A stretch of 64,000 nucleotides of DNA from an uncultured Dehalococcoidia bacterium (GTDB taxonomy: Bacteria; Chloroflexota; Dehalococcoidia; Lucifugimonadales; CAJWUJ01): the NCBI GenBank assembly GCA_913047625.1, contig CAJWUJ010000003.1, positions 1-64,000 on the forward strand, read 5' to 3'. Position 1 is the first letter of the stretch, and each line of letters opens with the position of its first letter. Position numbers and translations under genes: made by a program. A model generated the notes under the pieces. The model worked only from the letters and a program-made list of their open reading frames with translations, did not search any database and was not told the DNA's origin. Below, piece by piece: positions 1 through 64,000 of the stretch.

Positions 1-2491
1 GCTTTATTTTAGGAATATTGGTAAAAAATTCCAAAGCTTCTGTAACTGTCATTCCTAAGACATCTGCTATATTTTTCCCTTTAAATATTATTTCAAGGGC
101 TTCCCTGTTATATCGCTTTCCCTGGCAAATATCGCAAGGGACTGTAACATCTGGTAAAAAATGCATTTCGATTTGAGCGAAACCTGCTCCATCGCAAGCT
201 TCGCATCTACCACCTTTAACGTTGAACGAAAATCTGCCAGGCAAATATCCCCTTGCCCTGGCATCTGGGGTAGAAGAAAACAGTTCTCTAATTGGTGTAA
301 AAACGCCAGTGTAGGTGGCAGGATTGCTTCTAGGTGTCCGGCCTATTGGCGCCTGATCTATGTTAATTACTTTATCTAGGTATTTAATACCCTCTATCCG
401 ATCACATTGCCCAGGTGTATCTCTTTTTTGCAACAGGGTAAATGCTAAGTATTTATACAAAATCTCATTTATCAAGGTAGACTTCCCTGAACCAGAAACT
501 CCCGTTACACAAACAAATTTTCCTAGCGGGATAGCAACATCTATATTGCGCAAGTTATTTGCCCTAGCTCCTTTAATGATAAGATTTTCTTGTCTACCGT
601 TACGTCTTTGAGCAGGCACTACTATGGATCGTCTTTTGCTCAAGTATGCCCCTGTAACAGAGTTGGGATCGGTTTCAATATCAGTGACATTACCTGAAAC
701 CACTACTTCCCCTCCATGATCACCCGCACCAATGCCAAGATCAATGATGTGATCGGCAGATCGCATAACCGCTTCATCGTGTTCTACTACAAGAACTGTA
801 TTTCCTAAATCTCTTAGCTGTTTCAAGGTATCAATAAGTTTTTCGTTGTCCAAAGGATGCAAACCGATTGTAGGCTCATCGCACACATACAGCACTCCTA
901 CAAGACCCGATCCAATTTGGGTAGCCAGCCTAATCCTCTGGGCTTCGCCTCCGCTCAAGGAACCAGCAGCACGGTCTATTGTTAGGTATTCCAATCCAAT
1001 ATCGATTAAGAATTCCAATCTAGCTTCAATTTCCTTCAAGATTTGCCCAGCTATCTGTTGGTTCCGTGCAGTTAAGGTTGTATTACTAGAAGTAGGGGAG
1101 TGTTTTTTAGTCGATACAGGCATACTAATATTCCTGACCCAAGAGAAGCAATCTTTAATTGACATGTTCGATATTTCGACAATATTCTTACCCACGACCT
1201 TGACTGCTATTGATTCCGGTCTCAGCCTATTTCCGTCACAGGCTTGACAGGGCAAAGCTGCCATATAGCGTTCTATTTCTCTTCTTGAATAGTCCGAGTG
1301 TGTTTCTTTATATCGCCGCTCAAGATTTGGAATCACTCCTTCCCAAAAACTAGACCAACGGTATCGTCTGCCTCTCCTAGTTCGGTACTCTCGCTTGATC
1401 CCTGCATCGCCTGTTCCATAAAGGATTAGCTGAAGGCTTGTATCCGAAATAGAAGATATTGGAGTATCTAGTGAAAATCCGTATTTCGACGCAAGGGAGT
1501 CCAACAAATTGCTATGCCAACGATTCATCATTCCTGATCTGGACCAAGGCGCAATAGCTCCATCTCTCAAAGAAATATCTTTATTTGGAACTACTAGTGC
1601 TGGTGATACTTCCAGCCTGTAACCCAATCCTGTACAAACAGAACACGCTCCGTGAGGGTTATTGAAGCTGAATGTTCTAGGTTCTATCTCAATCATGCTG
1701 ACGTCACAATAAACACAAGAAAAGTTCTCAGAAAAAATTATCTCTTTTTCCGTTTGAATATCTACGGTTTTCATTACTCCGCTACCTTGTTTCAAGGCAG
1801 TTTCAACTGAGTCTGCTATCCTTGTATTGTCCATATCCTGATTAACAATTATTCGGTCAACCACTACGTAAATATCGTGCCATTTGTTTCTTTCTAAGTT
1901 AATAGGATCTGTAATTTCTACGATTTCCCCGTCAACCATTACCCTTATGAATCCAGCCCTAGCTATTGACTCAAGTACCTCACGGTGTTCCCCTTTTCGG
2001 TGAATAATTTTCGGAGCTGTTATCATCAATTTGGTTCCGTTGGGCAATTCCTTAATGCTATCGGTGATTTGCTGTACCGTCCGCTTAGCAACTTCCCTAC
2101 CGCATTTATAACAATGAGGGATTCCCACCCGCGCAAATAGTAATCTCAAGTAATCGTAGATCTCAGTAACAGTGCCTACTGTGGATCGGGGATTATGCGA
2201 AACTCCCTTTTGGTCTATAGAAATTGCCGGGGATAAGCCTTCTATGTAGTCTACTTCTGGCTTCTCCATACGGCCCAAGAATTGCCTAGCATAAGCGGAC
2301 AGCGACTCCACGTAACGACGCTGGCCTTCCGCGTAAATAGTGTCAAAAGCTAAAGTAGACTTGCCTGAACCAGAAACCCCAGTAATAATCACAAATTTAT
2401 TTCGGGGTATAGTTACGTCAATACCCTTAAGGTTATGCTTTCTTGCTCCTCTAACGACTATCTGGTCGAGAGACATTTTAGGTCGTGTCAT
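1..2491 (-). CDS. uvrA: UvrA, excinuclease ABC subunit A (3' end off the window)
   Basis: UvrA is the ATP-dependent damage-recognition subunit of nucleotide excision repair; it forms a dimer and loads UvrB. Translating the reverse strand from the ATG at 2491 gives about 830 open codons running off the left edge; the family is about 940 residues, so roughly the last 110 are missing. Visible landmarks are Walker A GVSGSGKST at residues 38-46, a first CxxC...CxxC zinc module (CVYCD...CSVC), the ABC signature SLSGGEAQR, DEPTIGLHP, a second Walker A near residue 661, and the second zinc module with IEMHFLPDV between its cysteine pairs. A second in-frame ATG at 2476 is an equally plausible start. 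It lies 32 bp downstream of the biotin carrier gene and is last visible gene of the ybeY-uvrA run. Confidence 0.96.
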   Translation of the reverse strand, partial: MTRPKMSLDQIVVRGARKHNLKGIDVTIPRNKFVIITGVSGSGKSTLAFDTIYAEGQRRYVESLSAYARQFLGRMEKPEVDYIEGLSPAISIDQKGVSHNPRSTVGTVTEIYDYLRLLFARVGIPHCYKCGREVAKRTVQQITDSIKELPNGTKLMITAPKIIHRKGEHREVLESIARAGFIRVMVDGEIVEITDPINLERNKWHDIYVVVDRIIVNQDMDNTRIADSVETALKQGSGVMKTVDIQTEKEIIFSENFSCVYCDVSMIEIEPRTFSFNNPHGACSVCTGLGYRLEVSPALVVPNKDISLRDGAIAPWSRSGMMNRWHSNLLDSLASKYGFSLDTPISSISDTSLQLILYGTGDAGIKREYRTRRGRRYRWSSFWEGVIPNLERRYKETHSDYSRREIERYMAALPCQACDGNRLRPESIAVKVVGKNIVEISNMSIKDCFSWVRNISMPVSTKKHSPTSSNTTLTARNQQIAGQILKEIEARLEFLIDIGLEYLTIDRAAGSLSGGEAQRIRLATQIGSGLVGVLYVCDEPTIGLHPLDNEKLIDTLKQLRDLGNTVLVVEHDEAVMRSADHIIDLGIGAGDHGGEVVVSGNVTDIETDPNSVTGAYLSKRRSIVVPAQRRNGRQENLIIKGARANNLRNIDVAIPLGKFVCVTGVSGSGKSTLINEILYKYLAFTLLQKRDTPGQCDRIEGIKYLDKVINIDQAPIGRTPRSNPATYTGVFTPIRELFSSTPDARARGYLPGRFSFNVKGGRCEACDGAGFAQIEMHFLPDVTVPCDICQGKRYNREALEIIFKGKNIADVLGMTVTEALEFFTNIPKIK

Positions 2492-2523
2492 AATACGAAA
2501 AGCTTTTACCACAAGTGGTGAAC

Positions 2524-2952
2524 TTAATCTAGTTCTAGCAAAGGTGAGGAAGTTTGAACACTTTCGCTGGGTTTAACAAGGAGTTTTTTGACCGTTCCAG
2601 ACGTGTTGAAGCGAATACTTTGTTCCATTTTCATAGTCTCCAACATGCAAATTTCGTCGCCTTCTTGTACCGTTTGACCTACATCAACTGACATAGCAAC
2701 TATTGTTCCTGGCATTGGAGAACGAACCAACTTTTCACCGCTTTTAACAATTCCTCTTAAACCGGATGTCCCCTTACTACTAGAAATAGTATTACTTGTG
2801 GTAGTATCGTCTGCGGGTACTGATTTCCCTCCGTCCAACTCTACTACAAACTGCTCCCCATCTACCACAGCTTCGACGTGACCGCGCATCGACTTCCCTA
2901 CCTGCACGTTATACCAACGGCCCCTGATATTAACTCTAATCTGTTTTGCCAC
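2524..2952 (-). CDS. Biotin/lipoyl attachment (biotin carboxyl carrier) protein
   Basis: This 142-residue protein carries biotin for an acyl-CoA or pyruvate-type carboxylase. The last 75 residues form a biotinyl domain with SPMPGTIV, GDEICMLETMKMEQ and a final beta-rich segment; the biotinylated lysine should be Lys108. The motif reads ETMKM rather than the most common EAMKM, a variant typical of carrier domains from acyl-CoA and oxoacid carboxylases. Residues 45-62 are a Ser/Thr-rich linker after an N-terminal beta-rich part. It starts 10 bp after accC, so the two are surely co-expressed. No carboxyltransferase gene is in the window, so the acyl substrate cannot be read from the context. Confidence 0.9.
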   Translation of the reverse strand: MAKQIRVNIRGRWYNVQVGKSMRGHVEAVVDGEQFVVELDGGKSVPADDTTTSNTISSSKGTSGLRGIVKSGEKLVRSPMPGTIVAMSVDVGQTVQEGDEICMLETMKMEQSIRFNTSGTVKKLLVKPSESVQTSSPLLELD

Positions 2953-2962
2953 TGGATTCTCC

Positions 2963-4441
2963 CTAAAGCCTCGATTCCATCAGTTTTCTACGACCCTCTG
3001 TCTTCCATCGACTCGGAATTAAGTCCTCATTCTCTTTCAAGACACTGATAGCAACCGCGATAGCCGCCGCTATCGACTTATCATTTGCATCATTAGAAAT
3101 GTCTTCAAGCAGCTCTTCTAAAAACCCACTATGATGAACGCCCATAGCAAACTTCCAATTGCTTAACACTTTCTCAATAACCGAAATATTATTCTCTACC
3201 CCGTGAATAATATAGGCCTTGAGAGCCGCCTTTAACGTGTCTATAGCTAGGTCACGGTTATCACCCCAAACTATGAGTTTGGCTATCATTGGATCATAAA
3301 ACGGAGTAATTTCAGTTCCCTCATCAATACCGCTATCGATTCGGACATTCGGCATTGACGGTTCAATGATTCTGCCTACAGTTCCAGGTACTGGCGTAAG
3401 TGTTACCGGATTTTCAGCGTAGATTCGAGCCTCTATTGCATGCCCCCTAGGAGAAATATCCTCTTGGCTTACCTCCAGCTTTTGACCTGCTGCGATGGCT
3501 ATTTGTAGTTCCACTAGATCGATACCTGTAACCATTTCAGTGACTGGGTGTTCCACCTGTAACCGTGTATTCATTTCTAGAAAGTAAAAAGCACCGTTCG
3601 TGTCCACTAAATATTCTATGGTGCCAGCATTCGTATAGTTCAAGTATTTGACCAATCTAAGGGAGGCTTCTGTTAATTGACCTCTTAGGCTTTCGTCTAT
3701 TTTGATACAGGGAGTTTCCTCAATAACTTTTTGATGTCTTCTTTGAACAGAGCAGTCACGTTCATGTAAGTGAATCGCATTACCAAATTTATCAGCTATT
3801 ACTTGGATTTCAACGTGAGAAGCCTCGTCTACAAACCTCTCAAAATATAATTTAGGGTTTCCAAATGATGTTTTGACCAACGCTCTGGCTCTATCAACAT
3901 TCGTCAGTAATTCTTTGGATGAATTAACAACTCTCATCCCAATACCGCCGCCGCCGCCAGCGGGTTTTATCATTAAAGGAAACCCAACCTTGTCAGCCAA
4001 AAGCAAAGCGTTAAGATCGTCGACAGGTGTATTGCTGCCAGGAACCACTGGGACGTCAGCTTCTTCCGCTATTTTTCTAGCTTCAACTTTATCTCCCATA
4101 CGATCAATTAAATGCGGCTCAGGACCGATAAAAACAATTCCTTCCCTCTGACAAGCTAAGGCAAAGTGAGAGTTTTCTGAAAGAAAACCATAGCCTGGAT
4201 GAATTGCTTCTACTTGGCACTGCTTCGCTGCTTCGACTATAGCTTCAATATTTAGGTAGCTTTCCTTAGCTAAAGCAGGTCCTATACAAACAGACTCATC
4301 AGCAGTTAGAACATGCAAAGCTTGTTTATCAGCCTCTGAATACACAGCTACCGTTTTAATACCGAGCCTAGCGCATGTCCTTTGGATTCGGCAGGCTATT
4401 TCTCCTCTATTAGCTATCAGTATTTTTGAAAACATTTGCAT
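2963..4441 (-). CDS. accC: Biotin carboxylase (ATP-grasp) subunit
   Basis: It carboxylates the biotin on the carrier protein using ATP and bicarbonate. The 492 residues contain the N-terminal ILIANRGEIACRI, the ATP-grasp glycine loop GGGGGIGMR, HLHERDCSVQRR, and the catalytic segment EMNTRLQVEHPVTE with the Glu, Asn, Arg, Gln and Glu ligands of the family. The glycine loop has Ile where many biotin carboxylases have Lys or Arg. The last 45 or so residues extend beyond the minimal AccC core. Start is ATG at 4441, with a second Met two codons on. It follows recO by 50 bp and precedes the biotin carrier by 10 bp. Acetyl-, propionyl- or methylcrotonyl-CoA carboxylase are all possible. Confidence 0.93.
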   Translation of the reverse strand: MQMFSKILIANRGEIACRIQRTCARLGIKTVAVYSEADKQALHVLTADESVCIGPALAKESYLNIEAIVEAAKQCQVEAIHPGYGFLSENSHFALACQREGIVFIGPEPHLIDRMGDKVEARKIAEEADVPVVPGSNTPVDDLNALLLADKVGFPLMIKPAGGGGGIGMRVVNSSKELLTNVDRARALVKTSFGNPKLYFERFVDEASHVEIQVIADKFGNAIHLHERDCSVQRRHQKVIEETPCIKIDESLRGQLTEASLRLVKYLNYTNAGTIEYLVDTNGAFYFLEMNTRLQVEHPVTEMVTGIDLVELQIAIAAGQKLEVSQEDISPRGHAIEARIYAENPVTLTPVPGTVGRIIEPSMPNVRIDSGIDEGTEITPFYDPMIAKLIVWGDNRDLAIDTLKAALKAYIIHGVENNISVIEKVLSNWKFAMGVHHSGFLEELLEDISNDANDKSIAAAIAVAISVLKENEDLIPSRWKTEGRRKLMESRL

Positions 4442-4491
4442 CTAGTGTATCACGTAACAAACCGTCTTCCTGTAAAGTCAGGTGTTTCAGT

Positions 4492-5316
4492 TTACTGTTT
4501 CCCTTCGGAGATTGTATTTATCGAATCAATTAATTGCCGCGCGGATATTTTGCGCTCGTTAATATTCATAGTAAATTTTTGTAAAATCATCTGTATTTCA
4601 CTCATCAAAACAGGATTGATTCGTAGCTTTTGTGCAACTCTAATTTTTGCTCCAGACAGAAACCTAAGGCATTTAATAGCTGCAACAGATATTGGTTGCA
4701 CTGCCTTAGTTTGTAGATAACACGTTTGACCCACAAGCCCTCCCATCTCAACACTGTACCCATTACCTTCCGTTGACAGTGGTTGGTTACAAACCACACA
4801 CATGCTGAGCTCTGGTGCATAGCCACTATCAATAAGCAAGTTTAGTTCAAAAAATCGCATCAACAATTCAACGTCCTCTTCCATAGTAACGCGCTGACTA
4901 CCAACGGAAATCGACCGTGCCAACAAGTCTAATTCTCGCAATGTCGTTAGTAATAAGCTGTAAAGCTCTTCGTTGACGGATCCATCAGCTACAAAATCAT
5001 CGATCAACTCAACAATGTAAAATGCTCTTGCCGTAATTTTCAAGTCTGTTTTAAGTTCTTTGAATGTTTCTACCACCTCGCCACCAGAAATAGAATCAAT
5101 ACTGCTTCTGGAAGAGATACTTACGACAACTCTATTGAATGTGTCTAAATGACCTGACAGTTTGCTTGATATTTTACGGATTCCTCTAGCAACTAATCGA
5201 ACTCGTCCATAATCCTGGGTGTATAACGATATAAGCCTATCTCTATCACCTAAAGGCATCCCTTTTAGAACGATGCCTTCTGTCTTATAGTACTTAGACT
5301 GTCTATTATGTTTCAA
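4492..5316 (-). CDS. recO: DNA repair protein RecO
   Basis: RecO anneals single strands and, with RecR, loads RecA at gaps (RecFOR pathway). The 274-residue product has the N-terminal OB-fold signature TEGIVLKGMPLGDRDRL followed by RVRLVARGIRK, and a later CVVCNQPL pair with a further Cys about 30 residues on, the remains of the RecO zinc site. The start codon is TTG at 5316; the recR stop TGA overlaps it in TTGA, so translation is probably coupled. Its position directly after recR supports the assignment. Confidence 0.9.
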   Translation of the reverse strand: MKHNRQSKYYKTEGIVLKGMPLGDRDRLISLYTQDYGRVRLVARGIRKISSKLSGHLDTFNRVVVSISSRSSIDSISGGEVVETFKELKTDLKITARAFYIVELIDDFVADGSVNEELYSLLLTTLRELDLLARSISVGSQRVTMEEDVELLMRFFELNLLIDSGYAPELSMCVVCNQPLSTEGNGYSVEMGGLVGQTCYLQTKAVQPISVAAIKCLRFLSGAKIRVAQKLRINPVLMSEIQMILQKFTMNINERKISARQLIDSINTISEGKQ

Positions 5317-5933
5317 AATTCCTGACGGCCTTCCATTGCCCTGATCAATGTAACATCATCCGCATATTCCAAGTCTCCACCGACTGGTAAGCCTCTCGCC
5401 AGTCTAGTAATAGAGGAAACCATTGATCCACACAAGTCACGTATATACATTGCTGTGGTTTCACCCTCAACACTGGGATTGGTAGCTAATATTATCTCCG
5501 TAACCGTGTTTTCCTTTAGTCTAGTGACTAATTCATTAATTTGGAGGTTTTCTGGTCCGATATTGTCTAAAGGAGAAAGTACTCCGTGTAGGACATGGTA
5601 CGTTCCTTTGTAACTTCCCGTTCTTTCCATTGCTATTACGTCTAAGGGTTCCTCAACCACACAGATCCTACTAGAATCTCGGTTTTCGTCCGTACAAAAC
5701 CTACAAGGGTCTGCCTCTGTAATATTTTGACATATTGAACAATAGGTAATCCTGTCACGTATATCGATAATTGCTAGTGCGAGGCCTCGTGCATCAGCAT
5801 CATCAGTCCGAATCAAATAATAAGCTAGCCTCTGCGCAGTTTTTGGGCCCACTCCAGGAAGTTTATTTAGTGCTTCAACTAACCTTCCTAATGCGCCCGT
5901 TGTGTGAAAGAACTCTGAATAACGAGAGGTCAT
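5313..5933 (-). CDS. recR: Recombination mediator RecR
   Basis: RecR forms a ring clamp that works with RecO in gap repair. The 206 residues show the helix-hairpin-helix LPGVGPKTAQRLAYYL, a four-cysteine zinc module (CSICQN...CRFC), and the Toprim core ICVVEEPLDVIAMERTG. Length matches the family (about 200). The ATG at 5933 is preceded by a GAGGAAG ribosome site. It overlaps the recO start by 4 bp. The ybaB gene that commonly sits between dnaX and recR is absent; only 85 bp separate recR from dnaX. Confidence 0.96.
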   Translation of the reverse strand: MTSRYSEFFHTTGALGRLVEALNKLPGVGPKTAQRLAYYLIRTDDADARGLALAIIDIRDRITYCSICQNITEADPCRFCTDENRDSSRICVVEEPLDVIAMERTGSYKGTYHVLHGVLSPLDNIGPENLQINELVTRLKENTVTEIILATNPSVEGETTAMYIRDLCGSMVSSITRLARGLPVGGDLEYADDVTLIRAMEGRQEF

Positions 5934-6018
5934 TGCAAGTACACTTCCTCAATTAAACTTATTACAATTACTGTTCCCTTCAGGTTCGTCAACTCTAATG
6001 TCCCTTTCAAAAAATATA

Positions 6019-7953
6019 TTACTCAGAATCCGGGGTTGTCTGTTCGCTAGTAACGATTCGACCGCCTAATCCAAGGGCTGCTTGCACTAGTGAGCTTGTT
6101 TTATTTAGCCTTACAGCTGACCCTTCTGGTGGCCCTTCCAAAACAAGACGCTCAACTGCTTGCCAATACTGTTTCAAAATTCCTATCACTTGCATCTCGT
6201 TTTCTTTGTATTGAAGCTCCTCTTCCATCTTCTCCATGAGAGAAGAATGTTTAAATTGAAGAATCAGCTGTTTATTATCAATGAATTGATTACCCACATC
6301 CCTTAACAAAGCTCCGAAGTTGTATTTTTTGCCCTTATGCCTGCTAAGTTCCTTGACAACCTTTCCCCAGTTGGTACTGTCTAGTGCATTAGCCTCAGTT
6401 AGATGGCCACTAGATGTTGGGGTTTCATCAGAATTTTTATCCGTGTTGTCATTTCCGTCCTGAGTTACTGGGGTCATGCTTAAATTATGGTCAGTAGTTT
6501 CTGATGATGTGATTGTTTCTACAGGCTTTTCACTGATTTCATGTTCCTCGACGGTGTTCCATTCTCTCTCATCAGTTTCGCCCACAAACTTATCATTATC
6601 TTCTTGGTTTTTCATCGTTTCAGGGCTTAAGTTTTTCTCAGTATGTCGGTCATCATCTTCTCCAGCATTAATTTCTGGGTTCTCATCCTCAACTGGTTCT
6701 TTTTTAGCTAAACTATTTTCAGTTTCGGTTAGTTGCTCGTCTTTATCTTCATCAGCAACTACCTCTAGTTGTCCATCCAGTTCTTTCAAGGGCTGGCTAG
6801 GCTTGGCCTTAACAAGGTTTTGCGCCTTTATATTTACAGTTTTTTCAACCACAGTAGGTTGTTCTTTAGCTTGATTGTCACTAAAAGTTGCAGATACTAT
6901 CGCTAATTCAATCGGCAACGGCAGAGGATTTTCTGGTCTTATCGTGATTTCTCCGAAAGTTTGCAGTGTTACTACTAAATCCGACATTTTTGCATTATTC
7001 GCCAAAAGGGTAAGCTCTTGAATAAGTTCCCCAGTATGCTCGTGAAAAGTTTCAGCCTTGGACTTAATTAACATGATAGTTCTTAGGTACTCAATAACCT
7101 GATTAAGGAAAATGCGAAGGTCAATCCCTTCTGATGCGATTGCATTAACCAACTCCAGGGCACTATTTGTATTGCGGTACAAGATATGTTTTACCAATGC
7201 AAACGCTCTCTCTTCAGGAGTTAATCCTAGAATCGATCTAACATCTTCAACCGAAACAATATTTCCCTTATATGTAACAAGTTGTTCAAGAATGTTCTCA
7301 GCGTCTCGTAAGCTACCTGATGCAGCCCTAGAAATAGTTCTTAGGGCCTCTTTTTCGATTTGAACACCTTCCTCGACACTAACGTTACTTAACTTGTCCA
7401 TTAGATCCCCGAGAGCTATTCTTCGAAAATCGTATTTCTGGCATCTTGAAACAATTGTGGCTGGAATTTTTAACAGCTCAGTTGTACATAAAATAAAGAC
7501 TATATGCTTAGGGGGTTCTTCTAAGATTTTCAAGAAAGCATTACAAGCCTGAGGTGTAAGCATATGTGCCTCATCGATTATGTAGACTTTGTTTTTAGCT
7601 TTATAAGGATGCGAGTATACCTGTTCCTTCAGATCCCTAATGTCGTCTACTAATCCCTTACTAGCAGCATCAATCTCTATGACATCAACTAAATTACCGT
7701 TATTGGCATCCTCGCATATGTCACAGCTATTGCACGGTTCTCCTTCAACAGTACTTAAACAGTTTATTGACTTAGCCAAGATGCGCGCCATGCTTGTTTT
7801 CCCAGTCCCTCTCGGACCTGTAAACAAATAAGCGTGAGATACTCTTCCTTGTTGGATCGATTGGCTCAGAATTTTCACTACAACAGGCTGACCAACAACG
7901 TCGCTGAATGTCTTTGGTCGCCATTTTCTATAGTAGACTTGCTCGTTTTCCAC
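6019..7953 (-). CDS. dnaX: DNA polymerase III subunit tau (gamma/tau)
   Basis: This is the AAA+ ATPase of the clamp loader. The 644 residues contain Walker A GPRGTGKTSMA near residue 45, a four-Cys zinc module (CNSCDIC), Walker B with DEAHMLT, and FNAFLKILEEPP-like sequence. Residues about 375-530 are a Glu/Asp/Lys/Thr-rich low-complexity linker, followed by a folded C-terminal domain containing NFGALLRDV. The start is GTG at 7953, overlapping the ybeY stop by one base (TAGTG). Length is close to full-length E. coli tau (643). A run of six A at codons 417-418 falls where a short gamma form would end; see the findings. Confidence 0.95.
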   Translation of the reverse strand: MENEQVYYRKWRPKTFSDVVGQPVVVKILSQSIQQGRVSHAYLFTGPRGTGKTSMARILAKSINCLSTVEGEPCNSCDICEDANNGNLVDVIEIDAASKGLVDDIRDLKEQVYSHPYKAKNKVYIIDEAHMLTPQACNAFLKILEEPPKHIVFILCTTELLKIPATIVSRCQKYDFRRIALGDLMDKLSNVSVEEGVQIEKEALRTISRAASGSLRDAENILEQLVTYKGNIVSVEDVRSILGLTPEERAFALVKHILYRNTNSALELVNAIASEGIDLRIFLNQVIEYLRTIMLIKSKAETFHEHTGELIQELTLLANNAKMSDLVVTLQTFGEITIRPENPLPLPIELAIVSATFSDNQAKEQPTVVEKTVNIKAQNLVKAKPSQPLKELDGQLEVVADEDKDEQLTETENSLAKKEPVEDENPEINAGEDDDRHTEKNLSPETMKNQEDNDKFVGETDEREWNTVEEHEISEKPVETITSSETTDHNLSMTPVTQDGNDNTDKNSDETPTSSGHLTEANALDSTNWGKVVKELSRHKGKKYNFGALLRDVGNQFIDNKQLILQFKHSSLMEKMEEELQYKENEMQVIGILKQYWQAVERLVLEGPPEGSAVRLNKTSSLVQAALGLGGRIVTSEQTTPDSE

Positions 7954-8468
7954 TAAATCTTATTCCTTTCAGTGAGATGCTCCTGAACGTTACGAGCTTT
8001 TTCCTCCATTCTCTGTGCATCCTCCGAATTTTCATGATCATATCCGTACAGATGCAATATCCCATGAAGCAACAAGTGGCTTATTTCCGCTGTTAAGAGA
8101 ACGCATCCATCCTTTGCTTGTCTAGCTGCTGTCGGAACGGAAATTATTACTTCTCCCAATGAGGCCGGAATAGCTTCAGCTTGAATCCACGGCTGGATGT
8201 CCCCGGGGCTTAGATCAGAATGTTGACTGGTACTTCTTATTGTTTTTTCTGTTGTAAATGCTAGGACGTCCGTTGTTTCGTTAAAACCCCTGAACTTTGT
8301 ATTGATCGAACACATTGTACTGTCATCAGTAAATACGATTTCCACGTGGGTATCTGTCCCAGCATTTATACCTGCCACAATCTTCTGAGTCGTAGTTACA
8401 ACCCAATTTTCATCTATTTCCTTTTCAAACGGAGCCATTATATTAAGATCAACACTTACCATGGCCAT
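7953..8468 (-). CDS. ybeY: Endoribonuclease YbeY (rRNA maturation factor)
   Basis: YbeY is a zinc-dependent single-strand RNase that takes part in 16S rRNA 3' end maturation and ribosome quality control. The 171-residue product carries the diagnostic zinc-binding motif HGILHLYGYDH near the C-terminus, preceded by the conserved strand with TDVLAF. Two in-frame ATG codons, at 8468 and 8462, are possible starts. It is the first gene of the leftward housekeeping run and overlaps dnaX by one base. Confidence 0.94.
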   Translation of the reverse strand: MAMVSVDLNIMAPFEKEIDENWVVTTTQKIVAGINAGTDTHVEIVFTDDSTMCSINTKFRGFNETTDVLAFTTEKTIRSTSQHSDLSPGDIQPWIQAEAIPASLGEVIISVPTAARQAKDGCVLLTAEISHLLLHGILHLYGYDHENSEDAQRMEEKARNVQEHLTERNKI

Positions 8469-8634
8469 GTACCTTCTCTACATGAGATATTAACACAATA
8501 TTACTGGTTATTACGGTTTCATACACTTTGCTACCTTGGTTTTCAAAAAACAACCAATTTTGTTAAAATTCGGCTAGATTGAACAACTGATAAAGTGAGC
8601 TTTATGGGTTACGCTTTAGGATCGGGGTTTATCT

Positions 8635-9012
8635 ATGGAAAAAAAGATTCTTATTTCCTCAGACGGAATTATAGTTGAAGGGATTCTTTATGATTCCCCT
8701 TGTTCCAACGCAATTTGGAATTCATTGCCCCTAGAAGGCTCAGTGAATCTTTGGGGTAAAGAAATTTACTTCGCTATCCCATTAGTATTGGAAGAGGAAT
8801 CAACTGCTCAAGATGTCGTCGAGCTAGGAGCTATTGCTTATTGGCCCCCTGGCCGAGCTTTGTGTTTATTCTTTGGGCAAACCCCAGTGAGCCACGAAGA
8901 TGAATGTCGGGCAGCAAGCCCAGTCAATCTCATTGGTTACATAACCACAGACCTCTCAAAATTAACCAAGATCTGCTCAGGTTCAGCAGTAACTGTAATT
9001 CAAAAATCTTAG
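8635..9012 (+). CDS. Cyclophilin-like fold protein (TM1367 type)
   Basis: A 125-residue cytoplasmic protein resembling the TM1367 family, a small beta-barrel with the cyclophilin fold but without recognised prolyl isomerase residues. Supporting segments are YFAIPLVLEEES, DVVELGAIAYWPPG and ALCLFFGQTP, in the order expected of the family. Its biochemical role is unknown. It starts the plus-strand metabolic cassette, 45 bp ahead of the acyl-CoA ligase; family members often lie beside hydantoinase/oxoprolinase-type genes, as here. The first ATG is used; the upstream ribosome site is weak. Confidence 0.75.
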   Translation: MEKKILISSDGIIVEGILYDSPCSNAIWNSLPLEGSVNLWGKEIYFAIPLVLEEESTAQDVVELGAIAYWPPGRALCLFFGQTPVSHEDECRAASPVNLIGYITTDLSKLTKICSGSAVTVIQKS

Positions 9013-9021
9013 TTTGAAGCA

Positions 9022-9039
9022 GGCTCTATCGATAGAGCC
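9022..9039. repeat. Perfect 18-bp palindrome before the ligase gene
   Basis: GGCTCTATCGATAGAGCC is a perfect dyad with no loop. It lies between the stop of the cyclophilin-like gene and the AAAGGAGG ribosome site of the acyl-CoA ligase. Perfect symmetry without a spacer suggests a protein-binding operator more than an RNA hairpin; no T-run follows, so it is not a standard terminator. Confidence 0.6.
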
Positions 9040-9057
9040 AAAAAAGGAGGCTAAAAC

Positions 9058-10623
9058 TTGATATTCACTATCGCAAGCGACAGAACTTTACGTGATTCAT
9101 TGGAACACAAGGTTGCCCTCACTCCAGAAAAAACATTTCTTGTGTTTGACAACGACGGTGAAACTTCTAGTTTCACCTATCGCGCATTCGACAGCCAGGT
9201 TAACAAAGTCGCCAACGCTCTGTTGGAATTGGGAGTACAAAAAGGAGATAAAGTGAATCTCCATCTTACGAACTGCCCTGAATTTGTTATCTTTTGGTTC
9301 GCCTGTGCAAAAGTTGGCGCTATCATAATGCCCACTAACCCACTGTCTCCTACTGGGGAATTGTCCTATCCGATGCAACATTCTGAAAGTATTTTGTCAG
9401 TTACACAGCCTAACCTTTTAACAACTGTACAAGAAGCAAAAAAAGACTGCCCGAATATACGCAACATTGTGTTGTGCCAGTCTTCAAATAAAATTGCAGG
9501 CACTATTTTATTTGAAGACTTTATATCCACCCAATCAGATGAACTACCATCCATCGATATAAACCCTTCGGACGATGCCGCTATTTTGTATACTTCCGGA
9601 ACCACTTCCAAACCCAAAGGCGTGTTAGTGACACATGCAAACTATGTGTACCTAAGTGATGCGATATCTCAATCTGTCAGGTTATCTGCGGACGATCGGC
9701 ATTTTGTAACACTGCCTCTATTCCATGCAAACGCACAATATTATTCGTTCATGACTGCTCTCAATGTAGGAGCAAGTGTTGCATTGATGTCACGCTTTAG
9801 CGCATCTCGGTTTATGAATCAGGCTGCAAAATATGAATGTACAATAACAAGCCTCTTTGCTGCTCCAATGCGTATGCTTTTAGGGCAACCTAATCAACCC
9901 AGTGATGATAAAAGTGGACTCCGGCTTGCGATATTTGCTCAAAATATTACCCCCATTCAATTACAAGAATGGGAGACAAGATTTCATGTTCCTCTCATGC
10001 AAATCTATGGAATGACTGAGACCATGGGCCAGCCTCTTTCAAATCCGCTAGACGCGAAACGCGACAATATGTCGATCGGAAAGGTCACCCTAGGATATCA
10101 ATGTCGCGTTGTTGACGATAACGGTAAGGATGTACCTAGGAATACGCCTGGTCAATTGCTGGTACACGGAGAGCCTGGAACTAGCATTATGAAAGGCTAC
10201 TTTAAAGACAAAGATGCTACTGCTTCCACAATGCAGGATGGCTGGCTTTATACAGGGGATATCGTGTCTGTTGATGAGACCGGCTATTTCACCTTTGTGG
10301 ATCGGGCCAAAGACATGATCAAAAGAGCTGGAGAAAATGTTGCAGCTGGGGAAGTAGAAGCAGTCTTAAAAGAGCATCCTGCAGTAGGAGATGCAGCTGT
10401 AATTGGTATTCCCGACCCTATTAGAGACGAATCCATAAAAGCATTTATTATTTTAGCGGAAGGCCAATCAACAACTGCAGAAGAACTCATTCTTTTTTGT
10501 AAATCAAAACTTTCTAAGTTCCGAGTTCCTGAATTTATTGAATTTTTAGAACAGTTTCCGAGAACTTCTGTGGGTAAGATCCAAAAGCATATCTTACGCC
10601 AACAAAGTGATAAGAATACTTAA
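9058..10623 (+). CDS. AMP-forming acyl-CoA ligase (carnitine/crotonobetaine-CoA ligase-like)
   Basis: It activates a carboxylic acid to the acyl-adenylate and then the CoA thioester. The 521 residues hold the AMP-binding P-loop YTSGTTSKPKGV, the adenine-site QIYGMTETMG, GWLYTGD, and the hinge DRAKDMIKRAGENVAAGEVE with a catalytic Lys in SVGKIQKH near the C-terminus. The RAGENVAAGEVE wording is like CaiC-type ligases, but the substrate cannot be fixed. The start is TTG at 9058, 8 bp after an AAAGGAGG ribosome site. A perfect palindrome lies just upstream. It belongs to the 8.6-15.9 kb cassette. Confidence 0.9.
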   Translation: MIFTIASDRTLRDSLEHKVALTPEKTFLVFDNDGETSSFTYRAFDSQVNKVANALLELGVQKGDKVNLHLTNCPEFVIFWFACAKVGAIIMPTNPLSPTGELSYPMQHSESILSVTQPNLLTTVQEAKKDCPNIRNIVLCQSSNKIAGTILFEDFISTQSDELPSIDINPSDDAAILYTSGTTSKPKGVLVTHANYVYLSDAISQSVRLSADDRHFVTLPLFHANAQYYSFMTALNVGASVALMSRFSASRFMNQAAKYECTITSLFAAPMRMLLGQPNQPSDDKSGLRLAIFAQNITPIQLQEWETRFHVPLMQIYGMTETMGQPLSNPLDAKRDNMSIGKVTLGYQCRVVDDNGKDVPRNTPGQLLVHGEPGTSIMKGYFKDKDATASTMQDGWLYTGDIVSVDETGYFTFVDRAKDMIKRAGENVAAGEVEAVLKEHPAVGDAAVIGIPDPIRDESIKAFIILAEGQSTTAEELILFCKSKLSKFRVPEFIEFLEQFPRTSVGKIQKHILRQQSDKNT

Positions 10624-10749
10624 GCTACCGTGCCCTTTGGCCTCCTATTTTGACCGTGATCATGTGATATACTCAAACGACGTTGATCCTCCCGCCAAAG
10701 CTAATGGACTTGGGTCAAGCTCACTCAAACCTGAAAGGAACTTATACAT

Positions 10750-12324
10750 TTGGTTGATTCGATTAGTCTAGAAGTTTTCAAGAACCTTCTTATTTCAGTA
10801 GCAGAGGAAATGGGCGTCTCACTGTGCAGAACCGCTTATTCCCCGAATATTAAAGAGCGAAGAGATTATTCTTGCGCTGTGTTTGACTCCAAAGCCAGGA
10901 TGGTAGCCCAGGCTGCACATATCCCTGTTCACCTTGGATCAATGCCCGCATCTGTCCATGCAGCACTTGAGGGATTTGATCTGGAACCCGGCGATATGGT
11001 TATTCTTAACGACCCTTATTTAGGTGGCACCCATCTTCCAGATATAACCGTCGTTTCTCCAGTTTATGATCCGACTGATGCTGCTCAACTAATCGGTTTT
11101 GTTGCTAATAGAGGCCATCATGCAGATATAGGCGGAATGACACCTGGTTCGCTGCCACTTTCGCAGGAATTATATCAAGAAGGTATTATTATACCTCCCC
11201 TCAAGCTCGCGTCCCGAGGAACGCTCAACGAAGAACTTATTCAGCTTATCTGCCGTAATTCAAGGACTCCAGAAGAAAGAAAGGGAGATTTAGCTGCTCA
11301 AATTGCAGCTACGAAAACAGGAGAACAACGGCTTCAAGATATTTGTAGAAAATACGGCCCGGACACATTGGCCGAACATACCGAAGCATTACTAGACTAC
11401 TCAGAAAGAATGACGAAGACTGTAATTCAATCTCTGCCTGATGGAGTATACTCCTTCAAAGACTTTATGGATGATGATGGACTCAGCGATCAACCACTTG
11501 TCATCAACTGCACTGCATCTATAAAAGGTGATTCGATAGTATTCGATTTTGAAGGAACTGCCCCTCAAACGGCTGGATGTATAAATGCCCCGCTGGCAGT
11601 AGCACAATCTGCTGCTCTATATACCATACGCTGCATAACTGGACCAGCCGCTCCAGCAAACGAGGGATGTATGCGTGCCATCACTGTAGATGCTCCTCTT
11701 GGCTGTTTAGTGAATCCTACACCCCAACACGGTGTGGCCGGAGGAAATGTAGAAACGTCTCAGAGAATTGTGGATGTGTTATTTGGCTGCATGGCTCAAG
11801 CATTACCAGATATTATACCTGCAGCTAGCCAAGGATCGATGAATAACATTCTAGTAGGCGGGCATAACCCTTTGACCAATAGTCCTTATGTTTACTATGA
11901 AACTATAGCTGGAGGAATGGGTGCCCGTCCAACAAAAGACGGTCTCTCTGGTGTGCACACCCATATGACCAACACACTGAATACTCCGATAGAAGCGCTG
12001 GAGTTTCAATTTCCTTTTAGGGTTAACCGTTACGCTATTAGGAGGGGGACCGGGGGAGCAGGGAAATTTGCTGGCGGCAACGGACTTATAAGGGATCTTC
12101 TTTTCCTAACACAAGCCAAAGCTACTATCCTCTCGGAGCGTCGTCGTTTTGCACCTTATGGTTTGAACGGGGGTTCGGAAGGAAGCAAAGGAGAAAATGC
12201 TCTTTTGAAAGGTGGCGTGGAAGAAGTGTCGCTAAACGGGAAAGCTACGTTCGATGTCACTCCAGGAGACATTTTAAGTATACGCACTGCAGGAGGCGGC
12301 GGTTGGGGACAAATGTCCACTTGA
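10750..12324 (+). CDS. Hydantoinase B / 5-oxoprolinase family subunit
   Basis: Members are the B subunit of ATP-dependent hydantoinases, oxoprolinases and acetone or acetophenone carboxylases. Diagnostic sequences are an N-terminal EEMGVSLCRTAYSPNIKER, NDPYLGGTHLPDI, NRGHHADIGGMTPGS and the C-terminal glycine-rich GGGGWG. The 524-residue length is near the family norm. The start is TTG at 10750 with GAAAGGA upstream. The A subunit (HyuA), which normally precedes it and contains the ATP site, is absent from the window, so it either pairs with a remote HyuA or works alone. It lies between the ligase and the E1 genes. Confidence 0.88.
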   Translation: MVDSISLEVFKNLLISVAEEMGVSLCRTAYSPNIKERRDYSCAVFDSKARMVAQAAHIPVHLGSMPASVHAALEGFDLEPGDMVILNDPYLGGTHLPDITVVSPVYDPTDAAQLIGFVANRGHHADIGGMTPGSLPLSQELYQEGIIIPPLKLASRGTLNEELIQLICRNSRTPEERKGDLAAQIAATKTGEQRLQDICRKYGPDTLAEHTEALLDYSERMTKTVIQSLPDGVYSFKDFMDDDGLSDQPLVINCTASIKGDSIVFDFEGTAPQTAGCINAPLAVAQSAALYTIRCITGPAAPANEGCMRAITVDAPLGCLVNPTPQHGVAGGNVETSQRIVDVLFGCMAQALPDIIPAASQGSMNNILVGGHNPLTNSPYVYYETIAGGMGARPTKDGLSGVHTHMTNTLNTPIEALEFQFPFRVNRYAIRRGTGGAGKFAGGNGLIRDLLFLTQAKATILSERRRFAPYGLNGGSEGSKGENALLKGGVEEVSLNGKATFDVTPGDILSIRTAGGGGWGQMST

Positions 12325-12351
12325 TGAATTTTGTCCCTTCGTCGAATACAA

Positions 12352-13338
12352 ATGGAATTATCCAACCAAACAATCTTGTGGCTGTACAAAACGATGTTAA
12401 CAACCCGTTGCTTTGAAGAACGACTCATCGAGGAAGCTTCCAAAGGAAAAACCCGCGGGTCAATTCATCCATCTGTTGGTCAAGAAGCAGTTCCTGCTGG
12501 GGTTTGCGCCCATTTAGCCATGTCTGATTACATCAGTAGTACCCATCGTGGCCACGGTCACGCCATTGCCAAGGGAGTTGATGTGAATGAGATGATGGCG
12601 GAAATTTTTGGAAAGTCTACTGGCATATGTAAAGGGAAAGGGGGCTCAGTTCATATAGCAGACTTTTCAAAAGGAATGCTAGGAACCATTGGAATAGTGG
12701 GGGCCGGAGTGCCTCTGGCAGTGGGAGCAGCTTTGAGCTCAACCTTGCGACAGAACGACTCTGTTTCAATCGCATTTTTTGGCGACGGCGCAGCAAACCA
12801 AGGTATTCTCCACGAGTCTATGAATCTGGCATCTATTTGGAAATTACCCGTTGTTTTTGTTTGCGAAAACAATCAATATGCCGATGCTACCCCTGTTGAA
12901 TATGCCACATCTGCTACAAATATTAGCGATAGAGCTGCTGGCTACAACATGCCAGGCTGGACAATCGATGGCATGAATGTACTTGCGGTATACGACGCTG
13001 CTGGTGTCGCAATCGGAAGGGCGCGGGCAGGTCAAGGCCCGTCACTGCTCGAGTGTAAAACCTATAGATATTACGGCCACTTTTTTGGTGATAACCCTCT
13101 GACTTATCGACTAAAAGAAGAGCAAGAGAAATATCGAGAACAAGACCCCATTTTGCAATTTGAAAACGACATGCAACTCTCCTATCCCAAATGTTTTGCG
13201 TCTAGGAAGCGAATTCGCGAGGAAGTTACTACCTCGATTGAAAAAGCAATTGAATTTGCATATTCCAGTCCTTACGGCCCTATAACCGATTTATACGATG
13301 ATGTCTATGTTAACTATGCAGGACTGGAAACCCTATAA
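12352..13338 (+). CDS. Thiamine-diphosphate 2-oxoacid dehydrogenase E1 alpha subunit
   Basis: This is the alpha chain of a pyruvate/acetoin/branched-chain type E1 component, which decarboxylates a 2-oxoacid or cleaves acetoin. STHRGHGH and the ThDP motif GDGAANQG (about residue 144) through ENNQYA (about 172) are intact, and KGGSVHI is the usual family segment. The ATG at 12352 gives the family-like N-terminus MELSNQTILWLY; an in-frame TTG at 12331 would add seven residues. Neither has a strong ribosome site. It lies 15 bp before the beta gene; no E2 or E3 is nearby. Confidence 0.9.
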   Translation: MELSNQTILWLYKTMLTTRCFEERLIEEASKGKTRGSIHPSVGQEAVPAGVCAHLAMSDYISSTHRGHGHAIAKGVDVNEMMAEIFGKSTGICKGKGGSVHIADFSKGMLGTIGIVGAGVPLAVGAALSSTLRQNDSVSIAFFGDGAANQGILHESMNLASIWKLPVVFVCENNQYADATPVEYATSATNISDRAAGYNMPGWTIDGMNVLAVYDAAGVAIGRARAGQGPSLLECKTYRYYGHFFGDNPLTYRLKEEQEKYREQDPILQFENDMQLSYPKCFASRKRIREEVTTSIEKAIEFAYSSPYGPITDLYDDVYVNYAGLETL

Positions 13339-13353
13339 GGAGCTGCGAACGCA

Positions 13354-14385
13354 TTGACTGTTACAAATACAAGGCAAATCCAATATAAAGATGCTCTTAT
13401 TGAATCACTTACCCAAGAGATGCAACGAGATCCTACTGTGTTTGTAATGGGGGAAGATATAGCAGGAGGAGCCGGTAGAGCTCATCTGGGTATTACTGAG
13501 GCCTGGGGAGGTCCTTTTGGCCTAACCAAAGGGCTAATTCAACAATTTGGTCCCAGTAGAGTTCGAGATACCCCGATCTCAGAAGGCGGTTTCCTAGGAA
13601 CTGCTATTGGCGCTGCCTTAACTGGATTCAGGCCAGTAATTGACCTAATGTACATGGATTTTGTGGGTGTATGCTTCGATCAATTGATAAGTAATGCTGC
13701 AAAAATCCGATATATGATGGGCGGGCAGGCAAAAGTCCCGTTGACTATTTTCACAAGGTTTGGCGCGGGTACAGGTAATGCTGCACAGCATTCTTCGATA
13801 TATTACGGTATTCTATCCCATATACCTGGGCTTAAAGTCGTCGTTCCATCAGACCCATATACACTAAAAGGCCTGTTACTCTCGGCAATACGGGACGACG
13901 ACCCTGTAATTGTTTGCAATGACAAAAAGTTAATCAAAATGTCTGGGGCTGTCCCGGATCATCCTTATACACTGCCTATAGGCGAATCCCGTATTCCACT
14001 CGAGGGACAAGACTTGACCTTAGTAGGAATTGGTTACACCACTCAGTTATGTTTAGAAGCTGCACAAACCTTACAAAGCCTTGGCGTGAAGCCTGAGGTC
14101 GTCGACCTTCTTAGCTTATCCCCTCTAGACAAAGAAACTGTTCTGCAATCAGTAAGAAAAACCAACCGTTTGGTTATTGTGGATGAAGATACTCCCCGAT
14201 GTGGCATCGCAACCGACATAGCTGCTATCGTTGTCGACGAGGCATTTGATTTCCTGGATGCCCCTATTAAACGGGTTACCGCACCTCATACACCAGTTCC
14301 GTACAGTAAACCACTAGAGGACCACTATCTACCTAGTTCTGAAAAAATTGTGCGCATTACCAAAGAGTTATTAAATAGACTTTAA
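13354..14385 (+). CDS. Thiamine-diphosphate 2-oxoacid dehydrogenase E1 beta subunit
   Basis: The 343-residue partner of the preceding alpha chain completes the alpha2beta2 E1. Family marks are VFVMGEDIAGGAG, RVRDTPISEGGFLG, the segment with LMYMDFVGVCFDQLISNAAK, and a C-terminal transketolase domain ending VTAPHTPVPYSKPLED. The start is TTG at 13354, 11 bp after AAGGAG that overlaps the alpha stop, so the pair is translationally linked. The acceptor lipoyl E2 protein must come from elsewhere. Confidence 0.92.
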   Translation: MTVTNTRQIQYKDALIESLTQEMQRDPTVFVMGEDIAGGAGRAHLGITEAWGGPFGLTKGLIQQFGPSRVRDTPISEGGFLGTAIGAALTGFRPVIDLMYMDFVGVCFDQLISNAAKIRYMMGGQAKVPLTIFTRFGAGTGNAAQHSSIYYGILSHIPGLKVVVPSDPYTLKGLLLSAIRDDDPVIVCNDKKLIKMSGAVPDHPYTLPIGESRIPLEGQDLTLVGIGYTTQLCLEAAQTLQSLGVKPEVVDLLSLSPLDKETVLQSVRKTNRLVIVDEDTPRCGIATDIAAIVVDEAFDFLDAPIKRVTAPHTPVPYSKPLEDHYLPSSEKIVRITKELLNRL

Positions 14386-14478
14386 CAGCACACTTAGTTT
14401 AGAGTAATTCAATAATGGCAAATTCAAGTTTTTCGTAATAGAATAGCGGAAAGTCTTCACCAGAAGCCAAAGGAGGTA

Positions 14479-15882
14479 ATGATGAGTTATCAAGGTCTAA
14501 CTACATGGCTCGAAACAGAAACTTACGAGAACCTAAAAACTGAGGCAATGGATCATGTTTGGTTTCCTTTTCAGCAATGGGACGATATAAAGGAACAGGA
14601 TGGGCCTTTAATATTGGTCGAAGGGAACGGTGTTAAATTAAAAGACTTTGAGGGTAAAGAATATTTTGATGCGTTTGCCGGTCTCGCTCTGGTAAATGTG
14701 GGTCACGGAAGGACAGAAATAGCCAATGCGGTATACGACCAGCTTACTACCATGCATTACAACAATCCTTTCGCCTATACATCTATTCCAACTATAAAAC
14801 TAGCAAAGAAGGTGGCCTCACTTACTCCTTCGGATCTCAATAAGGTTTTCTTCACGAGCGGAGGATCTGAAGCGGTGGAAACTGCTTTGAAAATGGCTCG
14901 CCAATATCATTACAACAGAGGTGAAAAACAAAGGACAAAATTCATCGCGAGGAAGGGTTCCTATCACGGAGTGAGTCTTGGATCTCAGAGCGTAAACTCT
15001 TCAACGTGGACTAGGCGCGAAATTTTTGAACCTCTGATAGGCGACAATGTGCTTTTTGCCCCCCAGCCTTTACCCTATCGTTGTGGAGGAACAGGTAAAA
15101 CACCGTCCGAATGCGCCATCAGCTGTGCTAACGCTGTGGAAGAGATCATTCTTCAAGAAGGACCAGACACCGTTGCAGCAGTAATTGCAGAACCCATTAC
15201 AGCTTCCTTAGGTGCAGTAGTTCCTGGGCCAGAATATTGGCCTATGCTGAGGGATATCTGTGATAAATACGGGGTCATTTTAATAGCAGATGAGGTAATC
15301 AACGGTTTTGGTCGTACAGGTAAGATGTTTGCTATTGAACATTTCGGTGTAGTGCCTGATATCATGACGGTGGCAAAGGGTATCACAAGTGGCTACCAAC
15401 CAGTCGGGGCTTGTATCGCCAGAGATTATATAGCTGAGGGATTCCGTGGAGGAAAAGAAAATACATTTGGCCACGGTTTTACCTACGGTTGCCACCCAGC
15501 AGGTGGAGCTGCAGGCTTAGCCAATATTGAAATCATCGAACGAGAAAACTTAGTGGAAAATGCGGCCACTCTTGGTTCCTACTTACTAGAAAAGCTTGCT
15601 CCATTAAAAGAACATCCTACCGTGGGTGACATTCGAGGAAAAGGACTTCTGTGTGCAGTAGAGCTCGTAAAAGATAAACAATCCAAGGAAAATTTAAATA
15701 CTATCCCTGGCGTGGAGAAAAAGCTTACCCAAAGACTCAAGAGTAATGGTATGCTCACTCGGGCTACTACCTTCCTCACAGTTGTGCCTCCTCTAAATGT
15801 TACCAAACAAGACATCGATGACATGGTTGACATTGTTGAAGATGGAATCTCATTTATTGAGAGAGAACTCAACCTGACCTAA
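14479..15882 (+). CDS. Class III PLP-dependent aminotransferase
   Basis: An omega-type aminotransferase that moves an amino group from an amine or omega-amino acid to an oxoacid. The 467 residues show DAFAGLALVNVGHG, TSGGSEAVETALKMAR, ADEVINGFGRTGKMF and VAKGITSGYQPVGA with the PLP lysine near residue 300. The ATG at 14479 follows AAAGGAGGT; a second Met is next to it. It ends the plus-strand cassette, 93 bp after E1 beta. Substrate is unknown; taurine-, beta-alanine- or adenosylmethionine-like donors are all within the family. Confidence 0.92.
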   Translation: MMSYQGLTTWLETETYENLKTEAMDHVWFPFQQWDDIKEQDGPLILVEGNGVKLKDFEGKEYFDAFAGLALVNVGHGRTEIANAVYDQLTTMHYNNPFAYTSIPTIKLAKKVASLTPSDLNKVFFTSGGSEAVETALKMARQYHYNRGEKQRTKFIARKGSYHGVSLGSQSVNSSTWTRREIFEPLIGDNVLFAPQPLPYRCGGTGKTPSECAISCANAVEEIILQEGPDTVAAVIAEPITASLGAVVPGPEYWPMLRDICDKYGVILIADEVINGFGRTGKMFAIEHFGVVPDIMTVAKGITSGYQPVGACIARDYIAEGFRGGKENTFGHGFTYGCHPAGGAAGLANIEIIERENLVENAATLGSYLLEKLAPLKEHPTVGDIRGKGLLCAVELVKDKQSKENLNTIPGVEKKLTQRLKSNGMLTRATTFLTVVPPLNVTKQDIDDMVDIVEDGISFIERELNLT

Positions 15883-15899
15883 AAGAGGGCAAAACTTAA

Positions 15900-15916
15900 C
15901 TATCATTGAATGATAG
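15900..15916. terminator. Hairpin between convergent genes, possible terminator
   Basis: CTATCAT-TGA-ATGATAG is a perfect 7-bp stem with a three-base loop, placed between the ends of the plus-strand aminotransferase and the minus-strand cupins. On the minus strand it is followed by TTAAGTTTT, a weak T-tract. The stem is AT-rich, so its strength as an intrinsic terminator is doubtful. Confidence 0.35.
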
Positions 15917-15940
15917 GGCAAGGCAACCGAGAATATACCA

Positions 15941-16291
15941 CTAGACGTATCGTCTGGCGACATCAACTGTGGGAAAGATTCCTATCACTTTTATCGGCGC
16001 GTTGCTCTCGTTACGAACTTGGTGGACAATATCCTTAGGAACAAGCATAGTCGCTGGCGCCTCCAGATCTTGAATAGTCTCACCAATAACGCATGTTGCT
16101 GTTCCGAGGACAATTAGGATATCTTCTTCATGACCAGGATGAACGTGAAGGGGAATCTCTGATCCTGGTTCGATAATAACTTCCAGTGCAGTGACCGATG
16201 CGGCTCCAAGTTCTTTTCCAACAACCTGTTTAGCTAGACAGCCAGGCCATGGCTCAAAGGCTTCCAGCCCATCATGTTGATAAAATCCCAT
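15941..16291 (-). CDS. Cupin-domain protein (second of a tandem pair)
   Basis: A 116-residue single-domain cupin. The metal-site motif IPLHVHPGHEEDILIVLG supplies two His and one Glu, and the second motif ends in KDIVHQVRNES with the fourth His. Small cupins of this kind are mostly metal-dependent dioxygenases, isomerases or ligand-binding proteins; nothing here decides which. It lies 5 bp after a related cupin and shares its architecture, suggesting local duplication. Confidence 0.85.
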   Translation of the reverse strand: MGFYQHDGLEAFEPWPGCLAKQVVGKELGAASVTALEVIIEPGSEIPLHVHPGHEEDILIVLGTATCVIGETIQDLEAPATMLVPKDIVHQVRNESNAPIKVIGIFPTVDVARRYV

Positions 16292-16296
16292 CTATG

Positions 16297-16656
16297 TTAT
16301 TCCTTCACCAAGTCTCTAATCGGGTTGAGGCAGGGGAAAATACCTAATAAAACAGCTGTTTCCTGTGATCTATTTATCATCTTATGTTTTACTCCGATAG
16401 GAGCAAACACCGACGTTCCACTCCCTACAACAGTTACTTGATCTGCTACAGTCGCCTCTAATTCGCCTTCAAGCACAAGCATGCCCTCTTCAGAGTTCGG
16501 GTGAATATGCAGAGGTACTGAACCACCTGGGGCTACTTCTATACGCCGGACAGTCAAGTTTGTTGCCCCTGTCTTCTCACCTACGATAGCTTGGGCTGTG
16601 AACCCAAACTCTGACGATTCTGCTGATACCTGATTATGGGGAATAAAGTATTTCAT
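16297..16656 (-). CDS. Cupin-domain protein (first of a tandem pair)
   Basis: A 119-residue single-domain cupin with the metal motif VPLHIHPNSEEGMLVLEG and the second motif GVKHKMINRS. It shares order and spacing of the motifs with its downstream neighbour, including an LGIFP ending (IGIFP in the neighbour). The pair probably arose by duplication and may form a heteromer. Function is not predictable from the sequence. Confidence 0.85.
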   Translation of the reverse strand: MKYFIPHNQVSAESSEFGFTAQAIVGEKTGATNLTVRRIEVAPGGSVPLHIHPNSEEGMLVLEGELEATVADQVTVVGSGTSVFAPIGVKHKMINRSQETAVLLGIFPCLNPIRDLVKE

Positions 16657-16731
16657 AACTATTTCCTTATTTGCAATTAGAACCTACTTAGTTCCGAAGA
16701 TTTTAGTATATTGTCTTACGCAAAACAAGTT

Positions 16732-17520
16732 CTAGGTTCCTTGAAATTTAGGGGGTCTCTTTTCCAAAAACGCCCGCTTTCCTTCTTGAAGATCATCGCT
16801 GTTAGCAGCTCTGATCCGTATTGCTTCGAGTTCCTTGTGATCTTCCTGGGTTAATTGTCTAAACCCCATAAGTTTATTAACGTTCCTTTTGATACCAAAG
16901 ATAGAAATAGGAGCATTTTTACATATTGTCTTTGCTATCATGTAAGTATCTTCTATCAACGAAGACCCAGGAACAGCTAAGTTAATGAGGCCCATGCTTT
17001 GTGCGCGAACTCCCGTCACCAGCTGTCCAGTGAAAAACAATTCCTTTGTGTAAGCCGGTCCTATTAAATCTACAAACATCTCGATAGCGTTTGGAGCATA
17101 GGCTAAGCCCAATTTGGCTGGCGTAATACCTAGCATTGCATCTTTAGCCGCTATCCGCATATCACATGCGGCGGCAATTTCTAAACCCCCTCCTACACAG
17201 TAGCCTTGTATCATTGCAATTACTGGCTGCGGAAAGTCCGCAATGGCACCCTTGGCATCACAGTAGGGGTCGGCTAAGGCAACATCCTTAAATAAACCTT
17301 GCTCCCCAATTCGAGAAATGTCAAAGCCTGCTGAAAAAGCTTTATTGCCCTCCCCCTGTAAAACAACACACCGTATTTTCGAGTTGCCACTGTTGGAATT
17401 CAAAACTGATGCCAGTTCCTCAAGCAATTCAGGATTTAGTGAATTTAATTTATCCGGCCGATTCAAAGTAATGGTTAAAATACTGTTTTCTAGTTCAGAA
17501 AGGATTAAGGTATCAGACAT
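16732..17520 (-). CDS. Enoyl-CoA hydratase/isomerase (crotonase) family protein
   Basis: Crotonase-fold protein of 262 residues acting on an acyl-CoA. The oxyanion-hole segments AFSAGFDIS and GYCVGGGLEIAAACD are present, and the first catalytic Glu of crotonase (rat Glu144) is kept in GGGLE. The second (rat Glu164, in the FGxPE motif) is replaced: the aligned text is LGITPAKLG. It may therefore be an isomerase, hydrolase or lyase and not a hydratase. The ATG at 17520 is preferred to an upstream start at 17592 because it follows AAAGG and reduces the overlap with the upstream gene to 8 bp. Confidence 0.88.
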   Translation of the reverse strand: MSDTLILSELENSILTITLNRPDKLNSLNPELLEELASVLNSNSGNSKIRCVVLQGEGNKAFSAGFDISRIGEQGLFKDVALADPYCDAKGAIADFPQPVIAMIQGYCVGGGLEIAAACDMRIAAKDAMLGITPAKLGLAYAPNAIEMFVDLIGPAYTKELFFTGQLVTGVRAQSMGLINLAVPGSSLIEDTYMIAKTICKNAPISIFGIKRNVNKLMGFRQLTQEDHKELEAIRIRAANSDDLQEGKRAFLEKRPPKFQGT

Positions 17521-18973
17521 TTCTTTGCCTTTTTGCTGAGGTTTTAATAGCTTGTGCACTCCCATTATTTGTACTTTGAATCTTGCGCACATCCGCTATT
17601 CTGGCCGATATTTCCTCTTCAGGAATGACTTCTTGCGAGACCATCCCTTCTTCTTTTTTACCCGAGTATTGTTCAATAACTTCCAAAAAATAACGCATTT
17701 GAGCAGTTGAATAAGTTCTCAGGACAAACACAGGTTTTTTTTGTGAACCCGCCTTTTGAAGTAAACTTGGCGTTTTCCTATAATAAGCTTTGGTAGTCAA
17801 AACAATATCACATTCCCCAAGATCATCAGTGACGGTCAATGGGAATTCCAGTTGATCCGCCAGCTGTAGGAGCTTGGTTCTGTCTATCCCAAGACAATAT
17901 ACTCTGTTCAGTGGTTTTGATTGGTGAAATTCGGAAGGTAGGCCTCCCGTCAAATCAGCATCAGTTATTTTTTGTCGGATTGTTCCGTTATATTCTTCCC
18001 ATCGGAACATCCTTAAAACCGCCTGACCACGTAAAGCGCAATCCACAGCTTCACTAACCTTTTGATGTATGGCAACTTCCTTCCAATTCTTTATCTCTAC
18101 TACTATTTCAAAAGTGGGTGGGAGTTTACGTTCGGGAACAGTTTTCTGAGTCTTTCTTCGTCTGGCTTCTTCATCACTGAGAATAACGTTCTGGATTCCC
18201 CCAACCAAATCTTGTAACGTTGGATTCATCATTAGATTAAGCAAGGTGTCTCCGTGTGCCGTTCCAATGAGCTGAACCCCTCTTTCCGCTATAGTCCTTG
18301 CGGCGGCTGCATCAAATTCGTTGCCTATTTCATCTATAATAATCACTTCTGGCATATGGTTTTCCACAGCTTCAATCATCACCGCGTGTTGCTGCTCAGG
18401 AGAAGACACTTGCATTCTTCGGGCTTTGCCTATGGAAACGTGAGGAATATCTCCGTCACCTCCAATCTCGTTCGACGTATCCACCACAACTACTCTCCTG
18501 GTTGCTTCATCGGATAATACCCTTGCAATTTCCCTTAGCATTGTTGTTTTTCCTACTCCTGGCTTCCCAAGCAGTAAAATGTTTTTTCCTGACAAGACCA
18601 AGTCCTCAACCATTTTAACTGCTCCTATCACAGCCCGACCCACTCTACAGGTCAAACCAATCACTTCCCCGCTACGGTTCTGTATGCATGAAATCCTATG
18701 CAGAGTTCTTTCTATACCAGCTCTTTTGTCTTTTCCAAACGAACCAATGCGAGCCAGGACGTAATCGATATCATGTTTACTAACCTCGTAAGAATCTAAA
18801 GGCACTACCGTATCTGTGAAGCGAGCTTCCGGGATTCTACCTACGTCCAGAACTATTTCAAGCAAGCCCTTAGGGTTTATTGCTGATTCTAATGGCAACC
18901 TGATACGAGGAGGAATCACATCGAGTAATAGCCCTATCTGATCCTGATCTTCTAAAATATGTTCGTCTATCAA
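17513..18973 (-). CDS. Ycf45/SpoIIIAA-like AAA+ ATPase
   Basis: A 486-residue ATPase related to the chloroplast Ycf45 protein and stage III sporulation protein AA, single-strand nucleic-acid-associated ATPases of unclear role. It has Walker A GKPGVGKTTMLREIA near residue 134, VVVDTSNEIGGDGD, Walker B VIIIDEIGNEFDAAA and GTAHGDTLLNL. The C-terminal 150 residues are an accessory region with a positively charged tail. The start is TTG at 18973. No sporulation genes accompany it, so a sporulation role is unlikely. It overlaps the crotonase gene and follows pdxT closely. Confidence 0.85.
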   Translation of the reverse strand: MIDEHILEDQDQIGLLLDVIPPRIRLPLESAINPKGLLEIVLDVGRIPEARFTDTVVPLDSYEVSKHDIDYVLARIGSFGKDKRAGIERTLHRISCIQNRSGEVIGLTCRVGRAVIGAVKMVEDLVLSGKNILLLGKPGVGKTTMLREIARVLSDEATRRVVVVDTSNEIGGDGDIPHVSIGKARRMQVSSPEQQHAVMIEAVENHMPEVIIIDEIGNEFDAAAARTIAERGVQLIGTAHGDTLLNLMMNPTLQDLVGGIQNVILSDEEARRRKTQKTVPERKLPPTFEIVVEIKNWKEVAIHQKVSEAVDCALRGQAVLRMFRWEEYNGTIRQKITDADLTGGLPSEFHQSKPLNRVYCLGIDRTKLLQLADQLEFPLTVTDDLGECDIVLTTKAYYRKTPSLLQKAGSQKKPVFVLRTYSTAQMRYFLEVIEQYSGKKEEGMVSQEVIPEEEISARIADVRKIQSTNNGSAQAIKTSAKRQRNV

Positions 18974-18997
18974 AGCAGTAGCTAAACCTCCCCAAGC

Positions 18998-19579
18998 TCA
19001 CTTTCTCTTGTGAATAAATTCTAGGAAGTATTTGTGCAACCGGTAATCTTTCGTAAGTTCTGGATGAAAAGATGTTGCGAGCAATGAATTCTGCTTCACT
19101 GCCACAATCGTACTGTCGTCTAAACGACCAAGCACTGTTACTGTTTTCTCCACATGATCAACTATTGGAGCCCTGATGAAAACTGCATGAAACTTTTCTT
19201 CACCAATCACAGGGATATCCAACGCTGCTTCAAAACTATCAACCTGTCTGCCAAAGGCGTTGCGGCTAACCTTGATATCCATCAAGCCTAAAGGTTCTGG
19301 TCGGCCATCGCTAACCCAAGTTGACAGCATAATCATGCCAGCGCATGTTCCCCAAACAGGCATACCTTCTTTAGCATACCTGACAAGTGATTCACGCATT
19401 TCATCCAAATCTAAGAGGCGGGCCATAGTTGTACTTTCCCCACCCGGAATAATCAATGCGTCTATTTGATCAAACTCTTTTGCGTGACGAACTTCTAGGG
19501 TATTAACTCCAAGCTGTTGCATTACACTAACGTGCTCAGCAAAGTCTCCTTGCAGAGCAAGAACACCAACACTAACCAA
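18998..19579 (-). CDS. pdxT: Pyridoxal 5'-phosphate synthase glutaminase subunit PdxT
   Basis: PdxT hydrolyses glutamine and channels ammonia to PdxS for PLP synthesis. The 193 residues show VGVLALQGDFAEH, PGGESTTM, the nucleophile Cys in WGTCAGMI and a C-terminal FHPEL with the catalytic His. The start is TTG at 19579, three bases after the pdxS stop. Together with pdxS it supplies the cofactor used by the aminotransferases, TrpB and other PLP enzymes in the window. Confidence 0.96.
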   Translation of the reverse strand: MVSVGVLALQGDFAEHVSVMQQLGVNTLEVRHAKEFDQIDALIIPGGESTTMARLLDLDEMRESLVRYAKEGMPVWGTCAGMIMLSTWVSDGRPEPLGLMDIKVSRNAFGRQVDSFEAALDIPVIGEEKFHAVFIRAPIVDHVEKTVTVLGRLDDSTIVAVKQNSLLATSFHPELTKDYRLHKYFLEFIHKRK

Positions 19580-19582
19580 AGC

Positions 19583-20467
19583 TTACCAACCCCTATAAGA
19601 AAGCAGTTCTTCCGGTTTTAGTCCTTTAAGGTCTAGCCCAGGCATAGCTTCTCCGAGACCTCGAGAAACTTCAGCCAAAACTTCAGGCTCATTAAAATGA
19701 GTTACCGCTCGAACCACCGCTTTTGCAACTGGTTCAGGATTACTGGCCTTAAAAATCCCGGATCCCACAAATACTCCATCAGAGCCAAGTTGCATCATCA
19801 AAGCTGCATCTGCTGGACCAGCGACGCCACCAGCTGCAAAATTAACAACAGGCAATCGCCCCAAGCTCTTCACTTCTCTCATCAATTCTATTGGAGCACC
19901 GATTGTTTTTGCCTCTGCCATCAGTTCGTCTTCAGACATATTTTGCAGTTTTCGGCAGTGACCCATCACAGTTCGCACATGACGAACTCCTTCAACAATA
20001 TTTCCTGAACCTGCCTCTCCCTTAGTTCGGATCATCGCTGCTCCCTCACCAATTCTTCTAAGCGCTTCTCCTAGATCTCTCGCGCCACAAACAAAAGGTA
20101 TGGTGAAATCATGCTTCCAGATGTGGTTAACTTCATCTGCGGGAGTTAATACTTCAGATTCATCTATATAATCCGCTTTCAATGCTTCTAAGATCTGTGC
20201 TTCTACGAAGTGTCCAATTCTGCATTTTGCCATAACCGGAATGGATACAGCCTCCATAATTTCAACAATTTTCGTAGGATCAGCCATCCGAGAAACTCCA
20301 CCAGCTGCTCTAATATCTGCAGGAACTCTTTCCAGTGCCATGACCGCACAAGCTCCTGCCTCTTCGGCTATCTTTGCCTGATCAGCAGTTACCACATCCA
20401 TAATCACACCACCCTTTAACATTTGGGCATGTCCTACTTTAACGGTCCATGTTCCTTTTTCCATCAT
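19583..20467 (-). CDS. pdxS: Pyridoxal 5'-phosphate synthase subunit PdxS
   Basis: PdxS builds PLP from ribose 5-phosphate, glyceraldehyde 3-phosphate and ammonia. The 294-residue TIM barrel shows [50 protein letters not shown] and [14 protein letters not shown], all standard. The ATG at 20467 follows GGAGGATCC. A near-consensus promoter lies about 60 bp upstream. pdxS-pdxT form a two-gene unit with 3 bp between them. Confidence 0.97.
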
Positions 20468-20529
20468 ATTTGGATCCTCCTAAATTTGTAGCCTAAATAA
20501 AGATCTCTATATCTGAGTCACCTTGGCGG

Positions 20530-20558
20530 ATTATACGTTATAAGAAAAAACCTATCAA
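20530..20558 (-). promoter_or_regulatory. Sigma70-type promoter for pdxS
   Basis: Reading the minus strand, TTGATA (20558-20553) is followed by a 17-bp spacer and a perfect TATAAT (20535-20530). The transcript would start about 55 nt upstream of the pdxS ATG, leaving room for the GGAGG ribosome site. It is back to back with a plus-strand promoter, with 19 bp between the two -35 boxes. Confidence 0.7.
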
Positions 20559-20568
20559 CGAGGTTTTT
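20546..20568. promoter_or_regulatory. 23-bp dyad between the divergent pdxS and trkH promoters (operator candidate)
   Basis: AAAAACCT-ATCAACG-AGGTTTTT is a perfect 8-bp inverted repeat with a 7-bp centre. It covers the pdxS -35 box and lies 9 bp before the -35 of the opposite promoter. The position is that of an operator able to control both units; the AT-rich arms and T-run also leave a weak bidirectional terminator possible. Confidence 0.45.
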
Positions 20569-20577
20569 ATGAATAAA

Positions 20578-20606
20578 TTGACAAACCAAAATTCCCCTCG
20601 TAGAAT
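20578..20606 (+). promoter_or_regulatory. Sigma70-type promoter upstream of trkH
   Basis: TTGACA (20578-20583), a 17-bp spacer and TAGAAT (20601-20606) match consensus in 11 of 12 positions. The next plus-strand gene is trkH at 20842, so the transcript would carry a leader of about 230 nt. Confidence 0.65.
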
Positions 20607-20841
20607 CCCCACGGCTGGAATGATCTCAATAAGTTGCGTCATTATATCAGTTAACGGAAAATTGTGTTATGAAATGCATAGGATAGTAAATTGGACAATC
20701 CATCCTAGGACGGATACCAGATCGAGCCTACCCACTCGAGCCACTAGCAAACAACCCTCGTTTCGATTCGAACATACAATGCCTCAAAGCCATGCAAACG
20801 GTTAAATACCAGTTGGCACTCGTCACTCACAGGATAAACGT
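20607..20841 (+). other. Long untranslated leader ahead of trkH
   Basis: This completes the only gene-free stretch above 300 bases (20468-20841). The part after the plus-strand promoter is about 230 nt and holds no convincing gene; a 78-codon frame across it has no family resemblance. Small elements seen are the 8-bp palindrome TCCTAGGA inside an ATCC...GGAT stem, and a repeated ATACCAG. I could not match it to the ydaO c-di-AMP riboswitch or any other consensus by eye. Confidence 0.35.
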
Positions 20842-22269
20842 GTGAACAAACCAGTTAAGTCTAAATCAACCGAGAAATCTCGCTTTATTTTTGAATCCCT
20901 AAGAAGTACACTTCCAGAATCCAGAGTGCCTTCGAGATTGTTCTCGTCCCCTTTTATCCTAATTTACGGCTTTGCAATTCTGGTAGCACTTGGTACGGCT
21001 CTTTTAACGCTGCCAATCTCCAACGCGTCGGGTTCCACTCCTTCTTGGATAACAGCCCTTTTTACGGCTATTTCTGCTGTAACAGTCACAGGATTAACTG
21101 TAGTTGACACTTCTGTACATTGGTCCTTCTTTGGTCAAACTGTGATTTTAGTCCTGATCTTCCTGGGAGGTCTTGGGTTTATAACCTTGGCTACGTTCTT
21201 GCTTGTAATGGTTGGCCAAAGGCTTTCTTTGGGCGGAAGACTTGCATTGAGTCAAACCCAGGGTCAATCCTCTATCGGACAAGTTGTGAACCTAACAAAG
21301 CTTATAGTGATTGTCGCAATTGTAGTCCAAATGCTTGGAGCGGTTAGCCTCTATTTTTCGCTCTCATCTGAGCTCGATATGGATGATGCTTTATGGCAAG
21401 CAATTTTCCAGAGTGTTTCAGCCTTTAACAATGCAGGCTTCTCCATTCTGCCTGATTCGGAGAGCCTAGCAATGTTTTCTGGTATGGTTTGGCCCATTGG
21501 TACCATGACACTACTAATTGTAATCGGTGGCTTAAGTTTCCCGGTATTGGCTGATGTTGTTAAAAGAAGGCGTTTCAGCCGTTTTTCGTTAGATACTCAA
21601 CTCGTTCTGCTTTTTAGTGTTCTGTTTTGGATCCTAGGGGCACTGGTCTTTTTTGTTTTAGAGGTGAACAACCCCAAAACCATAGGTCAGTTTAGTTTTT
21701 GGCATCAGGTACTCGACTCAATATTTCAATCTGTAAGCGGGAGAACCGCCGGATTCACAACTGTCAATTTCAGTGATACTGAATCTGGCACTAATTTCTT
21801 TTATATCGCTCTCATGTTTATCGGAGGAGCTTCTGCATCTACAGCTGCAGGCATTAAGGTGAATACCGTCGCACTGATTATGGTAGCTGTATTTGCTGCT
21901 GTTAGGGGAAGATCGCGTCCCACTGCTTTCCGGAAAGAACTGTCGTCGCCTCAGGTGTATCGTGCATTAGCTATTGCAGCGCTTGCTGTTATATCTATTT
22001 TTGTTATCGGATTTGCAGTAACCTTAATAAATCAGCAGCAAAACCCGGAAATTCCCTTTTTGGATCTCATTTTTGAGACTGTTTCCGCATTTAGTGCAAA
22101 CGGAACTTCGACCGGCGTCAGTGCGCAAGTTACCGATATGACTAAATTGCTTTTAGGTGCGACAATGTTCTTTGGGCGACTCGGACCTTTAACCTTCGCT
22201 TTAGCCCTAGCACAAAGACAAGCAGAACCAAACATCCGTTGGGCAAAAGAAGAAGTACGATTAGGATAA
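20842..22269 (+). CDS. trkH: Potassium uptake channel subunit TrkH/KtrB
   Basis: Membrane subunit of a Trk/Ktr K+ uptake system. The 475 residues form four M1-P-M2 repeats; the filter loops read TVTGLTV, FNNAGFSI, GRTAGFTTV and ANGTSTGV, each with the selectivity Gly. The first 35 residues are a cytoplasmic tail. The start is GTG at 20842 after ACAGGA. It is followed 12 bp later by its regulatory partner trkA, and preceded by a long leader with its own promoter. Confidence 0.93.
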   Translation: MNKPVKSKSTEKSRFIFESLRSTLPESRVPSRLFSSPFILIYGFAILVALGTALLTLPISNASGSTPSWITALFTAISAVTVTGLTVVDTSVHWSFFGQTVILVLIFLGGLGFITLATFLLVMVGQRLSLGGRLALSQTQGQSSIGQVVNLTKLIVIVAIVVQMLGAVSLYFSLSSELDMDDALWQAIFQSVSAFNNAGFSILPDSESLAMFSGMVWPIGTMTLLIVIGGLSFPVLADVVKRRRFSRFSLDTQLVLLFSVLFWILGALVFFVLEVNNPKTIGQFSFWHQVLDSIFQSVSGRTAGFTTVNFSDTESGTNFFYIALMFIGGASASTAAGIKVNTVALIMVAVFAAVRGRSRPTAFRKELSSPQVYRALAIAALAVISIFVIGFAVTLINQQQNPEIPFLDLIFETVSAFSANGTSTGVSAQVTDMTKLLLGATMFFGRLGPLTFALALAQRQAEPNIRWAKEEVRLG

Positions 22270-22281
22270 AGGAGGAATAGT

Positions 22282-22992
22282 ATGGCAAAACAAGTAGCTG
22301 TAATTGGTCTGGGGCGATTTGGCAGCACTGTTGCTAGAGAACTTCAAAACAGTGGTCACGATGTTGTGGCAATTGATAAAGATGCTTCAATAATAAACGA
22401 GGCCAGTCAGTTTTTTAGGTATAGCGCAATAACAGACTCTACTCACAGGCAAAGCCTTACTAAGCTAGGCATACCTAATGACGTCCCCACAGTTGTGGTA
22501 GCCATTGGTACAGATGTACAAGCTAGCCTTCTTACTACAATCCTTCTTAAAGAAATGGGCGTGCCGTTGATAATTGCTCGGGCCAATGATCAATTACACG
22601 AAGATGCCCTGATGCGGCTAGGTGCTGACAGGGTAGTGAACCCCGAAAACGAAACGGCTTTAAAATTAGCCCATGACATCTTCCATACTGAAATTGTGTC
22701 ATATATGGACTTGATAAGCACAGGAAGTAAAGATTACGGCATAAGCAAAATAACTCCTCCGGAGAACTTTTTCGGCAAAACCCTAAAAGAGGTTGGCTTA
22801 CCAACATACAGTCGGGAGGTAAAAAATAAGAAAGATAAAGGAAATGGTAACGACGTTATCGTTTTAACTATCGTACGGGGTTTGGAACTAGTACTAATTC
22901 CTTCAGGGGATGAAGTGATCCTGAGGGGTGACCTGCTGGTCATTGCGGGAGATCCTGATACTCTAGAAAAAGCTATCCCTCGTAGCACTTAA
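22282..22992 (+). CDS. trkA: TrkA/KtrA potassium uptake regulatory protein
   Basis: Cytoplasmic RCK protein that gates the TrkH pore. The 236 residues contain the Rossmann motif VIGLGRFGSTVA with a downstream VVAIDKD, and a C-terminal RCK_C domain from about residue 150 carrying an insertion of Lys/Asn-rich sequence. One RCK unit, as in KtrA, not the double unit of E. coli TrkA. The ATG at 22282 follows AAAGGAGGA. Confidence 0.93.
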   Translation: MAKQVAVIGLGRFGSTVARELQNSGHDVVAIDKDASIINEASQFFRYSAITDSTHRQSLTKLGIPNDVPTVVVAIGTDVQASLLTTILLKEMGVPLIIARANDQLHEDALMRLGADRVVNPENETALKLAHDIFHTEIVSYMDLISTGSKDYGISKITPPENFFGKTLKEVGLPTYSREVKNKKDKGNGNDVIVLTIVRGLELVLIPSGDEVILRGDLLVIAGDPDTLEKAIPRST

Positions 22993-23000
22993 ATGCCTAT

Positions 23001-23852
23001 ATGGACCAGAATATAACTATGAACGAACTCTTAGCATACTTAGGACCTCGGGGAACTTATACGGAGCAAGCAGCTCTGAATTATTCGTCATCTGCTACTT
23101 TAAAACCGTTTCCTAGTATTTCTGAAGTTGTGAGAACAGTTGCTTCACATGAGGCTGCTGAGGGTATAATCCCAATTGAAAACAGCTTATTCGGTTCGGT
23201 AACTGAAACTTTAGATCTACTTATTAGAGAGCCCAAGCTAGCAATAAGAAATGAGATTGTTATCGCTATCCAGCACTGCCTGATTGTGTCTTCAAGTCAT
23301 AAAGAACAGGAAATTCACAGGATCTATTCGCACCCCCAAGCCTTGGGTCAATGCAGTGACTTCTTGAAAAACAATTTCCCAGAAGCACAGCTGATTGCCA
23401 CATTGAGCACTTCTGCTGCAGTCGAACAAGTGATGACGCAGGATGGTGATAGTGCGGCGATAGGCCCTGAAAGAGCAGCCTTGATAAATGGCGCTACAGT
23501 AGTTAAGAAAGGAATTCAGAACAATCCCTACAACGTTACTCGGTTCATAGTGATAGCGGATAGTGATCATCCACCAACTGGCAACGACAAAACATCTATT
23601 TGTTTTTCATTTGCAGAAGATAAGCCAGGTTTATTAAATACCGTTCTCCTGGCTATAGCAGCAAAGGGAGTGAACCTCTCTAAAATTGAGTCCAGGCCTA
23701 CTGGAAAAATTTTGGGGGAATATTACTTTCTCATTGACCTGAATGGTCACCGTCAAGAAGCAAACGTCGCTAAAATCATAGCGGAAATAACCCCTGCTAC
23801 TTCATTGCTGAGAATTTTCGGCTCCTATCCGGCAACTGAGATAAAGCGTTAA
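23001..23852 (+). CDS. pheA: Prephenate dehydratase with ACT domain
   Basis: It converts prephenate to phenylpyruvate in phenylalanine synthesis. The 283 residues hold AYLGPRGTYTEQAAL, IPIENSLFGSV, the catalytic NVTRFIVI, and an ACT domain with ESRPTG, the phenylalanine-binding motif that implies feedback inhibition. There is no fused chorismate mutase. A second ATG at 23019 is possible. The 3' end overlaps the convergent YtxH gene by 4 bp. Confidence 0.96.
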   Translation: MDQNITMNELLAYLGPRGTYTEQAALNYSSSATLKPFPSISEVVRTVASHEAAEGIIPIENSLFGSVTETLDLLIREPKLAIRNEIVIAIQHCLIVSSSHKEQEIHRIYSHPQALGQCSDFLKNNFPEAQLIATLSTSAAVEQVMTQDGDSAAIGPERAALINGATVVKKGIQNNPYNVTRFIVIADSDHPPTGNDKTSICFSFAEDKPGLLNTVLLAIAAKGVNLSKIESRPTGKILGEYYFLIDLNGHRQEANVAKIIAEITPATSLLRIFGSYPATEIKR

Positions 23853-24088
23853 AAACTCTTGGTTTCTTGAGGATCACTTTCATCCTCCATGGGGTTGCTG
23901 GGCCTAAAGCCTTTCCGCTTGTCATCGATTCGATCCCATGCCTCTTCCGCCAAGTTTTCAGCTATATCAATCCAATTTCTGCTACGCTCTTTCAAGTCAG
24001 ATCTTGTTTCCTGGCCTGATTTTGGTGCAATAAGGATACCTGCTATCAACCCGAGCGCCAGACCTGCAAAAAACCCTGGTTTACTCAT
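23849..24088 (-). CDS. YtxH-domain protein
   Basis: A 79-residue protein with a glycine-rich N-terminal membrane segment (FFAGLALGLIAGILIAP) followed by KSGQETR and a charged amphipathic helix, the YtxH layout. Such proteins are short stress- or envelope-associated membrane anchors of unknown biochemical role. It overlaps the upstream DUF948-like gene by 8 bp, a common pairing. Confidence 0.8.
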   Translation of the reverse strand: MSKPGFFAGLALGLIAGILIAPKSGQETRSDLKERSRNWIDIAENLAEEAWDRIDDKRKGFRPSNPMEDESDPQETKSF

Positions 24089-24368
24089 CAGTTTGATCTC
24101 CTTTTTTCCTAAAATAATGAAAGCCGGTGAAAAATTTTATAACCCTTGCTGTTCCATCAACCCAACCTGATGACTTATCTCCCGGGTTCTTGACCGAGCT
24201 AAGCAGCGTTCCACTCAACTCCTCTGCATTCTTGCTCGTCTTGCTGGCTAAGTCTAGAATTTTTGAGATTTTCCTATACAGAGATAAAAACACCCATATG
24301 ACTAATCCCGCCAGTAAAATACCAGCAACTATTAAGATTATTAGTAAGATCTCTAATACTTGTTCCAT
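24081..24368 (-). CDS. Small membrane protein, DUF948-like
   Basis: A 95-residue protein with one N-terminal transmembrane helix (about residues 5-30, rich in Leu and Ile) and a short soluble tail with a helical LDLASKTSKNAEELS stretch, which resembles DUF948. It is translationally coupled to the YtxH gene. GAGGAAC precedes the ATG. Function is unknown. Confidence 0.7.
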   Translation of the reverse strand: MEQVLEILLIILIVAGILLAGLVIWVFLSLYRKISKILDLASKTSKNAEELSGTLLSSVKNPGDKSSGWVDGTARVIKFFTGFHYFRKKGDQTDE

Positions 24369-24477
24369 CCAGCTTAGTTCCTCATAACCTTACGGTCAGT
24401 TTTATGAAGGTGCCAATAGTAGCATACGGTTCTTTCAAACACAAATTAGATCATGCAGAATTATAGTTCAAAGGTTC

Positions 24478-27400
24478 TTACCTTATAGTCCTATATATTT
24501 TTACTTCTTGGTTTGAATAAACCAATTGAGCCCAATCGTGATTACCAGAGTCGAACTTATTTAATCCGTCTGCATCGTAATATAGTCGCTCAAGGTGGCC
24601 AATGTATATAAAGTCCACGTCATACTTTTTGATCAGATTCAATGCCATATCCGAATCAGTCGTAGAGTAAATAAAATCAACTTGGCGCTGTCTTCGATCC
24701 ACTAAATTAGCATCTTGGCCTCTTTGTTGCTTCTGGTGCCATATCCACCCTATGACTGTTGGTAAACCTGTGTATACAGAAACCCTAGAACCCCATCTGT
24801 ACTGGTGAGGAAGGGCTGCCTCAAGGATTACCGGTGAGCCTTCCACGTTACTTCTCAGCCACTTAATCGCTTCCATATCCCACTTCAATGCAATTGGTTC
24901 TTGCTCTCCGCTATATACAGCGTTTTCGGTATAGGCTTCGCCATTCAATGTTGGAGGAAGAACCTGAAATCTATCTTGAAGTCTCGACCGTGTCCCTAGA
25001 GCCGGAAAGATTAGCCCAGCAACCAAGGTTAAAGATATGATTATGACCCACGAACTCCCAAGGATTTTTCTTTTTACAAACCGTCTGTGGAACCCTGCAG
25101 CAAAAAAATACCAGCTTATAAAGCCTGCGGCAATAGCGTATAAAATCCATGCCTGCAGGTAGAGCTTAAAGACGGTATTCATCCGTTCTATATCTCCTGC
25201 TACAGTAATAAGCTCAGGGACAATCCCAATGCCCATTGCCGTTATCAACAAAACCAAGATGGTTGCCTCTGAAGTTATTCTGTAGGCGTCTTTTTTAATC
25301 ACACCAATTAAGGCGATAACAGCTATAGAAATGACGGCTGTTAATAGCCCAGCCATTAAATATCCAGCAACCCAGGCAATTAGCACTATGCAACCAATTG
25401 CTGTGCAGATGATTACCTTTTTTCTTTGCCAAAATGTTTTCTCTAATAATCTTTTTGGGGAAAAGCAAGGTTGACCAATGTCAGGGCGAGTTCCTGATAA
25501 TGAAAGAGCTATGAAGGTAACGCCTAAGATGACAAAAGGAAGGTGAATCAACAAGTAGTCAGCCAGCTGAGTTTGATGGGAACTAAAGATTATACCCAAA
25601 GGATAGGGATCATAACTAGAATGAAAAGGCAAATAGGCAAACCAAGCTAGTCCAACTACGGCAGTTGATAAAACAATCCATTTTTGCAGCCATGAGGTTC
25701 CCTCGCTCCTGTAGTTATTGTAGGTGAAAACCCCCATACCCAGGATTGTAATAAAAGTGAAAACTGGCAAATCCCATGTATTAATCGCTGCTTGAGCTCC
25801 AAGTGCTAAGGATAAGCATAAAATATGTGTGATTAAGACAGGTTTCCCTGATTGTCTCAAAAACACTAGGCTAATAACCATAAACACAGTCAGCAAATAG
25901 AACGGCATCGCAATAAGATGGGCATGCAAGTCACCAAATAAAAAGGTCCAGTACGGAAACTCTGTGATACTCGCAATTCCTGGGATAATTCTACTACTCG
26001 CCCAAAAGTCAAAAGCTGGAAACGAGCCTTGCTCTGCGATCACATCCCTTGCGGATGCCAATAATTGCCTAGCTCCTCCCTGATTTCCCAGTCCAAAGGT
26101 AAGAAAAGCTGCGATAAGTCCTGCTGCATACGGTCCGATTGTATTACTCTTTGGAAATCTTTTTCTTCTTACGATTTCAGCTAAGTTATAAACAACAGAG
26201 AACGCAGCTAAAACAGACATACTGAACAGAAGTGGCAATGCTAGATTGTATGCTGTACTTGGCAGAATACCAGTCATTTTTACCAGCACAGCGACCAGAA
26301 AATGTCCAAAGTAGTAATAGTTAATGTATCCTCCGGAAAACCATGGGTCATAGGGAGGCATTGCTTCTGATTTTATGATTGCAGTAAGGTACGCCAAATC
26401 CATAGGTTTTTCACCACCCCTAAAGGGATGCCACAAATCTGGATTAGCCATACGGAGACCTAGGAAGACAACAAAAGCGCCTAAAAACAGCAGTTCTACA
26501 AAAGTTATGTGCTTCCATTTTGATCTAACAATTTCACTAAACCTTTTTTTCTGTCTCAAAACCAACAGTATTGAAACAATACAGAGGAGCACCACAATCG
26601 CTGTGATAGATAATCTGTTAAATGGGAGTATGCTGAGGCTAGCGCATATCCAGAGCACGTATCCAACTAATAGCAATCCCAATGATCCAGACAAACCGAT
26701 CCCGTAGTCAGGCAAGTCTCTAAAAAGATAACAGGCAACAGGAAATGCCCCAATTATTAGAATTTGGAATAGCAGGAGCCACAGGAAAACACTGGTTACT
26801 TCATTATCTTTATTTGATCCAAATATATTTTCCCATGTACCGCTTTGGCGATAATTCGTTAACTGTTCATCATCTATAAGTAAATGTGTGGATTCTTCTG
26901 AAACAAATGAGATTTTCCCGAAGATTTGTTCGGCGCTCATGTATTCTTCGTTACTAAACAACAAAACTAGCGGGTGGTCATAATTTATGACGTTCTCGTC
27001 CGCGTAACCCAAATTTACTTCATATTTATTCTCAGTATGATTGTTCCCATAAGGAGTATTTAATCCTGCCTCAGAAAAAGTGTCATTAGTAATGGCAATA
27101 TCCATTATTTTCGGGTAAGAGCTAAAGGATTTCATGAGCTTATAGCCAAGTTGTCCATCCATCAGCAAATAATAGTAATTACTGGTTAACGGATATTTGT
27201 CCTGGGCCTTTCGGATACTTCCATAGGTTCTATTGCTATAAAAGACTACGTACTGAGCTTGTGACAGGTTTGTAGAAAGTCTTTGCGCTTTTTCAATGGA
27301 ATCATGCTCGTAAGCAGGAAATTGACGAACGTCATATTTCCCGAGATCAGGAATACCTTCGTCCCAATGATTATCGGTGATAATTACCGTGCTACTAGAA

Positions 27401-28773
27401 ACATTGTTGTTAATCCAATCAGATGCCTGAACCGCAGGGTGAGGTGATTCATAAATTGACTGGAAAGAGACTGAAAAGACAATCGTAGGAACACCTAGAA
27501 AAGCCACCATGCCTGTCACCAGTAATGCCTGGTTAATATTTCTATCCCTCAGCCAATGGTAAGTGTCTTTAATAAGTCCAGTCCCAAAAAGAATAAGGAA
27601 GGGAACAATCGGAAATAGGTACCTTAAAAACTTGGTCTCAAAAGAGCCAACAATTGCAAATACAGGAAGGACCCATAACAATATGAGTACCTGCGCAAGT
27701 TGTGGCTTCCTAATATTTTTGATAATTGCTGCTATTAAGCCAAGCCAGCAAACAATACCTATAGGCAAGCCTAAGCCCCAAAGGCTTAATTGGCGGATTT
27801 CGTACAAGAACGGAGTGGAGTCAATGTATTGGGTAGTATATGGAACCAATCCCGCAGTTCTTACTATATCCCCTTCCCTCAAAATCCAGCCTAAGAATTC
27901 ATTAAAGGATAATATTGCGTAGGGATTCAGTAAAACAAAAATTCCAACCGTGAAACCTAAGAAAATACAGATGTGGTACGCAAGACCTTTTGTGATATTG
28001 GCCTTACTGCCTGCAATAAATCTCCTAGCGTACAGGTGATTAATTAAGTGGTACGCATAGATTGCGCATACTGGCAGAAAAATGGGCAGACTCGTGATCT
28101 TTGTAGCAAGTGCCAGTCCAATAAATCCGCCCAACAGGGCCGAGTTTCTGTAGCGCAATTTGTTGACTAATTGAAACATTTGCCAAAACGATCCTAGCAA
28201 AAAGAGGTTTAAAAAAGGTTCGGGTCGATAAAAATGAGAAATTTGAATATTGATGACCGAAAACCCAACTATTGCCGCAGCCAAAAGACCCCAGGTTTTA
28301 CCGTAAAGTCTCTTGCCTAAAATAAAAACCAATACTAGAGAGGCAATATCCGCCGTAGCAGCTAGAAATCTGCCAATCATACTTAAGGAAACCAAGTCGA
28401 TAGCGAAGAAAAGTGATATTCCCATCTTTACCGCTAGCAACAAATATAGAATAAAGCCCCCCAACGGAAACCAATGGGGATTCAGCGGGCTTTTTTCAGC
28501 GTCTAGGAGTATTCCTAATGAAGGTAATCCAGATTCCTGGGAAGGGAATTCCCTCATGCAACTTAGATAGCCAGGCAATTCCCCGAGGATCCGATACATG
28601 CAGTCAACCCGCATAAGAATTGAGCGTTCATCTGGATGAAAGAAATTCCCATTATCCCAGTTGATACCGTTTATGCGGAGAAAAAGGCTCACACCAATTA
28701 TAAAAAGCAGCAAAACGGCAGTTGACTTTCTTGTAGTTCTAACGTTGGATATATTAAGGAATGAAAGCATCAC
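24478..28773 (-). CDS. Giant membrane protein: GT-C glycosyltransferase-like half fused to a YYY (DUF2298) domain
   Basis: A 1431-residue protein with more than twenty predicted membrane helices. Residues 1-640 look like a GT-C glycosyltransferase: a first helix, then an acidic extracytoplasmic loop FFHPDERS, a multi-helix body and a soluble segment. Residues 660-1431 resemble the Chlor_Arch_YYY/DUF2298 family: GGYINYYYFGHF supplies the YYY, FGDLHAHLIAMPF follows, and a soluble tail ends the protein. GT-C enzymes use polyprenyl-phosphate sugars, so a role in cell-surface glycosylation is inferred. It is transcribed alone. Confidence 0.82.
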   Translation of the reverse strand: MMLSFLNISNVRTTRKSTAVLLLFIIGVSLFLRINGINWDNGNFFHPDERSILMRVDCMYRILGELPGYLSCMREFPSQESGLPSLGILLDAEKSPLNPHWFPLGGFILYLLLAVKMGISLFFAIDLVSLSMIGRFLAATADIASLVLVFILGKRLYGKTWGLLAAAIVGFSVINIQISHFYRPEPFLNLFLLGSFWQMFQLVNKLRYRNSALLGGFIGLALATKITSLPIFLPVCAIYAYHLINHLYARRFIAGSKANITKGLAYHICIFLGFTVGIFVLLNPYAILSFNEFLGWILREGDIVRTAGLVPYTTQYIDSTPFLYEIRQLSLWGLGLPIGIVCWLGLIAAIIKNIRKPQLAQVLILLWVLPVFAIVGSFETKFLRYLFPIVPFLILFGTGLIKDTYHWLRDRNINQALLVTGMVAFLGVPTIVFSVSFQSIYESPHPAVQASDWINNNVSSSTVIITDNHWDEGIPDLGKYDVRQFPAYEHDSIEKAQRLSTNLSQAQYVVFYSNRTYGSIRKAQDKYPLTSNYYYLLMDGQLGYKLMKSFSSYPKIMDIAITNDTFSEAGLNTPYGNNHTENKYEVNLGYADENVINYDHPLVLLFSNEEYMSAEQIFGKISFVSEESTHLLIDDEQLTNYRQSGTWENIFGSNKDNEVTSVFLWLLLFQILIIGAFPVACYLFRDLPDYGIGLSGSLGLLLVGYVLWICASLSILPFNRLSITAIVVLLCIVSILLVLRQKKRFSEIVRSKWKHITFVELLFLGAFVVFLGLRMANPDLWHPFRGGEKPMDLAYLTAIIKSEAMPPYDPWFSGGYINYYYFGHFLVAVLVKMTGILPSTAYNLALPLLFSMSVLAAFSVVYNLAEIVRRKRFPKSNTIGPYAAGLIAAFLTFGLGNQGGARQLLASARDVIAEQGSFPAFDFWASSRIIPGIASITEFPYWTFLFGDLHAHLIAMPFYLLTVFMVISLVFLRQSGKPVLITHILCLSLALGAQAAINTWDLPVFTFITILGMGVFTYNNYRSEGTSWLQKWIVLSTAVVGLAWFAYLPFHSSYDPYPLGIIFSSHQTQLADYLLIHLPFVILGVTFIALSLSGTRPDIGQPCFSPKRLLEKTFWQRKKVIICTAIGCIVLIAWVAGYLMAGLLTAVISIAVIALIGVIKKDAYRITSEATILVLLITAMGIGIVPELITVAGDIERMNTVFKLYLQAWILYAIAAGFISWYFFAAGFHRRFVKRKILGSSWVIIISLTLVAGLIFPALGTRSRLQDRFQVLPPTLNGEAYTENAVYSGEQEPIALKWDMEAIKWLRSNVEGSPVILEAALPHQYRWGSRVSVYTGLPTVIGWIWHQKQQRGQDANLVDRRQRQVDFIYSTTDSDMALNLIKKYDVDFIYIGHLERLYYDADGLNKFDSGNHDWAQLVYSNQEVKIYRTIR

Positions 28774-28876
28774 TCTCTCAGTTTATATGAGATTATTCTT
28801 CTTCACATTATATAAAATATAGCTGTTGGTAGTTGCTTAAATATGTTACTTTGAATTCTTTTTGCTGGAGGTAGGC

Positions 28877-30298
28877 ATGTCCGCTAATGATATTGTTTTC
28901 TTAAGTGCTACTCAGTTGACGAAACAAATACGACTAAAGAAGCTCTCTGCTGTAGAAGTACTTGAGGCCCATTTACAACAAATTGAATCGCTCAATCCAC
29001 GCTTGAATGCTATCGTTACACTGTGTCCAGATTTAGCCATTGAGGCTGCACGAACACTTGATAAGTCTATTCATAATAACTCTCCGACGGGTATTCTGAC
29101 CGGTCTCCCTGTTGCGCATAAAGATTTAGTTATGACAAAGGGTATTAAAACAACCTATGGTTCGCCTATTTTCCGCAACTTTATTCCGGAACAGGACGCT
29201 CTTATCGTGCAAAGACTGAAGAATGCAGGTGCAATCACTGTTGGTAAAACAAATACCCCAGAGTTCGGCGCAGGTTCTCAAACTTTCAATACCCTATTTG
29301 GCGAGACCTTAAACCCGTACGATGTTACTAAAACATGTGGTGGCAGCAGTGGTGGAGCTGCTGTGGCTTTGGCTTCTCGTATGCTTCCCATAGCTGATGG
29401 AAGCGACACGGGTGGTTCACTTCGAAATCCTGCCAGCTTTTGTAACGTGGTAGGCTTAAGACCGTCTCCAGGGAGAGTACCTGTTTACCCGAGTAAAATT
29501 AACTGGTCACCTATTTCGGTACAAGGCCCAATGGCCAGGACCGTAGAAGACTGTGCGCTCATGCTATCTGCTATATCTGGTCCTGACCCCAGAGTGCCAA
29601 TCTCAATTTCTGAATCTGGAGCTCAGTTGATGGGTTCACTAGACAGAGACTTTACAGGTACCCGCATTGCATGGTCGAAGCAACTGGGTAATCTTCCTAT
29701 TGAAAAGACCATTACCGAAACCATTTCAGCCAGTATCCATCACTTCAAAACACTGGGGTGCCAAATAGAAGAAGCCACTCCTGATCTTTCTTCCGCTGAC
29801 GAAATATTCAAAATCTGGAGAGGCTGGGGTCGAGAAGTCAACGAAGGAGTGCTACTGAGAGAAAACAGAGACTTATTGAAGGACACTATGATCTGGGACG
29901 TAGAACAGGGGGTTGGGTTGTCGGGACCAGATATAGGTTGGGCAGAATCTGAAAGAACCGCCTTATTCTTGAGAATGCATGCCTTCATGGAGCAGTATGA
30001 ATTCATTGTTTGTCCAGTAACCCAAGTGCCTCCATTTGACGTAAGGAAGCGTTTTATTTCAGAAATTAATGGGGTTAAAATGGATTCGTTTATCGATTGG
30101 ATGAAGTCATGTTACTACATAACGGTAACCGGGCATCCTGCTATTTCGGTTCCTTGTGGATTTACTACTGATGGCCTACCCGTAGGTATCCAAATTGTTG
30201 GACGTTATAGAGATGACTTTGGTGTGCTTCAGCTAGCTAAAGCATTTGAAGATGCTACTCAATGTTGGCAACAATTGCCACCTATCTTATCTTTCTAG
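28877..30298 (+). CDS. Amidase signature family hydrolase
   Basis: Ser-cisSer-Lys amidase that hydrolyses an amide. The catalytic Lys is in GLPVAHKDL, the Ser-Gly loop in TCGGSSGGAAVALA, and the nucleophile Ser in GSDTGGSLRNPA. The ATG at 28877 directly follows GGAGGT; an upstream TTG would place that site inside the coding region. The 473-residue length fits the family. It lacks the GatC and GatB partners and has no linked operon, so a catabolic amidase is more likely than GatA. Confidence 0.9.
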   Translation: MSANDIVFLSATQLTKQIRLKKLSAVEVLEAHLQQIESLNPRLNAIVTLCPDLAIEAARTLDKSIHNNSPTGILTGLPVAHKDLVMTKGIKTTYGSPIFRNFIPEQDALIVQRLKNAGAITVGKTNTPEFGAGSQTFNTLFGETLNPYDVTKTCGGSSGGAAVALASRMLPIADGSDTGGSLRNPASFCNVVGLRPSPGRVPVYPSKINWSPISVQGPMARTVEDCALMLSAISGPDPRVPISISESGAQLMGSLDRDFTGTRIAWSKQLGNLPIEKTITETISASIHHFKTLGCQIEEATPDLSSADEIFKIWRGWGREVNEGVLLRENRDLLKDTMIWDVEQGVGLSGPDIGWAESERTALFLRMHAFMEQYEFIVCPVTQVPPFDVRKRFISEINGVKMDSFIDWMKSCYYITVTGHPAISVPCGFTTDGLPVGIQIVGRYRDDFGVLQLAKAFEDATQCWQQLPPILSF

Positions 30299-30329
30299 TT
30301 ACACAGTGTGCCTTTGGGGTTTATTTGTC

Positions 30330-31361
<1,032 letters not shown>

Positions 31362-31390
31362 TCATCTATGATCTCTAGATTAATAAATAC

Positions 31391-32680
31391 CTATTTGTTG
31401 TAGATTGCTGTACCGGCATACTCGCTATCAGCTCCCAGTTCATCTTCTATTTTGAGTAACCGATTATATTTCGCAACACGCTCACTTCTGCAGGGAGCAC
31501 CGGCTTTAATTTGCCCCGCCCTTGTGGCAACAGCTAAGTCAGCTATTGTGGTGTCTTCTGTCTCTCCAGATCGATGGCTTATTATTACTCCCCAATTTTC
31601 TGCTTGCGCAATTTCCACTGCTTGGAACGTTTCTGTTAGGGTTCCAATTTGATTAAATTTTGTTAGCAATGCATTGGCAGCTAGTTTCTCGCTTCCTTCA
31701 AGAATTCGGCTTTTGTTAGTAGTAAAAAGGTCATCTCCCACTATTTGAATTTCGCTTCCAAGAGCCTTGGTCAGCATCGTCCAGCCATCCCAATCGTCTT
31801 CTTCCAGTCCGTCCTCGATACTTATAATAGGATAACTTTTCACCAATGAGGAATAATAGTCAATAAGCTCCTCTTTGGAGTAATGCGTTTGTCCCTGATT
31901 CATAACATATTGATTTCCTTGAAAGAGTTCAGTTGCTGCTATGTCTAGAGCGATAAAACAATGCTTTTCTGTACTATATCCTGCCACTCCAATCGCATGT
32001 ATTAAGATTTCTATGGCAGCTTCGTTGCTTCCAAGTGCAGGGGCAAAGCCTCCTTCGTCACCTAAGTTAGTGCTGTACCCCTTCTGCTCGAGTATTCGCT
32101 TTAGTGACTGATACACTTCTGCACCACATCGAAGAGCTTCTTTGAAGCTCGAAAACCCCGCTGGGACAATCATAAATTCCTGCACGTCTCCTGAGCCATG
32201 GGCATGTCTACCACCGTTTATCACATTAAGCATGGGCACTGGCATAATTGCCTTGTCCGAAGGATCCCTAGACAAGTATTTATACAAGGGAATATGCCTA
32301 GAGGCTGCGGCTACTCTGGCTACGGCAAGAGACACACCTAGTGTGGCATTAGCGCCCAAATTAGACTTATCTCTCGTGCCGTCTAGGTCAATCAGCACAG
32401 TATCTATGTCATTTTGGTCAAAGGGTGATCGATTTAGTAGCACGGGTTTAATTACTTCATTGACGTTATCAACGGCGACAAGAACCCCTCGGCCTCCGTA
32501 GCGCCCCTTGACTCCGTCGCGTAATTCAAGTGCCTCATATTTCCCTTTACTCGCACCGGAAGGAACCAACGCAACTTCGTGCGTGCCATCCGACAACAGG
32601 ATTTCAACTCTCAGAGTCGGGTTTCCTCGAGAATCCAAGACCTCCATCGCATTTAGGCTTTCGATCTGAGGGTCGTCCAT
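31391..32680 (-). CDS. eno: Enolase
   Basis: Converts 2-phosphoglycerate to phosphoenolpyruvate. The 429 residues contain the N-terminal EVLDSRGNPTLRVE, GASKGKYEALELRD, the metal ligands in ALDIAATE, SIEDGLEEDDWDGW and GDDLFTTN, and LTKFNQIGTLTE with ISHRSGETED. The start overlaps the LOG-like stop by one base. Placement after trpB is unusual; it is normally near other glycolytic genes. Confidence 0.97.
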   Translation of the reverse strand: MDDPQIESLNAMEVLDSRGNPTLRVEILLSDGTHEVALVPSGASKGKYEALELRDGVKGRYGGRGVLVAVDNVNEVIKPVLLNRSPFDQNDIDTVLIDLDGTRDKSNLGANATLGVSLAVARVAAASRHIPLYKYLSRDPSDKAIMPVPMLNVINGGRHAHGSGDVQEFMIVPAGFSSFKEALRCGAEVYQSLKRILEQKGYSTNLGDEGGFAPALGSNEAAIEILIHAIGVAGYSTEKHCFIALDIAATELFQGNQYVMNQGQTHYSKEELIDYYSSLVKSYPIISIEDGLEEDDWDGWTMLTKALGSEIQIVGDDLFTTNKSRILEGSEKLAANALLTKFNQIGTLTETFQAVEIAQAENWGVIISHRSGETEDTTIADLAVATRAGQIKAGAPCRSERVAKYNRLLKIEDELGADSEYAGTAIYNK

Positions 32681-33222
32681 TATTCCTCCATAGGCTTTAG
32701 CTTGATTTGCTCCATTGCCAATTCTACCGCATGCTTTGGGGAGGACGCGTGAATTATTCGCCTATTTCCTTCTCCCCGTTCAGACAAATCCCACGTACTC
32801 AAACCAATAACTGGTATGTCGGCCGATAGAGCATGCCCAATTTCAGAAAGAGTACCGAATGATCCTCCTACTGCAATCACCGCTTGGCCTGTTTTGACAA
32901 CGACCATATTTCTTGCAAATCCAATCCCGGTGACAATAGGAATATCTACAAAGGCATTGGCTTCTGTAGACGAAGATCCGGGAAGAATACCGATAGTGGT
33001 TCCTCCTTTTTCCTTTGCACCTTTGCAAGCAGCCTCCATAACTCCTCCAAGGCCTCCACAGGCAACAATTATGTTATTTACAGCTAATTCTCTTCCAACC
33101 TCCAGGGCTAAGGCTTGTTCCGCTGGGGTTGGCTCCCTTCCACCAATAACTGAAATAATTTGTATTCCTCTAGACATGGCAATCTTCATAAAGAAGGCAA
33201 CTGCGCGTAGTCTCGCAACCAC
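32680..33222 (-). CDS. SLOG/LOG-like protein (TIGR00725 type)
   Basis: A 180-residue Rossmann-type protein related to lysine-decarboxylase-like LOG proteins. It has ISVIGGREPTPAEQ, CGGLGGVMEAACKGAKEKGG and GGSFGTLSEIGHAL; the classic PGGxGT motif of phosphoribohydrolases is altered to GGSFGT, typical of the TIGR00725 branch, whose activity is not settled. The GTG at 33222 has an AGGGGG stretch just upstream; ATGs at 33189 and 33177 are alternatives. It sits where trpA would be expected. Confidence 0.8.
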   Translation of the reverse strand: MVARLRAVAFFMKIAMSRGIQIISVIGGREPTPAEQALALEVGRELAVNNIIVACGGLGGVMEAACKGAKEKGGTTIGILPGSSSTEANAFVDIPIVTGIGFARNMVVVKTGQAVIAVGGSFGTLSEIGHALSADIPVIGLSTWDLSERGEGNRRIIHASSPKHAVELAMEQIKLKPMEE

Positions 33223-33232
33223 GCTGGCCCCC

Positions 33233-34456
33233 TTATCCTCCTAGTTTCATTATATGATCGATATCCTTATCGCCCCTTCCTGATAAACACAGCAAAACAC
33301 AATCTCCCTGAGCCAGCTTTGGTGCAAGATGACTACATAGATAACCAATCGCATGTGCTGGTTCTAGTGCAGGGATTATGCCTTCATGTTTTACTAAATT
33401 ATTGAATCCGTCCATTGCCTCCTGATCTGTTGCCGCAACATAGGTTACCCGATTAGTATCTTTAAGCCAGGCATGTTCTGGGCCAACTCCAGGATAGTCC
33501 AATCCCGCAGAAATACTATGCGTTTGTTCAACAAATCCATGTTGGTTTTGAAGAAGATATGATTTTGCTCCGTGCAATACACCTTCTGTTCCTTGAGTTA
33601 AAGTCGCTGAATGTTCTCCAGGAGTCTCTCCCTTTCCTCCCGCTTCCACTCCAATTAGATCCACAGAAACATCATCAACAAAACCACTGAAAAAACCTAT
33701 GGCATTACTGCCTCCTCCCACACACGCTATCGCGTATTTTGGCAAAGAGCCTGTTAGCCTCAAAATTTGATCTCTTGCTTCAATCCCAATAATGGATTGA
33801 AAGTCTTTTACCATAGCAGGATAAGGATGAGGTCCTACCGCACTTCCAAGCAAGTAATGGGTTGTGCTCACATTGGTTACCCAATCTCTAATTGCTTCAT
33901 TAATAGCGTCCTTTAATGTTCTGCTTCCCGTAGAGACTTCTTTGACATCGGCTCCAAGTAGCCTCATTTTGTAAACATTGGTAGATTGGCGGGCAATATC
34001 GTCCTCGCCCATATAAACAACACACTCCATCCCCAGCTTAGCGCAGACTGTTGCGGTGGCTACTCCGTGTTGTCCAGCCCCGGTTTCTGCTATTACTCTT
34101 GTTTTACCAATTTTCTTTGCCAACAATGCCTGTCCCAGGGCGTTATTTATTTTGTGTGCGCCCGTGTGCAGTAAGTCTTCCCTTTTTAAGAATATTCTTC
34201 CTGATCCGTATTGTGCGGACAAGTTAGTAGCATAATATACTGGTGTTGGTCGACCCGCATAGTTTGCGAGTAATGATCTTAACTGCTCTAAGAAAGTCTT
34301 GTCAGTTCTTGCTACTTCGTAAGCTTCTTCCAGCTCTTTCAGAGCTGGCATCAACACCTCTGGTACAAACTGTCCTCCATAGGATCCAAACCATCCATTA
34401 TTTTGTTTCTTATCCTTCTCAGCCAATGCTAAACTCCTGTGTTCATTATTCTGCAA
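33233..34456 (-). CDS. trpB: Tryptophan synthase beta chain
   Basis: Condenses indole with serine. The 407 residues show the TrpB1-type N-terminus [11 protein letters not shown], the PLP lysine in [26 protein letters not shown], the phosphate-binding GGGSNAIG and the C-terminal LSGRGDKD. It belongs to the TrpB1 class that normally needs TrpA, yet trpA is not in this operon. It starts 2 bp after trpF ends. Confidence 0.97.
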
Positions 34457-34458
34457 TC

Positions 34459-35112
34459 CTACAACAATCGTACTGTGTGAATAAATTCTGCTATTTTCTT
34501 TACGTCTTTTTTGCCTTCAGTTTCTATTCCGCTGGAGACATCTACTCCCCATGGTTTGATTTTATTGATTGCCAAGGCTACATTTTCTGGGGTCAATCCG
34601 CCAGCTAAAAGAAACCGATGGTTGATAGCCAATTTTTGAGCTACTTCCCAATCAAAAGTCGTTCCTGTTCCTCCGTATTTTCCCTTTTGGAATCTGTCTA
34701 AGGTTGCCAAATAACCATTACTTTCTAACTGGTTTAGCTTAGCAGCTAACTGAAAATGGTCTTCGTGGGTTCCCGATTCCTTTATATGAACAGATTTGAT
34801 AACCTCTTTAGCTACAGTTTTGCAGTAAGCTAAAGACTCACCACCGCATAATTGAACGATGTCCAAATCACATTCAGCAGCTATTTGGTTTACCATTTCA
34901 ATAGGCTGATCAGCAAATAGACCGACGGTTTTATAGTAGTGGTTTGATGAAGGGGTTTCGTTTAGCTTAGCAATTTCTGATTTAGCATAACTTGCTCCTA
35001 GGCATCTTTTGGCTCCAGCGACAAAAATAAAGCCTAGGAAGTCTGCCCCCATATCCCGGGCAGCTATCGCTTCCTCTCCTGTTCGAAGACCACATATTTT
35101 GATTTTTGTCAT
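34459..35112 (-). CDS. trpF: Phosphoribosylanthranilate isomerase
   Basis: Third step of tryptophan synthesis from anthranilate. The 217-residue TIM barrel begins [13 protein letters not shown] with the catalytic Cys, contains VQLCGGES, has the catalytic Asp region at LATLDRF, and ends [12 protein letters not shown] with [13 protein letters not shown]. It is in the expected place between trpC and trpB. Confidence 0.96.
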
Positions 35113-35172
35113 TTCAAGCTCAAGTAATTTGGTTCAAATAGCAGCGGTTTTGTTATCACTGCCATTTGGGAT

Positions 35173-35982
35173 TCATCTTTTATGAATCTTAACATTGACC
35201 AAGTCCTTTATTTTTAAAGCTCTGTCCGTCGCAGTTATAATTGCCTCTCCTACTAAGATAGCATTAATTCCCAATGATGCTAGGCGGGTAACTGTGTTTC
35301 TATCTTTAATACCACTTTCTGCCACAATAAGCTTTCCTTTGGGAATTAATGGAACCAATTGCTCCGAAATTGCTAAGTCTACTTCAAATGTTTTTAGGTT
35401 GCGGTGATTAATGCCAATTATTTCTGCTCCACAATCTAGCGCCGCAGCAAGCTCTGCTGAATTATGTACTTCAACTAAGCACTGTAGCCATATATTCTGG
35501 GCTTCTTTAATTAGGTTCTTTAGGGTATTTGTCTCAAGCATCGACGCGATTAGTAAAACCGCATCCCCTCTGTATGCCTTGGTTTCATACAGTTGGTATT
35601 CGTCGTAAACAAAGTCCTTCCTTAGGATCGGTATCCCGAACTTAAGGGCTATTTCTTTGGCTGCCACTAAATCGTTTATGCCTCCGTTAAAGTACTTACT
35701 TTCGGTTAAAACGGAGATTGCCGATGCCCCGTTCTCGGCATAGATTTTAGCAAGGCTTTCTACATTAAATGTTTTAGAAAGGATTCCCGCAGATGGAGAT
35801 GCTTTTTTTATCTCAGCTATAAGACATACTCTATCGTCCCAAATAGAACCAGAAAAATTGAGGGCTGTGGGTGATTGTGCAATCTCTTTTTCGAGATCTC
35901 TTAATGATTTCAGGCTCTTTTGTGTCTCTACTTCTTCCTTTTTGTCAGCAAAGATTTTATCTAAAATAGTTCTCTTGTCCAT
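35173..35982 (-). CDS. trpC: Indole-3-glycerol phosphate synthase
   Basis: Closes the pyrrole ring of indole glycerol phosphate. The 269 residues carry LIAEIKKASPSAG, ISVLTESKYFNG, PILRKDFVYDEYQ, GINHRNLKTFEVD and AESGIKDRNTV, each with known catalytic Lys, Glu or Asn. The N-terminal helix precedes the barrel as in the family. It lies 22 bp after trpD. Confidence 0.97.
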   Translation of the reverse strand: MDKRTILDKIFADKKEEVETQKSLKSLRDLEKEIAQSPTALNFSGSIWDDRVCLIAEIKKASPSAGILSKTFNVESLAKIYAENGASAISVLTESKYFNGGINDLVAAKEIALKFGIPILRKDFVYDEYQLYETKAYRGDAVLLIASMLETNTLKNLIKEAQNIWLQCLVEVHNSAELAAALDCGAEIIGINHRNLKTFEVDLAISEQLVPLIPKGKLIVAESGIKDRNTVTRLASLGINAILVGEAIITATDRALKIKDLVNVKIHKR

Positions 35983-36004
35983 TACTGTTCTTCACTTATA
36001 ACGT

Positions 36005-37042
36005 CTAGTAATCCTGCTCCTTGTCTTCAATTCCAATTCTTTGTGATATCTCTACCAGCTGGCTTATCTTCGCTCGAGCTGTACCATTTTTTATACAGTT
36101 TTCCGCTATTGCCTGACCGTCCTTAATTGAGCCAGTCGCACCAGCAACATACAAAGCCGCACCTGCATTAAGCGTGACTATATCCATACACGGTCCCTGC
36201 TTTCCATCCATTACTGACCTGAACATTGTAACGTTATCAGAAATAGATTCACCTTTAATTTCATCTAACGAATTAGTTTTAACCCCAAGTTCTTGTGTGT
36301 TCACTTCATACGCATGGATTTCCTTGTTTTTGATTTCCCATACGCTGGTCTTCCCTGATATCGTAATCTCATCCAAGCCATCTTCCCCGTGTACAATCAT
36401 GGCATGTTCACTGCCTAGCAGGACAAGAACCCTTGCTAGTAATTCTCCTTGTGTTCTATCTGCTATGCCTATCATCTGTTTTTTCGCACCAGCTGGATTA
36501 GTAAGTGGACCTAAAATATTAAATACTGTCCTAATTCCCATTTCTTTTCTAGGTTTAGCCACGTGCTTCATTGCAGGATGAAAAATTGGAGCAAACATGA
36601 AACCTATTCCCGCAGTTTCAATACACTTCTTGACCCCTTCGGGAGCAAGATCTATTTTGACTCCCAATGCTTCTAGAAGATCCGCGCTACCGCACGTACC
36701 TGACGCTGCCCGGTTGCCATGTTTTGCAACATAAATGTTGGCACTTGCTACTACCACCGCAGCTGCGGTGGAGACATTAAAGGAGTTGGATCCATCTCCC
36801 CCAGTGCCGCAGGTATCAACTAAATCAACACCCGTTTCAACACTTAAGGCCTTTTTTCTCATAGTGGTAGCCATACCTGCTATTTCCTCTGGGGTTTCTC
36901 CTTTCATTCTTAATGCTGTCAAGAATGCTCCTATTTGAGCCTCCGTAGCATCTCCTGACATTATCTCACCCATAACCTCTGTGGCGCCTGTCTGGGTAAG
37001 CGAACAACCTTCGGTTAAAGTGCTTATAGCATCTCGAATCAT
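36005..37042 (-). CDS. trpD: Anthranilate phosphoribosyltransferase
   Basis: Transfers phosphoribose from PRPP to anthranilate. The 345 residues show VDTCGTGGDGSNSFNVST, KHGNRAASGTCGSADLLE, MFAPIFHPAMKHVA and RTVFNILGPLTNPA, the standard PRPP and anthranilate sites. It starts 13 bp after trpG and is a separate protein, not fused to trpG. Confidence 0.97.
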   Translation of the reverse strand: MIRDAISTLTEGCSLTQTGATEVMGEIMSGDATEAQIGAFLTALRMKGETPEEIAGMATTMRKKALSVETGVDLVDTCGTGGDGSNSFNVSTAAAVVVASANIYVAKHGNRAASGTCGSADLLEALGVKIDLAPEGVKKCIETAGIGFMFAPIFHPAMKHVAKPRKEMGIRTVFNILGPLTNPAGAKKQMIGIADRTQGELLARVLVLLGSEHAMIVHGEDGLDEITISGKTSVWEIKNKEIHAYEVNTQELGVKTNSLDEIKGESISDNVTMFRSVMDGKQGPCMDIVTLNAGAALYVAGATGSIKDGQAIAENCIKNGTARAKISQLVEISQRIGIEDKEQDY

Positions 37043-37055
37043 TCTTCTGCCCCCT

Positions 37056-37619
37056 TTAGCTATCTACCCAATTCTTTAAAATTTGCTTTCCTTCTTGGGT
37101 CATAATTGATTCCGGATGGAACTGAATTCCCTGAACATCAAGCGTTTTATGCTTTAATCCCATAATAAGCCCATTGTTTGTCCAAGCAGTCACAGTCAGG
37201 CATTCTGGTAAATTAAATTCGTCTACAATTAAAGAGTGGTATCGTATTGCCTTGAAAGGCATCGCTATATTAAAGAAAAGCCCTTCTCCGTTATGGTATA
37301 TATCGGACAGTTTGCCGTGCAAGATTTCTCCTGCAAAACCCACTGAGCCCCCGTAAGCATATCCGATGCACTGATGCCCAAGACAAACTCCCAGTATAGG
37401 AATCGTCGGTCCTAGTTTCTCGATAACTTCAGGGGCAATTCCTGCCTCTTTAGGTGTTCGAGGTCCAGGACTAATGAGTATCTTCTCTGGCTCAAGGTCT
37501 TTAATCTCATCCACTGAAATCTCATCATTCCTTTTGACTAAACTGCTAACACCTAGTTCTCCCAAATACTGGTATAAGTTATAGGTGAAGCTATCATAAT
37601 TGTCGATTATAAGTATCAT
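37056..37619 (-). CDS. trpG: Anthranilate synthase glutaminase component
   Basis: Class I glutamine amidotransferase that feeds ammonia to TrpE. The 187 residues have the YDSFTYNLYQYL start, ISPGPRTP, the nucleophile Cys in GVCLGHQCIGYAYGG and the catalytic GIQFHPESIMT. It may be shared with para-aminobenzoate synthase, as often in bacteria without a second copy. It starts 87 bp after trpE; no hairpin seen there. Confidence 0.96.
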   Translation of the reverse strand: MILIIDNYDSFTYNLYQYLGELGVSSLVKRNDEISVDEIKDLEPEKILISPGPRTPKEAGIAPEVIEKLGPTIPILGVCLGHQCIGYAYGGSVGFAGEILHGKLSDIYHNGEGLFFNIAMPFKAIRYHSLIVDEFNLPECLTVTAWTNNGLIMGLKHKTLDVQGIQFHPESIMTQEGKQILKNWVDS

Positions 37620-37706
37620 TTGTTTTCTTGTGTAACCTTTGTGTAGGGTGTTAATTTTTATAAGGAAGCTTTCTCTTGTCCTCTAAATTGTTGGAGGTCA
37701 TCAATG

Positions 37707-39176
37707 CTAGTCTGACTGAATATGCTCGGCTTGTTTTATAGCTGCAAGCAAAGCCCCTGCCTTATGGAGTGTTTCCTTAAACTCACCTTCTGGAGTACTG
37801 TCGAATACGACTCCTCCTCCTGTTTGTATCTGCGCAACTCCATTCTGCATAACGATTGTCCTGATTGTTATAGCTGTATCCATGTTACCTGAAAAGCCGA
37901 AGTAGCCAACTGCCCCTGCATAGGGGCCACGATTATCTGGTTCCAATTCTGCTATTATTTCCATGGCTCGAACTTTAGGAGCCCCAGAGACAGTTCCTGC
38001 AGGGAAACAAGCACGGATGGCATCAAAACATGTCAGTTTATTATCGATTTTGCCCGAAACATGAGAAACCAAGTGCATAACATGGGAATATCTCTCAACT
38101 TCCATAAACTTGGTTACCTGGACCGATCCTAATTCGCTGACTCTTCCAATGTCGTTTCGCCCCAAATCAACAAGCATGATATGTTCCGCGATTTCTTTTT
38201 CGTCGCCCGCTAATTCTTTCTCTAGCGCTAGATCGTCATCTTCATCTATACCTCTGCGTCTAGTGCCGGCTATTGGGTGTGTTGTGACTTGTCCTTCTTC
38301 TACTCTTACCAACAGTTCTGGCGAAGCTCCTATTATTTGAAATCCTTTAAAATCCAAGTAGTAATTATAGGGCGATGGATTATTTATTCTTAAAGACCGA
38401 TAAATATCAAACGGTTTCGCGCTAGTTTTTTTTCTTAGCTTCCTTGATAAAACCACCTGGATTATATCGCCAGCCTCAATATATCTTTTAGCGGTATTAA
38501 CCATATCGTAGTATTCGCTTTGGTTTATATTAGCCTCAAATCCGTCTGCGCTTGGGTTCATACCATCCATATTTGGCAAATCAGGTAATGGGTCGACTAA
38601 AGGCTGGCTTATTTTGTTCCTAAGGTTTTCAATTCTATCAACTGCTTTTTTATAGGCATCTTTTCCATCTTCGTGAATTCTCGCGTGGCTAATTATTTGG
38701 ATTTTTCCCTGAATATGGTCGAAAACCACCATGGTGTCGATCAGCATAAACATCGCCTGCGGTATTTCATTCGCTCCGATAGGGTTTGCTTGGGGAACAC
38801 TAGTTTCGAAGTAGCCGTTGCATTCGTATCCTAGATACCCAACAGCCCCTCCTGTAAATCTTGGAAGGTTTTCGTTTTGTACTACCCTGAGGCGTCCCAG
38901 CTCCGTTTCTAGCGCTGCTAGTGGGGTTTTTTGAGCAACAACGTCTGAAAGTTCAGTTTTTATAATCTTGTAGGGATCAGTTCCTATGAAGCTGTATCTG
39001 GCCAAACGCTCTTGTCCCTGCACGCTTTCCAGTAAAAATCCTCTACTGGTATCTGATACTACTTTCTGGTAGACAGTAACAGGTGAGTTGGACCCAACAT
39101 CCATCTCAAAGTAAACGGGGACAAGGTCTCCTTTAGATGCCAAAGCCTGGAATTCCGAATCATCAGGATGATACAC
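37707..39176 (-). CDS. trpE: Anthranilate synthase component I
   Basis: Makes anthranilate from chorismate. The 489 residues contain the tryptophan feedback motif LLES at residues 48-51, HPIAGTRRRG, LVDLGRNDIGRV and FPAGTVSGAPKVRAME. Conservation of LLES suggests feedback inhibition by tryptophan. Only 56 bp separate it from the upstream zinc-ribbon gene, so there is no room for a long attenuator leader here; any control would act before the zinc-ribbon gene. Confidence 0.97.
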   Translation of the reverse strand: MYHPDDSEFQALASKGDLVPVYFEMDVGSNSPVTVYQKVVSDTSRGFLLESVQGQERLARYSFIGTDPYKIIKTELSDVVAQKTPLAALETELGRLRVVQNENLPRFTGGAVGYLGYECNGYFETSVPQANPIGANEIPQAMFMLIDTMVVFDHIQGKIQIISHARIHEDGKDAYKKAVDRIENLRNKISQPLVDPLPDLPNMDGMNPSADGFEANINQSEYYDMVNTAKRYIEAGDIIQVVLSRKLRKKTSAKPFDIYRSLRINNPSPYNYYLDFKGFQIIGASPELLVRVEEGQVTTHPIAGTRRRGIDEDDDLALEKELAGDEKEIAEHIMLVDLGRNDIGRVSELGSVQVTKFMEVERYSHVMHLVSHVSGKIDNKLTCFDAIRACFPAGTVSGAPKVRAMEIIAELEPDNRGPYAGAVGYFGFSGNMDTAITIRTIVMQNGVAQIQTGGGVVFDSTPEGEFKETLHKAGALLAAIKQAEHIQSD

Positions 39177-39232
39177 ATCACTCCTTAAGTTATGAGGGTT
39201 TCTAGGCGATAAAAAGTTCCCCCAAGAAGACT

Positions 39233-39445
39233 TTATCTTGGCCGAGGTGTATGGTTACTCCCATTCGTTACTGGCTCATTCCTATAAACATCACCGTTGC
39301 GGATCTTAATATTGAAACCACATTCAGGGTTCGTGCAAACCCAGGCTTTATATTGTATAGGAGCTCCTTGGCTTCCGAAATCAGACAGCGGGACTAGATC
39401 GCCTTCTTCGCATTTCCTGCAACTGGGGAAATAAACCTTATCCAC
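39233..39445 (-). CDS. Small zinc-ribbon protein heading the trp operon
   Basis: A 70-residue protein with two Cys pairs, SCRKCEEG and CTNPECGF, spaced about 35 residues apart, forming a zinc ribbon. The start is set at GTG 39445 because GGGAGGAGG lies 5 bp before it; a frame open to 39526 would add 27 residues without a ribosome site. It is co-directional with and 56 bp before trpE. Function unknown; the C-terminal tail is short and Asn/Pro-rich. Confidence 0.7.
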   Translation of the reverse strand: MDKVYFPSCRKCEEGDLVPLSDFGSQGAPIQYKAWVCTNPECGFNIKIRNGDVYRNEPVTNGSNHTPRPR

Positions 39446-39571
39446 GTATTCCTCCTCCCTTATATAACCATTCCAGCGCCTTGGGCGCTCGTTAACAAGA
39501 CGCCTGAAATTATAGCACTCTGGCACTATGCTGACAAGGAAAATCCTACGGGATAAGTAGCCTTTCTGTTG

Positions 39572-39580
39572 TGCTATAAT
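39572..39580 (+). promoter_or_regulatory. Extended -10 promoter element before rsmD
   Basis: TGC-TATAAT is a perfect -10 hexamer with the TGn extension. No acceptable -35 was found. Transcription would begin near 39587 and cover rsmD-coaD and the coiled-coil gene. Confidence 0.4.
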
Positions 39581-39602
39581 TAAGACTAAGTTTTATAGGT
39601 AA

Positions 39603-40226
39603 GTGTCTCTGGACCAATATCGGGTTTTCGCAAGGTTATTTGGCCTGGTGAGAGTAATTTATCCAGGAGGTATTATAGTTAGAATTTCAGGAGGTTCTGC
39701 GAAAGGTATAGAGCTGAAGACTAAAAAGGCTAAAGGCCTAAGGCCGACTACCACTTTGGTTCGGGGGGCTATTTTCAACTGTTTGTCCTCATTCAATTTT
39801 AATGACGCTCATGCTTTGGATCTTTTTGCTGGTTTAGGTACACTGGGATTAGAGGCTCTTAGTCGAGGTGCGGGACATGTAGATTTTGTAGAGGGTAGCT
39901 CTGCTCTGTGCAAAATAATTCGCTCTAATTTGCTACTGTTAAAAATGCCCGAGAAGGGCACCGTTTACAATTACAGGATTGGTCAAAGTTACTCCCATAA
40001 AGAACTGACGTATGACATTATATTTGCTGATCCTCCTTACGAAATAGTTATTCGGAGAAAGATGCTCGAAGCGTTGGCCAAAGTCATTAATCCTGGTGGG
40101 GCTTTGGTTATAGAACAATCACGGAGACAAACTGCAGAGCCAGGCTGCTGTGATCTAGAAATGGTCTATAATAGAGACTATGGAGACTCAAAACTAATTA
40201 TCTACAACAAGGTTATCCAATCATGA
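39603..40226 (+). CDS. rsmD: 16S rRNA (guanine966-N2)-methyltransferase RsmD
   Basis: SAM-dependent methylation of G966 in 16S rRNA. Residues from RISGGSAKG onward match the family: RPTTTLVRGAIFNCL, the SAM loop ALDLFAGLGTLGLEALSRGA and the catalytic FADPPYE. The GTG at 39603 gives 207 residues, 25 or so longer at the N-terminus than usual. A strong AGGAGG at 39665-39670 lies just before the homologous start region, where no standard start codon exists. The stop overlaps coaD by 4 bp. Confidence 0.9.
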   Translation: MSLDQYRVFARLFGLVRVIYPGGIIVRISGGSAKGIELKTKKAKGLRPTTTLVRGAIFNCLSSFNFNDAHALDLFAGLGTLGLEALSRGAGHVDFVEGSSALCKIIRSNLLLLKMPEKGTVYNYRIGQSYSHKELTYDIIFADPPYEIVIRRKMLEALAKVINPGGALVIEQSRRQTAEPGCCDLEMVYNRDYGDSKLIIYNKVIQS

Positions 40227-40708
40227 CAATTGCTCTGTATCCAGGTTCTTTTGATCCTGTCACAAATGGACACATAGATATAGCAGAACGAGCAGCACGG
40301 CTGTTTCCTACTTTATTCATAGGTGTTTTTGAAGCACCTAAGAAGGATGTTCTCCTTCCAATTGAAGACAGGGTGGCCTTGTTTCAGAAATCAGTAGCGC
40401 ATATTCCTAATTTGAAAATAATCAGCTTTAGCGGTCTTATGGTTGATTGCGCAAGATCTATCGGGGCCTCTGTAATTGTTCGTGGCCTTCGTATGAATAC
40501 CGATTTTGAATATGAATTTGAAATGGCTTTAATGAACAGGAAATTGGCTCCTGATCTTGATGTTGTATGCCTAATGACTAGTCTAGAATATCAATTTTTG
40601 AGCTCGAGTCTACTCAAAGAAATTGCGAAATTAGGCGGAAACATTGACTCTTTTGTCCCTAAGCATGTAGTCTCCAAGATTGAAGAGAGAATACATAGGG
40701 CTAAATAA
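40223..40708 (+). CDS. coaD: Phosphopantetheine adenylyltransferase
   Basis: Penultimate step of coenzyme A synthesis. The 161 residues show ALYPGSFDPVTNGHIDIAER with the nucleotidyltransferase T/HxGH motif, VRGLRMNTDFEYEFEMA and the C-terminal SSSLLKEIAKLGG. Length and motifs are canonical. The ATG overlaps the rsmD stop in ATGA, the usual rsmD-coaD coupling. Confidence 0.97.
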   Translation: MTIALYPGSFDPVTNGHIDIAERAARLFPTLFIGVFEAPKKDVLLPIEDRVALFQKSVAHIPNLKIISFSGLMVDCARSIGASVIVRGLRMNTDFEYEFEMALMNRKLAPDLDVVCLMTSLEYQFLSSSLLKEIAKLGGNIDSFVPKHVVSKIEERIHRAK

Positions 40709-40726
40709 CTAACTGGAGACATTATT

Positions 40727-41233
40727 ATGGATTTAGCAAACCTGATAAACCAGCTGGAGTCTATTATTGAGTCCGGCCGTAAGGTTCCTGTGGCAAACAA
40801 AACACTGGTCGACACTGAGCAGATTCTATCCATTATAGGCCAATTACGAGCCAGCATCCCAAAGGATATCCAAGAAGCAAAAGAAATGCTTGAAAAACGA
40901 GAGCAGATTCTAAATCAATCTCTATCAGAAGCCAAACGTGTTACAGCCAATGCAATAAGTGAGGCGAAAGCCAAGCTGGATCAAAACGAGCTAGTAAAGG
41001 AAGCCCAGAAAAAAGCGGAGGAGTTACTAGAAGACAGTCAGCGCAGGGCCCAGAGAATGATTGAGCAAGCAGACATTGAATCGAAGAATAGCCGTCTGGG
41101 TGCTGACGCGTATGCCCAAGAAGTTCTCTACAAGCTTGAACAGGAAGTTAGTGACGTCCTCTCCACAGTTCGTAGAGGAATAGAGGTACTAGATCTAGAG
41201 CAACAACCCGCTTCGGGCGAGCAAGAAGAGTAG
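40727..41233 (+). CDS. Coiled-coil protein of unknown function
   Basis: A 168-residue, highly charged, almost entirely helical protein. Residues 45-145 have heptad-like Glu/Ala/Lys/Gln repeats comparable to ATP synthase b-type or DivIVA-type stalks, with no membrane helix. Its position right after coaD recurs for DivIVA-like or ATPase-b-like proteins in related bacteria. The N-terminal 40 residues look amphipathic and could bind membrane or a partner. ATG at 40727, preceded by a GGAGA ribosome site. Confidence 0.65.
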   Translation: MDLANLINQLESIIESGRKVPVANKTLVDTEQILSIIGQLRASIPKDIQEAKEMLEKREQILNQSLSEAKRVTANAISEAKAKLDQNELVKEAQKKAEELLEDSQRRAQRMIEQADIESKNSRLGADAYAQEVLYKLEQEVSDVLSTVRRGIEVLDLEQQPASGEQEE

Positions 41234-41253
41234 CTTGCTTTAAGTTAGTGATT

Positions 41254-44172
41254 TCACACCAACGCGTCTGCTAGTAATTCCACCACATGTTTCGGCTGCT
41301 TTTTACTAAGATGGCTTATCTGCTGACGACAGGACACGCCCGTTACAACAACCTCTTTACCATCGTGCTCTTGAGCTGTTATAGCCGGAATTAATTTCAT
41401 TTCTCCAATGTTCTTTGAGAGGTCATAGTGTTCCTTCTCAAAACCAAAAGACCCTGCCATACCGCAACAACTGGAATTCACAACCGTCACGTTATGTCCT
41501 AGAAATCCACGCAAAACATCGAGTGTCGGTTTCACTCCAATTAAGGCTTTTTGATGACAATGTCCGTGAAACAAAATGCCTTTACTATCTTGGCGAAAAA
41601 TTTCTTTGCTCTGATCCTTATCTACATTTTTAGTCAAGAATTCCTCAATCATGTACGTATTAGCTAAAACTGTGTCAACCTGTTTCCCCTTAAGCATATC
41701 CTTGTATTCGTCTCTTATGGTTAAAACACAAGAAGGCTCGCAACCAACAATAGGTATTCCCTTTTTGGCGTAAGCGTAGAGCACTTCTATATTTTTTCTG
41801 GCCATATCTTTGGCTTTGTTAATCATTCCTTTTGAGATTGCAGGTCTGCCGCAACACCCTTTGTTAACCAAAATTACTTCATAACCAATAGCTTCGAGCA
41901 CACTAGTAGCAGCTTTTCCAATCTCGGGATAATTGTACTCCATGAAAGTATCATGGAAGAGCACCACTTTAGCTTTTGCTTGTTTGACCTCAGGCCTTTC
42001 GTAAAACCATTTGCTGAACACTTTTTTTGAAAAAGGTGGCGGGGTCCTCTTCCAGTGGATTCCTATAAGTAAATGCATGGCCAAACGGCTTGGAATGGAT
42101 TTTGCCAGCCAATTAGAAATCGGTGCAAGTTTTGATCCAATTTTATTCAGTTTTTCAATGTCGGCAAAAATACGGGATCTTAACGGGAACCCCCCGGATT
42201 CATATTTTTGTGCCAGTACTTCATACTTGATTTTAGCCATATCCACATTAGAGGGGCACTCTCCTTTGCAGCCCTTGCATTCCAGGCATAAGTCGAGAAT
42301 TTTATGCAGGCCGGCACTTCCTAGGTTTTCTCCTGTCAAAGATCCTGACAATACCGCTCGCAATGCATTTGCTCTTCCCCTAGTCGTGTGTTCTTCGTCA
42401 CGAGTAGCCATATAAGATGGGCACATTGTCCCAGTTAGGGTTTTCCTGCAATCCCCAACACCGGTACATAGCTCCACCGCTCCACTAATTCCTCCTTCTT
42501 GTGCGAAATCCAGGTTCGTCTTGGTTTCTTTAACTTTGTAGTTAGGGTCTATCCGTAAATTCTCCGTCAGGGGTGGGCAGTCTATAATTTTGCCCGGGTT
42601 CATGATCTCCCGTGGGTCAAAAATCTGTTTCAGTCGGTGGAATGCATCGTATAGCACTGGACCAAACATCATCTTAGTCCATGCTCCCCGCACAATTCCG
42701 TCACCATGTTCTCCTGAAAGGGAACCCCCAAATTCCAAAACCAATTGGGCTATTTGTTCGGAGATACTAGTTAGTTTTTCGACGCCTTCCTGAGTCTTTA
42801 TGTTTACTAGGGGCCGAATATGCAGACATCCTACGCTAGCATGACCATAGTAGCCTGCTTCTGTGCCATGATCACGAATTATCTGATCAAATTTCTCTAC
42901 GTACTGGGGAAGTTTTTCGGGCGCGACAGCAGTATCCTCGACAAAAGGCAGCGGCTTAACGTCCCCTTTGACACTCATAAGCAGGCCTAATCCGGCTTTG
43001 CGGATTTCCCAAACATTAGCTTGGTCTTCTGGATCCATTAAGATGGTCGTGTTATATGACAAATTCGATCGGGTCATTATATTTTTCAGCTTTTCCAGCT
43101 TAGACAACACCTCATGACTACTCTCGCCAAAAAATTCGACTAGTAGTAGTGCAGCAGGATCACCGGCAACAAAATTCATTTTCCTTGAGAATCCAGGGGA
43201 TTCCTTGGTTCTTTCAATAATCATTCTGTCCACTAATTCAATTGCCGCTGGTTCCAGGCTTAATGCTTCTATAGTTGCCTCCATGGATTGGAGAAGTGTC
43301 TTAAAATGAACAACCCCTAACCCCTTTACTATTGGTAGGGGCACCAGCTTGACTTTCGCCTCTGTTACAGCCACTAAGGTGCCTTCAGATCCCACAATAA
43401 TTTTGGTTAAATCACAAGCGTCTGGTTGTAATAAATCCTCTAGGTTGTATCCGCTTACTCTCCGCTGAATCTTGGGAAATCTTTTCTCGATTTCTCTTGC
43501 GTGCTCCATTGCAAGGCTATGTACTTCCCTATAAATATTCCCTTCAAGATTCTGTTGTCTTTTCTTTTGTTCCAGCCTGTCGCCAATGAACGCTCCTAAG
43601 TTCAACATTTCAGATTGGGCAGTAATAACCTCTAGATCAATAACCTGATCTGATGTTTTCCCGTATATGACAGAATGAGCGCCACAGGAGTTATTTCCTA
43701 TTCCTCCTCCTATAGTGGCCCGGTTGGCTGTTGATGGATCGGGAGCGTATTGTAACCCGTGTTTTTTAGCATGGTGATTAAGTTCTGCAACCGTGATACC
43801 TGGCTGGGTTATGGCCCACTGTTCCTCTTGATTGATTTCTACGACCGAGGACATATATTTGGAAAAATCAAGGACGATGGCATGATTGCACCCTTGCCCA
43901 CTTAAACTAGTCCCTCCCCCTCGAGGCAAAATAGGTACTTCATAATTCCTAGCTATTTCAATAGCTCCGGCAACATCTTCCGCGTTTCTTGGCAAAACAA
44001 GACCCACTGGCTCCATTTCATAAATGGATGCATCTGTTGCATATATTGCCCTCGTATATCTATCAAATCTAACGTCGCCTCGCATCGCTTTAGTCAAATC
44101 ATATTGGATTTGTTCGCGTAGCTCGTCGCTGATAGTTTTCGCTCTTTCTATTGCTTGGTTAACCATAGTCAC
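41254..44172 (-). CDS. FAD-linked oxidase fused to Fe-S oxidoreductase (YdiJ-like)
   Basis: A 972-residue fusion. Residues 1-530 are a glycolate/D-lactate-type FAD dehydrogenase with RGGGTSLSGQGCNHA, ATIGGGIGNNSCGAHS and GEHGDGIVRG. Residues 560-680 carry a ferredoxin-type region with CTGVGDCRK...MCPSYMATRDEEHTTRGRA and CLECKGCKGECPSN. The C-terminus has the two CCG motifs GCCGRPA and SCCGMAGSFG. It should oxidise a 2-hydroxyacid and pass electrons to quinone. GTG 44172 or ATG 44166 are start choices. It is transcribed alone. Confidence 0.92.
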   Translation of the reverse strand: MTMVNQAIERAKTISDELREQIQYDLTKAMRGDVRFDRYTRAIYATDASIYEMEPVGLVLPRNAEDVAGAIEIARNYEVPILPRGGGTSLSGQGCNHAIVLDFSKYMSSVVEINQEEQWAITQPGITVAELNHHAKKHGLQYAPDPSTANRATIGGGIGNNSCGAHSVIYGKTSDQVIDLEVITAQSEMLNLGAFIGDRLEQKKRQQNLEGNIYREVHSLAMEHAREIEKRFPKIQRRVSGYNLEDLLQPDACDLTKIIVGSEGTLVAVTEAKVKLVPLPIVKGLGVVHFKTLLQSMEATIEALSLEPAAIELVDRMIIERTKESPGFSRKMNFVAGDPAALLLVEFFGESSHEVLSKLEKLKNIMTRSNLSYNTTILMDPEDQANVWEIRKAGLGLLMSVKGDVKPLPFVEDTAVAPEKLPQYVEKFDQIIRDHGTEAGYYGHASVGCLHIRPLVNIKTQEGVEKLTSISEQIAQLVLEFGGSLSGEHGDGIVRGAWTKMMFGPVLYDAFHRLKQIFDPREIMNPGKIIDCPPLTENLRIDPNYKVKETKTNLDFAQEGGISGAVELCTGVGDCRKTLTGTMCPSYMATRDEEHTTRGRANALRAVLSGSLTGENLGSAGLHKILDLCLECKGCKGECPSNVDMAKIKYEVLAQKYESGGFPLRSRIFADIEKLNKIGSKLAPISNWLAKSIPSRLAMHLLIGIHWKRTPPPFSKKVFSKWFYERPEVKQAKAKVVLFHDTFMEYNYPEIGKAATSVLEAIGYEVILVNKGCCGRPAISKGMINKAKDMARKNIEVLYAYAKKGIPIVGCEPSCVLTIRDEYKDMLKGKQVDTVLANTYMIEEFLTKNVDKDQSKEIFRQDSKGILFHGHCHQKALIGVKPTLDVLRGFLGHNVTVVNSSCCGMAGSFGFEKEHYDLSKNIGEMKLIPAITAQEHDGKEVVVTGVSCRQQISHLSKKQPKHVVELLADALV

Positions 44173-44255
44173 TCACTTTAACGTACCCCTCTTGAACGGG
44201 CAACCATGTATTTAATATACTCTCGGTGAATTTACGTTGGGGGTATCTGCTGTTT

Positions 44256-44750
44256 ATGTCTGTATCGTACTGTGAATATTGCGGTTCATTTTTAGTGACA
44301 AAACCATTTCGGGGAAAAAGCACTTTATATTGCTCCAGTTGCTCAAAGTTTTGTTTTCTTGGGCCTAAGCTTGCTGTTGTAGTCGTAGTCTCAATAGGAA
44401 ACCTCTTATTGCTTGAAAAACGAGCCATAGAACCAGGCTTAGGTCATTGGTCCTTCCCTTCCGGTTATGTAGATCAGGGGGAATTGCCAGAAACAGCTGC
44501 CATTCGGGAGGTCTATGAGGAAACCGGCGTTACTGTAGTGATCGATGGTCTTCTCGGTTTATATGGGAAGCCCGATTCCCCAGTACTGTTGATTGCCTAT
44601 TACGGTCATTCCATCAACGGCACCCCCGAGGCCAAAGATGAGGTAGAAGAAATTGGCCTTTTTACATTCGAGGATTTACCAGAGCTAGATTCTTTGCCTC
44701 ATGACAACGAGATTCTCAAAGCCTATCAGACAATCATTGCCAAGAGTTAG
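44256..44750 (+). CDS. NUDIX hydrolase with N-terminal zinc ribbon
   Basis: The 164-residue protein starts with a rubredoxin-like knuckle (YCEYCG...YCSSC) and then a NUDIX fold. The NUDIX box GYVDQGELPETAAIREVYEETGV is complete in all key Gly, Glu and Arg residues and should bind Mg and hydrolyse a nucleoside diphosphate derivative; NADH pyrophosphatase-like enzymes have this arrangement. ATG 44256 is chosen since the Cys knuckle begins five residues later; GTG 44226 is in frame too. It is divergent from the FAD oxidase. Confidence 0.86.
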   Translation: MSVSYCEYCGSFLVTKPFRGKSTLYCSSCSKFCFLGPKLAVVVVVSIGNLLLLEKRAIEPGLGHWSFPSGYVDQGELPETAAIREVYEETGVTVVIDGLLGLYGKPDSPVLLIAYYGHSINGTPEAKDEVEEIGLFTFEDLPELDSLPHDNEILKAYQTIIAKS

Positions 44751-44756
44751 TGCGGT

Positions 44757-45536
44757 TCAAGGAGCCGGGCTTAGATCACCTAGGGGTACTAGGTATTTTT
44801 TGTATCTGTGCCCATCACTATAGAGAGGCCCTTCGGTGTGTTTTACTAAAACAGTGGCCCTCTTGGTAATTCGATTGACAAAACCCTGATATTCTTGACC
44901 CTTAAAGCCAAAGCTAACCTTTGTCCCCACTTCAATCCCGTACTCTATTACAGCCAGCCTATCGGTAGTCAACATTTTATGTACGTGTTCCGTATGGCCA
45001 AAAACACTGTGTGCCATTCCCTTGAACTGTGCTTTCTTACAACTTGTTCTAGTCCACAATAAAGTTTCAGCTAGGTGCGTAATTTCGTGTTCAAGTACTG
45101 CTTGTAGCGCGGTTAATCTGTTCGCACATGTTAAGCCGTTCACAATAACCGCCGACTTACTTTTTTTAAACTGTTGATATAACAAGTTTACGGCAACTGT
45201 GATCTGAAATTTCCCCGAACGATAGATCACGAAAGATCCTCCTTTTCTTGTCATCTTAGTAGACAACCGAAAGGAGAGTGGTTTTTGCCCTGAGCGATCT
45301 AATATTTCAGATAACCAGCCTTTGAAAAAGATCCGGTCATAAAGATCAAACAATATAGCTAGGTCTTCCGAACCAATCCTACAAAAATTGGGCTGGGATA
45401 CCTTCTTCGATTGATTCAGAAGGCTGGTGAATACTTGGTTTCTTCTCTTGACGATATCTGTACTTGATAATCCAAAAGCTTTCTTAAAATCTTCTAGTGA
45501 ATCTAGCCGGGGAATAGGGTCAGCATTTATCGTCAT
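44757..45536 (-). CDS. SprT-like zinc metalloprotease with extra C-terminal domain
   Basis: A 259-residue protein. The central domain resembles SprT/Spartan: a stretch with ILFDLYDRIFF then LEHEITHLAE (HExxH) and a later FGHTEHVHKML that could supply the third ligand. Residues from about 205 on (VGTKVSFGFKGQEYQGFVNR) look like a small SH3/Tudor-like beta-barrel. ATG 45536 is preferred to a TTG three codons upstream. Spartan proteases cut DNA-crosslinked proteins; whether this one does is inference. The 3' end is 6 bp from the NUDIX gene's end. Confidence 0.65.
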   Translation of the reverse strand: MTINADPIPRLDSLEDFKKAFGLSSTDIVKRRNQVFTSLLNQSKKVSQPNFCRIGSEDLAILFDLYDRIFFKGWLSEILDRSGQKPLSFRLSTKMTRKGGSFVIYRSGKFQITVAVNLLYQQFKKSKSAVIVNGLTCANRLTALQAVLEHEITHLAETLLWTRTSCKKAQFKGMAHSVFGHTEHVHKMLTTDRLAVIEYGIEVGTKVSFGFKGQEYQGFVNRITKRATVLVKHTEGPLYSDGHRYKKYLVPLGDLSPAP

Positions 45537-45585
45537 TTTTAACAATCTACTGCTGCAGAATAAAATAGCAGGCTCTAGTGTTCTA

Positions 45586-46491
45586 TTACTTGATCAATGT
45601 GCTTGCAGCCTTACTTTGATAAACAATGTCAACACCAACCATCTCACTCCATGCACCAATTAGCTGGTTAGTGATTGTTCCTGGGGTTTTGTCTCCTATC
45701 TTTCTACTGTCAACTCTTGATATTGGTAAAACCGAGAAGCTGGTTGCTGTTATAAATGCCTCATCCGCAGTGTAAACATCGTATAGTTGAATATCTTCCT
45801 CGCTAACCGCGATACCTTCATTTATTGCAAGTGACATGGCTGTTTTTCTAGTAACTCCTTCGAGGATGTTCGATCTTTTAGGTGTTTTGATTATTCCGTC
45901 TTTGACGATCCAGAAGTTGAAAGTAGTTCCTTCAGATACATTACCGTTTTGATCCAGCAGGACAGGCCAGGCAGTAGGGTCAGCCAAAGCTACCTCGTGT
46001 TCTGCCAAAGCGAAATTCATTCTACTAAGGTGTTTAATTTTAGGGTCGAGTGCGTTTGGGCTGTAGGATCTGTTCCTCGCAAAAATAGCGTGTCCTCCGT
46101 TTTCGTACATTCCCGAGAACCTTTCAAAGTTTACATAATCTGCTCCAAAGTAAACCAATGGTGCGGAATCGCCGAGAACGGAGGATCCTCTTGTAACATA
46201 CTGTCGAAGGGCAAAGTCACTGCCTTCTTTCCACATGTGTTCATTTCTTGTGACAGATTCTAGGCAAAGCTCTGCCATTTGGTCTCGGCTTAAGCCAGCA
46301 TCAATCTTAACGTACTGAAGAGATTTATATAGCCTGTCTACATGGCCCTCCAAATCAAAAATCTTCCTTTGGAACGTCCTCTCTGCCTCATATACAGCAT
46401 CTCCAAGCGTGAAACCCCTATCTGCAAGGTCTACGGTACATTTGCTGCGGGGAATCCACTCCCCATTAAAATATGCGTTAAATTCACTCAT
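45586..46491 (-). CDS. Class IV aminotransferase (branched-chain/D-amino-acid type)
   Basis: PLP-dependent fold type IV aminotransferase of 301 residues. GFTLGDAVYEAERTF, the catalytic Lys in IKHLSRMNFALAEHE, and NVSEGTTFNFWIV with ILEGVTRKTAM match the class. Specificity between branched-chain amino acids, D-amino acids and 4-amino-4-deoxychorismate lyase cannot be decided by motif. GGGAAACAATT precedes the ATG. It is downstream of the HpcH-like aldolase with 37 bp between, so the two may share a transcript. Confidence 0.9.
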   Translation of the reverse strand: MSEFNAYFNGEWIPRSKCTVDLADRGFTLGDAVYEAERTFQRKIFDLEGHVDRLYKSLQYVKIDAGLSRDQMAELCLESVTRNEHMWKEGSDFALRQYVTRGSSVLGDSAPLVYFGADYVNFERFSGMYENGGHAIFARNRSYSPNALDPKIKHLSRMNFALAEHEVALADPTAWPVLLDQNGNVSEGTTFNFWIVKDGIIKTPKRSNILEGVTRKTAMSLAINEGIAVSEEDIQLYDVYTADEAFITATSFSVLPISRVDSRKIGDKTPGTITNQLIGAWSEMVGVDIVYQSKAASTLIK

Positions 46492-46528
46492 AATTGTTTC
46501 CCGTAATCTTTATTGATTGAACTGTCTA

Positions 46529-47311
46529 TCACCCAAACTTCTGGGCTTCGTAATCTCTAAACGGCTTGAGGTAATTTCGGGTCGCTCCTCCTAGAAGACC
46601 TGGTGTGTTAGTACAAAGGTATTGAAAACCCCTGTCTCTCCAATAGGAATATTCTTCTATGTCCCTACCCAGTGTCCCTGCGATTTTTCCTGCTTTTTGG
46701 ACCACATCTCCCGCTTCTTCAATCCTTTTCAAGACATCAGGATGGCGAGTTTGACCGTGTATGCCAAACGAGGATGAGAGGTCACCAGGGCCCATGAAGA
46801 CTATGTCCACTCCCTCGACCCCAGAAATTTCTTCTATGTTTTCCAGTGCTAGTACCGTCTCCACTTGAACGATTACGATAATCTGTTTATTGGCGGTTTC
46901 CACATACTGATCCATTGGCTCAGCTAGACCGTATGAAGCTGCCCTAGAGCCTGCTAATCCTCTTTTCCCCTTGGGTGGATATCTGGCTGCATCAACGACC
47001 TTCTTGGCATCTTCCCCGGTATCTACCAAAGGAATCTGTATACCCATAGTTCCTGCGTCCAAGAACTTCTGGATTACCTGTTGGCTATTTTCTCCTATAC
47101 GGGTTATTGGAACTATCCCTGTCAATTCAGCCGCGCGATACATATTTTCTGCATCCAAGGGCAAAATAGGCGAATGTTCAGAGTCAACTATTACGAAATC
47201 CATTCCTGCCAGACCAAGTATTTCAACAACAGATGGGGAGGGGATACTACAGAAAGCCCCTGCGACTCCTCGTCCTTCTTGCAATTTTTTCAAGAGTGAA
47301 TTTTCTCTCAT
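46529..47311 (-). CDS. HpcH/HpaI family aldolase
   Basis: Class II aldolase of 260 residues that cleaves or forms 2-oxo-4-hydroxy acids. Motifs FVIVDSEHSPI, IVQVETVLALENI (metal-binding Glu), FMGPGDLSSSFG (metal-binding Asp) and the IPLVDTGEDA loop are intact. AGGAGACACAT precedes the ATG. It is divergent from the three-gene ThDP decarboxylase set, and both act on 2-oxoacid chemistry, so a linked pathway is plausible. Confidence 0.9.
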   Translation of the reverse strand: MRENSLLKKLQEGRGVAGAFCSIPSPSVVEILGLAGMDFVIVDSEHSPILPLDAENMYRAAELTGIVPITRIGENSQQVIQKFLDAGTMGIQIPLVDTGEDAKKVVDAARYPPKGKRGLAGSRAASYGLAEPMDQYVETANKQIIVIVQVETVLALENIEEISGVEGVDIVFMGPGDLSSSFGIHGQTRHPDVLKRIEEAGDVVQKAGKIAGTLGRDIEEYSYWRDRGFQYLCTNTPGLLGGATRNYLKPFRDYEAQKFG

Positions 47312-47487
47312 ATGTGTCTCCTACTTTCAATTGCTTCCTGTAAGCCCTAACTTAGGGTATAAGAAGCCCATTAACCTTATCGCCTGAAATATAAGGCGTC
47401 AACTGGCAAGTACGCTGTTGACCCAACGCAGTTTGCTCTCCTATAATGACCACCAGTTATAACTTAAGCATTCTTTTCGAGATTTTT

Positions 47488-47991
47488 ATGTCAGATAATG
47501 CAGCCGGTCTTGATCCAAGATCAATACTCAAAGAATTTAAGAAAAATAAGATCTCTCATCTGGTGTGGTTGCCAGATAGCGAGACGAACTTTATGTACCA
47601 AGTGATGACTTCTGATAAAGACCTCACCGTGGTTCCTGTTTGTAGAGAGGCAGAAACAATAGCAATAGCCGCTGGCCTTCAGCTAGGAGGGAAGCGCACT
47701 GTCGTTTTGGTTCAAAATACTGGTATTTTTGAATCCGGGGACTCTATTAGGGGTATTGCCTTGGATCTAAACTTGCCTCTTTTATTGCTGATAGGGTATC
47801 GGGGCTGGGTCAGACACGGAATAACAAAAGACTCTGCTGCATTTTATACTGAGCATTTCCTGCATTCATGGGGTATTGATTACTATCTTATCGAATCAGA
47901 CTCAGATGCCCATCTTATTTCTCACGCTCTATCGTCAGCAGAGGCTAATTCAAAGCCAGTAGCTGTATTGCTTGGCAGGGAGTATTCGTAA
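47488..47991 (+). CDS. Sulfopyruvate/phosphonopyruvate decarboxylase alpha-like subunit (PYR domain)
   Basis: A stand-alone PYR domain of a ThDP-dependent 2-oxoacid decarboxylase, like ComD. The 167 residues contain ISHLVWLPDSETNF, VPVCREAETIAIAAGLQLGGKR with the Glu that activates ThDP, and VVLVQNTGIFESGDS. ATG 47488 is preferred to an in-frame ATG at 47446 that adds a hydrophobic 14-residue extension. It is directly followed by the PP-domain subunit, 2 bp later. The true substrate is unknown. Confidence 0.85.
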   Translation: MSDNAAGLDPRSILKEFKKNKISHLVWLPDSETNFMYQVMTSDKDLTVVPVCREAETIAIAAGLQLGGKRTVVLVQNTGIFESGDSIRGIALDLNLPLLLLIGYRGWVRHGITKDSAAFYTEHFLHSWGIDYYLIESDSDAHLISHALSSAEANSKPVAVLLGREYS

Positions 47992-47993
47992 CA

Positions 47994-48569
47994 TTGATTA
48001 ACCCACTAGAAGCACTAAAAGTCATCGAGTCACACAGGGGGTCCTCTGTGGTGGTACCGACTATGCAGTCCAACAGGCGTTGGTCTTTAGTTTCGTCTAG
48101 GCCTGACTTGGATTTGCCTCTTACGGGTTGTATGGGCAAGGCCTCTTCAATGGCTCTTGGTCTAGCACTCGCTCAACCAAAAACCAGGGTTATTGTGATT
48201 GACGGAGACGGAAGTCTCCTCATGAACCTAGGCACTTTTGTCACGATTGGGGAGCAAGCTCCCGCCAATCTCATACATGTCTCATTTGATAATGGCGTAT
48301 ATGCTACTACTGGCGGTCAGCCAGTACCTGGCTCACACAGGGTTGATTTTGCTGCATATGCAAAAAGCTCAGGTTATCGATCCAGCCATCAATTTGAACA
48401 CCTTGAGGACTTTATCTCTTCGATTGAGGACTTATTTAGTGCGGAAGGCCCTGTTTTTATTAATTTAAAGATCCAAGAGGATCTTGATGATCTGTCAGCT
48501 GATGAGCGCATGGCTATGCCCAGCCTTGTTAAAAACTACCCAGCTATGAAAGATTTGTTCGCCTCTTAA
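47994..48569 (+). CDS. Sulfopyruvate/phosphonopyruvate decarboxylase beta-like subunit (PP domain)
   Basis: A stand-alone ThDP-binding PP domain of 191 residues, the partner of the preceding alpha subunit. The cofactor motif IDGDGSLLMNLGT begins at Asp70, with FDNGVYATTGGQP about 30 residues on as the expected end of the motif. LTGCMGKASSMALGLALA precedes it. The start is TTG at 47994. It is followed 2 bp later by a related gene that has lost this motif. Confidence 0.88.
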   Translation: MINPLEALKVIESHRGSSVVVPTMQSNRRWSLVSSRPDLDLPLTGCMGKASSMALGLALAQPKTRVIVIDGDGSLLMNLGTFVTIGEQAPANLIHVSFDNGVYATTGGQPVPGSHRVDFAAYAKSSGYRSSHQFEHLEDFISSIEDLFSAEGPVFINLKIQEDLDDLSADERMAMPSLVKNYPAMKDLFAS

Positions 48570-48571
48570 AG

Positions 48572-49138
48572 ATGAGCCCGCTACACCTTGCTCAAGCCAT
48601 TGACTTAATTCATTCCCATAGCGGTAACGCTGTGATTGTATGCTCTGGGCACCCTTTAGCCTTTTGGCTTGATCAACAAGGCCAGACGCCTGGTATGCTA
48701 CCGGTAGTTGACTGTGAAAACGATACATTGCCTTTGGCACTTGGAATTGCTCTTAGTAGCCCTCGGCTTAAAGTCATCGTGCTACAGTCCAACGAATCAA
48801 TGAAGGCTAGCCTATCTTCTCTTGCAACCGTAAGCCACAGTTTTCCCACAAACCTTTTTCACTTTGTTTGTAATGTAGTTTCTGAGGTTCCCTCTCCGGC
48901 ATTTGATTTTGTCGCCGCTGCCCAAGCCGCAGGATATGCGGAGTCTCGTCAATTTGGAGATGTGGAGTTGTTTGCCTCGGAGATATCATCGTTCTTGGCT
49001 TCTGGTGGCCCAAAGTTTGCGTGTTTAAATACGGTTACCCCCATATTTAAGCACCAGCTTCCTTATTTCCTGTTCCGAGATTCATTTTCCTTGGTCAAGG
49101 AGGAGATTTCGGCTCTTACTCAGAATGCTCACCCATGA
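48572..49138 (+). CDS. Degenerate paralogue of the ThDP-decarboxylase beta subunit (cofactor motif lost)
   Basis: The 188 residues align end to end with the preceding beta subunit: SPLHLAQAIDLIHSHSGNAVIV against NPLEALKVIESHRGSSVVV, LPLALGIALSSPRLKVIVL against MALGLALAQPKTRVIVI, and FDFVAAAQAAGYAESRQF against VDFAAYAKSSGYRSSHQF. Where beta has DGDGS (residues 70-74) this protein has QSNES (72-76), and DNGVY is CNVVS, so ThDP-Mg binding is not expected. The reading frame is intact and starts 2 bp after the beta stop. It is probably a structural or regulatory third chain. The 3' end overlaps the convergent MOSC gene by 23 bp. Confidence 0.75.
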   Translation: MSPLHLAQAIDLIHSHSGNAVIVCSGHPLAFWLDQQGQTPGMLPVVDCENDTLPLALGIALSSPRLKVIVLQSNESMKASLSSLATVSHSFPTNLFHFVCNVVSEVPSPAFDFVAAAQAAGYAESRQFGDVELFASEISSFLASGGPKFACLNTVTPIFKHQLPYFLFRDSFSLVKEEISALTQNAHP

Positions 49139-49595
49139 GGGTGATCGATTCTCCTGTTTTCACCGTTCCTCCCTCTATGACTTTCGCCAGCATTCCCCTT
49201 TGCCCTACTAGCTGATTCTGTAAACCTTCCTTGATTTCATCCATTCTGCTACATGGTGCGCAGTCTCCTGTTATTTCAAGAATCACTTCTGCTCCGATAG
49301 CAATTCTTGTACCTGCTATCATTTTTTGTGAGTCGAGGTTTTCAACGGTGATGTTTTCTCGTAGAGTTCCAATAGGCAACTGAAACTTATCTAAAATCTC
49401 CTTATCTAGGATGAGAATCTGGCGCTTACCGTTTTCTTTCGCGTGACGGTCACCAACAATTCCGTAGTTAGCCTTTGCGCTAATTATGTTTTTGGTTGAC
49501 ATTGGTGCACGAGATGCTTCACACACTTGAAGGCTGGCTACTAGGGCCTTTTTATCCGTGTTAGTTTCGTTTTTCTTGTTTGAAAGATCTGCCAT
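49116..49595 (-). CDS. MOSC-domain protein
   Basis: Related to the sulfurase/pyranopterin-binding C-terminal domain of molybdenum cofactor sulfurases. The 159 residues show NYGIVGDRHAKEN, RQILILDKEIL, GTLRENITVENLD and the conserved Cys segment ITGDCAPCSRMDEI, which could carry sulfur. ATG 49595 follows AAGGGGGT; an in-frame upstream start at 49631 lacks one. No molybdenum genes are nearby. Confidence 0.9.
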   Translation of the reverse strand: MADLSNKKNETNTDKKALVASLQVCEASRAPMSTKNIISAKANYGIVGDRHAKENGKRQILILDKEILDKFQLPIGTLRENITVENLDSQKMIAGTRIAIGAEVILEITGDCAPCSRMDEIKEGLQNQLVGQRGMLAKVIEGGTVKTGESITLMGEHSE

Positions 49596-49675
49596 TTCGG
49601 AAACCCCCTTGACTAATCCTTGTGCTGACACTACAGATAAATTATCTGTGCGATCTCATCGATAGTAACAGGATT

Positions 49676-49705
49676 TTGCACAAACAGCCATAGGCATGAT
49701 ATGAT
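49676..49705 (+). promoter_or_regulatory. Possible promoter for rplY
   Basis: TATGAT (49700-49705) is a good -10; the -35 at 49676-49681 (TTGCAC, 18-bp spacer) is weak. The start of transcription would be near 49712, which makes the GTG at 49709 unusable and supports ATG 49736 as start of rplY. Confidence 0.35.
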
Positions 49706-49735
49706 ACCGTGGCTTCTTTACAGGGGATATCTATT

Positions 49736-50386
49736 ATGACTGAAAACAACGTTATTACCTTTAACAATCGGAGTGTTTTAGGAAAAAAAGTTAAGCATCT
49801 TCGCCGTCAGGGTCTTACGCCTGTGCATATGTACGACAGCAGTGGCTCTTCCTATAGCCTTCAGGTTGATACCAAAACTCTCTATCAAATTCTTGCCACG
49901 TACGGGAAGACCTCTCCCGTTACCATTCGCGTTGGGGAGGAAGACCATTCGGCTTTTGTTCGAGAAGTTCAGAGACACCCTGTAAGCGAAGAAATTATCC
50001 ATGTGGATTTCTTAGAAGTTGATCTCAATAAATCGATTCGAACCCAGGTTCCTGTTGTCTTAGCAGGGGAGTCCTCTGCAGTTCGTCTCTATGGTGGAAT
50101 TGTTAACCAGCTTATTTACTCCCTAGAAATTGAATGTCTTCCAAAGGACATTCCCTCTTCTATAGACATTGATATCTCTGGTCTTGATGAAATCGACTCC
50201 TCGGTGTTAGTTAGCGACATTGACCTTGGGGCAAATATTACAATAACTTCATCGTTACAGGAGAACGTGGTGCGGATACAGGCACCGAGAAAGGCTGAAG
50301 AGTTACCGGTCGAAGCGGAGCTTGGAGACGAGGGCGAGGGCGAGGCGGCTGAGCCAGTCTCGGGTAATGAAGACACACCTGCGTAG
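49736..50386 (+). CDS. rplY: 50S ribosomal protein L25/TL5/CTC
   Basis: 5S rRNA-binding ribosomal protein with the long CTC-type form. The 216 residues hold an N-terminal L25 beta-barrel with GKKVKHLRRQGLTPVHMY and a C-terminal TL5-like beta domain, ending in a Glu/Gly-rich acidic tail (residues about 190-216). ATG 49736 follows AGGGGAT. A promoter-like element lies just upstream. It is convergent with fmt, with 11 bp between their stops. Confidence 0.92.
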   Translation: MTENNVITFNNRSVLGKKVKHLRRQGLTPVHMYDSSGSSYSLQVDTKTLYQILATYGKTSPVTIRVGEEDHSAFVREVQRHPVSEEIIHVDFLEVDLNKSIRTQVPVVLAGESSAVRLYGGIVNQLIYSLEIECLPKDIPSSIDIDISGLDEIDSSVLVSDIDLGANITITSSLQENVVRIQAPRKAEELPVEAELGDEGEGEAAEPVSGNEDTPA

Positions 50387-50397
50387 CTTCTACTGCA

Positions 50398-51336
50398 TCA
50401 AGAGGGCAGTGTGGCGTTAAGAAAAGAGGGGTATCCTCTAAAGAACTCTGCTGCGGTTATCGGCCGTTTCCCTTCCATCTGAAGATGTGATATTTCGAGC
50501 TTAGACTTTCCTGCTGCTATGACTAACGTCTTTGTTTTGTCATCGAAATTAATGACCTTTCCTGGAATGGAGTCACTAGGGTCGTTGATTGGCATGGAGC
50601 CTATTATTGACAGTCTTTTGCCATTCCAAAAAGTGAACGTGCCGGGCCATGGAACATACGCTCTAACTCTTCTGCAAATAGCTTCTGGCTCTTCTTTCCA
50701 ATTTATTTCGCCATCTGTCTTTTTAAGTAGCCGGGTAAAGGTGGCTTCCGAATGAACTTGTGGTACGGGAATCAGACTGCCATTGGCATAGGATTCTACG
50801 GTTGGGCATATCATTTGGCTTCCCAGCAGAAAAAGCTTCTCTAAAAGGCTTTCCCCTGTGTCATTTTCGCACATAAGAAGTTGGTTTTGTGATAACACTG
50901 GACCCGCATCCATTCTTTCGTCTGTCAGGAAAATAGTTGTCCCGGTCATCGTTTCTCCTTTCAGAATTGTTTCCTGAACAGGGGATGCCCCTCTATTCTT
51001 TGGGAGCAGCGAAGGGTGGACGCAGACACATCCTTTTTCCCATATTTCTAAGATCGTCTTCGGGATTATTTTACCGTAGGCAGCTACCACTGCGATTTCT
51101 CCTCCGAGGTCTTGTATGCTCTGCCTAGTTTCTGTGGAAGACAAAGAGGCTGGCCGAAGACACGGGATGTGGTTTTGGGTTGCGAATGCTTGTATCTGAC
51201 TTTCTTTATTTTTCCCTGTGCTATTAGTATTTTTTCCTGATTGCGTTATTATTCCAACAATGTCATGGCCCCCTTCGGCCAATGCCCTAAGGATATGTGT
51301 GGCAACTGCTGGTGTCCCAAAAAAAATCACTTTCAT
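50398..51336 (-). CDS. fmt: Methionyl-tRNA formyltransferase
   Basis: Formylates the initiator Met-tRNA. The 312 residues show VIFFGTPAVATHILRAL, the catalytic region VHPSLLPKNRGASPVQETIL with its Asn-His context, and TDERMDAGPVLSQ, plus a C-terminal oligonucleotide-binding domain. ATG 51336 is preferred; a GTG two codons upstream is also in frame. The ATG sits 6 nt after a perfect TATAAT, so the messenger is probably leaderless. Neighbours def or priA, common for fmt, are absent. Confidence 0.95.
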   Translation of the reverse strand: MKVIFFGTPAVATHILRALAEGGHDIVGIITQSGKNTNSTGKNKESQIQAFATQNHIPCLRPASLSSTETRQSIQDLGGEIAVVAAYGKIIPKTILEIWEKGCVCVHPSLLPKNRGASPVQETILKGETMTGTTIFLTDERMDAGPVLSQNQLLMCENDTGESLLEKLFLLGSQMICPTVESYANGSLIPVPQVHSEATFTRLLKKTDGEINWKEEPEAICRRVRAYVPWPGTFTFWNGKRLSIIGSMPINDPSDSIPGKVINFDDKTKTLVIAAGKSKLEISHLQMEGKRPITAAEFFRGYPSFLNATLPS

Positions 51337-51342
51337 ATGCAC

Positions 51343-51371
51343 ATTATATTGTCTAGTTCGAGGTTGGACAA
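51343..51371 (-). promoter_or_regulatory. Promoter for a probably leaderless fmt transcript
   Basis: On the minus strand TTGTCC (51371-51366), a 17-bp spacer and a perfect TATAAT (51348-51343). The -10 ends 6 nt before the fmt ATG, which puts the expected transcription start on or next to the A of that ATG. Confidence 0.6.
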
Positions 51372-51560
51372 AGGTTTAATATAGCCCCAGTAACAGGCCT
51401 TGTTTTTTTTGTGATAAATTGATCTCTTTGCCTCTTGACGAATCCAACTAGTACGGGTGATATGCTTGTGGTCTAATCACTTTTTCCTCGCCCTTCGGCG
51501 CTATGTTGGTTCTCCTTCATATTAAGGACGGAAACAGTGCTTTATTGAAAGGTTTTTATT

Positions 51561-52979
51561 GTGTCGTATTCGTCTAATAATCAAGCAAGTCGCTCGCTGG
51601 AACTGCTCTGGAAAGCTTGCTTGGGTCAATTACAACTACAGACAACTAAGGCGAATTTTGATACTTGGCTTAAAGACTCTGCGGCTGTATCTTTAGATGG
51701 CACATTGCTTACGATAGAGGTCCCTAGTTCTTTTGCTGCCGAATGGTTAGAGCAAAGGTTGTCCTTTGAAATTCGCCGGGCGGCTTCTGGGCTCGCGGGC
51801 AAATCCCTAGATGTGTTCTTTCGGGTTCGTGGAGCGTCTCCAGCCTCTGTCTCCCGCAGTTCTTCTGATCATGAGCGTTCTCATCCTTCCGCGCGGGGTG
51901 CTGTGGGCATTAGCGGATCACACTCTCCTACGTTTGCCTCTTTTGTTGAATCTCCGTCTAGCCGCCTCGCCTTGGCCGCGGCTTTTGTTGCTACATCGGA
52001 ACCTGGGGTGAAGTTCAATCCTCTGTTTATACATGGCTCTTCGGGTTTTGGTAAAACCCACCTTTTAAAGGCCATTTGCCATGGCTCCTCGGGTCAGGGC
52101 CTTCATCCCCTCTACGTTACTGCTGAAACCTTCACCAATGATTTCATCCTGGCCGTTCAGCGCAGGGAAACCCCTTTATTTAAAGAGAAATATCTTTCTC
52201 CTGACGTGGTGCTTATTGATGACGTCCAGTTTCTAGCCGGCAAACTAAGAACTCAGGATGCTCTTTTCCACATACTTGAAGGGTTGCTCACCTCGGGCAA
52301 GCAAATTGTGCTTGCCGGTGATAGAGCACCCTCGGCTTTAAACTTTCAGGAAGAGCGACTTTATTCACGTCTTCAGTCTGGCCTTGTCGCTGAATTAGGG
52401 GCTTCTTCCTCCGAGACAAAGGCTCGTATTCTCATCACTAAAGCTCACGACTCGGGTGTAGAGCTTGCCGCTGATATTGCCGGTTTTTTGGCTGATTCAT
52501 TGCCTGACAACATTCGTATTCTTCAAGGATGCCTAACAAAGTACTTAGCCCTTATTCAATTGGGGGGTGTTGCGCCTTCCAAAGACACAGCCTCTTTGGC
52601 ACTAGATGGAATCTCCGCATTTATCTCTGCCCCAAAAAAAATAGTGCCTCCGACAGAATTACTTCTCATTGTGTCCGACTATTTCGGTGTCACCAGCCAG
52701 GCTCTTGCGGGGCCGTCGCGTTCTTCCTCATTAGTATTAGCCAGGCACGTAGCCATGTTCCTTCTTCGCGAAGACCACGGTTGCTCGTTGGCTGAAATCG
52801 GTGAGCTTTTGGGGAACCGCGATCATTCTACAGTTCTTCATGGTTGCTCCAAGATCGGCTCCTCTCTCGAGACAGATAATTCACTGGTAGATACCTTGGC
52901 CGCAGTCCGGCTTTCGCTGAACACTCGTTTGTCTCCGCCTCTTCCCACTGGTTTTCCACAAGAAAAAACAATTCAGTGA
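51561..52979 (+). CDS. dnaA: Chromosomal replication initiator DnaA
   Basis: Opens oriC. The 472 residues have domain I at 10-95, a Ser/Pro-rich linker, AAA+ with Walker A GSSGFGKTH near residue 159 and Walker B VVLIDDVQF near 215, an arginine-finger region EERLYSRLQ, and domain IV with RDHSTVLHG near 420. Against E. coli, the key DNA-contacting Arg399, Arg407, Asp433 and His434 counterparts are kept; Thr435 is Ser. The start is GTG at 51561 with GAAAGG 8 bp before. dnaN is not adjacent; the Obg gene follows. Confidence 0.96.
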   Translation: MSYSSNNQASRSLELLWKACLGQLQLQTTKANFDTWLKDSAAVSLDGTLLTIEVPSSFAAEWLEQRLSFEIRRAASGLAGKSLDVFFRVRGASPASVSRSSSDHERSHPSARGAVGISGSHSPTFASFVESPSSRLALAAAFVATSEPGVKFNPLFIHGSSGFGKTHLLKAICHGSSGQGLHPLYVTAETFTNDFILAVQRRETPLFKEKYLSPDVVLIDDVQFLAGKLRTQDALFHILEGLLTSGKQIVLAGDRAPSALNFQEERLYSRLQSGLVAELGASSSETKARILITKAHDSGVELAADIAGFLADSLPDNIRILQGCLTKYLALIQLGGVAPSKDTASLALDGISAFISAPKKIVPPTELLLIVSDYFGVTSQALAGPSRSSSLVLARHVAMFLLREDHGCSLAEIGELLGNRDHSTVLHGCSKIGSSLETDNSLVDTLAAVRLSLNTRLSPPLPTGFPQEKTIQ

Positions 52980-53072
52980 TACCATAGGCTTATTCTATTC
53001 TCCCTATTACTCTCCACTAGTTTTCCACACGCCCTTTTTATTGTTTTAGTCTCCCTCTCCCGATTCTCCACA
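52952..53072 (+). promoter_or_regulatory. Three DnaA-box-like repeats
   Basis: TTTTCCACA at 52952-52960 (inside the dnaA 3' end) and 53021-53029, and TTCTCCACA at 53064-53072, all on the plus strand. TTTTCCACA is a DnaA box known from cyanobacteria and differs at one base from the general TTATCCACA. Confidence 0.65.
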
Positions 53073-53164
53073 GATCTTGCTATTATGAAGGTTACTGTTA
53101 TTAGAAATATAAGTAGAATATATAAAGAAGAAGATTTTATTTTTAGTTATTGGCTTAGGAACAG
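52980..53164. other. oriC: Candidate chromosomal replication origin (oriC) with AT-rich unwinding region
   Basis: The 185-bp gap between dnaA and obg holds two DnaA-box-like sites (a third lies in the dnaA end) and, from about 53090 to 53155, a very AT-rich stretch with A/T runs and repeated TAG or AGA triplets, fitting a DNA unwinding element. Strand composition changes here: dnaA reads T/C-rich, obg reads A/G-rich on the same strand. The gene order dnaA-box cluster-AT-rich region is usual for oriC. No experimental proof in the sequence. Confidence 0.65.
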
Positions 53165-54436
53165 ATGAGAATTCCACCCATAACAATTACATTGACGGTC
53201 CAAGGGGGAACTGGGGGCGATGGATGCGCAAGCTTTCGAAGAGTAAGCCATATCCCTTTTGGGGGCCCTGATGGAGGCGCTGGCGGAGAAGGAGGAGATG
53301 TAGTGGTGACAGCACGGCAAGAAGTAGAAAAGCTGCCGAAGTTGGGACCGGGGTTAATTATCGCTGGCCTTGGAAGAAACGGCGGGAGCCAAGGCCGAAC
53401 AGGGAAGAAAGGGACAACAATAGAACTAAAGGTCCCAGTAGGCACAAAAATAATCACCGGCTCTGAAGAGGGGGGACATAAAAAAGAGCTCCACCTGAAG
53501 ACAGCGAATCAAAGCGCCATAGTCGCCCAAGGAGGCAGGGGGGGCCGAGGGAACCTTCTGTTTAAAAGCTCTACTAATCAAGAACCACTGCTTAGCGAAG
53601 CAGGAGAGGAGGGTGAGCTGGTGCAGATGAAGCTTGAAAGAAAAGAGTATGTTGATATAGCCATCATCGGGGCTCCAAACAGCGGAAAATCAAGCTTGCT
53701 AGCCGCACTTTCTTCGGGAAATCCGAGAATAGCCCCATACCCTTTTACAACAAGAACTTTAGAAAAAGGAACAATAGACACGAACCTTACTCAGATCCTA
53801 ATAGCGGAGTACCCAAGCTACGCTAGCCCTACTGAAAAAGGAGAGCCTAAAGATATTTTGTGCTCCACGAACACACCAGCGATATGCATAGCAGTCATTG
53901 ACTGTGGGAAGAGAGACATACCGGAACAGCTGCGCTTAATAGACGCCCAGATACAAGACTCGGGATGGGGAGCAAATAAAAACACCCTTTTCCTAAGAGT
54001 ACTTAACAGGGGAGATAATAAAGAACAGGCAAACGCATATGTGCAGGAAGACGACCCAGGTGAAGTGACAAGCACGAAAAGCTTTTTCTGGACCCAAGGA
54101 GATTTTTCAGAAGCAGATATAATTAGGCAGGAACTAATTAAAATTGCCGGCGAGTTGCCGACAGAAAGACAAGAAGCCACAGATGATAATCAAAGCCATA
54201 GTGCAAACCGCCCCAGAGGTATACCGTTTCGGATAACGAGAGAAGGAAACCAAATTCATATCATCGACAAAGGATTTGAAAGAATTGCCAAACTCGCCGA
54301 CATGAACGATGGAAGGATCGCCGCACAGCTATGGAAAGAGCTAACAAAAGCAGGAATTACCAAAGCTATAAAGAAGACAGGGATTAAAAGCGGAGATATG
54401 ATTGTTCTGGGGGGCAAACAACTCACATGGGAGTGA
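53165..54436 (+). CDS. obgE: Obg-family GTPase with degraded G3/G4 motifs
   Basis: Ribosome-associated Obg protein of 423 residues. The glycine-rich Obg domain (residues 1-160, GGTGGDGCASFRR, GGRGGRGN) and the C-terminal OCT domain (from about 345) are complete. In the G domain, G1 GAPNSGKSS (about 169) and G2 YPFTTRT are present, but the switch II DxPG of G3 is EYPS (about 215) and G4 NKxD is NRGD (about 281). GTP binding may remain; hydrolysis is doubtful. The frame is intact. It follows the origin region and precedes nadD by 4 bp, the typical obg-nadD order. Confidence 0.88.
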   Translation: MRIPPITITLTVQGGTGGDGCASFRRVSHIPFGGPDGGAGGEGGDVVVTARQEVEKLPKLGPGLIIAGLGRNGGSQGRTGKKGTTIELKVPVGTKIITGSEEGGHKKELHLKTANQSAIVAQGGRGGRGNLLFKSSTNQEPLLSEAGEEGELVQMKLERKEYVDIAIIGAPNSGKSSLLAALSSGNPRIAPYPFTTRTLEKGTIDTNLTQILIAEYPSYASPTEKGEPKDILCSTNTPAICIAVIDCGKRDIPEQLRLIDAQIQDSGWGANKNTLFLRVLNRGDNKEQANAYVQEDDPGEVTSTKSFFWTQGDFSEADIIRQELIKIAGELPTERQEATDDNQSHSANRPRGIPFRITREGNQIHIIDKGFERIAKLADMNDGRIAAQLWKELTKAGITKAIKKTGIKSGDMIVLGGKQLTWE

Positions 54437-54440
54437 CAGG

Positions 54441-55052
54441 ATGAAAATCGGAATCATAGGCGGAACCTTTGACCCTATACATATAGGCCACCTCTTATTA
54501 GGCCAAGAAGCGCTGGAAAAACTCCAGCTAGACAGGGTTCTTTTCATTCCTGCCGGCAGACCATGGATGAAAGCCAACCAAAAACTGAGTGACAAACATC
54601 ACCGGCTCAATATGACCAGAGAGGCAACAAAGAACAACGCCAGCTTTATGGTTAGCGATTTAGAAGTAAAGAGAGAAGGAAATAGCTACTCATCCGAAAC
54701 GATCGAGGAGCTAAGCAAAGAATATGACAATACGACGCAGCTTTTCTTTATCATGGGATCTGAAGTCCTTAAAAGTTTTCCCCAGTGGGTAAACCCCATT
54801 GTTATTTTGAGGCGGTGTACGCTGACTATAGTTACACGGCCAGGAGAACAACAGCCTAACCTTACGGCTATTCAACTGGCTTTTCCTGACGAGCCCCTAG
54901 AAACAGTGGGGCTACCAGTAGCTCAAATAGGAATAAGCAGCAGCGAACTACGAGCGAGAGTACGAAAAGGCCTACCGATAACCCACTGGGTTCCACTAGG
55001 GGTAGAACAATATATTCAAAACAAGGGATTATATACAACGGAGGAGATGTAA
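54441..55052 (+). CDS. nadD: Nicotinate-nucleotide adenylyltransferase
   Basis: Adenylates nicotinate mononucleotide in NAD synthesis. The 203 residues show IGIIGGTFDPIHIGHLLLG with the HxGH motif, FIPAGRPWMK, FIMGSEVLKSFPQW and the C-terminal ISSSELRARVRKG. ATG 54441 starts directly at the family N-terminus; an upstream in-frame start at 54402 would overlap obg. Confidence 0.95.
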   Translation: MKIGIIGGTFDPIHIGHLLLGQEALEKLQLDRVLFIPAGRPWMKANQKLSDKHHRLNMTREATKNNASFMVSDLEVKREGNSYSSETIEELSKEYDNTTQLFFIMGSEVLKSFPQWVNPIVILRRCTLTIVTRPGEQQPNLTAIQLAFPDEPLETVGLPVAQIGISSSELRARVRKGLPITHWVPLGVEQYIQNKGLYTTEEM

Positions 55053-55057
55053 CACCT

Positions 55058-55645
55058 ATGTCGCAAACCAAAGATGAATCAGGAAAGAAAGCCAAAGAGC
55101 TACTAGACCTATCGGTAAAAGTGGGAGCCCTGAAATTTGGAGAGTTCACACTCGCATCTGGGGCAAAGAGCTCTTATTACTTTGATGGCAGAAGGCTCAG
55201 CCTGGATCCTCAAGGGGCATACCTCCTAGGTGCTATTTTTCTGGATATTCTTGTCCCTTTGGGTGTTCAGTCAATAGGTGGCCCAACAGTTGGTGCTGAT
55301 CCTATTGTTGCATCAGTTGCATTAATAAGCCATCAACGCGGAACGCCAGTGTCCGGGTTTATAGTTAGGTCCCAACAAAAAAAATATGGCACACAACAGA
55401 ATGTGGAGGGCCCCTTAACCCCAGACAGCACGGTAGCAATAGTAGACGACGTTTGTACCACAGGAGGGTCCATATTCAGGGCAATTGACGCTGCGGAAGC
55501 CTTGGGGTGTAAGGTGGCAGTCGTCTTAGCAGTTTTAGACAGGGCGCAGGGAGGCGCAGAAACGCTAAGGGCTAAGGGATACAAGTTCCAACCCCTGCTT
55601 GTGGCGGACAGCACGGGAACCATTGTTCCCGCTACTGATATATAG
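55058..55645 (+). CDS. pyrE: Orotate phosphoribosyltransferase
   Basis: Adds phosphoribose to orotate in pyrimidine synthesis. The 195 residues contain FTLASGAKSSYYFDGRR, GGPTVGADPIVASVA, VRSQQKKYGTQ and the PRPP motif VAIVDDVCTTGGS. It starts 5 bp after nadD, ending the obg-nadD-pyrE unit. No other pyrimidine genes are linked. Confidence 0.95.
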   Translation: MSQTKDESGKKAKELLDLSVKVGALKFGEFTLASGAKSSYYFDGRRLSLDPQGAYLLGAIFLDILVPLGVQSIGGPTVGADPIVASVALISHQRGTPVSGFIVRSQQKKYGTQQNVEGPLTPDSTVAIVDDVCTTGGSIFRAIDAAEALGCKVAVVLAVLDRAQGGAETLRAKGYKFQPLLVADSTGTIVPATDI

Positions 55646-55718
55646 CCTGAGTTGGCCGTTAAGGATGCTGGCTAAAAACACCTGTATTTATAATGGCTAT
55701 AAGTCAAATAAACAGAGT

Positions 55719-56117
55719 CTATAGGGTTTCTTTTTTTTGAAAAACCAGTGTATAAGATATTGCCAGAATTGCTGTCGATAACAGCAATATTATCACCGCA
55801 TTCAAAACATGATATGAACCAGCCATTACAATCCCGTCTTCTCTCCACATATTGATGAGAGCCCATTGGAAATGCGACAAGAATAAAGTTAGAAATGTAA
55901 TACCGGCTAAAACAAATCCCTTTTTCCTTGCCTTAAGAAAAAATGCCAGAATTATAAAAGGCATTGGAAGCAAACCTAATATGTCAGCAATAGCCTTGTG
56001 CCAATCTGATGAACCACCACTCATTACGCTGTAACCAGCAGAATAAAACTGAGTAATTATCAAAATCAAGAAGGTTAGTGCAAAAATAAAAAAGCCGTAC
56101 CGGAAAAATTTATACAC
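55719..56117 (-). CDS. Small integral membrane protein, unknown
   Basis: A 132-residue protein with four predicted transmembrane helices (about 5-25, 45-62, 68-85 and 100-125) separated by short loops, including a Trp/His-containing loop after helix 1. I do not recognise the family. It stands alone between pyrE and the GNAT gene, opposite in direction to pyrE. Confidence 0.6.
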   Translation of the reverse strand: MYKFFRYGFFIFALTFLILIITQFYSAGYSVMSGGSSDWHKAIADILGLLPMPFIILAFFLKARKKGFVLAGITFLTLFLSHFQWALINMWREDGIVMAGSYHVLNAVIILLLSTAILAISYTLVFQKKETL

Positions 56118-56254
56118 TGTTACCTCCAGTTATATATGCTGACCGACTCGATAAATTATCCGTCATATTGGCCCTCCGTGCCCCTTGTCCATTAATCTGT
56201 TTCCTAATTATAAAGCACCTTAAAACCCATTGGCGTCAAATCTGACCCTAATCC

Positions 56255-56749
56255 TTAGGTGAGCGTGAGGACCATGAAGAGCTGCCTGCCCTCAGTTACA
56301 GGGTCACCCTCACTGACCGACCTGCGCCGGACACAAGAAAAACCCATCTGCTCATAAATCTTGACAGCGCCATAGTTTGTCTCAATCACGTCAAGTGTAA
56401 CCCGCTTACATCCCCGCATAACAGCTTGTGCAATTGCGGCATCCATGAGTTTTCTTCCAAACCCCTTCTTTCGGCTTCGAGCGTCCACGAATACATCCTC
56501 AATGTTGGCCTCCGGACCGGATACCCAAATTGAATACCGATACCTCTGCTGCAGAAAGCCAACACAGCCTCCGTGGGCCCCTATCGCAACAAGAAAATCC
56601 GTATTTTCGTCAGCTATTAGCCGTTCGACCCCCAACGCTAATTGCTGGTCAGGCAGAAGTTCATGCTGCAGCAAAGCGGCGAAACCCTTTAGCCCGACGA
56701 CAATGCAAGGGATGTCCGTCAGTTCAGCAAGACGAATACTTAGTCCCAT
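56255..56749 (-). CDS. GNAT-family N-acetyltransferase
   Basis: An acetyl-CoA-dependent acetyltransferase of 164 residues. The acetyl-CoA loop RSRKKGFGRKLMDAAI and preceding strand with NIEDVFVDA, then VTLDVIETNYGAVKIYEQMGF, are standard. The acceptor is unknown. GGAGGTCAT directly precedes the ATG at 56749. It lies 33 bp after tenA on the same strand. Confidence 0.9.
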   Translation of the reverse strand: MGLSIRLAELTDIPCIVVGLKGFAALLQHELLPDQQLALGVERLIADENTDFLVAIGAHGGCVGFLQQRYRYSIWVSGPEANIEDVFVDARSRKKGFGRKLMDAAIAQAVMRGCKRVTLDVIETNYGAVKIYEQMGFSCVRRRSVSEGDPVTEGRQLFMVLTLT

Positions 56750-56782
56750 ATGACCTCCACATCAATAATACAGCGCTGGAAC

Positions 56783-57457
56783 CTAAGGAAGAGGATGCCA
56801 TGTTTCCATCCGATATGCCGCATCCCAAAATAAATATTCATATCGACTGCTTTGTATGAAAATGTCGCGCAGGACAACTAGAGACTCACTAGACAGGCCC
56901 ACTGTCTCCCTATCAATGAAGTCACGGAGCCACTGCGCAAGTCCCGCAAACTCTTCCGAGTTATACATCTCAATCCAGCGACAATAAAGCGGGGCATTGA
57001 CGGGCATTCCTTGCAGGTACAGCTTCTTTCCGAGCTCTGAATAACCCCAAGAACAAGGAAGAATGGCGGTAGCAATATGAACTGCAGGTTTTGAATATGC
57101 GATTTCCAGAAGATAACGAGTGTAAGCCAGCACAGTTGGGGACATTTTAGTTTCAAGTAGATCAGATAAAGAAATACCAAAATCCTTGCAGAAACTCACA
57201 TGGAGAGACATTTCAACATTTAAAGTCTCGTTAAGTAACTTTGAAAACCATTCCATATCAGAAAGGCGGCCACATTTGGCGACTGCCACAGCGATGACCT
57301 TTGAGAACTCAATCAGAAATTGGTAATCTTGCTTCATATAATGTTGAAAGACCTCCAGTTTTAATTCCCCAGAGCCAAGCTCTTTTACAAAAACGTGGCT
57401 TTGTTCTTTAACCCATATGGAATTAGCTGATTTCCGAAGACTTGCGGTAAAACTCAT
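56783..57457 (-). CDS. tenA: TenA/THI-4 family protein (thiaminase II-like)
   Basis: TenA-type helical-bundle enzyme of 224 residues that deaminates aminopyrimidine for thiamine salvage, or a relative. VHIATAILPCSWGYSELGK carries the active-site Cys, followed by the conserved APLYCRWIEMY with Trp and Tyr. Earlier Asp and Glu residues of the family align less clearly. No TPP riboswitch was found upstream. The presence of several ThDP enzymes in the window gives a metabolic rationale. Confidence 0.85.
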   Translation of the reverse strand: MSFTASLRKSANSIWVKEQSHVFVKELGSGELKLEVFQHYMKQDYQFLIEFSKVIAVAVAKCGRLSDMEWFSKLLNETLNVEMSLHVSFCKDFGISLSDLLETKMSPTVLAYTRYLLEIAYSKPAVHIATAILPCSWGYSELGKKLYLQGMPVNAPLYCRWIEMYNSEEFAGLAQWLRDFIDRETVGLSSESLVVLRDIFIQSSRYEYLFWDAAYRMETWHPLP

Positions 57458-57563
57458 AATATTTGCTCTTTTATGTAAAAGGTAAGCGGAACGGAGAATG
57501 TATTGAGCTGATTATGGTCAATACATTAAAGACCCAAGGTTAAGCTACAAAGAAAACAGGCAG

Positions 57564-59549
<1,986 letters not shown>

Positions 59550-59709
59550 TCAAGTGGGTTGTGGATGGGATCCATAGCGCTCAAATTAGCAACCTTCCAG
59601 ATGCTTTGAGATAGCTATGTTACCTGAGGCAGTTTCTAGCTGTAAATCTAGCATAAATAGCTATAAATGTCAAAATCTTTAAGACCAGAAGACTTGAAAT
59701 GATTCACGA

Positions 59710-60054
59710 CTATCCAATATCAGAAAGCTGGTTGCCCCCAAGAAGATGAAAATGAAGGTGGTCGATTTGTTGGCCAGAGTCCGGTCCTTGGTTTAGAACA
59801 AGGCGATAGCCCGAACTATCGACACCCATCTGCTTACTCATAGAAGTAGCGACGCTAAACAACTGTTTTTCGAAACCCAGGTCTGCGTTATATAGCTCGG
59901 ATAGAGAAGTTACGTGTTTAACGGGAATCAACAAGAGGTGGACAACAGCCTTTGGAGACACATCTTGAACCACAAATATGAGTTCATCTCGATACAGTAA
60001 ATCGCTGGAGATATCGCCCCGTTCAATCTGGCAAAAAATACAAGAAGGAGTCAT
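59710..60054 (-). CDS. HIT-family nucleotide hydrolase
   Basis: A HINT-like protein of 114 residues, hydrolysing purine nucleoside phosphoramidates. CIFCQIERGDI is the N-terminal zinc-site Cys pair, and HLHFHLLGG is the catalytic histidine triad. It starts 12 bp after the downstream acyl-CoA dehydrogenase (on the same strand), so they share transcription. Confidence 0.93.
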   Translation of the reverse strand: MTPSCIFCQIERGDISSDLLYRDELIFVVQDVSPKAVVHLLLIPVKHVTSLSELYNADLGFEKQLFSVATSMSKQMGVDSSGYRLVLNQGPDSGQQIDHLHFHLLGGNQLSDIG

Positions 60055-60066
60055 GCCTAAATTTAA

Positions 60067-61194
60067 TCACAGACCAAGGAAATCAGCAATTTTTGAGTTA
60101 TGAAAAAACTCGTCGCCAAACATGATTTCACCTGCTTTAAGTCTTCGAGTGAAAAGCTGAAGATCATGGTCTTGGGTAAAACCAATTGCACCAAAGCTCT
60201 GGTGGGCAAGGTAAACAAGACGAGACGCAATGGAAGACACCCAGCTCTTAGCTACTGAAGACTCCATCTCGCTGGTTGTACCAGTGGAGATTTTCCACGC
60301 AGCCCTGTAGGTCACTATCCGCGCACCCTCCAGATCAGTTGCCATATTGGCACAGTAGTGCTGAATTGCCTGAAAGGTTCCGATCGGGCGGCCAAACTGC
60401 TCACGTTGCTTTGTGTAAGCGATTACTAATTCGAGTATAGCTTGAGCGCAACCGAGCATTTCTGCACACTTTGCAACTGAAGCCCATTCCAAGGTCTTGG
60501 AAAGTACAGCCTCACCACTGCTGACCTGAGTCAGGCTGTGGCTAGCAGGAATACAGACACTATCCAATTTTATTCGAGCTTGGCCATCATTCGTGAAAGT
60601 TTCTAAGCCTGTGATTTCCATACCTGGCGCATCGCTATTGACTAAAAACATGCCAAGGGGATTATCTTTTGAGGAACTATCCACTGCCGCTAGCAGAAAA
60701 TAATCTGAGATGAGGGCATCAGTAACAAACATTTTCGTACCAGTTAGCATAAAGCCGTTTTCGCTGGGACTAACACGTGTTTCTACATCAGAAAAATGAT
60801 AACTTCCCGAAGGTTCGCTTATAGCTAAGGTTCCTTTTACTTCACCCGAGACCAGCTGTTCCAAAAGGTGGTCATTTTGCCCAGGAGAGGAAAAGGCTAG
60901 TAGGGGCAGGGAGAAAAGAACAGTGTTCGAGAAAAACGACCCCGGAAGCAAAGCACGCCCTGTCTCTTCTAAGAGAACAACTAGATCCGAGAAAGAGCCT
61001 CCGAGACCCCCGTATTGTTCTGGAATGACCAAGCCTGTCCAACCCAGTTCAACTAAGTGATCCCATAATCGGGACCTATGGGTCTCAGGGTCTTCTTCAA
61101 ACTCCCTTACAACTTGCAAAGGGCACGCGGATGCCAGAAACTCTTTGGCAGCCGCACGGAGCATTTGTTGTGATTCTGTTAGGTCAAGATACAA
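60067..61194 (-). CDS. Acyl-CoA dehydrogenase (second of a pair)
   Basis: FAD-dependent alpha,beta-dehydrogenation of an acyl-CoA. The 375 residues have an N-terminal domain with ESQQMLRAAAKEFL, EQYGGLGGSF, and a C-terminal four-helix domain with REQFGRPIGTFQAIQHYCA and GAIGFTQDHDLQ. The start is TTG at 61194, 6 bp after GAAGGAG; an ORF open to 61248 would overlap the first dehydrogenase. A catalytic Glu in the usual place is not clear, as in many ACAD partners of the alpha-beta type. Confidence 0.9.
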   Translation of the reverse strand: MYLDLTESQQMLRAAAKEFLASACPLQVVREFEEDPETHRSRLWDHLVELGWTGLVIPEQYGGLGGSFSDLVVLLEETGRALLPGSFFSNTVLFSLPLLAFSSPGQNDHLLEQLVSGEVKGTLAISEPSGSYHFSDVETRVSPSENGFMLTGTKMFVTDALISDYFLLAAVDSSSKDNPLGMFLVNSDAPGMEITGLETFTNDGQARIKLDSVCIPASHSLTQVSSGEAVLSKTLEWASVAKCAEMLGCAQAILELVIAYTKQREQFGRPIGTFQAIQHYCANMATDLEGARIVTYRAAWKISTGTTSEMESSVAKSWVSSIASRLVYLAHQSFGAIGFTQDHDLQLFTRRLKAGEIMFGDEFFHNSKIADFLGL

Positions 61195-61213
61195 AACACA
61201 CTCCTTCGGGAAA

Positions 61214-62395
61214 TTATTTACGAGGAAGACCCAACCCTCGCTGGGCAATTATATTTCTCTGAATTTCAGATGTACCACCTCTGATGGTGGTTGAGAAACT
61301 TAGTAAATATTGTTTCAAAATAAGCCCTTCCAGGGGAGCCCAGCGTGATTTACTAGTGAGTTGCCCGGATAGGCCTAATAGCTGCATGCCGAAAACCGCA
61401 ATTCGTTGTTGCAGTTCTGTGCCAAATAACTTGCCCATGGAGGCTTCTTTGTTGGGTATAGCACCAGTACTTTGAAGCCAGGCAATACGATAGGAGATTA
61501 GGCGACTGACCTCTATCTGAGTATAGAGAGAAGCAAAGGACTGTCTGACGCTTTCTGATTCGGACAGGAGCATTCCATTCCTTTTCTCCGTCTTAGCGAA
61601 GGCGGTAAGCTCTTCAAGAGTTTTAGCCGCTTCAGCCGAATACTCGATCCCGGATCTTTCGAAGTCTAACAAAGCAGTTGCTACAGACCATCCTTCATCT
61701 TTTGCGCCAATCAAATTTCCCTTTGGAACCTTGACGTCATCAAAACGGACTTGATTGAAATAATGCATGCCAGCTAGATTGGGTATCGGTTCTATAGAGA
61801 TGCCTGAGGAAGCTAGATCGCATAACAAAAAACTAAGCCCTTTATGCTTTGGGGCCGAGGGATTAGTTCTTGCAAGGAGAAATATAGCGTCGGAAACATG
61901 GGCTCTGCTAGTCCACATCTTGGATCCATTCAGAATAAAGTGATCTCCTGAATCTACAGCCTGAAGCTGAACACTTGCAAGATCAGAACCGGAATTTGGC
62001 TCACTATATCCTTGACACCATTGGATTTCGCCAGATGCAATCGGAGGAAGAAACTGATTTTGTTGGTCGTTCGTACCGTAAAGCATGAGAACCGGGCCCA
62101 GCATCCGAGTCCCAAAAATGTCTCGTCCTGGAGCACGTGCATAGGCGAGCTCTTCATTGTAAATCGTCTGCGTAAGGTGAGAGGCTCCAACACCACCGAA
62201 TTCCTTCGGCCACGATAATGTCAGCCACCCCTTAACGGCAAGCTTTTTCTTAAATTCAATGACAAATTGCCAACGAGTGTGGTCGTCGGCAAACTCATCT
62301 TCTAAAAAGGTCCAGTCCGAAGGAAGCTCTTTGGAAAGAAACTGACGCACTTCGGCCCTGAAACGATCTTCCTCTGGAGTAAACGAAAAATCCAT
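61214..62395 (-). CDS. Acyl-CoA dehydrogenase (first of a pair)
   Basis: FAD-linked acyl-CoA dehydrogenase of 393 residues. Sequence marks are LTLSWPKEFGGVGASHLTQTIYNEE, WCQGYSEPNSGSDLAS (flavin contact) and the C-terminal TIRGGTSEIQRNIIAQRGLGLPR. The 19-bp gap to the second dehydrogenase and different sequences suggest a heteromeric pair, as in the alpha/beta ACADs acting on steroid side chains or on branched acyl-CoA. Substrate unknown. Confidence 0.92.
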   Translation of the reverse strand: MDFSFTPEEDRFRAEVRQFLSKELPSDWTFLEDEFADDHTRWQFVIEFKKKLAVKGWLTLSWPKEFGGVGASHLTQTIYNEELAYARAPGRDIFGTRMLGPVLMLYGTNDQQNQFLPPIASGEIQWCQGYSEPNSGSDLASVQLQAVDSGDHFILNGSKMWTSRAHVSDAIFLLARTNPSAPKHKGLSFLLCDLASSGISIEPIPNLAGMHYFNQVRFDDVKVPKGNLIGAKDEGWSVATALLDFERSGIEYSAEAAKTLEELTAFAKTEKRNGMLLSESESVRQSFASLYTQIEVSRLISYRIAWLQSTGAIPNKEASMGKLFGTELQQRIAVFGMQLLGLSGQLTSKSRWAPLEGLILKQYLLSFSTTIRGGTSEIQRNIIAQRGLGLPRK

Positions 62396-62428
62396 TTCTA
62401 AACAAAAAAGTCAAAATCTGTCTAGGGA

Positions 62429-62668
62429 CTAGACAGAGACAGCGAGACAAGTAATTGTACGCAGTATTCCTGGTATAACATGAACGTATTCGGTCACAAG
62501 GTTTCCGACTTCGTTTAGATCCTTGGTTTCTAAGACAGCTACGATATCATAGGGTCCGGTCACCATGTCTACGTAGGAAATGCCTTCAACGGTACGAAGA
62601 CGAGAAACAACGTCACGGGTTTTTCCAACAGATGTTTCAACTAACAAATATGAGCGAGTATCTGCCAT
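62429..62668 (-). CDS. Stand-alone Lrp/AsnC ligand-binding (RAM) domain protein
   Basis: A 79-residue protein consisting only of the RAM/ACT-like effector domain of Lrp regulators: YLLVETSVGKTRDVVSRL, VDMVTGPYDIVAVLE and NLVTEYVHVIPGILRTITCL. The DNA-binding helix-turn-helix is absent. Such proteins may bind amino acids and modulate Lrp partners. GAGGAG precedes the ATG. It lies just upstream of the acyl-CoA dehydrogenase pair and may share their transcript. Confidence 0.88.
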   Translation of the reverse strand: MADTRSYLLVETSVGKTRDVVSRLRTVEGISYVDMVTGPYDIVAVLETKDLNEVGNLVTEYVHVIPGILRTITCLAVSV

Positions 62669-62890
62669 GAGTTCTCCTCCTGATAAGTATTAAGTAGAAA
62701 AATCCACACGGGTCATTCTATGTACGCACCAGTGTAGTGTCAATCAATTCGTAGCATGTACCAGAATAGCAGTGATAAGATTGGGAGATAGAGCCAGGGC
62801 GGCAGAACATATCAAAAAATCAATACTGCTGAAATTAAAATAAACAGCAGATAATTAGCGCTCTATCAAATTAATCAGGCCGATGCCATT

Positions 62891-63622
62891 ATGGATCTTC
62901 TACGTAACGAATTTCAGAGAAAAGGAATTGATCTAAATGATCAACAGATCAAGAGATTTAGTGATTATTACCACACGCTGGCTGAATGGAATAAAAAAAT
63001 TAACCTGACTAGGATAGTAGAAAAAAAAGATGTGGTAACCAAGCATTTTTTGGACAGCCTTGAAGCGCTTCACGTAATCAATAACTATTTGAAGCCCCCA
63101 TTTCGTGTTATTGACATTGGATCAGGGGCGGGATTTCCTGGAATTCCTATAGCAATTATGGCAAATAACGCACATGTCCACCTTGTTGAGGCAACAAGGA
63201 AAAAGACGACATTTCTAGACTATATTGTGCACGAGCTGAACATGACAAACATATCAGTCCATAATACGAGAGCAGAGATTTTGGGACACGACCCGTCATT
63301 TAGAGAAACGTTTGACATTGCTATTGCGCGGGGAGTCAGCCACATCTTCGCATCGCTGGAATATCTTCTGCCGTTTTGTCGAATAGGGGGCTTCGTTACA
63401 ATTTTAACAAAGCCTCTACTTGGCAAAACCATCGGGCAAATCAATGAGGTCATGGAATCCCTGGGAGGGTCTATTGTTGAATACAGAGAAGCGACAGAGT
63501 CCGATCAGCCTGTTAGGCGGGGAGTTGTAATAGGAAAGAAACAGTGTTCAACACACCCAGATTATCCCAGAAGGCCGGGTGCTATATCCAAAAACCCACT
63601 ACAACCCAGAAAGGAAAAGTGA
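62891..63622 (+). CDS. rsmG: 16S rRNA (guanine527-N7)-methyltransferase RsmG
   Basis: Methylates G527 of 16S rRNA; formerly GidB. The 243 residues show NLTRIVEKKDVVTKHFLDSL, the SAM site VIDIGSGAGFPGIPIAI, VHLVEATRKKTTFLDYI and the family IAIARGVSH. The C-terminal tail is longer than usual and Lys/Arg/Pro-rich. It is commonly near dnaA/gyrB/mnmG origin-proximal genes, and lies 10 kb from the candidate origin here. The 222-bp stretch before it (62669-62890) holds no gene. Confidence 0.95.
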   Translation: MDLLRNEFQRKGIDLNDQQIKRFSDYYHTLAEWNKKINLTRIVEKKDVVTKHFLDSLEALHVINNYLKPPFRVIDIGSGAGFPGIPIAIMANNAHVHLVEATRKKTTFLDYIVHELNMTNISVHNTRAEILGHDPSFRETFDIAIARGVSHIFASLEYLLPFCRIGGFVTILTKPLLGKTIGQINEVMESLGGSIVEYREATESDQPVRRGVVIGKKQCSTHPDYPRRPGAISKNPLQPRKEK

Positions 63623-63635
63623 TTACAGCTAAGGG

Positions 63636-64000
63636 CTACCAATGAATTCTTCGGTGCGGAATGCTTCTGCCTTTCCAGTGGGTTATCTGGAAAGCGTACG
63701 AGATTACTGAATGGTATCCTACCACCAGCATGAAAAACGTAGAAAGAGGGTGAAATAAAGGCAGAAGCAGTGAGTGGTGGAACTTCCTGCACACAATGTA
63801 CCAAGAGGTCAAAACAAGGCATAAAGAGCAGGCAGAGATGACTAAACGGTGATACTCTTGATTAGCCCAGAGAGCTCCATTAATTAAGGTAAGCAAAGGC
63901 AGAAACCCAACCGCAGAAAAAACTAAGGTAAGTAAAACAAATATCGACAAACTGTAATTGAGCGCAGGAAAGAGGCTCCGTGAAACACTCCGAATAGTTT
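63636..64000 (-). CDS. Membrane glycosyltransferase, C-terminal part (5' end off the window)
   Basis: The reverse-strand frame is open from 64000 to a stop at 63636 and shows several hydrophobic helices ending in ITHWKGRSI. Upstream residues read SVSRSLFPALNY, a segment typical of the C-terminal membrane part of HpnB-like or family-2 glycosyltransferases. An internal TTG at 63950 is not needed as start because the frame runs through to the window edge. Assignment rests on a short fragment. Confidence 0.55.
   Translation of the reverse strand, partial: TIRSVSRSLFPALNYSLSIFVLLTLVFSAVGFLPLLTLINGALWANQEYHRLVISACSLCLVLTSWYIVCRKFHHSLLLPLFHPLSTFFMLVVGYHSVISYAFQITHWKGRSIPHRRIHW

Follow-up and report, generated by a model that had tools for sequence, protein, structure and literature searches.

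A conserved paralogue of the PP chain lacking the Mg-ThDP motif is encoded next to a split ThDP decarboxylase in Dehalococcoidia of the order Lucifugimonadales

Gene content of the locus

The DNA analyzed here (the window) is a stretch of 64,000 nucleotides from an uncultured Dehalococcoidia bacterium of the order Lucifugimonadales. It contains three adjoining genes, referred to below as alpha, beta, and beta' (Table 1), all of which are intact open reading frames separated by 2 bp between alpha and beta and again between beta and beta'. The intact third gene with its 2-bp gap, reported in the preliminary description of this locus, is thus borne out by the coordinates.

Table 1. Genes and sequence motifs of the alpha-beta-beta' locus (positions in the window)
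Feature	Position	Strand	Remarks
alpha, PYR-domain chain of a split ThDP decarboxylase (ComD/RhiE-like)	47488..47991	+	167 aa; longest ORF from 47446
Glu codon in the REAE motif of alpha	47653..47655	+	R-E-[GA]-E present throughout the aligned trio alphas
beta, PP-domain chain with intact catalytic motifs	47994..48569	+	TTG start; 191 aa
DGDGS, Mg-ThDP motif of beta	48201..48215	+	DGDGS in 38/38 trio-operon betas
DNGVY, second half of the Mg-ThDP motif of beta	48288..48302	+	Asn in 38/38 trio-operon betas
beta', predicted PP-fold paralogue of beta without the Mg-ThDP motif	48572..49138	+	ATG start; 188 aa
Asp47-Cys48 of beta'	48710..48715	+	Asp and Cys in 38/38 relatives' beta'; beta has Gly-Ala/Cys
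QSNES of beta', opposite DGDGS of beta	48785..48799	+	Alignment of beta with beta'

The alpha chain matches TIGR03845 (sulfopyruvate decarboxylase alpha; E 1.2e-24), and the beta chain matches PF02775 (E 1.1e-20), TIGR03846 (E 5.4e-33), and TIGR03297 (E 1.2e-37). The scores against the three TIGR models are all below the curated cutoffs (87 versus 148 bits, 114 versus 221.5 bits, and 129.7 versus 312.5 bits, respectively), and by this measure the pair would not be assigned strictly to the sulfopyruvate or phosphonopyruvate decarboxylases. The adjoining PYR and PP chains, the GDG...N motif in beta, and the Glu residue in the PYR chain point to a two-chain ThDP decarboxylase of the ComDE/RhiEF type. 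This Glu, located in the REAE motif of the window alpha (REGE in most relatives), presumably represents the catalytic Glu expected in the PYR domains of ThDP enzymes. By analogy with the ComDE/RhiEF family, the substrate is likely to be some 2-oxoacid.

A gene for an HpcH/HpaI aldolase (46529-47311, minus strand) is transcribed divergently from alpha and is followed by one for a class IV aminotransferase (45586-46491); these neighbors could possibly provide a 2-oxoacid context for the decarboxylase in the window. The 3' end of beta' overlaps by 23 bp the end of a convergent gene encoding a MOSC domain (49116-49138). The same genome carries one other, distant alpha-beta pair at ∼21.5 to 22.5 kb of contig C2 (21563-22529; locus L013), which shows 26% (alpha) and 40% (beta) identity to the window pair and retains DGDGS in its beta; no third gene was found at this pair.

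The third gene and its predicted fold

The beta' protein is 31% identical to beta over 154 aa (BLASTP, E 3e-17), in agreement with the homology originally proposed for the two; chance similarity is ruled out by this E value combined with the fold match described below. The replacement of DGDGS by QSNES has also held up. The preliminary description further assumed that DNGVY had been replaced by CNVVS, but the alignments instead place DNGVY in or beside a 5-residue deletion (HFVCN-----VVSEV), so that the second motif was lost via deletion and “CNVVS” reflects a choice of alignment. Judged by the GDG...N motif, the combination of QSNES and this deletion would exclude the window beta' from the catalytic PP chains. 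Pfam names no family for this protein above the cutoff.

AlphaFold2 modeling of the window beta' aligned with three PP chains yielded a structure with pLDDT of 72 and pTM of 0.74; the sequence alone gave a poor model (pLDDT 39.6). The best Foldseek matches to the aligned model were RhiF chains 9iz3_B (1.1e-7) and 9iz4_B, with other ThDP PP domains also among the matches, and the comparison with RhiF gave Z of 19.4 and rmsd of 3.0 for 169 residues. A fold unlike that of the PP domain would have spoken against the preliminary description; the model resembles PP domains instead, and, as it needs the alignment with ordinary PP chains, the match counts as support rather than as independent proof. 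The beta' protein thus probably folds as a PP domain.

The beta' subfamily in the order

Since the window genome was the sole representative of its family in the comparison, the entire order was searched for relatives. The operons encoding the alpha chains nearest to that of the window (60 to 67% identity) mostly contain a pair of PP genes, of which the second lacks GDG (hereafter, trio operons). A beta' profile built from these second, GDG-less PP genes detected beta' in 53 of the 247 genomes of the order, with scores of 269 to 331 bits (profile HMM; the next best match scored 213). These carriers include 46 of the ∼50 genomes of one large family and seven genomes of three other families; the gene is single-copy in each genome and is nearly always found downstream of alpha-beta. 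The third gene, whose absence or disruption in relatives had been named as an argument against its significance, is present and in frame in all these genomes.

Among 393 sampled genomes of the class and 400 of the phylum, no match above 200 bits was found outside the order, the only such match coming from a genome of the order itself; as the window copy is too divergent for the profile, equally fast-evolving copies elsewhere would have escaped detection. The Asp-Cys type of signature (see below) was not found among the inspected top matches from outside the order, nearly all of which have DGDGS. A scan of genome contigs returned just two ordinary alphaproteobacterial alpha-beta pairs.

Several other features were noted in the relatives. 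In many of them, genes for a DtxR/FeoA-type metal-dependent repressor and an ABC transporter ATPase are located 3' of beta' on the opposite strand (L201-L220; e.g., L213:6951-8946, minus strand), in some cases followed by those for a solute-binding protein and a permease. A second unusual type of beta, found in simple alpha-beta pairs, has SEG in place of GDG (DSEGS, DSEGD, or DSEGC) and keeps the Asn motif (L128:3581-4171, L130:3606-4187, L230, L231, L233, and L234); some genomes of one family carry two such operons. In family f18, there are alpha-beta-beta''-beta arrays whose middle PP genes have DTDGG and a different loop (L132:4318-4995 and L133:4473-5114) and are a separate degenerate PP lineage.

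The former cofactor site

None of the 38 beta' proteins analyzed from the relatives contains GDG, whereas DGDGS is found in all 38 beta chains of the same loci; in 32 of the 38, the corresponding segment reads DCDAT or DCDST. Five residues are the same in every one of these beta' proteins: Asp in place of Gly45, Cys46, Asp72, Arg76, and Asp in place of the Mg-coordinating Asn100. GDG...N being the metal-ThDP motif of ThDP enzymes, beta' must be unable to use ThDP-Mg in the usual way. The former cofactor site is more conserved than the remainder of the protein (permutation p 0.013, 38 loci).

This pattern could potentially indicate that the rebuilt site accommodates a new ligand or a new chemistry, which would explain why it is not drifting and why, across a diverse set, Thr106 and Gly108 are invariant along with the five signature residues. 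We consider this improbable, as the charged residues may just close the site, and the window copy, with Asn for Asp72 and the region of residue 100 deleted, still has an open frame.

Phylogeny and selection

In a tree of 102 sequences, the 39 beta' proteins, including that of the window, form a single clade (support 100/100) that joins the window copy with beta' from four other families; the clade is also recovered with a reduced set (96/98). All trio-operon betas except that of the window comprise a parallel clade of 38 (100/99), with the window beta falling outside. The two longest branches, those of the window beta' and the distant beta from contig C2, do not group together. Both its position in the tree and its place after beta thus match the window gene to the beta' subfamily of the order.

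Alternatively, the window gene could have originated by a separate, lineage-specific duplication of beta and not be an orthologue of the relatives' beta'. The AU test does not reject a tree that unites beta and beta' of the window (p 0.135), and the subfamily HMM scores of the window copy are nearly tied (81.4 versus 79.4 bits), so that its assignment comes from the tree, which separates the two subfamilies, and not from the HMM scores. However, the alternative tree is 9.4 log units worse, and the placement within the beta' clade, apart from the other longest branch, is accompanied by the same location after beta, by Asp47-Cys48 in common with the relatives, and by a basic amino acid at the position of Arg76, which makes a separate duplication very improbable.

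For 14 pairs of relatives, dN/dS values are 0.03 to 0.21 for beta', close to those for alpha (0.02 to 0.11) and beta (0.03 to 0.18). The earlier suggestion that selection keeps the third gene therefore holds for the relatives, in which these values were obtained. The beta' proteins are an old, motif-less PP subfamily that is under purifying selection in the relatives. For this subfamily, the possibility of a recent pseudogene is ruled out by dN/dS and conservation.

A small membrane protein encoded with beta'

In the relatives, beta and beta' are separated by an ORF of ∼60 to 90 residues, here called TM, in which two hydrophobic segments and the conserved pattern GF[WY]...G...R are recognizable (e.g., L111:4246-4455, plus strand, and L096:3569-3757, minus strand). 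It is present at all 53 beta' loci of the relatives, and its dN/dS is 0.03 to 0.19, leaving out the pairwise values with G211 and G212, which had been computed out of frame. There is no Pfam family for TM, which appears to represent a new, undescribed family of two-helix membrane proteins. TM was not found in the window genome, where the gap between beta and beta' is just 2 bp.

The gene order alpha-beta-TM-beta' is seen at 49 of the 53 loci, and one further locus is cut by a contig end. In the remaining three genomes (G217, G219, and G222), TM-beta' comes after the gene that immediately precedes alpha in sister genomes, alpha and beta being gone except for a beta remnant of 76 residues in G219. 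Since G217 and G219 group together and G222 apart, alpha-beta has likely been lost at least twice. The beta' proteins of all three still carry all the signature residues. Elsewhere in their genomes, G217 and G219 have two nearer alpha-beta pairs with DSEG for DGDG, and G222 (87% complete) has only a distant pair. The retention of TM-beta' in these genomes indicates that it is separable from alpha-beta and may act partly alone, and that an obligate alpha-beta-beta' assembly does not by itself account for all of the loci.

These observations would also fit a model in which TM and beta' form a separate membrane module, be it a sensor, a scaffold, or a carrier, and are merely co-encoded with the decarboxylase, beta' remaining outside the enzyme; the presence of TM at every beta' locus examined, and of TM-beta' with a full signature after the in-place loss of alpha-beta, is what such a module would predict. 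We regard it as unlikely: beta and TM-beta' occur together at 50 of the 53 loci, 49 of which also have alpha, the trees of beta and beta' run parallel, and the window shows the reverse of the prediction, with alpha, beta, and beta' tightly packed and TM missing.

State of beta' in the window

No other member of the subfamily has diverged nearly as far as the window beta', which has an end branch of 6.6 changes per column and an unusual composition. It keeps the Asp and Cys of the signature (D45 C46 D72 R76 D100) and has lost most of the rest, with Lys at position 76, Asn for Asp72, and residue 100 deleted. The statement that the gene is not decaying agrees with its open frame and its gene-like base composition by codon position, as well as with the purifying selection in the relatives, but has to be weighed against this extreme divergence. 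In the window lineage, beta' might be a relic on its way to being lost, whatever its role in the relatives: it has the longest branch of the tree and has parted with both most of the signature and its TM partner. Such a fate appears improbable, given that all 188 codons are still open and gene-like despite the very large divergence and that the tight coupling to beta persists.

Possible role of beta'

There is good support for beta' being a conserved PP paralogue without the motif. Our tentative choice among its possible roles, which we would put just short of an even chance, is that of an accessory subunit in a ComDE/RhiEF-type decarboxylase, with a PP fold, no catalytic activity, and, in most cases, a link to the membrane; gene order and fold suggest that beta' would join the alpha-beta complex and that TM would be its anchor. 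The retained PP-fold surfaces of beta' could pair with alpha and/or beta in an assembly such as alpha2-beta-beta', in which some half-sites would be catalytic alpha/beta interfaces with ThDP and the others closed, cofactor-free alpha/beta' interfaces. The fixed Asp45, Asp72, Arg76, and Asp100 might form a network of charges inside the protein that fills the old cofactor site. Most relatives would have the complex, or just beta', held at the inner membrane by the TM hairpin. The window lineage lacks TM, its genes are 2 bp apart, and its beta' has drifted furthest, although Asp47 and Cys48 are still there and the position of Arg76 is still basic.

Against an accessory subunit stands the occurrence of TM-beta' in three genomes whose locus has no intact alpha or beta, which makes a separate function of TM-beta' possible. 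Further points against it are that the window has no TM, that its beta lies outside the clade of trio betas, and that its beta' signature is mostly lost. The preliminary view of the locus thus stands in part, as regards a conserved, motif-less third gene of probable PP fold; the alternation of active and regulatory chains to which it compared the locus would be one conceivable arrangement. It could not have foreseen the fourth gene, TM, in the relatives, and the persistence of TM-beta' after alpha-beta had gone also changes the picture it gave. A more elaborate version would be an asymmetric ThDP decarboxylase encoded by four genes and tethered to the membrane. Here a conserved pseudo-PP chain, its cofactor pocket rebuilt with Asp-Cys, Asp, Arg, and Asp, would share the PYR chain with the catalytic PP chain, TM-beta' could also work without alpha-beta, and the window would have a soluble minimal version. 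This version strikes us as doubtful.

If true, a cofactor-less PP chain inside a split ThDP decarboxylase would constitute a natural experiment on why the sites of such enzymes are paired and symmetric and, should beta' be part of the enzyme, on how one half of an enzyme turns into a regulator. The relatives offer a clean, testable four-gene operon, together with what may be a new small-membrane-protein family, in hosts seemingly known mainly from metagenomes.

Comparison with known systems

No report of a third chain of this kind was found in the open-access literature. NAD-isocitrate dehydrogenase is a heteromer of catalytic and non-catalytic homologues that have a different fold. TlxIJ and AibH1H2, again with other folds, are also heteromers of this type (PMC12141560). 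In all three, the non-catalytic chain supports the active one; their folds are unrelated to that of beta', whose likeness to them would lie in the way the chains work together.

Two-subunit (split) ThDP decarboxylases have been called rare (PMC12746152), and the split form has been proposed to be ancestral to the ThDP decarboxylase family (PMC12141560). LumK/LumL from riboflavin catabolism is, similarly to the window enzyme, a two-subunit ThDP decarboxylase, but it acts on a heterocycle and has no reported third chain (PMC12746152). The ComDE sulfopyruvate decarboxylase (TIGR03845/TIGR03846) shares with the window the split into alpha and beta and belongs to the same family by HMM; it has two chains only, and the window alpha and beta score below its curated cutoffs. 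In the RhiEF phosphonopyruvate decarboxylase (PDB 9IZ3/9IZ4; PMC12141560), two chains are all there is, and neither a motif-less PP chain nor a small membrane protein has been described, unlike in the window and its relatives; nevertheless, its PYR and PP domains reside, as in the window, on separate chains of ∼170 to 190 aa, and the window beta' model has one of its best structural matches in the RhiEF PP chain.
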